Source: Acetobacterium malicum subsp. dehalogenans DSM 11527
Lineage (GTDB): Bacteria > Bacillota > Clostridia > Eubacteriales > Eubacteriaceae
Length of the DNA stretch: 39,260 bases
Direction: 5' to 3'
Assembly: GCF_000472665.1 (NCBI RefSeq)
Contig: NZ_AXAC01000011.1
Span: 1-39,260, forward strand
The notes under the pieces were generated by a model. It searched no databases, had not been told where the DNA came from, and worked only from the letters and a program-made list of their open reading frames with translations. Below are positions 1 to 39,260 of the stretch, piece after piece; positions within the stretch are counted from its first letter, which is position 1, and each line of letters starts with the position of its first letter. Made by a program: the position numbers and the translations under genes.

Positions 1-749
1 ATGGCACGAATCCGTGGCCAGAAATTCCGTCTGATATATTTAACACCATTCTCAACCTTGCCTTTACAGCGGGGATTGTAGGGTCGGCATCTCACCGGCG
101 TAAAATCATGGTGTCGGCAGAAACTAAGGAATTGCTGGTTCCATTTGTTTTCGCCCGTTTCATGGCTGTGCTTTACAACCGTCTTCATATTGTCATATAA
201 AATCGTTTCGGGAAGACCCCCAAAATACTGAAAGGCACGTTCATGACAGCCGATCAGTGTCTCCATTTTCTCATTCTCGGTGAATTCCAGATAAGTTTTT
301 CTGGAGTGACCCATAATCATAACAAATGCGTGATATTTGATCTTTTTGCCTTCAGCATCCAGAGCGACAAACTCGCCCCAATCCACCTGGGCCTGCTTGC
401 CGGGTGGCGTTTCAAAACGCCTGGTTGCTCGGGTTTGGCTAGGTGCCCGATAGTTTTTCATAAACACCCTAAGAATGGTCATTTTTCCGGGGTATCCCAT
501 AAATACAATTTCATCAAATATTACAGTCGCATTCAGGCAGCCTTCATTTATTCGTGAACGGATATAATCTTTATAATCATCCAACTTACTTTTTACCAAT
601 GGTCTCGGTTTGTAAGTGGGAATATCCTGTGCTTTTACCCACTTACTGACTGTTTTTCTGTCCAGATCACAGATTTCTGCTATCTGTGTCGTTGACAATC
701 CTTTGCTTTTCAGATCTTTGATCATAAAAAATTCCTCTCTCTCAATCAT
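1..749 (-). CDS. istA: IS21 family transposase IstA, 5' part (cut by window edge)
   Basis: Minus-strand reading from the ATG at 749 gives 249 open residues before the window edge. An N-terminal helix-turn-helix is visible (about residues 16-40, with STTQIAEICDLDRKTVSKWV). A DDE/RNase H-like core follows, with the IstA-typical stretches QVDWGEF, HERAFQYFGGLPETILYDN and CRPYNPRCKGKVENG. The Asp of VDWGEF and the Asp of LYDNMK would be the first two catalytic acids; the Glu in KGKVEN is the likely third. Full IstA proteins are usually about 400-520 residues, so the C-terminal part lies outside. An internal ATG eight codons later is a possible alternative start. The family call is secure; the element's activity cannot be judged from this fragment. 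Confidence 0.9.
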   Translation of the reverse strand, partial: MIEREEFFMIKDLKSKGLSTTQIAEICDLDRKTVSKWVKAQDIPTYKPRPLVKSKLDDYKDYIRSRINEGCLNATVIFDEIVFMGYPGKMTILRVFMKNYRAPSQTRATRRFETPPGKQAQVDWGEFVALDAEGKKIKYHAFVMIMGHSRKTYLEFTENEKMETLIGCHERAFQYFGGLPETILYDNMKTVVKHSHETGENKWNQQFLSFCRHHDFTPVRCRPYNPRCKGKVENGVKYIRRNFWPRIRA

Positions 750-788
750 TTATCATACCCCCTTTTAAAAGGAGAGTACGCTTATTTT

Positions 789-831
789 GAGGAATTTTCA
801 ACCGTTTTATATGAGTATTTTATCACCGTTT
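789..831 (-). repeat. Paired transposase-binding-type repeats at the IS21 end
   Basis: Two 19-base copies, 789-807 and 813-831, share the pattern GAG-A-TTT---ACCGTTT on the plus strand (14 of 19 positions identical) and lie between the IS terminus and istA. IS21 elements characteristically carry multiple such subterminal repeats bound by IstA. The role is inferred from the family. Confidence 0.6.
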
Positions 832-838
832 CTTACAG

Positions 839-946
839 TCAATCAGTATATTAGAAAATGTTGGTCTCATGGGGGTGGATCTTCCCCCGGTGTTGGTTAA
901 AGCAATTGATATCTTGAAAAATAAAACTGATGGAGATAAAGAATAA
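839..946 (+). pseudogene. 3' remnant of a phage holin gene (Cph1/TcdE-like), cut by the IS21 insertion
   Basis: Directly after the IS end an open frame runs 35 codons to a TAA at 944-946 and includes LENVGLMGVDLPPVLVKAID. This fits the C-terminus of the Cph1/TcdE-type holins, which end with a Glu-Asn, a Gly-Val-x-Leu/Ile-Pro motif and a Lys-rich tail. The stop lies one base before the amidase start chosen here, the usual holin-endolysin order. The membrane-spanning N-terminal part is absent, so no functional holin can be made from this copy. The family call rests on a short tail and is tentative. Confidence 0.6.
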
Positions 947-947
947 T

Positions 948-1994
948 ATGGGATATATAAATGTAATTTATGATGGTCATGTTCAGGATATCGGGGATGT
1001 TGGCCCGTTTAAAAATGGAGAACTCTGTGGCACGACTGGGAAAAGTAAACGCCTGGAAGCTGTAAAGATCTGGCTAGAAACCGATCTGGATTTGGGCATT
1101 GAGTATGAAGGACAGATTCAGGATATCGGCTGGGATGCTACAAAAAAAGCCGGTGAGCTTTGTGGAACCCAGGGACAGGGGAAGCGCCTGGAATCAATCC
1201 GCATTCGATTGACTGGTGCAGATGCTGAAAAGTATGATGTTTATTATGGAGTTCATGCTCAAGACATTGGTAATATGAACTGGGCTATGAATGGTGAAAG
1301 AACTGGTACAGAGGGCATGAGCCTCAGATTGGAAGGGATTAAAATAATAATTGCTCCAAAAGGCATCGTCATGAGTCCAGATACTATTCTAAAATTTATG
1401 AAAGCGGAACCGAAACCTGCAGCACCTGTCACCCCTGCAGCTCCAGTTGGTAATTTGTACGGAAATATTATCTGCATCAACCCGGGCCATGGCGGATCCG
1501 ATCCGGGGGCTTGTGGCGATCTTCGGGAATCAGATATGAATTTGACCGTGGCGCTGATCCTTGGGTTGATGCTGACAGAACGCGGAGCCCAGGTGGTTTA
1601 TACCCGAACCAGCGACGTTCATGTTTATCTGTCAGATCGCCCTGTGATCGCCAATAACGCCGGAGCGGATCTGTTTATCAGTATCCACCACAACGGGTCC
1701 AGTGATCCGTCGTCATCCGGAACATGTGCGATCTGTTACCCTGAAAGTGATGCCGGAATTCGGTTAGCTATTCTGTGTCTGAACGGACTTTACAACCGCT
1801 TAGGGCTGCAACAACGTGGACTGATCCAGCGAGATGATTCGGATGTAACCTATACGGATATGCCAGCAGTGATCACAGAGGCTTCATTTGCCAGTTGTTC
1901 GGCGGATTGTGCACTATTCCAGAACGGTGGGGCTGAATTGGAAGCGTTGGGGATTCTGGATGGGATTTTGGCGTATTTTTGGGTCGCAGCTTAA
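948..1994 (+). CDS. N-acetylmuramoyl-L-alanine amidase (Amidase_3) with three N-terminal ChW repeats; phage endolysin type
   Basis: A 348-residue peptidoglycan hydrolase that would cleave the amide bond between N-acetylmuramic acid and L-alanine. Three ChW-type repeats, each ending in a G-R-LE-I pattern, occupy about residues 3-132; such repeats are common in cell-wall proteins of Clostridia. The catalytic Amidase_3 domain follows at about 170-345. Its zinc-site signature is visible as NPGHGG (~177), LRESD (~193), ISIHHN (~244) and the catalytic Glu of ITEAS (~309). There is no signal peptide, which fits holin-dependent release. The start at 948 follows GGAG at 932-935 with a long 12-base spacer; an in-frame ATG at 930 would overlap the holin remnant's stop. 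Two of the three repeats lack the Trp after Gly that names the motif. The upstream IS has probably removed the native promoter and the partner holin. Confidence 0.88.
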   Translation: MGYINVIYDGHVQDIGDVGPFKNGELCGTTGKSKRLEAVKIWLETDLDLGIEYEGQIQDIGWDATKKAGELCGTQGQGKRLESIRIRLTGADAEKYDVYYGVHAQDIGNMNWAMNGERTGTEGMSLRLEGIKIIIAPKGIVMSPDTILKFMKAEPKPAAPVTPAAPVGNLYGNIICINPGHGGSDPGACGDLRESDMNLTVALILGLMLTERGAQVVYTRTSDVHVYLSDRPVIANNAGADLFISIHHNGSSDPSSSGTCAICYPESDAGIRLAILCLNGLYNRLGLQQRGLIQRDDSDVTYTDMPAVITEASFASCSADCALFQNGGAELEALGILDGILAYFWVAA

Positions 1995-2004
1995 AAATAA
2001 TACT

Positions 2005-2038
2005 AAAAAATAGCGGTTAATCATAGCCGCTATTTTTT
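2005..2038. terminator. Bidirectional intrinsic terminator
   Basis: An 8-bp stem (TAGCGGTT at 2011-2018 with AGCCGCTA at 2025-2032, one GT pair) is flanked by A6 on the left and T6 on the right, so it can stop transcription from both sides. It lies between the amidase (plus strand) and the 43-residue ORF (minus strand), whose stop codon is inside the stem. Confidence 0.8.
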
Positions 2039-2161
2039 AGGTTGAGGTGGTGGAGCTACAGGTTTTTGAGGTGGTGTATTCGGCGGTGCTGGTTTTCTAG
2101 AGTTTTCAGTATATTTAACTGTTTTTACCGCAAATCCTTGATTTTTTTTCTTTCTAGGCAT
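2030..2161 (-). CDS. Small Lys/Pro-rich protein (43 aa), translationally coupled to the DUF6338-like gene
   Basis: Starts ATG at 2161, only two bases after the stop of the upstream membrane-protein gene, and ends at 2030 inside the convergent terminator. The ribosome binding site AAAGGAGG is made from the last sense codons of the upstream gene, so translation of the two is probably coupled. The product begins MPRKKKNQGF and ends in a proline-rich tail with APPNTPPQKPVAPPPQPKK. No membrane segment or known domain is visible. The strong site, tight coupling and exact fit to the terminator argue that it is real; its function is unknown. Confidence 0.65.
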   Translation of the reverse strand: MPRKKKNQGFAVKTVKYTENSRKPAPPNTPPQKPVAPPPQPKK

Positions 2162-2163
2162 CC

Positions 2164-2841
2164 TTAATAACCTCCTTTCATTTCTGAATTATCACAATTG
2201 TTTCCGGTATCATAAGAGTTTGTTTCAAAAACAAGATCATCCTCAGATCTACTTAAGTACATTTTTTCGACATTATATAGCATTTCACCATTGTCACTAT
2301 CGTAAACATCTACATCATTGATAACTAGTTCTCTTTTTGCTTCCGATTCAGAATACACTTCAATAGTTGCTGTATAATAATACCCGGTTTTATAATCTCT
2401 TATAGTTAAGTAGTCATGGCTATTATTTTTAATAAATTCTGTCCAAACATCCTGATCACCAATTTTGAAGTTGATATTAAAATAGTTCGCTATTTTATTT
2501 ATCCAATTTATATCATCTAGTTTACTTATGATTAATGCTAAAAGAAATCCAATTAAAGAAGCTTGTATGATTTCAAAAAAATCAGGGTTTATCGATTCAT
2601 CAGTTAAGGCTTTTAAGTTTGTAGCTGTGTATAGAGTTGGCTGCCAATAATAGAAGCTATCACGTATGGAACACAAAATACTTGTTGCAAAATAGCAAAC
2701 AATAGATACGAAAATAATCATAAATATGCTTTCCCAGTCATTGCTATTTTTTGATCCTGTAATTTTATTGTAACACTTAAAAAAAATCAAACCAGGAATT
2801 ATTAGGATGATAATTTTGATAGCTGCTTGACTAATTTCCAA
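2164..2841 (-). CDS. Membrane protein, DUF6338-like
   Basis: A 225-residue protein read from a TTG start at 2841 with GAAGGAG seven bases upstream. Hydrophobic segments lie at about residues 6-25, 38-60 and 92-110, the first containing the PGLIFF motif. A soluble C-terminal half follows (about 120-225), in which a Trp-Thr-Glu-Phe stretch and DYKTGYYYTATIEVYSESE resemble the small beta domain of DUF6338 proteins. That family is a predicted membrane protein of unknown function. The gene is AT-rich, has its own promoter (2873-2901) and is followed two bases later by the 43-residue ORF. The family match is from memory of the pattern and should be treated as probable, not certain. Confidence 0.6.
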   Translation of the reverse strand: MEISQAAIKIIILIIPGLIFFKCYNKITGSKNSNDWESIFMIIFVSIVCYFATSILCSIRDSFYYWQPTLYTATNLKALTDESINPDFFEIIQASLIGFLLALIISKLDDINWINKIANYFNINFKIGDQDVWTEFIKNNSHDYLTIRDYKTGYYYTATIEVYSESEAKRELVINDVDVYDSDNGEMLYNVEKMYLSRSEDDLVFETNSYDTGNNCDNSEMKGGY

Positions 2842-2872
2842 ATTCTTACTCCTTCTCGATTATGTTGTATAT

Positions 2873-2901
2873 AAAATATCATAGCTAATATTGAATGTCA
2901 A
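2873..2901 (-). promoter_or_regulatory. Sigma-A-type promoter for the DUF6338-like operon
   Basis: On the minus strand TTGACA (2901-2896) is followed after 17 bases by TATTTT (2878-2873), about 30 bases upstream of the TTG start. The -35 is perfect and the -10 is weaker. It diverges from the parA promoter. Confidence 0.6.
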
Positions 2902-2951
2902 TTTTACGCTGTATTAAGTAATCAAACCTGACAAAGAGTAGATTGTGCTGC

Positions 2952-2977
2952 CACCCTTCGGGTGTTTTTTGTTTTTT
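2952..2977 (+). terminator. Intrinsic terminator with no plus-strand gene upstream
   Basis: CACCC (2952-2956), a TTC loop and GGGTG (2960-2964) form a short GC-rich hairpin followed by T6 G T6. It lies between the two divergent promoters, before the parA promoter, and no plus-strand coding sequence ends ahead of it. It may end an unannotated short RNA or block read-through into parA. Confidence 0.6.
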
Positions 2978-2981
2978 GAAA

Positions 2982-3010
2982 TTGTAAAATGTGTAAATAT
3001 AGAATACAAT
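2982..3010 (+). promoter_or_regulatory. Sigma-A-type promoter for the ParA operon
   Basis: TTGTAA (2982-2987), 17-base spacer, TACAAT (3005-3010), 27 bases before the parA ATG. It sits just after the orphan terminator and drives the co-directional genes at 3038-4987. Confidence 0.55.
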
Positions 3011-3037
3011 GTTAAAATAGATATGGGGGTAAGTGAA

Positions 3038-3886
3038 ATGAAAAGAAATGTAATCTCTTTCATGAATATGAAAGGTGGCGTTGGTAAAACAACAATTTGT
3101 GTGAACATTGCTGGGCAATTGGCAGAAATGGGAAGAAAAGTTCTATTAATAGATAATGATCCTCAAATGAATGCTTCGCAGTATTTGTTGAGTGCTAGTG
3201 AGATAGAAAAACAGTTTAATGAGAAAAAAACTATATTCAGTTTATACAGATCTGATGTTGATTACGATTTTAATTCAATCAATGGATCCGAAGATGAAGA
3301 AGGAGAAAGCGAAAGCGAAGAAATTATACTAAGAAACATTCGGAATAACTTAGATATAATTTGTGGAGATTTAAATATGACTAGGGTAAGAGAAACGACT
3401 GGCTCTATTCAAGCTATATTAGAAAATTATATTACTTCAAACGACTTAAAAGATAAGTATGATTTTATTTTCATTGACTGCCCTCCTACTCAGACCATTT
3501 ATACTATGTCGGCATTTTTTGCCTCTGATTATTATATTTTAGTAATTAAACCTGACTATTTATCTTCTATTGGGATTTCACTTTTCGACAAGATGGTAGT
3601 TCAATATAATAAACATCGAGGAAAATCAGAGAAGCTGAAATCTCTTGGGATTATTGCAAATCTTATGCAAAAGGGAAATGATGATTATCATAAAACAAAA
3701 ATAAGTGAAATTAAAGATAAATTTAAATTTAAGCACGATGTTTTTGAAACAAAGATAAATAACGTTGGTGCTATTGCGAAATCAAGCGAAAACCAAAAAT
3801 TAATGTACGAAACAAGAGGTTCAGTAAGATCTATTAAAAAACTAACTAGTGAATTTCTAAAAAAATATGAAGGGGTGAACAATTGA
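3038..3886 (+). CDS. ParA/MinD-family ATPase
   Basis: A 282-residue P-loop ATPase of the ParA type. The deviant Walker A motif KGGVGKTT is at residues 12-19 after MKRNVISFMNM, the Asp-rich LLIDNDPQMN at about 39-48, and the Walker B-like FIFIDCPP at about 143-150. ParA proteins dimerise on ATP and bind DNA or membrane to position plasmids, chromosomes or protein complexes. The start at 3038 is chosen because GGGGGT lies eight bases upstream; an upstream extension would cover the promoter and terminator. An unusual acidic run (GSEDEEGESESEE, about 82-95) is inserted before the switch region. No recognisable ParB follows: the next gene overlaps by one base and encodes an unrelated small protein. 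It may therefore serve an accessory element rather than chromosome segregation. Confidence 0.85.
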   Translation: MKRNVISFMNMKGGVGKTTICVNIAGQLAEMGRKVLLIDNDPQMNASQYLLSASEIEKQFNEKKTIFSLYRSDVDYDFNSINGSEDEEGESESEEIILRNIRNNLDIICGDLNMTRVRETTGSIQAILENYITSNDLKDKYDFIFIDCPPTQTIYTMSAFFASDYYILVIKPDYLSSIGISLFDKMVVQYNKHRGKSEKLKSLGIIANLMQKGNDDYHKTKISEIKDKFKFKHDVFETKINNVGAIAKSSENQKLMYETRGSVRSIKKLTSEFLKKYEGVNN

Positions 3887-4296
3887 TGTTTTTAGAAAAA
3901 GAAATAGTTGAGCTATTTGAGTTGTATCAAGATGTCAAGTTGTTAATGAATAAAGATGGCATTGATTATTTAGAAGATATGGGATCGTCGAATTATCCCA
4001 AAATTATTGCCATCGGAATATTAAACGATCTGATATTGTCTAAAAAAGTATTCAAAAGAAATATATTGGTTGGCGAATTTTTGAAAAATAGTTTCAACAT
4101 TCAATTAAGTAAGTCCATGCTTCATTCCAGAACTATGATTTGTGGCAAAATAACTAGACATATTCTTGATTTAAATGATTTGGGGGAAGTGGAAGATATT
4201 TTAAATACTTTATATGGCATTCTCAAGAAATTGAAGTGTGAAGAGAACATTTTTGAAAAAGACATATACGATGTAATTAAGGGGATAGAAATATAA
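3886..4296 (+). CDS. Hypothetical protein (136 aa) coupled to parA
   Basis: Starts at the ATG overlapping the parA stop (TGATG), with GGGG about 11 bases upstream, so translation is probably coupled. The product is soluble, apparently mostly helical, and rich in Leu, Ile, Lys and Asp/Glu, with no membrane segment and no domain I recognise. Its position is where a ParB-like or centromere-binding partner would be expected, but no helix-turn-helix or CTPase motif is evident. It is AT-rich like its neighbours. Function unknown; partnership with the ATPase is inferred from overlap alone. Confidence 0.75.
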   Translation: MFLEKEIVELFELYQDVKLLMNKDGIDYLEDMGSSNYPKIIAIGILNDLILSKKVFKRNILVGEFLKNSFNIQLSKSMLHSRTMICGKITRHILDLNDLGEVEDILNTLYGILKKLKCEENIFEKDIYDVIKGIEI

Positions 4297-4297
4297 A

Positions 4298-4987
4298 ATG
4301 GATCTTGTTACAGATTATAAAGCCATTACAAATGAAAATACAAACAACACGGTAACTTATCTCAGAAAAATATATAGTGCCGATAATTTTGATGAAGAAT
4401 TTATCTATAATATAAATAAATACTATACTGCTCTTTCAACTTGGTTTTCATATATTAATTGTGATGAAGAAGCGTTGAATAAACTTTTAGACAATATATT
4501 ATTTAATTATTGCAGTTTAATTCATTGTATTGTTTTTAAAGATAACAAGATAATTCATTTTTTGATTAGAAACACTATAGAAAGCTTTTTTCGGTTTTGT
4601 AATAAGGATATTGTAAGCAAGCAGGTAGATATTTTGTTTGAAAACGCCAACAAGTTACTTCCAATTGGCGATAATAAAAATATGTTGATGAATTTTACTT
4701 CTCAAATGAAACAGATTTATAACGAAAATTGTTTATATATCCATGCAGCTCCGGAAAAAATGAAACTAGATTTAAACAATCTTTTGGATTATCAAAGCAA
4801 CCAAAACCAAGATAAGAACAATGAATATTTAAATGCAAAAAAAGATTTTATAAAAGTAAATAATGCTATGCTTTGCACGTTGTTGTTGATATACAACCAA
4901 GATTTTAAACGTATGAAATTAAATGCACAAGGTTATATTGAAGAGGCAATGAATTTTAGTGATCGCTTAAAAATACGGAATCTATAA
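4298..4987 (+). CDS. Hypothetical protein (229 aa), third gene of the ParA operon
   Basis: Begins one base after the preceding stop, with AAGGGG upstream. The predicted protein appears helical and AT-coded, with no signal peptide. Two local patterns recall helical HEPN-like proteins: LIRNTIESFFRF at about 89-100, and a Tyr-x3-Cys-x-Tyr-Ile-His-Ala stretch at about 145-155 resembling the Y-x-LS-x-YVHG element seen in some defence-associated helical families. The usual R-x4-6-H catalytic motif is not clearly present. I do not assign a function. Its place in a three-gene operon with a ParA ATPase suggests it is an effector or adaptor of that system. Confidence 0.75.
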   Translation: MDLVTDYKAITNENTNNTVTYLRKIYSADNFDEEFIYNINKYYTALSTWFSYINCDEEALNKLLDNILFNYCSLIHCIVFKDNKIIHFLIRNTIESFFRFCNKDIVSKQVDILFENANKLLPIGDNKNMLMNFTSQMKQIYNENCLYIHAAPEKMKLDLNNLLDYQSNQNQDKNNEYLNAKKDFIKVNNAMLCTLLLIYNQDFKRMKLNAQGYIEEAMNFSDRLKIRNL

Positions 4988-5131
4988 TAATAAAGAAAGC
5001 TTTGGTTGCGGCGTCGGTTTTTCTTAACCAAAAGTTCAACATGCTCTATAAAAAAGTCACTGTTAAGATTAATGGTATGGCGAATTTGAAAATGTGCTAC
5101 TATATTTTTACATTGAAGGGAATAGTTTAAA

Positions 5132-5863
5132 ATGACAATAAAGTACACCTTTCAGAGAAATATCGAGTTTATCAGATTATTATATGATAGTGAATTATGT
5201 GATAGACTGAGTAAGGGAAAAAGAAATTTCGCAGCTTTGAAACCAGTAATCGAATCGATTTACAAAGATCCAGATGTTAACGATAGAAGTTTATTTATTG
5301 ATAATTCAAGATTTAATGGATTTGAACTTGGACTTGATGGTTTATGTGGGTGGAAAATATTGTTTGATATTCATAAAGGGGAAAAGCAGTGGTTAGAAGA
5401 TTATGAAAAAATCAGAGGCTCAAAACTTGGATATTTAATCTGGCCCAATAGCACAGACAAACGCAAGCACCCTACGATAAATCAAGAAAGATATCGTGTG
5501 TTCGGTGATAGAATTGATTACACTTTATATGATATAGGTTTATTTTTATCAAAAAATGAGAGTGAATGCAGATTATCAAATTCATATGTTGGACAAACGG
5601 CGGATTTTTTAAAGGAGTTTAAAGGTATAAAAGAATTTGCGGAAGAGATGAAGCTAGAAGTTTTTTTAAAAGACGAAAAAGTAATAAATTTAGATTGTCT
5701 AGATGATGAAGATGAAAAAAAGCGTATACTCACGTTAGAGCAACATAAAACATTTTCGTTTTCACCTAGATTGGGAACAGATAGGAAAATAGAAAAATTT
5801 TCATTATACATTAAAAACATTGCGAAAATCTGTGAAGAGAGTGAAGCGAAACTAATAAGATAA
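5132..5863 (+). CDS. Hypothetical protein, DUF6994-like (243 aa)
   Basis: Read from ATG 5132 with GAAGGG about 11 bases upstream. The middle of the protein carries LGYLIWPN (about 105-112), then a TINQERYRVFGDRIDYTLYD stretch (about 120-139) and a FLKEFKGIKEFAEEM segment (about 164-178). This order matches the pattern I associate with DUF6994: a hydrophobic strand ending in P, an INQ-R motif, a D-R-[FI]-D-x-TL motif, then a F-x-F-x-G-[IF]-x-x-F segment. That family has no established biochemical role to my knowledge. The gene is separated from the ParA operon by 144 bases containing a weak inverted repeat, so it may be a separate unit. It is the last gene before the tRNA-like fragment that may mark the island's end. 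Confidence 0.65.
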   Translation: MTIKYTFQRNIEFIRLLYDSELCDRLSKGKRNFAALKPVIESIYKDPDVNDRSLFIDNSRFNGFELGLDGLCGWKILFDIHKGEKQWLEDYEKIRGSKLGYLIWPNSTDKRKHPTINQERYRVFGDRIDYTLYDIGLFLSKNESECRLSNSYVGQTADFLKEFKGIKEFAEEMKLEVFLKDEKVINLDCLDDEDEKKRILTLEQHKTFSFSPRLGTDRKIEKFSLYIKNIAKICEESEAKLIR

Positions 5864-6174
5864 AAAAGTGTTTTGATTCTGATTACTGGAAAAGATTTAT
5901 AATTAGAAAAGCCCAGGTGTTTAGCCTAGGCATAGCTGACATATTCTTGACATATTTTTGCTTGAATTTTATTTACACCTATTGTTACTCATTGCTGCCA
6001 AAGATAGAATAAAAGCTGTCTACGCAACAGTATTAACATCTATTCTTTTCTATTGCATAGGATATTCAAGTTCGGCTCCCATCTCTCGCACAATTTAGAA
6101 TTTACAAAAATGGCATGAAATGGACGTTTTTATGCCCAAAAGCTGGTTTGGGTTATTTGACATATAAATGAATA
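5864..6174. other. Gene-free spacer at the end of the AT-rich island
   Basis: No convincing coding region on either strand. It holds the tRNA 3'-end-like sequence at 6070-6092 and a small hairpin (CCCAAA 6135-6140 with TTTGGG 6147-6152). Coding texture changes across it, from the AT-rich accessory genes on the left to the DUF2975/XRE operon on the right. Confidence 0.6.
6070..6092 (+). other. tRNA 3'-end-like fragment, candidate attachment site (attR)
   Basis: GTTCGGCTCCCATCTCTCGC followed by ACA resembles the T-loop (GTTCGANTC) plus acceptor 3' strand of a tRNA. CTCTCGC-A would pair with a 5' GCGAGAG, an acceptor end seen in some leucine tRNAs. No tRNA body precedes it. Position 58 is G rather than A, and the CCA is CAA, so it is a fragment at best. 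A tRNA 3' fragment at the outer edge of a phage-derived block is the expected attR arrangement. Confidence 0.35.
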
Positions 6175-6217
6175 AAGAACTGTTGGAATAGCTAAAAATA
6201 TTATTTCAACAGTTCTT
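6175..6217 (-). terminator. Intrinsic terminator of the DUF2975-XRE-DUF3955 operon
   Basis: An 11-bp perfect stem (6175-6185 with 6207-6217) followed on the minus strand by a T-rich stretch, 18 bases beyond the last minus-strand gene. Confidence 0.75.
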
Positions 6218-6234
6218 AGTTCTGGATCAGAGAT

Positions 6235-6444
6235 TTAAGCTTTGTGTTTGCGGATCACTGACACGGTGAAAACCAGGAGCAAGGAAACGAGCCCTAGAGC
6301 CAGAAATAAATAACCCATTGGGATTAAATAGAAGGATTCTACAAGTGTTCCGTCGGGAGCAATTTTTGACCCGATGATGGTGTACGCTATCCAGAAACCC
6401 ATACCTAAAACAAGTGACAGCAAGGAAAATAAGTACTTCTTCAT
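6235..6444 (-). CDS. DUF3955 domain membrane protein
   Basis: A 69-residue protein with two membrane segments (about 5-24 and 41-63) and the family-typical IIGSKIAPDGTLVESFYLIP stretch between them. The start at 6444 is preferred because GGAGG lies six bases upstream; an ATG at 6456 would place the start over that site. It is the last gene of a three-gene minus-strand operon with a DUF2975 protein and an XRE regulator, a recurrent Firmicute arrangement. The biochemical role is not established. Confidence 0.85.
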   Translation of the reverse strand: MKKYLFSLLSLVLGMGFWIAYTIIGSKIAPDGTLVESFYLIPMGYLFLALGLVSLLLVFTVSVIRKHKA

Positions 6445-6457
6445 AAATGCCTCCATA

Positions 6458-6676
6458 TTAATTTTTCAAGTCGTCTTTTTCATAAACCAGGATATCTCCC
6501 GGCTGACAATCAAGGACTTCACACAATTTTTCCAGGGTCGAAAAACGGATGGCCCTGGCTTTTTCATTTTTAAGGATCGAGAGATTGGCCATGGTGATCC
6601 CGACCTTCTGAGACAATTCGGTGACACTCATTTTTCGTTGGGCCAGTAACACATCAATACTAATTTTTATTGCCAT
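6458..6676 (-). CDS. XRE/Cro-CI family transcriptional regulator (YozG-like, 72 aa)
   Basis: A compact single-domain regulator. The helix-turn-helix spans about residues 17-40 (MSVTELSQKVGITMANLSIL). It continues with the FSTLEKLCEVLDCQPGDIL stretch that ends this small family. It has no ligand-binding or dimerisation extension. It lies between the DUF2975 and DUF3955 genes and probably autoregulates the operon through the ATCGTTTAACGAT palindrome behind the promoter. Signals sensed are unknown. Confidence 0.9.
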   Translation of the reverse strand: MAIKISIDVLLAQRKMSVTELSQKVGITMANLSILKNEKARAIRFSTLEKLCEVLDCQPGDILVYEKDDLKN

Positions 6677-6685
6677 TCTTCCACC

Positions 6686-7162
6686 TCAGACTGTTAAATC
6701 ATTTTCTGATTTTATTTCAAGTGCAGTACGTAAAAGCTCCTGAAGAACTGCCGCAAAGATTGCAATGGATGCGGAAGCAAAGATTATGATACCACACAGC
6801 AAGATTAAAATGGGCACAAGAACATTGATTGTAAAGAGCGCCAGGGCACCAATTCCATATAAGACAGCGATGGCCAGGGCGCATAGTTTGATATGGTTCA
6901 AGGATGTAATACCCTGCTGGGAAAAAGCATGTTCACGTTCAATATAGACCAGAAGCCGAAAGCCTTCTAATAGGGCGAGGTAGAAGGGGACTGTCGTAAG
7001 ATAAATTCCAATTAGCATTGGATATTTTAAATGGCTTTGCTCAGTGTTCTGCTTTGAAATGTTTTCAGCTAGCCAAGGCAGATAGAAGACACAAAGTAAA
7101 AGTACGACGAGTCCGATTACCAAAATGGCTATTTTTAAAAAAGTTGTTTTTCGATTATTCAT
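6686..7162 (-). CDS. DUF2975 domain membrane protein
   Basis: A 158-residue protein with four predicted membrane segments, at about residues 9-32, 47-67, 90-110 and 116-142, and a short cytoplasmic tail. DUF2975 proteins typically sit beside a small XRE regulator, as here. The start at 7162 has GAGGTGG directly upstream; a GTG at 7174 lies over the ribosome binding site and is less likely. It is the first gene after a strong promoter. Function unknown; the arrangement suggests an envelope or stress-responsive unit. Confidence 0.85.
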   Translation of the reverse strand: MNNRKTTFLKIAILVIGLVVLLLCVFYLPWLAENISKQNTEQSHLKYPMLIGIYLTTVPFYLALLEGFRLLVYIEREHAFSQQGITSLNHIKLCALAIAVLYGIGALALFTINVLVPILILLCGIIIFASASIAIFAAVLQELLRTALEIKSENDLTV

Positions 7163-7191
7163 CAACCACCTCACATCTTAAAATTAAGTTG

Positions 7192-7220
7192 ATAATAGCA
7201 TAAAATTTATCGTTTGTCAA
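7192..7220 (-). promoter_or_regulatory. Sigma-A promoter of the DUF2975-XRE-DUF3955 operon
   Basis: On the minus strand TTGACA (7220-7215), exactly 17 bases, then TATTAT (7197-7192), 30 bases before the DUF2975 start. A strong consensus match. Confidence 0.8.
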
Positions 7221-7242
7221 TAAAAAACTATCGTTTAACGAT
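7208..7242. promoter_or_regulatory. Candidate XRE operator
   Basis: A 13-base palindrome ATCGTTTAACGAT (7230-7242) lies just upstream of the -35 box. The half-site TATCGTTT recurs at 7208-7215, overlapping the -35, exactly 21 bases (two helical turns) from the copy at 7229-7236. The neighbouring small XRE protein is the obvious ligand, by inference. Confidence 0.55.
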
Positions 7243-7565
7243 TCTAATTAGAGGGTGCTAAGTAATTAAACAAAAAATCCTTGTGGTATGTATCTGAAAA
7301 AATAAAGGGGGAGTTCCTCCCTGCAGATGATTTATTTTACAATCTTAGCAGTGCTTGAAACAAGCCACTTATGAGGTCTATGCAAACTTTATCGAGGACC
7401 TGATTCTTATGTAACTATCTTAGGGCTGAGTGTCTGGTTTTCCTCCGGGATTAATCAAAATAAAAATGGGTAAACTATTTGTATAATCAATAGTAACCAT
7501 GAAATAAGTATGTGAAGCGAATCGTGAATTGAGGGAATGTAGTCAGTTTTTTAAAGGGGGAAACG
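7243..7565. other. Intergenic region upstream of the zinc-ribbon/TPR gene
   Basis: No credible gene. A TATAAT at 7482-7487 lies within a 14-base sequence that recurs at 22991-23004, and could be the -10 of the downstream gene, though no good -35 is seen. GGGGGAAACG just before the ATG at 7566 is its ribosome binding site. Confidence 0.5.
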
Positions 7566-8204
7566 ATGAAATGTGAAAAATGCGGAACAGAAAATGAAGC
7601 ATCCAGTCTGTTTTGCCAAAACTGTGGAAATCCCATCCGAAGTCTGGAAAAGTGGGAGACTCAGGATACCGAAACAGTGGTCCCGGAAAAAACGGAAAGC
7701 CTGGTTCCTAAAAGCAGAACCGGACACCCGAGCAAGCATAAGGGGGTTATCATTGCAATTGCGGCGGTGGTCGGAGTCTTACTGATAGCCGGCGGTGTTT
7801 ATGGATTCTTGAATATTCAGAAAATCAATGCGATCAACAGTGGTCTAAAAAACGGCGAAGCTTTGCTGGCTGCTGAAAATTATACCGAAGCGCTGGTGGC
7901 CTTTGATGGTGTATTGAAACTGGATCCCAACAATGCGGAGGCAATGGCAGGAAAAGCCAAAGCCTACTCAGGGGCGGGCAATTATAAAATGGCCAATCCC
8001 TTTTTTGAGGAAGCCCTCCTAAAAGAAAAGAACATGGAAAAGTTGAAAACAATCTTTGATGGATACATTGCTTCGGAAATTATGGCTAGGGTCTCAGAAG
8101 CTGATCTTTTTTCCTTGCTTGACCGAGCTACTGAAGTTACTGGTGATAGTAAATATGAAGCTCAAAAAGTGACTATGCCGTTAAATCACCATCCTTCAAT
8201 CTAA
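7566..8204 (+). CDS. Zinc-ribbon, single-pass membrane, TPR protein (N-terminal part of a frameshifted gene)
   Basis: The open frame gives 212 residues. A zinc ribbon CEKCG-x10-CQNCG occupies residues 3-21, a linker follows, then a membrane segment at about 60-83 (VIIAIAAVVGVLLIAGGVYG). Two TPR-like repeats lie outside at about 90-160 (ENYTEALVAFDGVLKLDPNN, then GNYKMANPFFEEALLKE). Such proteins are common in Clostridia as envelope-anchored sensory or adhesive proteins. The last 12 or so residues are out of frame: a single-base loss in the A5 tract at 8164-8168 would explain why the continuation (SFNLNPGTYQGEQSLEII) lies in another frame. The ATG at 7566 follows GGGGGAAACG. Confidence 0.7.
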   Translation: MKCEKCGTENEASSLFCQNCGNPIRSLEKWETQDTETVVPEKTESLVPKSRTGHPSKHKGVIIAIAAVVGVLLIAGGVYGFLNIQKINAINSGLKNGEALLAAENYTEALVAFDGVLKLDPNNAEAMAGKAKAYSGAGNYKMANPFFEEALLKEKNMEKLKTIFDGYIASEIMARVSEADLFSLLDRATEVTGDSKYEAQKVTMPLNHHPSI

Positions 8205-8938
8205 ATCCGGGTACCTATCAGGGTGAACAATCACTGGAAATCATCAAAGGTGATCAAAACGACCGGGTTTTTTACACCATCGACGGGTCCCAGCCCACAG
8301 CCAGTTCGACCGAATACTCGGAGCCGATTGCCTTAACAAATGGTGAAAAGAATATTAAAGCTGTTGAAATCAATGCCAGCGGGTTTTTCAGTAAAATAAT
8401 CGAAGGTAAGTTTATTATCAATGATATTCCAACGACAACCGGAGGCACAGAATCAGAAGGCACGGAATCCGGAAGCGGTACCGTCACAGGCTGGGACTAT
8501 ACTAATTTTAGTCTGGTGGCCTCCTCAACGCTGCCGGATATGACCGGGATCAGTTACTATGTCGGAAATCTGATGGATGGCAGTAGTAACACCGCCTGGG
8601 TCGAAGGAGTATCGGGGGATGGCGTTGGCGAATACATTCAACTCATTTATAATGGAACTTCGGCCTTGACCATCCATGGGGTAGCCATCAAAAACGGATA
8701 TGTCAAAACGGCCACATCCTTTGCCGAAAACGGCAGTGTCCGGGGGCTGGTCATGTATGTCAATACCAGCCCGGTGGCCAATATGATGCTCGAACGGATT
8801 CGGGATGAACAGGTGGTCTCAATCAGCCCCACCACCATTAGTCCCGGTGACTCATTGGTTTTTGTCATCGATTCGGTGGTTCCGGGACCTGCTGACGGCG
8901 ACCATGACACTGCCATCACCGAAATCAGACTGTTCTGA
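8165..8938 (+). pseudogene. C-terminal part of the frameshifted zinc-ribbon/TPR protein (chitobiase-C-like and glycan-binding-like domains)
   Basis: From 8165 the +2 frame continues without stop to TGA at 8936-8938. It begins with an FN3-like/chitobiase C-terminal domain: NLNPGTYQGEQSLEII, then VFYTIDGSQPTASSTEYSEP and NIKAVEINASG. A Thr/Gly/Ser/Glu linker follows, then a beta-rich domain (about 8490-8938) with NLMDGSSNTAWVEG and a final ITEIRLF strand, resembling discoidin or NADase-type glycan-binding domains. It has no start or ribosome binding site of its own. Adding one A in the A5 tract at 8164-8168 joins both parts into one protein of about 457 residues. It could be a true mutation, phase variation or a sequencing error. 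Confidence 0.7.
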
Positions 8939-9008
8939 TTTTTTTCAACGAAAATTTATTAAAAATGCGGAGATCAATACGCTGGTCAGATTGTCAGAAA
9001 AGATAACC

Positions 9009-9052
9009 CCGTACCGACAATTGTTATAACAGATTAACAATTGTCGGTACGG
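9009..9052 (+). repeat. 17-bp perfect inverted repeat (long hairpin)
   Basis: CCGTACCGACAATTGTT (9009-9025) is perfectly complementary to 9036-9052 around a 10-base loop. It lies 70 bases after the frameshifted gene and just before a second hairpin. Only a short T-containing tail follows, so it may be a repeat element or a weak terminator. Confidence 0.6.
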
Positions 9053-9071
9053 TAGTTTATTGGCTACCTTT

Positions 9072-9098
9072 CCGGAGAACCGGTTCTCCGGATTTTTT
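9072..9098 (+). terminator. Intrinsic terminator
   Basis: CCGGAGAACCGGTTCTCCGG (9072-9091) is a perfect 20-base palindrome followed by ATTTTTTTA, ending transcription from the zinc-ribbon gene before the methyltransferase gene. Confidence 0.75.
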
Positions 9099-9198
9099 TA
9101 TTTGAATCGTTTATTTCAGCCTTTTCTTTATCTTTTTCAGGCAAATGATGTTATAATAACCAGGTGACACGAACATCAATTAAATGAAAGAGGTCTTA

Positions 9199-11262
9199 AT
9201 GAAGTTTCAGGAGATTTCAGATAAGCTGACACAATTTATAAATAGATACAATTACCTGGCGGTAGACCGTAATGCCAATGTGCTTTTTTTGCTTACGTGC
9301 ATTGTTTTGAAATATCTGGCGGATAATCGGCGGATTGATTTTGAAGTCCATCAAAAGGACATCAAAAAGAACTTTACTCTGGATTATATTATGGGATTGT
9401 GGCAGGGAGCGCCCCTCCAGGAGGCATTTTGGGAGCAACCAATGGGAGATCCCCAGCCGATTGGCGATGAGATATGGGATTGGGTTTGTGAGTTGACCAC
9501 GTCATCACCCTCCCTGGCAGGTGAGAATCCGGGGTTAATTGGCAGCCTTTACGAAGCGAGTCTGCTGATCAATCATAAGAAAAACCACGGTATTTTCTAT
9601 ACCCCGCAAAACATTGCCGCTTATATGGCTTCGGATGTGCTGGGATCATACCAGCCCGGGGACGAACAGCAGGATTTCCGGATCCTTGATCCAGCTTGTG
9701 GAAGCGGATCCCTGTTAAACGCCGTTTATGATCAGATTGTTGCCCAAAGCGGCGCATTGAGTCCGGTCGAAAAAGCAGCACAGCATCGCCAGTTGCTGGA
9801 AAACTGCCTGCTGGGTGTGGATCGGGATCCGATTGCCTGTCTGGTGACCCGGCTGATCCTGACCTTAAAAGGAAACCAATACGTTAAACCGCTGGGGGTT
9901 TTTTGCGGCGATATTCTTACCGAAGAATTAGTAACAGCGCAGTCGGTGGATGTGGTAATCGGGAACCCGCCCTATGTAGGTCATAAAGAAATCCAGGCTG
10001 AGTATATGAAACTGCTCAAAAACCGCTATGCTGAGGTGTACCGGGACAAGGGTGATCTTTCCTATTGCTTTATCTACCGGGGCTGGGAGTTGTTGAAACC
10101 CGCGGGGCAATTAATCCATATCACCTCCCGCTATTTTATTGAAGCCTTCTACGGAAAACCCTTAAGAGCCTTTATCAGAAAAGCTTTTGCGATCCAGGAA
10201 ATTGTGGATTTTAACGGGTTGCGGGTTATTGAAGGGGTTGGGGTTGATCCAGCCATTATCCGGCTGGTGAAAAAGAACCGGATTGATGAGGGTCAAACTA
10301 TTCTTGTGAAGCGTTTCTTCATTAAAAACCATAAACCGGAAAGCTATCCCCAACTGATCCAATCACTGGAGCAAAATAATCAGCCAAGTGATTTTTATGA
10401 GGTGTTTGAACTGCTACAGGCTCGGCTGAATGACGATTCTTGGCGGCTATATTCGCCGGTTACGCAGGGAATTATTGAAAAGATTGAGAAAAAAACGCCG
10501 TTCACTCTGGACAATGTTGTCCAGAGTTTTCAGGGGATTATTACCGGCAATGACAAGGCCTTTATCTTTGAACAGAATGATCCGGCGCTTTGTGTCTTTG
10601 ATCCGGTCTTATTAAAACCCTGGATCAAAAATAAGGATGTCAATGCCTATCAGGTAACTGAACCGCAAAAGAAAATTCTCTACACCAACAGGATCGGGGC
10701 CATTAATCACTACCCTCAAGTAGCCGCGCATCTGGAAAATCACCGGGCCAAGCTCAAAAACCGCCGGGAATGCAAAAACGGCAAACTGGCCTGGTATAAG
10801 CTTCAATGGGGCCGGGACCCGGATCATTTTGAAGGACGAAAGATCGTTTTCCCTTATAAGGCAACCCAAAATCGTTTTGCCATCGATGAAAATAAATGTT
10901 ATTTCAGTGCCGATGTTTACGGACTGATTCTCAAACCCCGGCTTTACCATCAGGTCAATGAGGAGTTTCTGGTGATTTTGTTAAACAGCCGGCTCTATAA
11001 TTATTACTTTAAGTCTTATGGAAAAAAACTGGGAGACAAGCTTTATGAGTACTATCCAAACACGCTGCTGCGGCTGGGAATACCAGATATAAAAGACGAA
11101 ACTATTAAGTTTTTTAAAGATTCTTATGATAGAATCGTAGAATTAAAGAAAAATGGAGACACGGCTGAAGCAGATAAGATTCTGGCTGAAATCGACCGGT
11201 GGTTCTATGATTTTTTTGAGTTAAGTCAGAAAGAAATAGATGTGATTGAAACGAACCGGTAA
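9199..11262 (+). CDS. Solitary Eco57I/TaqI-type adenine-N6 DNA methyltransferase
   Basis: A 687-residue class-I methyltransferase. An N-terminal helical region (1-125) leads to motif I DPACGSGSLL (~164) and catalytic motif IV NPPY (~255, in DVVIGNPPYV). The C-terminal half (about 400-620) looks like a TaqI-type specificity domain. Family members transfer a methyl group from S-adenosylmethionine to adenine-N6. Type IIG Eco57I-like enzymes normally carry an N-terminal nuclease with a PD-(D/E)xK site and exceed about 900 residues. No such motif is seen here and no nuclease gene is adjacent, so it is probably an orphan methylase. The start at 9199 has AAAGAGG five bases upstream; an ATG at 9184 overlaps that site. 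Its target sequence cannot be predicted. Confidence 0.85.
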   Translation: MKFQEISDKLTQFINRYNYLAVDRNANVLFLLTCIVLKYLADNRRIDFEVHQKDIKKNFTLDYIMGLWQGAPLQEAFWEQPMGDPQPIGDEIWDWVCELTTSSPSLAGENPGLIGSLYEASLLINHKKNHGIFYTPQNIAAYMASDVLGSYQPGDEQQDFRILDPACGSGSLLNAVYDQIVAQSGALSPVEKAAQHRQLLENCLLGVDRDPIACLVTRLILTLKGNQYVKPLGVFCGDILTEELVTAQSVDVVIGNPPYVGHKEIQAEYMKLLKNRYAEVYRDKGDLSYCFIYRGWELLKPAGQLIHITSRYFIEAFYGKPLRAFIRKAFAIQEIVDFNGLRVIEGVGVDPAIIRLVKKNRIDEGQTILVKRFFIKNHKPESYPQLIQSLEQNNQPSDFYEVFELLQARLNDDSWRLYSPVTQGIIEKIEKKTPFTLDNVVQSFQGIITGNDKAFIFEQNDPALCVFDPVLLKPWIKNKDVNAYQVTEPQKKILYTNRIGAINHYPQVAAHLENHRAKLKNRRECKNGKLAWYKLQWGRDPDHFEGRKIVFPYKATQNRFAIDENKCYFSADVYGLILKPRLYHQVNEEFLVILLNSRLYNYYFKSYGKKLGDKLYEYYPNTLLRLGIPDIKDETIKFFKDSYDRIVELKKNGDTAEADKILAEIDRWFYDFFELSQKEIDVIETNR

Positions 11263-11321
11263 TTACGGAAACCGACATCATAGCAAGTTTTGTTCGTTGT
11301 TTGTAAGTTTCGTAATACCGG

Positions 11322-11335
11322 GATAGCATGCTATC
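11322..11335. promoter_or_regulatory. 14-base palindrome upstream of rarA
   Basis: GATAGCATGCTATC is a perfect palindrome ending 13 bases before the rarA ATG and overlapping the region just upstream of its ribosome binding site. It could be an operator or a small hairpin; nothing else identifies it. Confidence 0.3.
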
Positions 11336-11348
11336 GTGAAAGGACATT

Positions 11349-12677
11349 ATGCAGGAAAGTTTTTTTAATCAGAATTATGAAGGCCAAATCGCAGATAATG
11401 CTCCTCTTGCGGTAAGAATGCGACCCCAGACCCTGGCAGAATTTGTCGGCCAGCAGCATATCATTGGTCGGGGAAAACTTTTGTATCGGTTGATTGAGGC
11501 CGACAAATTATCGTCGGTGGTTTTTTATGGACCGCCGGGTACTGGCAAGACCTCGTTGGCAAAAATTATTGCCAACCGCACCAACGCGATGTTTTATGAA
11601 TTGAATGCGGTCACCTCGGGAAAAAAAGAAATTACTGAGGTGTTGGATAAGGCCAAGAACAACCTGGGGGTTTATAACAAAAAATCGATCCTTTTTATTG
11701 ATGAGATTCATCGTTTTAACAAGGCTCAGCAGGATGCCCTGTTACCCAGTGTCGAAAAAGGACTGGTGACCCTGATTGGAGCCACCACCGAAAATCCCTA
11801 TTTTGAAATCAATTCGCCGCTACTGTCCCGCTCTACCATTTTTGAGTTTTACAATCTGACCCCGGATGACATCCGACAAGTGATCAAGCGGGCTATCGAA
11901 GATCGAGACCGGGGCTATGGCGTGATGAAAATAAAATGTGATCAGGATGCGCTTGATCATTTTGCCGAGGTGGCTAACGGCGATGTTCGCCGGGCTTTGA
12001 ATGCTCTGGAACTGGGGATTCTGACAGTCGATAAAAACGCCGACGGCATCATCCATATCGATCTGGAAACAGCTCAGGAGTGTATCCAGCAACGGGCTGT
12101 CCAATATGATAAAAACGGTGATAATCATTACGATACGATTTCGGCCTTTATCAAGAGTATCCGGGGTTCCGATCCAGATGCGGCGCTTTACTGGATGGCT
12201 AAAATGATCACCGCCGGGGAAGACCCTAAGTTTATAGCTCGACGAATTGTCATCTCAGCTTCTGAGGACATCGGCAATGCCGAACCGCTGGCCTTAACCG
12301 TGGCAATGGCTGCCGCTGATGCGGTTCAGTTTATCGGTATGCCGGAAGCCCGGATTAATCTGGCTCAGGCGGTGGTTTTTCTGGCCTGTGCGCCTAAAAG
12401 TAACGCCTCCTATCTGGCGGTGGATGCGGCCATTGAGGCGGTCAAGCATGTGTCAAACAGCAATGTTCCGGCGCATTTACAGGATACCCATTATTCTGGT
12501 AGTAAAAAACTGGGTCGTGGCATGACGTATCAGTACCCTCATAATTATCCCGGGCACTATGTTAAACAGCAGTATCTTCCGGATGATCTGGTCGGCACTC
12601 ATTTTTATGAACCGACAGAAATGGGTCATGAACGCATAATGAAGGAATATCTCAAGAAAAATGGAATTATCGAATAA
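11349..12677 (+). CDS. rarA: Replication-associated recombination protein RarA (MgsA)
   Basis: A 442-residue AAA+ ATPase related to clamp loaders and Holliday-junction helicases, which acts at stalled replication forks. Visible are the N-terminal PLAVRMRPQTLAEFVGQQHI, Walker A GPPGTGKTS at about 61, Walker B ILFIDEIHRFNKAQQDALLP at about 115-134, sensor 1 IGATTENPYFEIN, and the C-terminal tetramerisation part including YHYSGSKKLGRG-type residues (DTHYSGSKKLGRGMTYQYPH, about 378-397). The length matches the family. The start follows GAAAGGA. It is co-directional with the M16 peptidase gene 24 bases downstream. Confidence 0.96.
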   Translation: MQESFFNQNYEGQIADNAPLAVRMRPQTLAEFVGQQHIIGRGKLLYRLIEADKLSSVVFYGPPGTGKTSLAKIIANRTNAMFYELNAVTSGKKEITEVLDKAKNNLGVYNKKSILFIDEIHRFNKAQQDALLPSVEKGLVTLIGATTENPYFEINSPLLSRSTIFEFYNLTPDDIRQVIKRAIEDRDRGYGVMKIKCDQDALDHFAEVANGDVRRALNALELGILTVDKNADGIIHIDLETAQECIQQRAVQYDKNGDNHYDTISAFIKSIRGSDPDAALYWMAKMITAGEDPKFIARRIVISASEDIGNAEPLALTVAMAAADAVQFIGMPEARINLAQAVVFLACAPKSNASYLAVDAAIEAVKHVSNSNVPAHLQDTHYSGSKKLGRGMTYQYPHNYPGHYVKQQYLPDDLVGTHFYEPTEMGHERIMKEYLKKNGIIE

Positions 12678-12701
12678 ATACAAATAGAAAAGGAGCAACA
12701 T

Positions 12702-15656
12702 TTGAAAAAAGAATTACAAGAACAACAGGAAAAAATGTTTAAACTGGAAGAAAATATCCACGGGTTTATCTTGAATAAAGAAGAATTTGTGGATGAAATA
12801 GATGGCTTTGCCCGAACCTTTGTCCATGAAAAAACCGGGGCCCGGTTACTATATATATCGGCTGATGATGATAATAAGGTTTTTTCAATCAGTTTTCGTA
12901 CCCCATCCACCGACAGTACCGGAGTACCCCATATTCTGGAGCACTCGGTTTTATGCGGATCAAAAAAATATCCGGTCAAAGAACCTTTTGTGGAGTTGGC
13001 CAAAGGATCGCTAAACACCTTCCTGAACGCCATGACCTATCCCGATAAAACGATGTACCCGATTGCCAGCACCAATGCCAAAGATTTTATGAATCTGATG
13101 GATGTGTATCTGGATGCGGTTTTTTATCCCAATATTTATGAAAACCCCTATACTTTCCAACAGGAAGGCTGGCACTATCACATTGAAAATGCGGACGATC
13201 CGATTATCTACAATGGGGTGGTTTATAATGAGATGAAGGGTGCCTTCTCTAATCCCGAGGAATTGCTCCAAAACAAAATTTTTGAATCCCTTTATCCCCA
13301 GTCCTGCTACCGGTTTGAATCTGGCGGGGATCCGGATGTGATTCCGGAACTGACCTATGCGGATTTTCTGGGCTTCCATAAAAAATACTATCATCCTTCC
13401 AATAGCTATATTTATCTCTATGGTGATGGGGATGTCCGGGCGCACTTGAAATATTTAAATGATGAATATCTCAGCGCCTTTGAAAAACAGGCCGTTGATA
13501 GTGAGATCATGGCCCAGCCAACACTTACAGCCCGGGCAGAAGTGCGGACCTCCTATGGGGTCTCAAAAGAAGAATCCCTGGAAAACAAAGCCTATCTGGC
13601 TCTGAATGTGGTGCTGGGGGATAAACTATCCTACGAGGATGCCCTGGCTTTTGATATTCTTGCCCATATTATCTTGAATAATAATTCGTCGCCGTTAAAA
13701 GAAGCCTTGCTGGATCTGAAAATTGCGGAAGATGTCAGCTATCATTACAGCAGTTCGCTCAGACAACCCTATTTTTCGATTGTGCTAAAAAATACCGAGG
13801 AAAAACATCGCGACTTATTTGTCAATACGGTGGAGTCAGTACTGAATAAGCTAGCAACTGAGGGCCTTGATCCTCTCAGTGTGGAAGCGGGCATCAATAT
13901 CCATGAGTTTTCCCATATTGAAGGAGAATACGGTTCTTATCCCAAAGGTTTGATTTACGGGATTGAAATGATGGATGACTGGCTCTATGGTGACGATCCG
14001 ATCGCCTACCTCAAATACAAAGCCGCCTTTAAAAAATTCAAGGACAGCTGGAAAGACGGCTACTTTGAAAAATTGTTAAAACGGATGCTGATTAATAATA
14101 CCCATCAGACTCTGGTGACCATTGTGCCGGACAATACCCTGCAGGAAAAAGCCGATCAGGCATTAGTGGAAAAATTGGCGGCTTTTAAAGCCAGTCTGAC
14201 CCCGGAAGAACTCCAGGCCCTGGTTGATGAAACCCAAACCCTGATCGAAAAACAAAATGAAGAGGATGCTCCGGAAGATCTGGAGAAAATTCCCAAGCTG
14301 TCACTGGCAGATATCAGTCGCACCGGCCGAACCTACCCGATGGAAGTGACCGAAGTGTTGGATACCACGATGCTGTTTCATCCCGGTTTTACCGGTGGGA
14401 TTTCCTATTTAAAACTTTATTTCGATTACAGCGATTTGCCTCAGGAAGATTTGAAATATTTATCACTGATGTGTAAAATGCTGGGCAGTCTCAGTACCGA
14501 AACCATGGATTTCCGCAGGCTGAGTCAGGAAATTGAAATTCATACCGGCGGACTGTCCTTCGGGATTGAGTCTTATGATGATGTTCATCATTTTGGTGAT
14601 TTTACCTCTAATTGCTATGTTAAGGGTAAAGCAGTGGCTGAAAATATCCCAACTTTGATCAGTATTATGACGGATGTGATTACCAAGACCCGCTATCAGG
14701 AAAAAAACCTGATTCATGATATGATCCGGGAAATCAAGACGCATAAAGAGACCCAGTTTTTAACCGCCGGCCATGTGGTTGGGGTGCAACGGCTGCAGTC
14801 TTACTATTCGCAGTCGGCCCGGCTGTTTGAAGAATTTGGCGGGATTGAGTTCTATCGTTTTATTGCCGATCTGGAAGCCAACTTTGATGAGAAATTTGAA
14901 GCCCTCGCCGAAAAGCTGACCAGTATTGCCGCATTGGTATTCACCCGGAAAAAACCGCTGATCAGCATTACCGGTACCGAAGAAATCCGGGATCGGACCT
15001 TGGTTGCCCTGAGCCCTTACGTGTCGGGACTGGCTTCGAAAAAAGCGGTCAAAAATGCCTTTGCCTTTGAGACCGAAATTGCTAACGAAGGTTTTTTAAC
15101 GGCAGCCAAGATTCAATATGTTTCCCAGGGCTATAATATCAGAGCTTTAGGCTACGAATACGCCGGCTCTCAACTGGTTTTAAAGGGCATTTTATCGATG
15201 GACTATCTCTGGAACAAGGTTCGGGTTCAGGGCGGTGCCTATGGTGCCTTTATGAGCATTGGCCGGGGTGGCGACCTGTATTTTGGATCCTACCGGGACC
15301 CTAAATTGAAAAAGACCTTTGAAGCGTATCAGGGAGTCATTGATTATATCAATCAGCTGGATCTTTCCAAACGTGAGCTGGAAAAATATATCATCGGAAC
15401 CATCAGCAGCAAAGATGTGCCGCTAAGTGCCTCGGTGAAAGGCGAAATAGCGGATAATTTCTATTTCAGTGGGGTAACCGCCGAAGATCTGCAAAAAGAG
15501 CGGGATGAGATCTTAGAAACCACGGTTGAACAATTAAAAGGCTATGCAAAAATGATTGAGGCAGTACTGGCTAAAAATGCCATCTGCGTGTTAGGCAGTG
15601 AAGAAGCTATTAATGAAGAAAAGGAATTGTTCAACGTGACCCGCTATATCAAATAG
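12702..15656 (+). CDS. M16C metallopeptidase, presequence-protease (PreP)-like insulinase
   Basis: A 984-residue zinc peptidase. The inverted HxxEH zinc motif is seen as HILEHSVLCGS at about 77, with the third ligand Glu in VVYNEMKGAFSNP at about 175. Two M16 halves and the M16C-associated middle region (about 470-720) follow, with an inactive C-terminal M16 domain. Enzymes of this type degrade small unfolded peptides inside a clam-shell chamber. No signal peptide is seen, so it is probably cytoplasmic. Translation begins at TTG 12702, ten bases after AAAAGGAG; the first in-frame ATG is 11 codons later and lacks a site. It is probably transcribed with rarA and dacF. Confidence 0.93.
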   Translation: MKKELQEQQEKMFKLEENIHGFILNKEEFVDEIDGFARTFVHEKTGARLLYISADDDNKVFSISFRTPSTDSTGVPHILEHSVLCGSKKYPVKEPFVELAKGSLNTFLNAMTYPDKTMYPIASTNAKDFMNLMDVYLDAVFYPNIYENPYTFQQEGWHYHIENADDPIIYNGVVYNEMKGAFSNPEELLQNKIFESLYPQSCYRFESGGDPDVIPELTYADFLGFHKKYYHPSNSYIYLYGDGDVRAHLKYLNDEYLSAFEKQAVDSEIMAQPTLTARAEVRTSYGVSKEESLENKAYLALNVVLGDKLSYEDALAFDILAHIILNNNSSPLKEALLDLKIAEDVSYHYSSSLRQPYFSIVLKNTEEKHRDLFVNTVESVLNKLATEGLDPLSVEAGINIHEFSHIEGEYGSYPKGLIYGIEMMDDWLYGDDPIAYLKYKAAFKKFKDSWKDGYFEKLLKRMLINNTHQTLVTIVPDNTLQEKADQALVEKLAAFKASLTPEELQALVDETQTLIEKQNEEDAPEDLEKIPKLSLADISRTGRTYPMEVTEVLDTTMLFHPGFTGGISYLKLYFDYSDLPQEDLKYLSLMCKMLGSLSTETMDFRRLSQEIEIHTGGLSFGIESYDDVHHFGDFTSNCYVKGKAVAENIPTLISIMTDVITKTRYQEKNLIHDMIREIKTHKETQFLTAGHVVGVQRLQSYYSQSARLFEEFGGIEFYRFIADLEANFDEKFEALAEKLTSIAALVFTRKKPLISITGTEEIRDRTLVALSPYVSGLASKKAVKNAFAFETEIANEGFLTAAKIQYVSQGYNIRALGYEYAGSQLVLKGILSMDYLWNKVRVQGGAYGAFMSIGRGGDLYFGSYRDPKLKKTFEAYQGVIDYINQLDLSKRELEKYIIGTISSKDVPLSASVKGEIADNFYFSGVTAEDLQKERDEILETTVEQLKGYAKMIEAVLAKNAICVLGSEEAINEEKELFNVTRYIK

Positions 15657-15678
15657 TAGTTTTGAGGGGAGAGGGGAT

Positions 15679-17094
15679 ATGAAAAGAAAAATAGGATTAT
15701 TGTTGATACTCAGCCTGGTCTTTTGCACATCTGGTGTTTTGGCGGCGGGCTTGCCCGCTTATGGCGCCGATGAGGGTGTGATTATTTATGAAGTAAATAG
15801 TGGCGATACTCTTTTTGCCCAGAAACAGAATGAAAAATTTTATCCGGCCAGCACCACCAAACTGATGACGGCTCTGGTAGCGATTGAGCACGGCGATCTC
15901 AATGAGAACTTCACCGTTGGGGATGAGATAGAAAGTTTAGAAGAGGACAGCAGCACCGCTGGTCTTGAGGCGGAAGAGGTGCTTTCTCTCAATGAACTGC
16001 TCTATGCTTTACTGTTGCCGTCCGGAAATGACGCGGCGGAAACCATCGCCGTCAACATCGGTAAAAAGATTGCCGGAGACAGTTCAATCAGTGCGGATAA
16101 AGCCTACGAAGCCTTTGTCGGTGCGATGAATAAAAAGGCTAAAGAAATGGGGATGACCGGCACCAATTTCACCAATCCCCATGGATTACATAGCAGTAAT
16201 CACTATACTACCCCGGCCGATATGCTGATCCTGGCCAAAACGGCATTTGCGGATACCACCATCAAAGCGATTACCCGGGCCAAGGTTCATGAGGTTCAAA
16301 CCAATAAAACCAAACATAAGTGGAATAATTCGAACCTCTTATTGTATTCCAACTTCAATGAATTGTCGGAAGAATACCGGGTTGCCAATAATCTTTCCGG
16401 AACCAATCCGGTTTTTAATGGTTATGCCACCAGCGGCAAAACCGGATTTACCGAAGAAGCGAATAAATGCCTGGTTTTTGAAGGCGAAGGCAATGATAAA
16501 AATGTCATCGGGATTATCCTTAATGCCGACGAGACAGTGCTTTTCAAGGAATCCAGCGATACCATCAATACGGTGGTCAAAGAATATGAATTGCTGGAAT
16601 GGTCCGATCCGGAAGACGAAGACCGGGTTGTTCAGGTGGTCAATTATCATGTTTTTGACGGTAATAAACTCAAGTATAAAACCAATGATCCGCTGATTAC
16701 TGCGGTGCCCCAGGCTAACCAGGATAGCTATACATCCAAAGTGAAATGGGATGAAACCAAGGTGAAGGGGGACGAAACCCTGACAAACCTGGAAATGGAT
16801 GTCAAGCAAGGGGAACAAATTGGCGAACTGCAGGTCTATAATGGCGAAACCTTTGTTGAGGCGACACCGGTGTACGCAGTCAATGATATGAAAGCCCGAA
16901 ACTGGACTGATTATCCGATTCTTTACTGGTATGTGACGATCATTGTGATTCTGATGCTACTGGCCATTATGCGGATCATGTTTGTCCAGTTTATGCGCAA
17001 AAATAACATCCGATATAAAAAGATTAAAATTAAGAAAAAACCAAATGCTTCTGGCAGCAGATCATCCAGTCAGCCACCGAAGCGAAGACGATAG
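15679..17094 (+). CDS. dacF: D-alanyl-D-alanine carboxypeptidase (S11 family, DacF-like)
   Basis: A low-molecular-weight penicillin-binding protein that trims the terminal D-Ala from peptidoglycan stem peptides outside the membrane. The 471 residues begin with a signal peptide (1-28, KRKIGLLLILSLVFC core). The three active-site motifs are present: STTK at about 58-61, SGN at about 114-116 and KTG at about 254-256. A beta-rich C-terminal region precedes a late membrane segment (about 415-437) and a Lys/Arg-rich cytoplasmic tail. The tail segment is longer than the amphipathic anchor of classical PBP5. The start follows GAGGGGAGAGGGG. The gene ends in the terminator at 17114. Confidence 0.92.
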   Translation: MKRKIGLLLILSLVFCTSGVLAAGLPAYGADEGVIIYEVNSGDTLFAQKQNEKFYPASTTKLMTALVAIEHGDLNENFTVGDEIESLEEDSSTAGLEAEEVLSLNELLYALLLPSGNDAAETIAVNIGKKIAGDSSISADKAYEAFVGAMNKKAKEMGMTGTNFTNPHGLHSSNHYTTPADMLILAKTAFADTTIKAITRAKVHEVQTNKTKHKWNNSNLLLYSNFNELSEEYRVANNLSGTNPVFNGYATSGKTGFTEEANKCLVFEGEGNDKNVIGIILNADETVLFKESSDTINTVVKEYELLEWSDPEDEDRVVQVVNYHVFDGNKLKYKTNDPLITAVPQANQDSYTSKVKWDETKVKGDETLTNLEMDVKQGEQIGELQVYNGETFVEATPVYAVNDMKARNWTDYPILYWYVTIIVILMLLAIMRIMFVQFMRKNNIRYKKIKIKKKPNASGSRSSSQPPKRRR

Positions 17095-17113
17095 CATCAG
17101 TGAAAAATAGGCG

Positions 17114-17141
17114 GAGTCTGTCGGTAAAAAACGACAGACTC
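17114..17141 (+). terminator. Hairpin terminator after dacF
   Basis: GAGTCTGTCG (17114-17123) pairs perfectly with CGACAGACTC (17132-17141) around an A-rich loop. The following sequence is T-containing but not a long T run, so termination may be incomplete. Confidence 0.6.
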
Positions 17142-17154
17142 TGATTATTATTGC

Positions 17155-17183
17155 TTGACATGTATAGACAAGTGGTTTATAAT
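17155..17183 (+). promoter_or_regulatory. Sigma-A promoter of the cbiMQO operon
   Basis: TTGACA (17155-17160), exactly 17 bases, then TATAAT (17178-17183): a full consensus match. It leaves a leader of about 140 bases before cbiM. Confidence 0.88.
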
Positions 17184-17329
17184 TTAGATAGTATTTAAAG
17201 CATTGAAGTGCAGAATACGAATCAATTTTAAGATACGAAAATGATGCCATGAAGGTATTTCCAGAGTTGAAACTTGGAGGTGTTCTTCGTGTTTTTTTGT
17301 ATAAAGTTAAATTTTGAGGAGGTTTTATT
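17184..17329 (+). promoter_or_regulatory. cbiM 5' leader with a candidate attenuator hairpin (17251-17298)
   Basis: GAAGGTATTTCC (17251-17262) can pair with GGAGGTGTTCTTC (17276-17288) if one base is bulged and GT pairs are allowed, with a small inner AGT/ACT stem. It is followed by GTG and T7. That is the layout of an intrinsic terminator in a leader, 30 bases before the cbiM ribosome binding site GAGGAGG. I do not see the conserved cobalamin-riboswitch box and cannot match it to the NiCo riboswitch, so any sensing element would be unidentified. Confidence 0.4.
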
Positions 17330-18343
17330 ATGCACATGGCAGATGCTTTAGTTTCTCCGGCAGTTGGAGGAATCATGCTTGCGGCTAGCGCCGGAGCAAT
17401 CGCCTATTCGGCGTATAAATGTAAAGACGATTTAGATGAAAAAAAGATCCCGTTGATGGGTGTTATGGGGGCCGTTATTTTCGCTGGACAGATGATTAAT
17501 TTCACCATTCCGGGAACTGGTTCCAGTGGACATATTGGCGGGGGGATTTTGCTGGCAGCCTTATTGGGACCATTTCCGGCATTTTTAACCCTTACCGCAG
17601 TGTTATTGATTCAGGCTTTATTCTTTGCTGACGGCGGGCTTTTGGCCTTAGGCGCAAATATCTGGAACCTCGGTTTCTATGCCTGTTTACTGGTTTACCC
17701 CTTTGTATTTAAACCGATTGTGAAAAAAGCCCTGACCCCGACCCGAATATCAGTAGCATCGGTGGTGTCGGTTATTTTAGCCCTGACCCTGGGAGCCATT
17801 TCGGTGGTGATTCAAACCCTGGCTTCCGGCATTACTGAATTGCCAATGGCAACCTTTATGGGAATGATGATTCCGATTCATCTGGCGATTGGTCTGGTTG
17901 AAGGGATTGTTACCGGCGGGATTTTAGTTTTTATCTACAAGATGAGACCGGAATTGCTGGAATCATCCATGGATAACAAAAAATTACCGAAAAACCTGTC
18001 GATTCAAAAGGTCTTGGGTGTTCTGCTGGTGTTTGCCATTGTTGTTGGTGGTGGTTTGTCGCTGCTGGCTTCTTCCAATCCTGATGGCTTGGAATGGTCA
18101 ATGGAAAATGTAGCGGGAACTGCTGAGCTGGAAACCTCAGGCAATGCCTATGACAGTGCTGCCAATATTCAGGAAAGTACTGCGTTCCTGCCGGATTACG
18201 GTTTCAAATCAACGGATGGTGAAGGCTCAGCTGCCGGAACCAGTGTGTCTGGTATTATTGGTGCAGGAATTACTCTGGTCCTGGCTGGTGGAACCGGTTA
18301 TCTGATTTACGCTGTCAAACGCCGAAAAGAAAAAACAGCATAG
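17330..18343 (+). CDS. cbiM: Cobalt/nickel ECF transporter substrate-binding subunit CbiM fused to a PDGLE domain
   Basis: The S-component of an energy-coupling-factor importer for Co2+ or Ni2+. The N-terminus MHMADALVSP contains the His at position 2 that helps bind metal in this family. Six or so membrane segments cover about 1-205, with the family stretch HIGGGILLAALLGPFPAF at about 64-81. From about 225 a second part follows: a membrane segment (225-245), PDGLEWSMENVAG at about 250-262, an extracellular loop with PDYGF, and a final membrane segment (304-328). That is the PDGLE/CbiN-like accessory domain, here fused. Metal choice between cobalt and nickel cannot be read from the sequence; the nearby cobamide genes favour cobalt. 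Confidence 0.92.
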   Translation: MHMADALVSPAVGGIMLAASAGAIAYSAYKCKDDLDEKKIPLMGVMGAVIFAGQMINFTIPGTGSSGHIGGGILLAALLGPFPAFLTLTAVLLIQALFFADGGLLALGANIWNLGFYACLLVYPFVFKPIVKKALTPTRISVASVVSVILALTLGAISVVIQTLASGITELPMATFMGMMIPIHLAIGLVEGIVTGGILVFIYKMRPELLESSMDNKKLPKNLSIQKVLGVLLVFAIVVGGGLSLLASSNPDGLEWSMENVAGTAELETSGNAYDSAANIQESTAFLPDYGFKSTDGEGSAAGTSVSGIIGAGITLVLAGGTGYLIYAVKRRKEKTA

Positions 18344-18403
18344 ACGATTCAATACTAATTGAAATGACAATCTTTATATGGTAACATTAACAATAGTTTG
18401 CTT

Positions 18404-18433
18404 AATAACCTCTGTTTAGTAACAGAGGTTATT
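18404..18433 (+). promoter_or_regulatory. Intercistronic hairpin between cbiM and cbiQ
   Basis: AATAACCTCTGTT (18404-18416) pairs perfectly with 18421-18433 around TAGT. No T run follows, so it may set relative expression or mRNA stability of cbiM against cbiQO rather than stop transcription. Confidence 0.55.
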
Positions 18434-18459
18434 TAATATTTAAGTGAAAGGTAGTCCCA

Positions 18460-19257
18460 ATGTCAACAATTACCGACTCCATGAATACAATCAATTCCCT
18501 TGAGGAAATGGCTGAAGGCGATACCATCATCCATCGCCTCCATCCGATGGTTAAACTGATTACCACGATGCTCTATCTGGTGCTGGTTATTTCATTTAAT
18601 CCTTACAATATAACCGGACTGATGGTCTTTGCGTTCTATCCGGTGATTTTAATGGCGCTGGCTGAGATTCCCTATAAACCTCTGCTGAAACGGCTTTTGG
18701 TGGCCTTGCCCTTTTCTTTTTTTGCCGGCTTATCAAATATCATTTTTAATCAGCAACTGGCTCTGATGATCGGGCCGATGCCCGTCAGTTATGGTTTTAT
18801 CTCCTTTACGTCAATTATGGTTAAAACCATTTTTACAGTTATGGCGGTGCTGATCCTGATTGCCACTACCTCGCTACCAAAGATTTCCTATCAGTTGTTA
18901 TCCATCAAAGTACCCAAAATAATTGTGGAGCAAATTATGCTGACCTACCGTTACATTTCGGTGTTGCTGGAACAGGTCTCTAATATGTATACCGCCTATA
19001 TCTTGAGAGCCCCGGCTTCCAAGGGGATCAAAATGAAGGACATGGGTATCTTTGTCGGGCAGTTGTTATTAAAAAGTTTTGACCGGGCCGAAAGTATTTA
19101 TGTGGCCATGAAATGTCGGGGATACGACGGCAATTATCTGTATGCCAAACCCAGCCCGATCCAAAAGGGCGATTGGCTATTTCTGGTTTTAGTATCCGGT
19201 ATTTTATGTTTGATGCGATTTTTTGATCTGAGCCTGTTTATCGGCAGTTTTTTATAA
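18460..19257 (+). CDS. cbiQ: ECF transporter transmembrane subunit CbiQ
   Basis: A 265-residue T-component that couples the ATPase to the CbiM subunit. Several membrane segments lie at about 35-100 and 118-145, with one more at the C-terminus (245-262). The two cytoplasmic coupling helices carry the family's short Arg-containing motifs, visible as LRAPASKGIK (about 185-194) and AMKCRGYDG (about 219-227). The start follows GAAAGG nine bases upstream. The gene lies 116 bases after cbiM, behind a stable hairpin, and 12 bases before cbiO. Confidence 0.93.
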   Translation: MSTITDSMNTINSLEEMAEGDTIIHRLHPMVKLITTMLYLVLVISFNPYNITGLMVFAFYPVILMALAEIPYKPLLKRLLVALPFSFFAGLSNIIFNQQLALMIGPMPVSYGFISFTSIMVKTIFTVMAVLILIATTSLPKISYQLLSIKVPKIIVEQIMLTYRYISVLLEQVSNMYTAYILRAPASKGIKMKDMGIFVGQLLLKSFDRAESIYVAMKCRGYDGNYLYAKPSPIQKGDWLFLVLVSGILCLMRFFDLSLFIGSFL

Positions 19258-19269
19258 TGAGGAGTTCCA

Positions 19270-20001
19270 ATGTTAGAAATTGAAAAGTTAAACTATGCCT
19301 ATCCCGACGGGCATCAGGCGATTCGGGATATCAATCTGAAAATCGAAGAGGGTGAGAGCATTGCCCTGGTCGGAGCCAATGGAGCGGGAAAATCCAGCTT
19401 GTTCAAACTGATTATCGGTATCTCCGAAATCAAAGAAGGATCAATAAAAGTTGAGGAACTGTCAGTCGGTAAAAAAACGCTGAAAGATATTCGCCGAAAA
19501 GTCGGGATGGTTTTTCAGAACCCGGATGATCAGTTGTTTATGACTAAGGTTTATGACGACATCGCCTTTGGCCCGCGTAATGAACTATTAACCGAGGAAG
19601 AAGTGGAAACGCGGGTGGTTAACGCCCTGGAGCAGTTGGGAATCACCCATCTTCGGGACCGGATGCCCCATCGTTTATCGGGCGGCGAAAAACGGGTTAT
19701 CGCGATAGCCTCGGTACTGGCCATGAATCCCCGGGTTATTTTATTTGACGAACCGACCTCATTTCTGGATCCCCAGGCCCGACGAAATGTAATTAATACT
19801 CTGGACTCCCTGAAGATGACTAAAATTATTGCCACCCATGATCTGGATATGGCCCTTGATATCTGTGACCGGGTGATTATCTTACACCATGGCAGTGTGT
19901 TTGCCGATGGTACGGTCAAAGACATTCTATTAGATGAAAATCTTTTATCCCAATGTCATCTGGAGCTGCCGCTGTGCATGCAAAAACCCCGGGTTCGATA
20001 G
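19270..20001 (+). CDS. cbiO: Cobalt/nickel ECF transporter ATPase CbiO
   Basis: A 243-residue ABC ATPase that powers the importer. Walker A GANGAGKSS is at about 36-44, the Q-loop at FQNPDDQLF (about 83-91), the signature LSGGEKR at about 136-142, Walker B ILFDEPTSFLDP at about 157-168, and the switch His in ATHDLDM at about 196. The NPDDQLF form of the Q-loop is typical of ECF-type CbiO/EcfA proteins. It is the last gene of the operon, followed by the terminator at 20068. Only one ATPase gene is present, so it would act as a homodimer. Confidence 0.95.
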   Translation: MLEIEKLNYAYPDGHQAIRDINLKIEEGESIALVGANGAGKSSLFKLIIGISEIKEGSIKVEELSVGKKTLKDIRRKVGMVFQNPDDQLFMTKVYDDIAFGPRNELLTEEEVETRVVNALEQLGITHLRDRMPHRLSGGEKRVIAIASVLAMNPRVILFDEPTSFLDPQARRNVINTLDSLKMTKIIATHDLDMALDICDRVIILHHGSVFADGTVKDILLDENLLSQCHLELPLCMQKPRVR

Positions 20002-20067
20002 ATTTGCCAAAAACTGCTGGAACGACAATGGTTTATTATTGGTCCGGGGTTATCTTGTGACCATCTC

Positions 20068-20094
20068 AAAGCTTGATCCATTCAAGCTTTTTTT
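20068..20094 (+). terminator. Intrinsic terminator of cbiMQO
   Basis: AAAGCTTGA (20068-20076) pairs with TCAAGCTTT (20082-20090), followed by a T run. It ends the cobalt-transport operon. Confidence 0.75.
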
Positions 20095-20227
20095 AAATTG
20101 AAGAATGATACGTCGAGGAAACAAAAAATCTTGAATTTATTTAAAGAATGGCATCGGGAAATGGTTTCTTAATTGAAATTTTAAATTTTATAAGATATAA
20201 TTAATGCAATGTTTGGGAGGTCAAACG

Positions 20228-21508
20228 ATGACAAAAAAAGATTATTCGAATATCGGCAATGATATCAAGGACATTGTTCAGGATGCCTTGAATTCAGCGG
20301 AGTTTAAAGAACTGAATAAAAACATTTCGGAGACCGTTGCCCGGGCTATGGATGAAGTTAAACGAAGCGGTCAGTATTGGCAGGAGCAACAGCGACAACA
20401 ACGTGAAAACAACCAGGAAAACCGAAAGCAGGCGGCAAATATCAGGAAGACCCAGGAAAAAATGAACAGACCTCAGCCACAGGAAATGGTGGCCAGAAAC
20501 AACGTTCAGAATACCCGCAGTCCCGTCAAAAAGCAGCCAAGTAACCTGATTTCAAAATCACCCCATGGTCGAATCTCCGGGATGCTGTTGAAGATTTTTG
20601 GAAATATTGGTATTGGTGTGACATTGCTGTTGCTGCTTATTTTTTCATCGGTTTTTGGTTTTTCATTTACCAGTATGCCGCTGATGGGGATCAGTGCCGG
20701 GATTCTGTTGCCGATTTTTACAATCAGTGCGCTGATGTCGGCCAAAGGGTCGAACCTGCGGGGGCGAGTGAAGCGGTTTCGTCAGTACACCAGTCGTTTG
20801 AAAGGACGGCAATTTTGTAAAATTTCCGAATTGTCAGAGCCCATTGGCCGCAGTAAGAAATATGTGGTCAAAGATCTCCGTAAAATGATTAGTTTGGGGA
20901 TGTTCCCGGAAGGACGTTTTGATGAGCAGGAAGAATATCTGTTGATCAGTAATGAAGCCTATGAGAATCATCTAAGACTCGCCGAAGGAAAGAAACGCCA
21001 GGAAGAAAAAGCACGATCGGAACAGCAGGCGTCGGATCTGAAAAGGAAGCGGGAAGCCGAAAACCCTGAAATGAAAGCAGTTCATGAGGTGATTGCCGAA
21101 GGCCAAGACACAATCCGGCAAATCAACGAAGCCAATGTAGCGATCGAAGGGGAGGTTATTTCTCTGAAACTGGACCGACTGGAAAAAGTGATTACCAAGA
21201 TCTTCGAATTTATTGAAGAAAACCCGGATGGATTACCGGAAATACGTAAATTTATGGGTTATTATCTGCCCACTACCTTAAAGCTGGTCTCGGTCTACCG
21301 GGATTTAGATGCCGAACCGATTCAGGGAGCCAATATTCTGGCCACCAAAAAAGAAATCGAAGATACCCTGGACACGATCAGCCACGCCTTTGAAAACCTG
21401 CTTGACAGTTTTTACGAAGACACCGCCATGGATGTCTCAACGGATATTTCAGTACTTAACACGATGTTGGCCCAGGAAGGGCTAACCAAACGAGATTTTA
21501 AAAAATAG
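20228..21508 (+). CDS. XpaC family protein (5-bromo-4-chloroindolyl phosphate hydrolysis protein)
   Basis: A 426-residue protein. The charged N-terminal part (1-105) contains Gln/Arg/Asn-rich coiled-coil-like sequence. Two adjacent membrane segments follow at about 122-145 and 147-170. After these come a winged-helix-like region (about 190-245), a Lys/Glu coiled coil (about 250-310) and the XpaC domain at about 315-425, with FMGYYLPTTLKLVSVYRDLD. XpaC proteins are typically paired with TelA, as here, 72 bases downstream. The family name reflects an old phenotype; the biochemical role is unclear. The ATG at 20228 has GGGAGG nine bases upstream; an in-frame ATG at 20204 would cover that site. 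Confidence 0.85.
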   Translation: MTKKDYSNIGNDIKDIVQDALNSAEFKELNKNISETVARAMDEVKRSGQYWQEQQRQQRENNQENRKQAANIRKTQEKMNRPQPQEMVARNNVQNTRSPVKKQPSNLISKSPHGRISGMLLKIFGNIGIGVTLLLLLIFSSVFGFSFTSMPLMGISAGILLPIFTISALMSAKGSNLRGRVKRFRQYTSRLKGRQFCKISELSEPIGRSKKYVVKDLRKMISLGMFPEGRFDEQEEYLLISNEAYENHLRLAEGKKRQEEKARSEQQASDLKRKREAENPEMKAVHEVIAEGQDTIRQINEANVAIEGEVISLKLDRLEKVITKIFEFIEENPDGLPEIRKFMGYYLPTTLKLVSVYRDLDAEPIQGANILATKKEIEDTLDTISHAFENLLDSFYEDTAMDVSTDISVLNTMLAQEGLTKRDFKK

Positions 21509-21580
21509 CAACGATTGAGCAATCAGCTGATGACATTTTAGTAATCATCAAGATAAATTTATGATACGAGGAGAATAGCG

Positions 21581-22732
21581 ATGGAAGATAATATGAACGA
21601 TTATTCCCAGGCAACCCCGACCCTGACCTTTGACCCATTTGAAGAAGAAAAAACAGTGACCGCCAATGTGCATCAGGAATTGAAGGGGGAACGGGAAGTT
21701 TTTGACGAAAGTCGATTGACCCCGGAAGAACGCCGGATGGTGGATGATTTTGCAAGCAAAATCGATCTTACCAATTCCAGCCTGGTGATGCAGTTTGGGG
21801 TTGGAGCGCAAAAGAAAATTGCCGATTTTTCAGAAACGGCGTTGAATAATGTCCGTACCAAAGATATGGGCGAGGTTGGCAAAATGCTTGGCGATATGGT
21901 CATGGAACTGCGGAACTTTGACATTGAGGAAGAAGACAAAGGCTTTTTGGGCTTTTTCAAGAAAAGCAGCAACAAGCTTAGCTCGATGCAGACCCGCTAT
22001 GCTACTGCCGAAACCAATGTCAACCGGATTACCGAAGCGTTGGAGAAACATCAGATGCAGCTGTTAAAAGATGTCGCCATGCTGGATAAACTCTACGATG
22101 TCAATAAAACCTATTTTAAAGAACTGTCGATGTATATTATGGCCGGCAAAAAGAAACTCCAGGAAGTTGAAACCAAAGAGTTGCCGGAACTGATCAAGCG
22201 CTCACAACTCAGTGGGCTGCCGGAAGATGCTCAGGCAGTTAATGATTTGTCGGCGATGTGCAATCGCTTTGAGAAGAAAATTCACGATCTGGAACTGACC
22301 CGGATGATCTCCATTCAGATGGCACCACAGATCCGGCTGGTTCAGCACAATGATACCCTGATGGCTGAAAAAATCCAGTCTTCGATCGTCAACACGATTC
22401 CCTTATGGAAAAGTCAGATGGTGCTGGCTCTGGGGGTGGTTCATTCCGGCCAGGCGGCCAAGGCCCAGCGGGAAGTTACCAATATGACCAATGAATTGTT
22501 AAGAAAAAATGCCGAAACCCTGAAGATGGAATCGATCGCCACCGCCAAAGAATCGGAACGGGGCATTGTTGATATTGAAACCCTGCGAATTTCCAACGAA
22601 TCCCTGATTAGTACCTTTGATGAGGTGCTACGAATCCAGACCGAAGGCCGACAGAAACGAAAAGAAGTGGAAACCGAGCTTGAAAAGCTGGAAAATGACT
22701 TAAAAGTCAAGATGCTCGAAATCAGACGATAA
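21581..22732 (+). CDS. TelA/KlaA-type toxic anion resistance family protein
   Basis: A 383-residue, almost wholly helical and charged protein with no signal peptide. The family core is recognisable from about 115-380: DKGFLGFFKKSSNKLSSMQTR and the following helix with AETNVNRITEALEKHQMQLL, then MISIQMAPQIRLVQHNDTLM and QSSIVNTIPLWKSQMVLALG. TelA proteins were named for plasmid tellurite resistance, but chromosomal members paired with XpaC are more widely linked to envelope or antimicrobial stress. The ATG at 21581 has GAGGAG ten bases upstream. The pair ends at the terminator at 22741. Confidence 0.9.
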   Translation: MEDNMNDYSQATPTLTFDPFEEEKTVTANVHQELKGEREVFDESRLTPEERRMVDDFASKIDLTNSSLVMQFGVGAQKKIADFSETALNNVRTKDMGEVGKMLGDMVMELRNFDIEEEDKGFLGFFKKSSNKLSSMQTRYATAETNVNRITEALEKHQMQLLKDVAMLDKLYDVNKTYFKELSMYIMAGKKKLQEVETKELPELIKRSQLSGLPEDAQAVNDLSAMCNRFEKKIHDLELTRMISIQMAPQIRLVQHNDTLMAEKIQSSIVNTIPLWKSQMVLALGVVHSGQAAKAQREVTNMTNELLRKNAETLKMESIATAKESERGIVDIETLRISNESLISTFDEVLRIQTEGRQKRKEVETELEKLENDLKVKMLEIRR

Positions 22733-22740
22733 GCAAAAAA

Positions 22741-22771
22741 AACAATCAGTGCGAATGCTGGTTGTTTTTTT
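22741..22771 (+). terminator. Intrinsic terminator of the XpaC-TelA pair
   Basis: AACAATCAG (22741-22749) pairs with CTGGTTGTT (22758-22766; one GT pair), preceded by an A tract and followed by T6. Confidence 0.8.
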
Positions 22772-22962
22772 AATAGTAATATATTGAAATGAATGGATCT
22801 CCAGTTATGCAGGATTTTCTCAGAACCGCAAGTTATTTTAAAAATGTGGCAAAATGATGATCAGGTATGAAATTTTTGAGGGGCTTTTTTAATCTACGGC
22901 ATAAGAATAATGAATGTTGTATAATCGTCCAATACTAAGAAAATTAATTAGCCAAAATGCCA
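22772..22962. other. Gene-free spacer
   Basis: No convincing coding sequence, RNA or repeat seen. A second TATAAT (22920-22925) lacks a recognisable -35. Confidence 0.4.
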
Positions 22963-22990
22963 TTGAAAACTATTGCGGATTGGGTATAAT
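22963..22990 (+). promoter_or_regulatory. Promoter of the alpha/beta hydrolase gene
   Basis: TTGAAA (22963-22968), 16-base spacer, TATAAT (22985-22990). The leader to the ATG at 23152 is about 155 bases and contains no riboswitch I recognise. Confidence 0.6.
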
Positions 22991-23140
22991 TATAATCAAT
23001 AGTATTTTGCGAAGCGCATAAAAACGGAGACAGCATCCTTTGGCATCGGTTTAGGCAGTTAATTTCCCGAAATGTGGTGAAATGATTAAGGTCTAAAAAG
23101 TTGGCAAAGTGGGAAACAGGCAAGGTATTAATCAATAGTA
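22991..23140 (+). repeat. Direct repeat flanking the hydrolase leader
   Basis: TAATCAATAGTA occurs at 22993-23004 and again at 23129-23140. The first copy is part of a 14-base TATAATCAATAGTA that is also at 7482-7495 upstream of the zinc-ribbon gene. The enclosed 124 bases show no terminal inverted repeats. Confidence 0.45.
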
Positions 23141-23151
23141 GGAGGAAAGCG

Positions 23152-23961
23152 ATGGCAACTTTTTATACCAATGATCATGTCGAATTGTACTATGAGGTAA
23201 AGGGTGCAGGAAAACCTTTGCTGATGATTCCCGGATGGACCTGTACAACTCAGTTTTTCAAAAAGAACAGCGATGCACTGGCTGAGCATTTCCAGGTTAT
23301 TTTGATGGATTTTCGTGGGCATGGTGAGTCGGAAAAGGTCTTACACAGTCATCGGATTTCCCGTTATGCGATGGATGTGAAAGAACTGCTGGATCAGCTG
23401 GATGTTCAGGATGTCACTGTACTGGGATGGTCCATGGGGGTTGCCGTACTGTGGAGTTATCTGGAATTATTTGGAAATCATCGGGTTGGCAAACTGGTCT
23501 GTGTTGATCAGGCGCCGCTGCAATATACCGGCCCGGATTGGGTCTGGGGACAGAATGGCTGCTATGATGTGGAAATGTTCATCCGGACCTGCTGTGCGAT
23601 TGAATATGCCCCAAGAGAAAGTGCCGAAGGCCTGGCCTTTGGCTGTTTGTATCATGAACCAACAGCGGCAGAAGTAAAATTTATTGCCGATGAAATATCA
23701 AAATGTCCACCGAAGGTGCGCATCGAAATAATGCGGGATCACACCAATTTGGACTGGCGCGACTTGCTGCCGTTGATTAAACTTCCCACCCTAGTATGCG
23801 TGGCCCGGCACAGTGCTGTCTTTGACTGGCAGGGTAGTGCCTATGTTGCTGAGCAGATTCCCGAGGCAAAACTGGAGTTTTTTGAAGATTCCGGTCACAT
23901 GCTGTTCTGGGAAGAAGCGGATAAATTTAATCAGGTCGTTGCTGACTTTATCAAAGCCTGA
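23152..23961 (+). CDS. Alpha/beta-fold hydrolase
   Basis: A 269-residue serine-type hydrolase. The oxyanion strand IPGWTC is at about 26-31, the nucleophile elbow GWSMG at about 92-96, and the catalytic His in DSGHML at about 248, with an Asp near 223 (VFDWQG) as a plausible third member. No signal peptide is present. Related proteins are chloroperoxidase- or esterase-like; the substrate cannot be told from sequence. The start at 23152 has AGGAGG seven bases upstream. An open extension back to 23101 lacks a site. A terminator separates it from the glycerate kinase gene, so it is probably monocistronic. Confidence 0.88.
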   Translation: MATFYTNDHVELYYEVKGAGKPLLMIPGWTCTTQFFKKNSDALAEHFQVILMDFRGHGESEKVLHSHRISRYAMDVKELLDQLDVQDVTVLGWSMGVAVLWSYLELFGNHRVGKLVCVDQAPLQYTGPDWVWGQNGCYDVEMFIRTCCAIEYAPRESAEGLAFGCLYHEPTAAEVKFIADEISKCPPKVRIEIMRDHTNLDWRDLLPLIKLPTLVCVARHSAVFDWQGSAYVAEQIPEAKLEFFEDSGHMLFWEEADKFNQVVADFIKA

Positions 23962-23974
23962 AACGATTAGCTGC

Positions 23975-24012
23975 AATAGCATGGGTTATCCAGTTACCCA
24001 TGCTATTATTTT
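23975..24012 (+). terminator. Intrinsic terminator after the hydrolase gene
   Basis: AATAGCATGGGT (23975-23986) pairs perfectly with ACCCATGCTATT (23996-24007), followed by ATTTTT. Confidence 0.8.
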
Positions 24013-24049
24013 TGAGACCCAAGAAATCTAATTTAAAGGAGAGCACAAA

Positions 24050-25201
24050 ATGAAAATAGTGATTGCTCCGGACTCTTATAAAGGGTCCTTATCTGCCACT
24101 GAGGTTTGTGACATCGTCGAAGGTGCGATTCTTAAAATTATGCCCACCGCCGAGATCGTTAAAATACCCATTTCAGATGGCGGGGAAGGTCTTGTCGAGG
24201 TGCTGGTCAGGCACCAAGCTGGCGAGCTAATAAAAATCAAAACGCGAGACCCCTTATCCAGGGAAATAACTGCTGCCTATGGTATTCTCGATGGGGAAGT
24301 GGCGGTCATTGAAATGTCAGCGGCTTCGGGCCTGCCGTTGCTTACCGTTGGTGAGCGCAATCCCCTGAAAACAAGTACCTACGGTACCGGAGAAATGATT
24401 GTTGATGCAATTAAACGGGGTTGCCGAAAGCTTATTCTGGGTTTGGGCGGTAGCGCCACCAACGATGGCGGAATGGGGGTTGCCAGTGCTCTGGGGGTCC
24501 GTTTTTACGATCAAAACATGGAATTACTGGCGCCCTGCGGTGAAAACTTAAACCGCGTGACAACTGTCGATACCAGCCAGGTAGAGCCCTTATTAGCGGG
24601 CATCGAGATAATCATTGCCTGTGACGTTGAAAATATCCTCTGCGGGGAGCTGGGGGCGGCGGCGGTCTATGGTCCGCAAAAAGGTGCCAACAGTGAAATG
24701 ATAGTGACGTTGGATCAGGGACTTCAGGTTTTTGGACGGCTGTTGGAGAAAAAAACAGCCATGAATCTGGTGGAATTAAAGGGAATCGGTGCCGCTGGCG
24801 GGATGGCATTGCCATTAGTGGCTCTATTTAAGGCCCAGCTGAAATCTGGGCTGGATATTGTTCTGGACGAAATTGATTTTGATTCGGTAATCAGCAGGGC
24901 GGATATGATTATTACCGGCGAAGGAAAAACCGATGCCCAGAGTGCGATGGGCAAGGTCATTTCCGGGGTTGGAAAGCGGGGGAAAAAGCAGAACATTCCA
25001 GTGGTGGTGATCTCAGGGGCGCTGGACGACGGTTATGAAGCTATTTATAATTGTGGCGTAGTCGCTGCCTTTGCCATTTTCAGCAATGATCGGGGTCTGG
25101 AATGGCATATGAAAAATGCCCCCCAATTACTGGAAAAAATAATTGCTAATCTCTTTCGTTTTCTGGCAATTATATGTATGATCCCCCAAAATATGAGGTA
25201 G
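24050..25201 (+). CDS. Glycerate kinase (GarK/GlxK family)
   Basis: A 383-residue type-I glycerate kinase, which phosphorylates D-glycerate with ATP, feeding it to lower glycolysis. Family signatures are APDSYKGSLSA at 6-16, PISDGGEGLVE at 43-53, EMSAASGLPLL at about 89-99, LGLGGSATNDGGMG at about 130-143 and ITGEGKTDAQSAMGK at about 287-301. The product is the 2- or 3-phosphate depending on subfamily; the GarK-type usually makes 2-phosphoglycerate. The C-terminus (RFLAIICMIPQNMR) is longer and more hydrophobic than usual. GGAGAG precedes the ATG. It lies 20 bases upstream of a CdaR regulator gene, the common pairing for this enzyme. Confidence 0.93.
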   Translation: MKIVIAPDSYKGSLSATEVCDIVEGAILKIMPTAEIVKIPISDGGEGLVEVLVRHQAGELIKIKTRDPLSREITAAYGILDGEVAVIEMSAASGLPLLTVGERNPLKTSTYGTGEMIVDAIKRGCRKLILGLGGSATNDGGMGVASALGVRFYDQNMELLAPCGENLNRVTTVDTSQVEPLLAGIEIIIACDVENILCGELGAAAVYGPQKGANSEMIVTLDQGLQVFGRLLEKKTAMNLVELKGIGAAGGMALPLVALFKAQLKSGLDIVLDEIDFDSVISRADMIITGEGKTDAQSAMGKVISGVGKRGKKQNIPVVVISGALDDGYEAIYNCGVVAAFAIFSNDRGLEWHMKNAPQLLEKIIANLFRFLAIICMIPQNMR

Positions 25202-25220
25202 AACAACAAGGAGTGGATAG

Positions 25221-26402
25221 ATGCTGGATAAGAAAATTGCTCAAAAAATTGCCGATGAGGTGATGAACACCCTCGGCTATAACATCAATGTCATGAATAA
25301 AAACGCAATTATTATTGGAAGCGGTTCACCGGAGCGACTCGGCACCTTCCATGAAACAGCGATGTGTGCGATCCGAAATTGCATTACCTGTGAGGTAACT
25401 GAAGTGGAATCAAAAAAGCTTCGGGGTGTGAAGCCGGGGATTAATATGCCGATTGTCGATAAAGCCGGGGCAGTGATTGGGGTCGTGGGAATAACCGGCG
25501 ATCCGGATGAGGTCCGAAACATTGGCAAACTGGTAAAAATGTCGGCTGAACTGATCATCGAACAGCAGGAGACCATGAACCGTTTCTATTCTCACCGTAA
25601 CGATAAGGAGATCTTTTTGAATAGTTTGATCAGTGATCAGCGGACCATCAGCGAAGAAGAAATTGTCGATTGGGGTGAGCGCATCGGCTATAACATGGAA
25701 AGTCATCGGGTGGCGATCATTTTGAATTTTGGAACGGATCATCAAATACCTGAAAAAGGAAATCTTGAAAAAATTCTCAATCAGATCAAGCTATCGGATA
25801 GTCATTTGAAAGATGATATTTCATCGGTGATGTCTGGTGGTTTTATTTTAGTTTTTAAAACCCTTAAGAAAACTGAACCCTGGGAAATCGAAAAGTCCAT
25901 CAATACCTATCTGGAAGCGGTGATCAGTAGCGAGGACGCCAAAAATATGCAGTGCTTTGTGGGCAGCTATTATCTGGGTATCAAGGGCTATGTAAAATCC
26001 TATGGCGATGCCTATGGCATGTACCGCAGTGGTGTTTACAAAAAAGACCAATATGTATATTTTTCCCATCACCATTATTTCTGGCGGCTTTTCAATCAAC
26101 TGGACAAGGAAACCTACGCTTTGGCGGTAGAACCCTATATTCGCAAAATTCAGGCTTATTTTGGCAAGGGAACGGATGAAGCGATGATAACCATGCGCAA
26201 AATATTCGATTATCATTTTCACTTTGAACAGGTGGCCAGTGATCTGTTTGTTCACAAGAATACGGTTATTTTCAGAAAAAAGAAAATGGAGGAATGCCTG
26301 GGTTTTCAGCTCAAGTGCAGTGGTAATGACAATCTGCTATTTATGATTATCCTCAATCATTATGAAAAATTAAAAAAAATTAAAGATCAGCCAATCAGGT
26401 AA
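25221..26402 (+). CDS. CdaR-type sugar-diacid/glycerate transcriptional regulator
   Basis: A 393-residue regulator. The N-terminal putative sugar-diacid recognition domain covers about 1-135, with MLDKKIAQKIADEVMNTLGY, then NMPIVDKAGAVIGVVGITGD at about 75-94. A middle region (about 140-310) follows, and a PucR-type C-terminal helix-turn-helix (about 325-385, EQVASDLFVHKNTVIFRKKK). Members sense glycerate or related acids and activate genes for their use. Co-transcription with the glycerate kinase gene suggests it controls that enzyme. GGAGTGG precedes the ATG. Confidence 0.92.
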   Translation: MLDKKIAQKIADEVMNTLGYNINVMNKNAIIIGSGSPERLGTFHETAMCAIRNCITCEVTEVESKKLRGVKPGINMPIVDKAGAVIGVVGITGDPDEVRNIGKLVKMSAELIIEQQETMNRFYSHRNDKEIFLNSLISDQRTISEEEIVDWGERIGYNMESHRVAIILNFGTDHQIPEKGNLEKILNQIKLSDSHLKDDISSVMSGGFILVFKTLKKTEPWEIEKSINTYLEAVISSEDAKNMQCFVGSYYLGIKGYVKSYGDAYGMYRSGVYKKDQYVYFSHHHYFWRLFNQLDKETYALAVEPYIRKIQAYFGKGTDEAMITMRKIFDYHFHFEQVASDLFVHKNTVIFRKKKMEECLGFQLKCSGNDNLLFMIILNHYEKLKKIKDQPIR

Positions 26403-26479
26403 AATTTGTCAGATATTATGGAATTGTAACTAAAAATATGATATTATAGTGACAAATAATATTTGAAAGAGGAATAAAA

Positions 26480-26584
26480 TTGGACGACGTACCATTATCT
26501 GAGACAAAAACGAAAAAAACAACTCATCTTATCAAGTCAGTCACTTGGATGACTGATGGATCTATTTACTGGGAGGAATCTTAG
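26480..26584 (+). CDS. Possible small protein (34 aa) upstream of the CNNM-type transporter gene
   Basis: A TTG-started ORF preceded by GAAAGAGGA at good spacing. It encodes a 34-residue peptide beginning MDDVPLSETKTKKTTHLIKS and ending WMTDGSIYWEES. Its stop is three bases before the transporter ATG, and the transporter's GGGAGGA site is built from its last codons. This geometry suggests a coupled leader peptide, but the ORF is short and has no homologue I know. Confidence 0.4.
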   Translation: MDDVPLSETKTKKTTHLIKSVTWMTDGSIYWEES

Positions 26585-26587
26585 TCA

Positions 26588-27841
26588 ATGGACAGTAGTA
26601 TTATAGGTTTTATGGCAGTTCTGGTCGTGATGTTGCTGATGTCAGCTTATTTTTCGGCGACGGAAACGGCATTCACCTCCCTTAATCGTATTCGCATTAA
26701 AAATCTGGCTAAAGACGGAAATAAGCGAGCGGCCCAGGTATTGGCCCTTTCTGAGCGATACGATGTGTTATTATCGACGATTCTGATCGGCAATAATATT
26801 GTCAACATTGCTTCGGCTTCAATAGCCACCGTGGTTTTTGTTCAATATTTCGGCAATGCCGGGGTGACCATTTCCACAGCCGTGATGACGGTATTGGTGC
26901 TTATTTTTGGCGAAATTTCGCCTAAGAGTCTGGCCAAGGATTCACCGGAAAGCTTTGCCATGTTTGCTGCTCCGTTTATCCGGCTGCTGATTTTTATTTT
27001 AACACCGGTCAATTTTTTCTTTCAGCAATGGAAGAAAATGCTGTCGAAACTGTTTAAGGTCAGTAGTGAAAGAAGTATGACTGAAGAAGAGCTGTTGACG
27101 ATTGTCGAAGAAGCCGAAAATGATGGTGGTATCGATCTTCAGGATGGGGAACTGATTCGGAGTGCCATCGAGTTCAATGACCTGGATGTCGATGATATCC
27201 TGACTCACCGGGTCGATGTGGTAGCCATTGATGTGGATAATCCCAAAGAAGACATTGCTAAAATATTTTTTGATACCGGCTTTTCCCGATTGCCGGTATA
27301 TCAGGGCACCATTGATCAGATCATCGGTTTTATCAGCTATAAGGACTTTACTCACTATGTGAACAATGGCAATAGCAGTCTGGAGGAAATCATCAATCCC
27401 GTGGTATTTATTACCCCGAACATGAAGATATCCAAGCTGTTAACCCTGCTCCAGCAGAAAAAATGCCATATTGCCGTGGTTTCCGACGAATACGGCGGAA
27501 CGGCCGGAATTGTTACCCTGGAAGATGTCATTGAAGAACTGGTGGGCGAAATCTGGGACGAACACGATGAGGTCATTGACGAAATTGTAAAGATTTCTGA
27601 AAATAAATATCGCATCTTAGGAAAAGCAAACCTGGGAAAAATGTTTGATCTTTTCGACATGGACGATGATTTTGATGTGATTACCGTGGGCGGCTGGATT
27701 GTTGAATTTTTGGATCGGGTTCCCGATGTGGGCGAGTCCTTTGAGTTTGAGAATCTGACCATTACGATCACCCAGGCGGATGAACGTCATGTTATCGAGA
27801 TAAATGTTGTTAAAAATGAAATAGTTTGTCCGGAAAATTAA
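26588..27841 (+). CDS. CNNM/CorC-family membrane protein (hemolysin-like, CBS domains)
   Basis: A 417-residue protein with the standard four-part architecture. A DUF21/CNNM transmembrane domain covers about 1-190, with four hydrophobic segments (about 5-27, 57-79, 85-107 and 120-145) and the [20 protein letters not shown] stretch. A paired CBS domain follows (about 205-330, with [19 protein letters not shown] and [20 protein letters not shown]). A C-terminal CorC_HlyC domain comes last (about 340-415). Family members are now mostly linked to Mg2+ or Co2+ efflux rather than haemolysis. No ligand assignment is possible here, though the cobalt context is suggestive. Confidence 0.93.
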
Positions 27842-27899
27842 GGATTTATAAAGGTTGAAGGAGTAGGCTTTAATTGTAATAAACCTTAAGGAGGTAGAA

Positions 27900-28109
27900 A
27901 TGAAATTAAGTGCAAGAAACCAGCTAAAAGGCAAGATCGTCAGTATTGAAGAAGGTGCGGTCAATGCAATCGTCAAGGTTGATATTGGTAATGGCAACAT
28001 TATTACATCTTCTATATCAATGGGTTCCGTCAAAGACCTGGGTTTAGCAGTCGGTGGCGATGCTACCGCAGTAATTAAAGCTACTTCTGTAATGATTATG
28101 GTTGACTAA
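27900..28109 (+). CDS. Molbindin (TOBE/Mop domain protein)
   Basis: A 69-residue single Mop domain with the family pattern KLSARNQLKGKIVSIEEGAV at 2-21, the central TSSISMGSVKDLGL (about 37-50) and AVIKATSVMIMVD at the end. Such proteins form hexamers that bind molybdate or tungstate and buffer the cellular pool. Acetogens need these metals for formate dehydrogenase, which makes the function plausible here. The start follows AAGGAGG. It ends before the bidirectional terminator shared with the bza operon. Confidence 0.93.
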   Translation: MKLSARNQLKGKIVSIEEGAVNAIVKVDIGNGNIITSSISMGSVKDLGLAVGGDATAVIKATSVMIMVD

Positions 28110-28122
28110 AACAAAAAATAAT

Positions 28123-28158
28123 AAAAAGCTCCTGAAGCGTTGTCTTCAGGAGCTTTTT
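28123..28158. terminator. Bidirectional intrinsic terminator between molbindin and bzaE
   Basis: AAAAAGCTCCTGAAG (28123-28137) pairs perfectly with CTTCAGGAGCTTTTT (28144-28158). The A and T tracts let it end both the plus-strand molbindin gene and the minus-strand bza operon. Confidence 0.9.
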
Positions 28159-28162
28159 CTAT

Positions 28163-29647
28163 TTAGGCCATTATTTCATCAACAGTACGATTAAAGACCG
28201 CCACATAGTTGTCGCGCTGATCGAGACTGAGTTCCCGGTTTTTCAGTAAATAAAGATAATCTTCAAAGGATTGAACCAGCAGTTGGTTGATCAGGCGGTA
28301 TTTTTCCAGAATCACCGGGTCCTTTTTAAAGCTCAGCGCCCAGGTATCCTTCATATACGAAAAGATATGATTGGTCATGTCCCGCATCATCCCCGCCAGC
28401 ATGGCCACCCGGGGGTTGAGATAATCGGTGTCCGCCTCATAGGTGGAGTGCGCCGAAATATTCAGCCGCCCCTGCTCCTGCAAAGCTTTGTAGGAAGAGC
28501 TGCCCTGAAGAATAATCATGTGATGATAGAGCACATTGACGCTGATCTCCAGTTTATCCAGCAGCTTGTTGCGCATTAAAAAGTCGTAATTGACTTTCAG
28601 ATCTTCCAGAGTCGAATCGGGTTCGAACATAATAAAGCCGACGCTGGGTTCGATCCCGTATTGCCGCAGGATGCGCAGAGCGTTCTCATTATCTTCAACC
28701 GTGGTCAGCTTATTCAGACGTTTCAGGGCTTCATCCCGGCCGCTTTCCAGACCGATCAGGATGTGTTTAAGACCGGCGTCAGTCAGGGCTTTGATGGTTT
28801 CGGCTTCGATATCGTTGGCCCGGGCCTCGATACCAAAGTGGATCTGGCGTTCTTTTAACAGACTGGCCAGTTTCAGGACCCGCTCTTTGCCGGCGCGTCC
28901 GGGGCCGTAGAAGTTGGGATCCATAAAATAGAAGTAGCGGATATCGGTTTGCTGCATTACCGCATCAATTTCGTCGATGATGTTCTCCGGACTGCGGCCC
29001 CGCCATTTCCGTTTGGTGTCGCCATAGTAGGGATTGATATAGCAGAAGGTACAGCCGCCGTAGCAACCCCGACTGCCGGAAATATTGACCTCACCAAAAG
29101 AATAGGAGCCGGCACTGCGCAGGGGAAAGGGCAAGCTATCGACATCGATAACCACCTCGCCGCGGGTGGCGACGATGCCGGTATCGGTGCGCGCGGCGAT
29201 TCCCGCCTGGGGGACGGTGGGGAAATTTTCAGCCAGCTTTAAAAAAGTCAGTTCAGCCTCACCCAATAGGGCGCCATCAATGGCCGGGCAGCGGTTTAAA
29301 ATTTCTTCATAGGCAAAGGTGGGGTAAAAACCATAGACGCAGACATAGGCAATCCCGTAGGTTTGTTTGACGTGTTCGATAAACTGATAAAGGGTTTTAT
29401 TGTCCTCCCAGTGATAAACCAGGTGAATTCCTAAAATCGTCGGCTCCAGCACTGCAATCTGTTCTTCAATGGCCGGATAATCCAGCTGTTCCAGATAACC
29501 GTCGACAATCGTCACATCGATGTTGTTGGCCGCCAGCATGCCACCGATATAGCCGGTGTTCAGACAGGCTGAAAGGGGGGCATTGGCAATATCGTTGCAG
29601 CGGTCGTCGCCGTAGGAGCGGGGATGTTCTAATAGGATGACGTTCAT
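28163..29647 (-). CDS. bzaE: B12-binding-domain radical SAM protein BzaE (last step to DMB)
   Basis: A 494-residue radical S-adenosylmethionine enzyme. The N-terminal cobalamin-binding-like Rossmann region is at about 1-130, the CX3CX2C iron-sulfur motif is CYGGCTFC at about 195-202 (after SGSRG), and GGE/ribose-type residues follow, with ILIGLESGRDEALKRLNKLT at about 300-320. By position and by the known anaerobic DMB pathway, BzaE converts 5-methoxy-6-methylbenzimidazole to 5,6-dimethylbenzimidazole. The ATG at 29647 overlaps the bzaD stop as ATGA, with AGGAGGT upstream, so the two are translationally coupled; an upstream in-frame start would overlap bzaD further. The BzaD/BzaE labels rest partly on gene order. 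Confidence 0.88.
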   Translation of the reverse strand: MNVILLEHPRSYGDDRCNDIANAPLSACLNTGYIGGMLAANNIDVTIVDGYLEQLDYPAIEEQIAVLEPTILGIHLVYHWEDNKTLYQFIEHVKQTYGIAYVCVYGFYPTFAYEEILNRCPAIDGALLGEAELTFLKLAENFPTVPQAGIAARTDTGIVATRGEVVIDVDSLPFPLRSAGSYSFGEVNISGSRGCYGGCTFCYINPYYGDTKRKWRGRSPENIIDEIDAVMQQTDIRYFYFMDPNFYGPGRAGKERVLKLASLLKERQIHFGIEARANDIEAETIKALTDAGLKHILIGLESGRDEALKRLNKLTTVEDNENALRILRQYGIEPSVGFIMFEPDSTLEDLKVNYDFLMRNKLLDKLEISVNVLYHHMIILQGSSSYKALQEQGRLNISAHSTYEADTDYLNPRVAMLAGMMRDMTNHIFSYMKDTWALSFKKDPVILEKYRLINQLLVQSFEDYLYLLKNRELSLDQRDNYVAVFNRTVDEIMA

Positions 29648-30972
29648 GAGGTGACCTCCTGCCACATAAAGATATTTTTTTTGGTATGATAGATTTCCAG
29701 CTCATAACGGAACCGGTCAAAGGGCGCCGGGTTGTAATAGGTCGGGTAGAGCAGATCGGTTTCTGGGGTGATCACGCCATGTTCCAGCGCCTGTTGTTCG
29801 ACCTTGGTGCCTGGTAAAATCCGGATATTATTGAGAACGATGGTGCCCAGGGTTTTGGAAGCGTGATGGATCGCGTAGATCGCGTCGATCAGGTCTTTGG
29901 CTTCTTGCTGGGTTGCGGCGGTATCCCCGGGGGTATTGACGAGGAAGTGATAAACGGTAACGACGCCGCTGTTGGCCAGAACCTGGGCGGTGTCGAGGAT
30001 ATCCTGGACCCGCATATGTTTATCCATGGCATCCAGGGCGGTCTGGCTGAGGCCGTCGGGGGACAGCGAAAAACATTCGCAGCCGGAGCGGGTATAGAGA
30101 GCGACATTCTCCTCGGTTAACAGGTTTTCCCGGAAAAAGCCGCTCCAGTTTATTTTCAGACCGCGCCGGATAATTTCGGTACAGATCGCATCGAGATGAT
30201 CGACGGGAATATTGACCACTGAATCGGTAAAATGGATCCGGGTGACACCGTAGCTGTCGTAGAGAAACTGAATTTCGTCGACCACCGCTTCCGGGGTGCG
30301 GCAGCGCATTTTTGTCCCCTGCAGCAGCGGATAGGAACAGTAGCCGCAGCTAAAACAGCAGCCCCGTTTGGTTTCCACGCCGATACTTTCTACATATTTA
30401 TTGACCGTCAGGTAGGGGCGGGGATCGAGCAGATCGCGGTTGGGCATCACATAACCCCGCATATCATAATCGCCGACTGGCGGAACGATTGTGACTTTGC
30501 CCGGCTCCCGAAAACAGAGCCCTGGCAGATGGGGCGGGTTGTCCAGATTTTCCAGCAGCGGCACAATGATTTTTTCAGCCTCGCCGGTTACGCCGTAATC
30601 AATTTCCGGGTATTCGTTCATCAGCCGTTCGGGGAATAGCGAAAAACCGGTTCCGCCGGCTAAGATTTTGGTGTTTGGCGCGTAGCGTTTGATAAAAGCC
30701 AGGGTAACGGCAAAGCCGGGAATCAGCGATGAGGTTTTATTGCCCAGGGGATCGATATTTCGTAACGACAGGCAGACCACGTCCGGTTGATGCGCATCCA
30801 GCTGCTGCCGTAGATCCCCATAGGGATCGAGGGCCATGTTCATGTCAAAAAGCTGCAGCTGATGATTGGTTTGGCGCTCGACCTGGGATGCCAGGACGAC
30901 GATCCCAATGGGATAAACCCGCTCGATGTCGATACCCTCCATTGAGAGGGCTTGAATGAAAAGTATTTTCAT
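29644..30972 (-). CDS. bzaD: B12-binding-domain radical SAM protein BzaD (C6 methylation)
   Basis: A 442-residue radical SAM enzyme with an N-terminal B12-binding-like domain (about 1-140, including VVCLSLRNIDPLGN and ILAGGTGFSLFPERLM). The CX3CX2C motif CCFSCGYC is at about 204-211. A TIM-barrel part follows, with SLSPDGLSQTALDAMDKHM. In the pathway worked out for Eubacterium limosum, BzaD makes 5-methoxy-6-methylbenzimidazole from 5-methoxybenzimidazole. AAGGAG precedes the ATG. It lies 37 bases after bzaC and overlaps bzaE by four bases. Both proteins carrying B12-like domains make the pathway depend on its own end product. Confidence 0.88.
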   Translation of the reverse strand: MKILFIQALSMEGIDIERVYPIGIVVLASQVERQTNHQLQLFDMNMALDPYGDLRQQLDAHQPDVVCLSLRNIDPLGNKTSSLIPGFAVTLAFIKRYAPNTKILAGGTGFSLFPERLMNEYPEIDYGVTGEAEKIIVPLLENLDNPPHLPGLCFREPGKVTIVPPVGDYDMRGYVMPNRDLLDPRPYLTVNKYVESIGVETKRGCCFSCGYCSYPLLQGTKMRCRTPEAVVDEIQFLYDSYGVTRIHFTDSVVNIPVDHLDAICTEIIRRGLKINWSGFFRENLLTEENVALYTRSGCECFSLSPDGLSQTALDAMDKHMRVQDILDTAQVLANSGVVTVYHFLVNTPGDTAATQQEAKDLIDAIYAIHHASKTLGTIVLNNIRILPGTKVEQQALEHGVITPETDLLYPTYYNPAPFDRFRYELEIYHTKKNIFMWQEVTS

Positions 30973-31009
30973 GGTTTCTCCTTGATTTGATTAGCAGTTA
31001 ATCGGTATC

Positions 31010-32062
31010 TTATTTTAAACAGAGGCGCTCCAGGACCGACTGGGATCGGGCGGCAAAGATCAGGGCGGTGTCGGTGGCCAGGGTCATCAGCGGCGAGGTG
31101 ACCAAATCATGTTTTTCCAGTTCGGCAATTACCCAGGCTCCGGAAAAAACCTTGCCGTTATAGGTGTTTAAAAACATATTGATATCGCTCAGATGGGCTT
31201 TGACCGGGTCATGTTCATTAAAAAAATCATGGATCAGGATGATGCCGTCGTCGCTTAAATGGCTGGCGGCGATTTTTAAAACTAGTTCATTTTCGGCTTC
31301 GGCGTAGGCGTGGACAATATTTGAAAGGATGATCAGCTGATATTTTTTAGTAAGTCCCCATTCCGGCTCCAGAATATTGGCGGGATGGTAGCAAACTCGA
31401 TCGGCAAAAGCGGTGGCAGCGACAAGCTTTTGGGTCTGGGGCAGCATCTGCTCAATATCTAAGAGGGTCGCATCGGTGTCCGGAAAGGCTTCTAAAAAAG
31501 CCAGGGCCATAGCCCCGGAGCCGGTGCCCACATCGAGAATAGCGCCGCTGAGTGCGGTAAAAAAGGTGATGCAGTCCCGGGCTTTAAGTTTGGCGACATT
31601 GTCCATGGCCCTTATATATTTGGCCCGGCGGTGGTCAAGCTCAGTTTCGCTGATATCATCCGGCAGAAAGTTGACCCGCCCGCCGGCAGTCAGCGACGCT
31701 TTCAGGGTACTCCAGTCATCGCTAAGATTTTTTCGCCACAGCAGCGAGTCGCCCTGGTAAAGGGGACTCGCTTTCAGTAAATATTCTTTGGTAATCAATT
31801 GGTTATAGTAAATATTTTGGTGTTGTCCCAGCAAGCCCAGGCTGTTAAGCAGCGCCAGGTAACGTTCCAGCGCACTTTCATTGGCGTTTAGTTTGGGGGC
31901 GAGTTCAGCGAGACTGGCGCCCCGGATTCCGAAATCGTCGATGGTCTGAAAAAGATCCATTTCCAGGGCCGTGAACAGGGCGTCGGAAACCCAGTATGCA
32001 GTAGCCAGGTCTTCCAGATACTGGCCGCCGTTGGTACGGGGATCATACCCCTTCATGACCAT
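31010..32062 (-). CDS. bzaC: SAM-dependent O-methyltransferase BzaC (5-hydroxybenzimidazole to 5-methoxybenzimidazole)
   Basis: A 350-residue class-I methyltransferase of the plant/ASMT-like O-methyltransferase type. The N-terminal helical dimerisation domain covers about 1-115 (ALEMDLFQTIDDFGIRGASL). SAM motif I is ILDVGTGSGAMAL at about 170-182, with DATLLDIEQML following at about 191-201. HDFFNEHDPVKAHLSDINMF at about 282-301 is typical of the C-terminal domain. BzaC methylates the hydroxyl of 5-hydroxybenzimidazole in the anaerobic DMB pathway. The start at 32062 has AGGAG six bases upstream and overlaps the cobT end by 20 bases; an ATG two codons later is an alternative. Strongly coupled to cobT. 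Confidence 0.9.
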   Translation of the reverse strand: MVMKGYDPRTNGGQYLEDLATAYWVSDALFTALEMDLFQTIDDFGIRGASLAELAPKLNANESALERYLALLNSLGLLGQHQNIYYNQLITKEYLLKASPLYQGDSLLWRKNLSDDWSTLKASLTAGGRVNFLPDDISETELDHRRAKYIRAMDNVAKLKARDCITFFTALSGAILDVGTGSGAMALAFLEAFPDTDATLLDIEQMLPQTQKLVAATAFADRVCYHPANILEPEWGLTKKYQLIILSNIVHAYAEAENELVLKIAASHLSDDGIILIHDFFNEHDPVKAHLSDINMFLNTYNGKVFSGAWVIAELEKHDLVTSPLMTLATDTALIFAARSQSVLERLCLK

Positions 32063-33131
32063 TGGTTACTCCTGCATCGGCAAAGGTTAAGACGTCACAG
32101 ATGACCCGGGCTGAGGATTCGACCAGGTGCATTGCCACCGCCGCGCCGGTGCCTTCCCCCAAGCGGAAATTGAGGTTAAGCAGCGGCCGTAATCCGAGGG
32201 CCTGCCACATCAGTTGATGACCGGGTTCTTCACTCTGATGGGAGGGAATCATGTAATCCAGGGATTGGGGGCAGAGGGCCTTGGCAATCAGCGCGCCGGC
32301 AGTGGAAATAAAGCCGTCCACCAGCACCGGGACCTGATGATAGGCGGCCCCCAGGATCACGCCGGCAATCCCGGCAATCTCATAGCCGCCCACTTTTGAT
32401 AACACATCAAGGGGATCACTTTTATCCGGTTGATGGCGGTTAATCGATTCGCGGATCACTTTGATCTTGTTGATCAGAGCGGCGTTATCAATGCCGGTGC
32501 CGCGGCCGGTTACCGATGAAACCGGATACTCCGCCATGACGGCTAAAATAGCGGCGCTGGGGGTGGTGTTGCCGATCCCCATATCGCCGGTGGCCAGCAG
32601 GTTGATCCCCTGTTCTTCAATGACCTTGGAAGCCACATTGATGCCGGCTTCGAGAGCGGCAATGGCCTGTTCCCGGGTCATTGCCGGTTCGCGGTAAAAG
32701 TTTTTGGTGCCATGGGCGATCTTGCAGTCGATGATGGCACCTTGTGAAACCAGTTCGGGCATATCCACCGCGACGCCCATATCGACGACGATCACTTCGG
32801 CGCCGGCGGCCTTGGCCAGAATATTAATGCCAGCTCCGCCTTTGACAAAGTTTTCCACCATCTGCGGGGTCACTTCCTGGGGGAATGCGGAAACGCCTTC
32901 GGCCACCACGCCGTGATCCCCGGCCATGGTGATGACCATTTTTTTATCGACATTGGGGCGGATGGTGCGCTGAATCCCGGCCAGTTGTTCAGCGACAACC
33001 AGCAGCTGACCAAGGCTCCAAGGCGGAATCGCCAATTTTTCAATATGATCCCGGGCCGCCTGACGCCACTGAGGATCAGCCGGTTCGGTAGTATCGATGA
33101 CGTGTTTTAAGGTATATTTGGTTTCGATCAT
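32043..33131 (-). CDS. cobT: Nicotinate-nucleotide:dimethylbenzimidazole phosphoribosyltransferase CobT
   Basis: A 362-residue enzyme that forms alpha-ribazole phosphate from the benzimidazole base and nicotinate mononucleotide. Family signatures are GDHGVVAEGVSAFPQEVT at about 71-88, MGIGNTTPSAA at about 172-182, GRGTGIDN at about 201-208 and the catalytic-Glu region RLGEGTGAAVAMHL at about 322-335. The length is standard. It sits inside the bza operon, so the base is made and activated by one transcript. A 14-bp hairpin separates it from bzaB. Its stop overlaps bzaC. AAGGGATAAATACC lies before the ATG. Confidence 0.96.
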   Translation of the reverse strand: MIETKYTLKHVIDTTEPADPQWRQAARDHIEKLAIPPWSLGQLLVVAEQLAGIQRTIRPNVDKKMVITMAGDHGVVAEGVSAFPQEVTPQMVENFVKGGAGINILAKAAGAEVIVVDMGVAVDMPELVSQGAIIDCKIAHGTKNFYREPAMTREQAIAALEAGINVASKVIEEQGINLLATGDMGIGNTTPSAAILAVMAEYPVSSVTGRGTGIDNAALINKIKVIRESINRHQPDKSDPLDVLSKVGGYEIAGIAGVILGAAYHQVPVLVDGFISTAGALIAKALCPQSLDYMIPSHQSEEPGHQLMWQALGLRPLLNLNFRLGEGTGAAVAMHLVESSARVICDVLTFADAGVTNGHEGV

Positions 33132-33187
33132 GGTATTTATCCCTTCTATTGATATTAAATGAAACGGAAGATTGATCCGTTATCATT

Positions 33188-33226
33188 ATCCGGGGTGCGG
33201 GTGGGTAAGTCGCCCGCACCCCGGAT
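33188..33226 (-). promoter_or_regulatory. GC-rich intercistronic hairpin between bzaB and cobT
   Basis: ATCCGGGGTGCGGG (33188-33201) is perfectly complementary to 33213-33226 around an 11-base loop. On the minus strand it is followed by GATAATGATAACGG and no T run, so it is not a standard terminator. It could protect the bzaAB segment or set cobT expression. Confidence 0.6.
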
Positions 33227-33236
33227 GATTTATCAT

Positions 33237-34520
33237 TTAAGCCAGTCCGAAAAACTCCGCGGCCACATCGGCCGGACATTTGCTGTCGGCACAGACGGCA
33301 CAGCCATGGGAGGGCTTTTGGGTCGCCAAAGCGGCGATCAGATTGGCCTGATTGATGGCGTTTTTGACCTGTTCCTCCTGGTTCCGGGAAACCCGGGCCC
33401 GGGACATTGCCAGATCACGGTTCCAGGCCGCGCCGCCACGTTTTAAAACATTGGCGGCATTGGCGGCGATCCGGGTGGTTTCGACACCGATGCGGACATC
33501 TTCTTCATTGGGCAGACCGAGATGTTCGGCGGGGGTCAGATAACAAAGGAAGTCAGCCCCGTGCATGCCGGCAAAGGCACCGCCGATGGCACCGGAAATA
33601 TTATCATAACCGGGAGCCACATCGGTGGCCAGGAAGCCCAGAATATAGTAGGGCACGTCAAAACAAAGCCGTTTTTGCAGCAGCATCGCTGACGGAATAT
33701 GGTTTAGCGGCACATGGCCGGGACCTTCCACCATCACCTGAACGCCAGCGGCCAGGGCTCGTTTGGTCAGCTCACCAGCGACCATTAAGCCGCGCAGGTG
33801 GGCCTGATCAAGAGAATCGGCATTGGCCCCGGGGCGGATGGCATCGCCGATACTTAACACCGTATCGGTGGCTTTAAGAATCTCCAGCAGCCGGTCAAAT
33901 TCAGCGTAAAGCGGGTTTTCTTTGTCATTATGGAACATCCAGCCGGTCAGCAGCGAGCCGCCGCGACTGACCACGTCGGCCACCCGGCCGCTTTTCTTTA
34001 AAATATTGAGCACATCCATATTCAACGCCGAGTGCACGGCCATAAAATCCATACCGGCCTGGCATTGTTTTTCGACCACGTCAAACAGGTCATCAGAAGT
34101 CATATTGACCATCAGGCCGCGTTTTTCGGTGGCTTCTTTGGCCGCCTGGTAAACCGGCACGCAGCCAGCCGCGATATTAGAATTGGTTAAACTCAGGGTC
34201 CGCATCGTATCAATATCTTCACCCATGCTTAAATCCATAAAGCCGTGAGCACCGGCATCTTCGATGATTTTCAGTTTTTTGACTTCCATTTCCATATCAT
34301 CCCGGTCACCAGAGGTGCCCATCAGGCCATTGACTTTGACATCCAGGCCACCGCCAATACCACAGATTTTAGTCCGGTTGCGCAATTTATTTTTCGGAAT
34401 GACGATCCGGCCGGCGGCTACTCCGGCGCGGATAAATTCGGGTGTGAAGCCTTCGCTGATCGCCACCATTTCCATTTCTTGGGTAATTTTACCCTGACGG
34501 GCTTTTAACATTTGGGTCAT
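33237..34520 (-). CDS. bzaB: ThiC-paralogue radical SAM enzyme BzaB (5-hydroxybenzimidazole synthase, second subunit)
   Basis: A 427-residue ThiC-like enzyme. The C-terminal cluster motif CX2CX4C is CAVCADSKC at about 406-414. The body has the ThiC-like stretches DAGAHGFMDLSMGEDIDTMR, GDAIRPGANADSL, MVEGPGHVPLNHI and YLTPAEHLGLP. In the known system BzaA and BzaB together convert aminoimidazole ribotide to 5-hydroxybenzimidazole. The start at 34520 is two bases after the bzaA stop. It is shorter than bacterial ThiC (about 430-630). Its position beside a second ThiC-like gene and cobT distinguishes it from thiamine synthesis. Confidence 0.93.
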   Translation of the reverse strand: MTQMLKARQGKITQEMEMVAISEGFTPEFIRAGVAAGRIVIPKNKLRNRTKICGIGGGLDVKVNGLMGTSGDRDDMEMEVKKLKIIEDAGAHGFMDLSMGEDIDTMRTLSLTNSNIAAGCVPVYQAAKEATEKRGLMVNMTSDDLFDVVEKQCQAGMDFMAVHSALNMDVLNILKKSGRVADVVSRGGSLLTGWMFHNDKENPLYAEFDRLLEILKATDTVLSIGDAIRPGANADSLDQAHLRGLMVAGELTKRALAAGVQVMVEGPGHVPLNHIPSAMLLQKRLCFDVPYYILGFLATDVAPGYDNISGAIGGAFAGMHGADFLCYLTPAEHLGLPNEEDVRIGVETTRIAANAANVLKRGGAAWNRDLAMSRARVSRNQEEQVKNAINQANLIAALATQKPSHGCAVCADSKCPADVAAEFFGLA

Positions 34521-34522
34521 GA

Positions 34523-35824
34523 CTAGTTCCTCGCTTCCTGGTTTTCGTCTCGTAAATACTTGCCAACAATTTTCATGGCACAGAAGTCACCGCACATGCT
34601 GCATTCGGATTCAAAGTTGGTGCTACGATCCTTCCAGACCTTCGTGGCGGTTTCGGTATCGATGGCCAGTTCCATCTGTCGGCCCCAGTTCAGTTCCCGC
34701 CGGGCATGGGACATTTCCAGATCCCAGGCAATGGCAGCCGGATGGCCTTTACCGACATCGCCGGCATGGGCAGCAATACGACTGGCCATCACCCCCAGAT
34801 AGACATCATCGGCACTCGGCATGCCAATATGTTCTGCTGGGGTTACGTAGCAGAGGAAGTCAGCGCCGTAATAGGAGGCAATCGCTCCGCCGATGGCGCC
34901 GGTGACATGATCCATACCAGCCCCGGAATCGGTGGGTAGACAGCCGAAGACAAAGTAGGGCGCGCCGCCGCATAATTGTTTCTGTAATGAAACGGTGGTC
35001 TGGATCTGATCCAAGGGCACGTGACCCGGTCCTTTGACCATCACCTGAACTCCGGCCGCCCGGGCCTTTTTAACCAGGCCGCCGAGGATCACCAATTCAT
35101 GAACCTGAGCGCCGTCCAGCGAATCAGCGATGCAGCCAGGGCGCATGCCGTCGGCAAAGCTCAGTACGACATCATATTTTTTACAGATTTCCAGGACCCG
35201 GTCATATTGGGTAAAGAAAGGATTTTCACAGTGGTTGTGAACCATCCAGCCGATCAGATGGGAACCCCCATAACTGACCAGGGGATCAATCCGGCCTTCT
35301 TCTTTGGCGCGGTTGATCACGTCCATGGTGGTGCCGCAGTGCAGTGCCAAAAAGCTGACCCCTTCAGCGGCATGCTTTTCCATCATCGCAAACATGTCGT
35401 CGGCGGTCATATCTAAAGCAGTGCCGTATTTTTCCTGAGCCATGGCCAGAGTCTGATAAAGCGGCAGGGTACCCACCGGCCGGTCCACTGTCGATAAAAC
35501 GGTTTCGCGCATCGCGTCGATTGGGCCCCGGACACTTAAGTCCATCAGGGTATCGGCCTTGGCCTTAACGGCCTGGTCAATTTTAGCCATTTCACCGGCG
35601 ATGGTGTCATCCACTTCATACATCCCGACGCTGGCTGATACCTTGGTAAACAGACCTTTGCCCACCGCTACCGGGTTGATGTTGGGCCGGGTACTCATCA
35701 AGATGACGATTTCACCAGCAGCCACCCCCTGTCGAATCAGCTCGGGATCAATCCCTTCTTTTTGTGCCACATAAATCATTTCTGCGGTGATTTCACCAGC
35801 GCGTGCTTTTTCCAGAATTGTCAT
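34523..35824 (-). CDS. bzaA: ThiC-paralogue radical SAM enzyme BzaA (5-hydroxybenzimidazole synthase, first subunit)
   Basis: A 433-residue ThiC-like protein whose start at 35824 has AGGAGG five bases upstream. An upstream open extension covers the terminator and is not used. ThiC-like stretches include IDAMRETVLSTVDRPVGTLP, FADGMRPGCIADSL and MVKGPGHVPLDQIQTTV, and the last residues are SECSMCGDFCAMK. The cluster cysteines are spaced CX2CX3C here, one residue shorter than in BzaB's CX2CX4C. It is the first gene of the operon, behind a cobalamin riboswitch and an intrinsic terminator, so expression should fall when cobalamin is plentiful. Which of the two paralogues is BzaA follows the gene order bzaA-bzaB known from related organisms. 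Confidence 0.92.
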   Translation of the reverse strand: MTILEKARAGEITAEMIYVAQKEGIDPELIRQGVAAGEIVILMSTRPNINPVAVGKGLFTKVSASVGMYEVDDTIAGEMAKIDQAVKAKADTLMDLSVRGPIDAMRETVLSTVDRPVGTLPLYQTLAMAQEKYGTALDMTADDMFAMMEKHAAEGVSFLALHCGTTMDVINRAKEEGRIDPLVSYGGSHLIGWMVHNHCENPFFTQYDRVLEICKKYDVVLSFADGMRPGCIADSLDGAQVHELVILGGLVKKARAAGVQVMVKGPGHVPLDQIQTTVSLQKQLCGGAPYFVFGCLPTDSGAGMDHVTGAIGGAIASYYGADFLCYVTPAEHIGMPSADDVYLGVMASRIAAHAGDVGKGHPAAIAWDLEMSHARRELNWGRQMELAIDTETATKVWKDRSTNFESECSMCGDFCAMKIVGKYLRDENQEARN

Positions 35825-35829
35825 CGTTT

Positions 35830-35940
35830 CCTCCTGAATGATTGTAGTTATTTTGTTTTCCACAAATTTTGGCAAATAAAAAAGTCCACAGCTGTTATTG
35901 TTACAATAACAGCCATGAACTTTACCTTCGTTCATTCAGG
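35830..35940 (-). promoter_or_regulatory. Expression platform: outer stem overlapping the bzaA ribosome binding site
   Basis: TCATTCAGG on the plus strand at 35932-35940 is complementary to CCTGAATGA at 35833-35841. On the minus strand the second arm runs directly into the bzaA AGGAGG (35835-35830), overlapping it by three bases. The pairing would enclose the terminator hairpin. It suggests a second, translational layer of control, which is inference. Confidence 0.4.
35874..35923 (-). terminator. Riboswitch-controlled intrinsic terminator before bzaA
   Basis: A 20-bp stem (35904-35923 with 35881-35900; three GT pairs, otherwise Watson-Crick, TTA loop) ends in ACTTTTTTATTT on the minus strand. 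It lies between the riboswitch and bzaA, where an expression platform is expected. Confidence 0.88.
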
Positions 35941-35944
35941 ATCG

Positions 35945-36106
35945 ATTCATAGGCAGGTCTCCTGACTCGGGGTTTTAGCGCTGCGCCACACCTTCCCATT
36001 AAAAAACAGTGGTTTTTGTGGTTTGCTCCGCCCTTACAGTGATGGGTTCGTTCAGGACTCTCACCTGATTCCCTATTCTCCTTATTACTAAGGCACCTAT
36101 GCTCGC
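35945..36106 (-). ncRNA. Cobalamin (AdoCbl-type) riboswitch
   Basis: On the minus strand the conserved B12 box AGTCAGGAGACCTGCCT lies at 35967-35951. Upstream in the RNA are GGTGCC near 36097, GGGAATCAGGTGAGAGTCC near 36070-36052, and GGGCGGAGCAAACCAC near 36035-36020. GGAAGGTGTGGCGC near 35990 completes the core. This order matches the family and its position is that of a leader for bzaA. In acetogens such elements repress bza genes when cobalamin is abundant. The boundary is approximate. Confidence 0.93.
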
Positions 36107-36127
36107 TTTTTTATTCACTTATTCTTA

Positions 36128-36155
36128 ATTATACACACTAAAAATGAATGTGCAA
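36128..36155 (-). promoter_or_regulatory. Sigma-A promoter of the bza operon
   Basis: On the minus strand TTGCAC (36155-36150), 16 bases, then TATAAT (36133-36128). Transcription would start near 36121, about 15 bases before the riboswitch core. Confidence 0.7.
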
Positions 36156-36211
36156 GAAAAAAATAAAAAAAACTGATTTGTGCAGTTGCCATAAAAAAAC
36201 GAAACAAACTA

Positions 36212-36220
36212 TGTTATAAT
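36212..36220 (+). promoter_or_regulatory. Extended -10 promoter of the NfeD-SPFH pair
   Basis: TGTTATAAT: a TATAAT (36215-36220) with the extended TG one base upstream. No good -35 is seen, which an extended -10 can tolerate. It lies 29 bases before the NfeD ATG. Confidence 0.5.
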
Positions 36221-36249
36221 GAAATCAAGTGAATGAGGGAGGTGAGAGG

Positions 36250-36705
36250 ATGAATATTGTTTTTGTCTGGTTGGTCCTGTTTATTGTGTTTCTGGTAGCG
36301 GAATTGGTGACAGCTGGTGCGTTGGTTTCGATCTGGTTTTGCGTCGGAGCCCTGGCAGCCTTAGTCGCTGCATATCTAGGTGCCGCATTTTGGGTCCAGA
36401 TGACACTATTTTTCGTGGTCTCAATTGGGTTACTATTGGGGACAAAACCGTTTTTAAAGAAACACCTGGATCCCAAAACAATGGCCACCAATGCCGATCG
36501 CATTTTGCAAAACCGGGGTATTGTTGAAGAAGAAATCAATAACCTCAAAGGTCAGGGGGCGGTCAAAATAGACGGCAAATCCTGGTCGGCCCGAAATGTG
36601 GATGGCGATGTTGTCATTCCCGTTGATACTGAAGTGATTGTGGTGGGCATCGAAGGAGTCAAGGCCATGGTTAAATTGGTGGAAAAAGAATCCATTGCTG
36701 AATAA
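36250..36705 (+). CDS. NfeD family membrane protein
   Basis: A 151-residue protein with an N-terminal membrane region (about 3-70, segments near 3-24, 28-47 and 49-68) and a C-terminal OB-fold domain (about 85-148). The latter includes GQGAVKIDGKSWSAR and VIPVDTEVIVVGIEGVKAMV. NfeD proteins partner SPFH/stomatin proteins in membrane organisation, and the SPFH gene follows 15 bases later. The ATG at 36250 has GGAGG about nine bases upstream; an ATG at 36229 precedes that site. Confidence 0.9.
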   Translation: MNIVFVWLVLFIVFLVAELVTAGALVSIWFCVGALAALVAAYLGAAFWVQMTLFFVVSIGLLLGTKPFLKKHLDPKTMATNADRILQNRGIVEEEINNLKGQGAVKIDGKSWSARNVDGDVVIPVDTEVIVVGIEGVKAMVKLVEKESIAE

Positions 36706-36720
36706 AAGGAGAAAAAAATT

Positions 36721-37662
36721 ATGTATGGACTAATTGTTTTAGGCGTAATATTTATCATCTTCATTGTTGTGATTATTGTCAATGCCAAGATTGTGCCCCA
36801 GGCCAACGCCTATGTGGTGGAACGACTGGGTGCTTACCATTCTACCTGGGAAACCGGTTTTCACATCGCGATCCCGATTATTGATCGGATTTCCAAGCGG
36901 GTTAGTTTAAAAGAACGGGTGGCGGATTTTCCACCCCAACCGGTGATTACCAAGGACAATGTCACGATGCAGATCGATACGGTTATTTACTTACAGGTCA
37001 CCGACCCTAAATTCTATATGTATGGGGTTGATAATCCCATGAAAGCAATTGAAAACCTCACCGCCACCACTCTGCGTAATATCATTGGGGATATGGAGCT
37101 GGATCAGACTCTGACTTCCCGGGACGTTATCAATACCAAAATGCGGGTGATTCTCGATGAAGCCACCGATCCCTGGGGGATTAAAATCAACCGGGTGGAG
37201 CTTAAAAATATCATGCCGCCGGAAGCGATTCAAAATGCCATGGAACGGCAGATGAAGGCTGAGCGGGAACGTCGGGAAAAAATCCTCCAGGCCGAAGGGG
37301 AAAAAGCTAGTGCCGTACTGGTGGCCGAAGGGGAAAAATCAGCGGCTATTTTACAGGCCGAAGGTCTAAAAGCTGCCGCCATTCTCAGCGCCGAAGCCGA
37401 TCGTGAAGCTCAGATCAGACGAGCCGAAGGGGAAGCGGAAGCGATTATCAAAGTACAGGAAGCGGTCGCCCAAGGGGTTAAAATGCTCAATGAAGCCGAT
37501 CCGATCAAGTCGGTCATTGCCCTGAAGAGCTTGTCCACCTTTGAAAAGGTCGCCGACGGCAAAGCCACTAAGATTATTATTCCCTCAGAAATTCAAGGGT
37601 TGGCCGGTCTGGCCACATCCCTCAGTGAAATCATGAAGGATCAGACGAAAGTCAGTCAATAG
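36721..37662 (+). CDS. SPFH/band-7 (stomatin-like) membrane protein
   Basis: A 313-residue protein with an N-terminal membrane segment (about 3-24). A band-7/SPFH domain covers about 25-190, with VVERLGAYHSTWETGFHIAI and LKERVADFPPQPVITKDNVT. A long Glu/Lys/Ala-rich coiled coil follows (about 175-250, repeats of AEGEKASA and AEGLKAAA) before the short C-terminus. SPFH proteins oligomerise into membrane scaffolds, often with NfeD and sometimes with a protease. It is coupled to the NfeD gene and followed by a terminator. Confidence 0.92.
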   Translation: MYGLIVLGVIFIIFIVVIIVNAKIVPQANAYVVERLGAYHSTWETGFHIAIPIIDRISKRVSLKERVADFPPQPVITKDNVTMQIDTVIYLQVTDPKFYMYGVDNPMKAIENLTATTLRNIIGDMELDQTLTSRDVINTKMRVILDEATDPWGIKINRVELKNIMPPEAIQNAMERQMKAERERREKILQAEGEKASAVLVAEGEKSAAILQAEGLKAAAILSAEADREAQIRRAEGEAEAIIKVQEAVAQGVKMLNEADPIKSVIALKSLSTFEKVADGKATKIIIPSEIQGLAGLATSLSEIMKDQTKVSQ

Positions 37663-37697
37663 AGTATTTCATATATGTTTTATCAACGACCATGAAT

Positions 37698-37746
37698 GGG
37701 CAATTGGAAAACGGCTAGCCGTTTTCTAATTGCCCTAAGTTTTTAA
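37698..37746 (+). terminator. Intrinsic terminator after the SPFH gene
   Basis: GGGCAATTGGAAAACGG (37698-37714) pairs with 37719-37735 around CTAG, with one GT pair, followed by TAAGTTTTTAAG. Confidence 0.7.
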
Positions 37747-37774
37747 GAGTGAAAATTAGAAAGAAGGAATATTT

Positions 37775-39260
37775 TTGGGAATCTCGAATACGCAACTCAT
37801 CAAACGTTTCATACCCTATTATCAAAAATACAAATGGATTCTGTTATTGGATCTGTTTTGCGCGACCCTGACGACCGTCTGTGATCTGGTTCTGCCGCTG
37901 ATCGTGCGGTTTATTACCAACACCGCCATCAATGATCTGGCCAGTCTGACGGTGGAAACCATCTTAAAGCTGGGGCTGGTTTATCTGGTGCTGCGGCTGA
38001 TCGACGCCGTGGCCAACTATTTTATGGCCGATGTCGGCCATGTTATGGGCGCCCGGATCGAAACCGATATGCGTCGGGATCTCTTTTCACACCTCCAGAA
38101 GCTGTCCTTTTCATTTTACAGTGACACCAAGATCGGTCAGCTGATGTCGCGGATCACCTCAGACCTTTTTGATGTCACCGAGTTTGCCCATCATTGTCCC
38201 GAGGAATTTTTCATTGCCGGCTTAAAAATCGGGATTTCATTTGCGATTCTGGGCTCGGTTAATATCTGGCTGACGCTGATTATTTTTACCGCCCTGCCAG
38301 TGATGCTGTTGACCACTACCTATTTTCGCAAGCGGATGCGCCGGGAAATGAAGCGCTCCCGGGTCAAGACTGGCGATATCAATGCCCAGGTGGAAGACAA
38401 TCTGCTGGGGATCCGGGTGGTAAAATCTTTTGCCAATGAAAATATCGAAGAAATGAAGTTTGAAGTGGGGAACAGTCAATTTCTGGAAATCAAAAAGAAA
38501 ACCTATCGTTATTTTGCCGGGTTTCAGACGACCACCCGGCTCTTCGACGGACTGATGTACCTGCTGGTGGTGGTCTGTGGGGGGATCTTTATGATCAACG
38601 GTGCCATTAACCCCGGGGATTATATTGCCTACCTGATGTATGTCACCACCTTACTGGCTTCAATCCGCCGGATTGTCGAATTTGCCGAACAGTTTCAGCG
38701 GGGCATGACCGGGTTTGAGCGCTTTATTGAAATTCTCGATGAACCCACCGAATACGAAAATCAGGCCAATGAGGTCGAACTGACCAACGTGGTCGGTGAT
38801 ATCCGCTTTGAGGATGTCAGCTTTCAATATAACGATGGCGGTGACGCGGTGCTTTCTCATATTGACGTCGAGGTCAAAGCTGGCCAGAACATTGCTATCG
38901 TCGGGCCTTCCGGCAGTGGTAAAACAACCATGTGTCATCTGATTCCGCGGTTCTACAATGTCACCTCCGGCCGAATTCTGATTGACGGTCAGGATATTCA
39001 GGGTCTGACCCTGCACACGTTGCGAACCCAGGTGGGGGTGGTTCAGCAGGATGTTTATCTTTTTTCGGGCACGGTTTATGAGAATATCAGCTACGGCCGG
39101 TCAGATGCTGACCGGGCCAGTGTGGTGCAGGCAGCGAAACACGCTGGAGCCCATGCGTTTATTGAGAAGCTCCCTCTGGGTTACGATACCTATATTGGCG
39201 AACGGGGAATCAAACTTTCCGGCGGTCAGAAACAGCGGATCAGCATTGCCCGGGTGTTTT
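37775..39260 (+). CDS. ABC-type exporter, fused membrane and ATPase domains (cut by right edge)
   Basis: The visible 495 residues form a half-transporter of the MsbA/LmrA type. The membrane domain (about 10-310) has six segments. The ATPase domain begins near 340, with Walker A GPSGSGKTT at about 379, the Q-loop VQQDVYLFSG at about 421, and the signature LSGGQKQR at about 481. Walker B and the switch His lie beyond the window. The reading frame begins at TTG 37775, following GAAGGA; no ATG is better placed, so this start is likely. Type I exporters of this form move lipids, peptides or drugs; the substrate cannot be inferred. Confidence 0.88.
   Translation, partial: MGISNTQLIKRFIPYYQKYKWILLLDLFCATLTTVCDLVLPLIVRFITNTAINDLASLTVETILKLGLVYLVLRLIDAVANYFMADVGHVMGARIETDMRRDLFSHLQKLSFSFYSDTKIGQLMSRITSDLFDVTEFAHHCPEEFFIAGLKIGISFAILGSVNIWLTLIIFTALPVMLLTTTYFRKRMRREMKRSRVKTGDINAQVEDNLLGIRVVKSFANENIEEMKFEVGNSQFLEIKKKTYRYFAGFQTTTRLFDGLMYLLVVVCGGIFMINGAINPGDYIAYLMYVTTLLASIRRIVEFAEQFQRGMTGFERFIEILDEPTEYENQANEVELTNVVGDIRFEDVSFQYNDGGDAVLSHIDVEVKAGQNIAIVGPSGSGKTTMCHLIPRFYNVTSGRILIDGQDIQGLTLHTLRTQVGVVQQDVYLFSGTVYENISYGRSDADRASVVQAAKHAGAHAFIEKLPLGYDTYIGERGIKLSGGQKQRISIARVF

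Follow-up and report, generated by a model that had tools for sequence, protein, structure and literature searches.

The window (the whole stretch of DNA analysed here, 39,260 nucleotides) carries the genes cbiM/nikM, cbiQ/nikQ and cbiO/nikO in a row, and by CbiM protein the closest named relatives of its genome are Acetobacterium species. Transcription would start near 17190, behind a sigma-70-type promoter, and a leader of about 140 nt separates the promoter from cbiM, which starts at 17330 after an SD-like GAGGAGG (Table 1). The initial annotation had described a consensus promoter and a leader of this length containing a terminator-like hairpin with a T7 run and lacking a cobalamin box, and all of these claims hold: at gathering threshold the sole Rfam match in the whole window is a cobalamin riboswitch at 35935-36114 on the reverse strand, the leader has no match, and a search of 17100-17400 returned only three chance-level matches (E 6.9-9.7). 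Within the promoter spacer (17161-17170) lies an inverted-repeat-like sequence, TGTATAGACA, common to the closest leaders (L001-L007) and not found in L008-L011, which we take to be reminiscent of GntR/HutC operators. The nikM-nikQ gap holds, at 18404-18433, a strong hairpin (13 pairs) and then TAATATTTAA, possibly a weak terminator or a processing site. Downstream of nikO, Halogen_Hydrol-family (XpaC-like) and TelA genes occupy 20173-22732, with an 11/12 promoter ahead.

Table 1. Features of the cbiM leader and the genes behind it (window coordinates)
Feature	Position	Strand	Detail
Sigma-70-type promoter TTGACA-17-TATAAT	17155-17183	+	consensus match 12/12
P1 hairpin	17191-17218	+	outer stem GUAUUU/GAAUAC, inner stem GCAU/GUGC, loop UGAA 17204-17207; RNAfold
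Conserved AA 5' of P2 (-9/-8 from loop)	17240-17241	+	77% and 75% A in 134 filtered distinct copies
P2 mini-hairpin AUGCC-AUGAA-GGUAU, proposed antiterminator	17244-17258	+	stem covariation in 46 curated elements
Intrinsic terminator	17248-17298	+	17248-17255 pairs with 17284-17291, upper stem between; T7 17292-17298
cbiM/nikM with fused PDGLE (NikMN type), controlled gene	17330-18343	+	PF01891 2.5e-55, PF13190 2.4e-30
cbiQ/nikQ	18460-19257	+	PF02361 4.1e-29
cbiO/nikO	19270-20001	+	PF00005 2.8e-34

The 5' arm of the terminator can also fold by itself as a mini-hairpin, P2, and because 17248-17255 is common to both structures the two are mutually exclusive. By folding alone the signal is modest (17240-17300, z -2.51, with 3 of 200 shuffles equally good; longer leader stretches, z -1.6 to -1.9, with 6 to 12 of 200 equally good), and it is by conservation that the terminator hairpin stands beyond chance. 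A consensus terminator scan did not list the 17248-17291 hairpin, we think because of its internal loop.

Lack of conservation had been named as a possible refutation, and the leader proved to be conserved. When 61 genomes were searched at the DNA level, 22 matched the query at least in part, and the hairpin lies upstream of a conserved cbiM start at 18 loci in 17 genomes; at L016, L017 and L020 the match came through the gene alone. The 5' arm of the terminator is near-constant (AUGCCAUGAAGGUAU in most Acetobacterium copies), and the upper stem and 3' arm vary among copies with pairing mostly kept. A covariance model built from 13 copies (R1) matched 62 of 198 genomes at E ≤1, including other families and further copies in the same genomes, mostly before transport or metal-linked genes. 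A second model (R2) matched 62 of 393 class genomes and 55 of 299 phylum genomes at E ≤0.01; a single genome had as many as 11 matches, and some matches lay on the strand opposite another. A genome-wide pattern search gave 40 matches in 16 genomes, some of them in apparent coding sequence or opposite an element, versus 1 with the reversed pattern.

The element also emerges from a protein-first set of 80 loci fetched by CbiM protein alone (the best 80 of 390). Within the 200 bases before cbiM, 36 of these best 80 contain a C-closed NGAA/RNGAA hairpin with a stem of 5 bp or more, against a shuffle mean of 0.43 and at most 3 (100 runs); without the first twelve loci (Acetobacterium, Eubacterium, Eubacteriaceae) the count is 26 of 68 versus 0.38. 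By the same criterion it is missing from 44 of the 80 cbiM leaders, including those of Eubacterium barkeri and E. aggregans (L221, L222). As a control, 127 leaders preceding other ORFs at these loci, a set from which only cbiM leaders had been removed, contain the hairpin in 3 cases; two of the three are themselves the element, upstream of a methyltransferase in L214 and of FmdE in L269. Two other controls were set aside: in element-rich loci 25 of 184 other leaders have the hairpin, nearly all of them elements missed by the strict pattern, and 0 of 32 have it in loci with HutP matches, a loose motif match in their own genome or weak model matches, where element-pattern leaders had been removed beforehand. 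Element-bearing cbiM leaders were found in Caldicoprobacter oshimai, Sinanaerobacter chloroacetimidivorans, Pelotomaculum propionicicum and Desulfoscipio geothermicus, among others. Beyond Bacillota, the element appears in two MAGs, one of Leptolinea (Chloroflexota), with both P1 and P2, and one of Spirochaetaceae (model E 3e-5), each a single metagenome bin whose contigs are possibly misplaced. The open-access literature, which mostly excludes subscription papers, yielded nothing on this RNA, and we regard it as a conserved RNA element for which we found no existing name.

Covariation in aligned leaders, proposed earlier as a check, is present across 46 curated elements and absent among the genus's 13 cbiM copies, where the P2 stem is near-invariant; because the stem hardly varies inside the genus, the signal comes from other genes and families. 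The 46 elements were selected, with P2 stems already known, from 62 same-strand R1 matches, omitting the 16 opposite-strand matches and mostly near-duplicates and short palindromes, plus two matches lacking a GAA loop (L085:3737, L075:4971). In this set the five-pair P2 stem is paired in 94.3% of cells, versus 77.8% in shuffles and 24-45% in slid controls, with both-sided changes in four of the five pairs, and on the same alignment the terminator is paired in 84.9% of cells versus 74.3%. The sequence GAAG at the P2 loop is identical in 46 of 46; the loop ends in GAA and is closed by a C-G pair. At least four P2 pairs form in 56 of the 62 same-strand matches, and none of the 16 opposite-strand matches, which are palindromic terminators only, has more than one. 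A broader set of 134 copies was filtered from 147 fetched elements by requiring [AG]NGA[AG]G and at least three stem pairs, so that the invariance of G, A and G in it is partly by construction; here a five-base RNGAA loop occurs in 132 (AUGAA 76, ACGAA 46, AAGAA 4, GUGAA 4, GCGAA 2, others 2), and the stem positions before the loop are C in 97% (-1) and 88% (-2) of copies. The leader has what marks a transcription attenuator, a terminator and an exclusive alternative hairpin, both conserved.

A second hairpin with a similar loop, P1, often lies upstream. Of 90 non-redundant leaders, drawn from 95 elements, 40 have such a hairpin in the 110 bases before P2 (stem 5 bp or longer, loop ANGAA or NGAA with N other than G), compared with a mean of 2.7 and a maximum of 8 in 200 runs of dinucleotide shuffles; no P1 was found in the other 50, nor ahead of P2 at L018 and L019. 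Among P1 hairpins of at least 6 bp the commonest tetraloops are AGAA (8), UGAA (6) and CGAA (4), and the commonest pentaloop is AUGAA (10). The distance between P1 and P2 is highly variable, reaching about 90 nt. The window's P1 begins at the predicted 5' end of the RNA and lies outside the count of 40 because its inner run has only four pairs; this inner hairpin is also predicted in 10 of 18 cbiM leaders from the genus (L001-L010).

We next assigned the gene following each of the 147 elements, which are the fetched part of all matches. With seed families drawn from the same 147 elements, 23 of these genes had no assignment and 124 were related to a seed: ECF S-component (44), NikM/CbiM (18), NikA-like (16), SAM methyltransferase (14), NikB-like (8), BtuF/FepB-like (7), FmdE (5), ABC ATPase (4), DUF4198-like (2), CsoR (2), and LarC, LarE, FecCD and MATE (1 each). 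Profile searches in NCBIfam or Pfam confirmed one representative each of LarE (TIGR00268, 7.9e-85), LarC (PF01969, 5.8e-156), FmdE, CbiM and SBP_bac_5 and two of PF12822, and Pfam confirmed one CsoR-type protein; CooT (PF10133, 5.7e-27) lies inside an element-led operon. The labels DUF4198, AcsB and CDF exporter are our presumption, given in part by eye. The element thus recurs, as a regulon element does, before unrelated nickel/cobalt genes (CbiM, LarE, LarC, FmdE, CooT). LarC and LarE make the nickel-pincer cofactor and so indicate nickel, and CbiM indicates nickel or cobalt. Since the substrate of the S-component, the commonest target, gives no guide, it is these other targets that make us read the regulon as one for nickel. 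The element marks a nickel (with cobalt) regulon of uptake and nickel-cofactor genes, and this gene content suggests a response to nickel.

Several target loci have distinctive layouts. An element-controlled ECF S-component is followed by a kinase-like gene of one of two types in L108, L110, L113, L119, L123-L127, L135, L138, L140 and L142; one gene of each type was searched and both match PF00485, and in several of these loci the S-component lies close to DUF3842. The combination suggests import and phosphorylation of a small nickel-linked molecule, perhaps a nickel-pincer precursor. In the Acetobacterium group, L070, L071, L072 and L074 combine NikABCDE-like transporters, several SAM methyltransferases and several elements, with an AstE/AspA-like deacylase and a CsoR-type gene added in L072 and, by eye, a MATE-like exporter in L070; these clusters look like a metallophore system.

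A search for protein partners singled out DUF3842 (PF12953), which occurs in 40 of 42 element genomes versus 14 of 37 genomes first taken as negative (p 2e-8). This p-value and those below are not blind, because four families (ANTAR, HutP, FmdE and NikR) had been searched earlier and DUF3842 was chosen after being sighted beside elements. The 42 had been hand-picked from 116 genomes with a model match before DUF3842 was considered (the ANTAR set was another 42), and the 37 were mostly the first genomes without a match. A permissive rerun gave weak matches in 20 of the 37, and on inspection of P2 and of the following gene by eye, elements were accepted in five genomes that all have DUF3842, namely G040, G460, G463 (variant loop AUGGA), G470 and G472; the remaining weak matches were rejected, including G471 and G026, both also with DUF3842. 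Accepted elements therefore fall in 5 of 14 DUF3842-bearing negatives and 0 of 23 without it. After this revision DUF3842 is present in 45 of 47 element genomes versus 9 of 32 others (Fisher p 1e-10), or by family in 28 of 30 versus 6 of 23 (p 4e-7). It was not found in element genomes G262 and G461, and it occurs in 9 genomes without an accepted element. ANTAR, HutP and FmdE are much less regular in element genomes; FmdE was rejected as sole partner (24 of 42 element genomes versus 10 of 37).

DUF3842 also lies near the element, within 2 kb in 19 of 47 element genomes. Locus L269 has the order element, DUF3842, CooT, element, FmdE, nikM; an element directly precedes DUF3842 in L382 and CooT-DUF3842 in L373 (model E only 0.064, P2 of 6 bp). 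In 18 of the 32 loci scanned CooT and DUF3842 are neighbours, with one place counted twice. In Acetobacterium, CooT and DUF3842 lie downstream of a 711-aa gene taken by eye for acsB, and NGAA-loop hairpins occur upstream of this gene in L363, L364 and L365 (CAATGTC-TGAA-GGCATTG, CAATGCC-TGAA-GGTATTG and GATACC-TGAA-GGTATC, respectively), their stems differing with pairing kept. A CooT-like domain sits within an open frame of 282 codons in L165 (4787-4972) and of 266 codons in L152 (2309-2494), possibly fused to another domain.

Pfam once labelled PF10133 (CooT) a predicted RNA-binding family, a label for which a literature search found no confirmation. CooT has a relative of solved structure, 6fan (E 4.8e-22). 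CooT is described as a dimer that binds one Ni with a Kd of 9 nM (PMC6006190), and deletion of cooT in Clostridium autoethanogenum changed CODH/ACS and ethanol proteins, in a report whose main text does not contain the word "transporter" (PMC10230548). The DUF3842 protein has no Pfam domain besides its own; a PDB profile search gave nothing significant (best, uL1 ribosomal proteins, E 0.2), an AlphaFold model built from two sequences reached a pLDDT of only 60.6, so that its Foldseek matches were left unused, and no paper on DUF3842 was found in the open-access literature. The DUF3842, CooT and FmdE proteins encoded in L269 gave no NCBIfam match. On this sequence-based evidence DUF3842 and CooT are the best lead for a trans-acting factor, and the pair may merely be members of the nickel regulon.

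Known systems share parts of this picture. The NiCo (czcD) riboswitch, RF02683, likewise serves nickel/cobalt homeostasis and is present in these bacteria, but the element does not match its covariance model in the window or in 20 loci, and this identity was rejected; the one RF02683 match in those loci lies away from the element (L143:3125-3214), before a gene that by eye resembles a CDF exporter, with the element before cbiM in the same locus. The cobalamin riboswitch (RF00174) controls Co uptake genes elsewhere and is present once in the window, but the leader lacks a match to it, and it too was rejected. NikR, which exerts nickel-dependent control over NikABCDE and NikMNQO (PMC2667541), is a DNA-binding repressor, and it exceeded the cut-off in only 3 of 42 element genomes, one of them strongly, leaving 39 with no match above it.

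The initial annotation offered either a metal- or cofactor-sensing RNA or a protein-dependent antiterminator, and a conserved, structured leader with no Rfam match and a nickel/cobalt regulon agrees with that framing. A true riboswitch, with Ni2+, Co2+ or a nickel cofactor recognised by the twin NGAA-loop hairpins themselves and no protein involved, would suit an RNA that is small, widespread and structured and has a coherent metal regulon. Tandem small hairpins are moreover a known riboswitch design, which the element fits: the guanidine-II class (mini-ykkC) senses guanidine with two hairpins, although its short conserved loop is ACGR rather than NGAA/RNGAA, and at the Rfam gathering threshold there was no guanidine-II match in the window or in 20 loci, nor any Rfam match over the element in them. 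We nevertheless consider a riboswitch the less likely reading: P1 is not found in 50 of 90 leaders and its spacing from P2 is highly variable, conservation in P2 is confined to a 15-nt hairpin, metal binding that stabilised P2 would activate uptake just when metal is present, the opposite of what an importer needs, and the DUF3842 association would be left unexplained. Dual-hairpin antitermination by an ANTAR-domain protein, as in eut, nas and ami, uses the same layout of a free P1 and a terminator-embedded P2 with conserved loop residues (eutV, nasR and amiR targets; PMC8934654, PMC3369931), and here too P2 overlaps the terminator's 5' arm. ANTAR loops, however, are hexaloops with A1 and G4, and linkers in E. 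faecalis eut genes are 5-12 nt, whereas the element has C-closed NGAA/RNGAA loops (RNGAA in P2), a P1 up to about 90 nt off at highly variable distance and a nickel/cobalt, not nitrogen, regulon. A search for ANTAR (PF03861) found nothing in 14 of 42 element genomes, and on loop sequence and gene content we rejected it as sole partner, a very improbable reading.

The remaining explanations carry hardly any weight. HutP recognises an NAG triplet and requires metal, and a HutP-type antiterminator acting on the GAAG core would find such a triplet in its AAG; HutP is indeed commoner in element genomes (26 of 42 versus 11 of 37, p 0.006), but searches for PF09021 found nothing in 16 of 42 element genomes, among them all four examined from the genus Acetobacterium, and as it is not universal there it was rejected as sole partner. 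Leader-peptide attenuation, with AUGAAG opening a short ORF whose translation controls the terminator, could draw on the window's ATG AAG GTA TTT, which stays open for 22 codons. It was rejected as scarcely credible because no SD precedes the ATG, ACG, AAG or GCG takes the place of ATG in 52 of 134 copies, and P2 stem pairs change together. That an ordinary constitutive terminator has been conserved by descent only is about as improbable: it would account for the near-identical leaders of close species, where P2 lacks covariation, but not for covariation across many genes and families, twin hairpins and a single kind of regulon.

We therefore favour, with a probability of roughly 60%, a transcription attenuator in which a factor active when nickel is scarce holds P2 through the NGAA loops, DUF3842 and CooT being the best candidates for it. 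This reading builds on what the sequences compared display: conservation of the element, covariation in P2 as well as in the terminator, NGAA loops on twin hairpins and a nickel(/cobalt) regulon. Because a P2 of 5-6 bp should not beat the terminator, read-through would need help, and two hairpins sharing one loop code at variable spacing would suit a protein that binds each loop. Under nickel scarcity the trans-acting factor would bind the NGAA loops and hold P2, blocking the terminator so that RNA polymerase reads through; with ample nickel it would release the RNA, and transcription would stop near 17298. Binding under scarcity would be a sensible sign for import genes. The twin NGAA-loop hairpins and the DUF3842/CooT link favour a protein-dependent antiterminator over a metal- or cofactor-sensing RNA. 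Only tentatively do we go further and propose a new nickel-responsive RNA antitermination class, in which a DUF3842/CooT system might sense nickel and bind the NGAA-loop hairpins.

In anaerobes of this kind nickel serves CODH/ACS, hydrogenases or the cofactor of lactate racemase. If the proposal is true, anaerobic Bacillota, and perhaps some Chloroflexota and Spirochaetota, would have a global nickel regulator that acts on RNA, rather than NikR on DNA, with one RNA element before uptake, chaperone and cofactor genes serving as their nickel regulator. Nickel sensing in these anaerobes, gas-fermenting acetogens among those for which it is relevant, would become directly testable, and DUF3842 and the ECF S-component would gain a functional lead.
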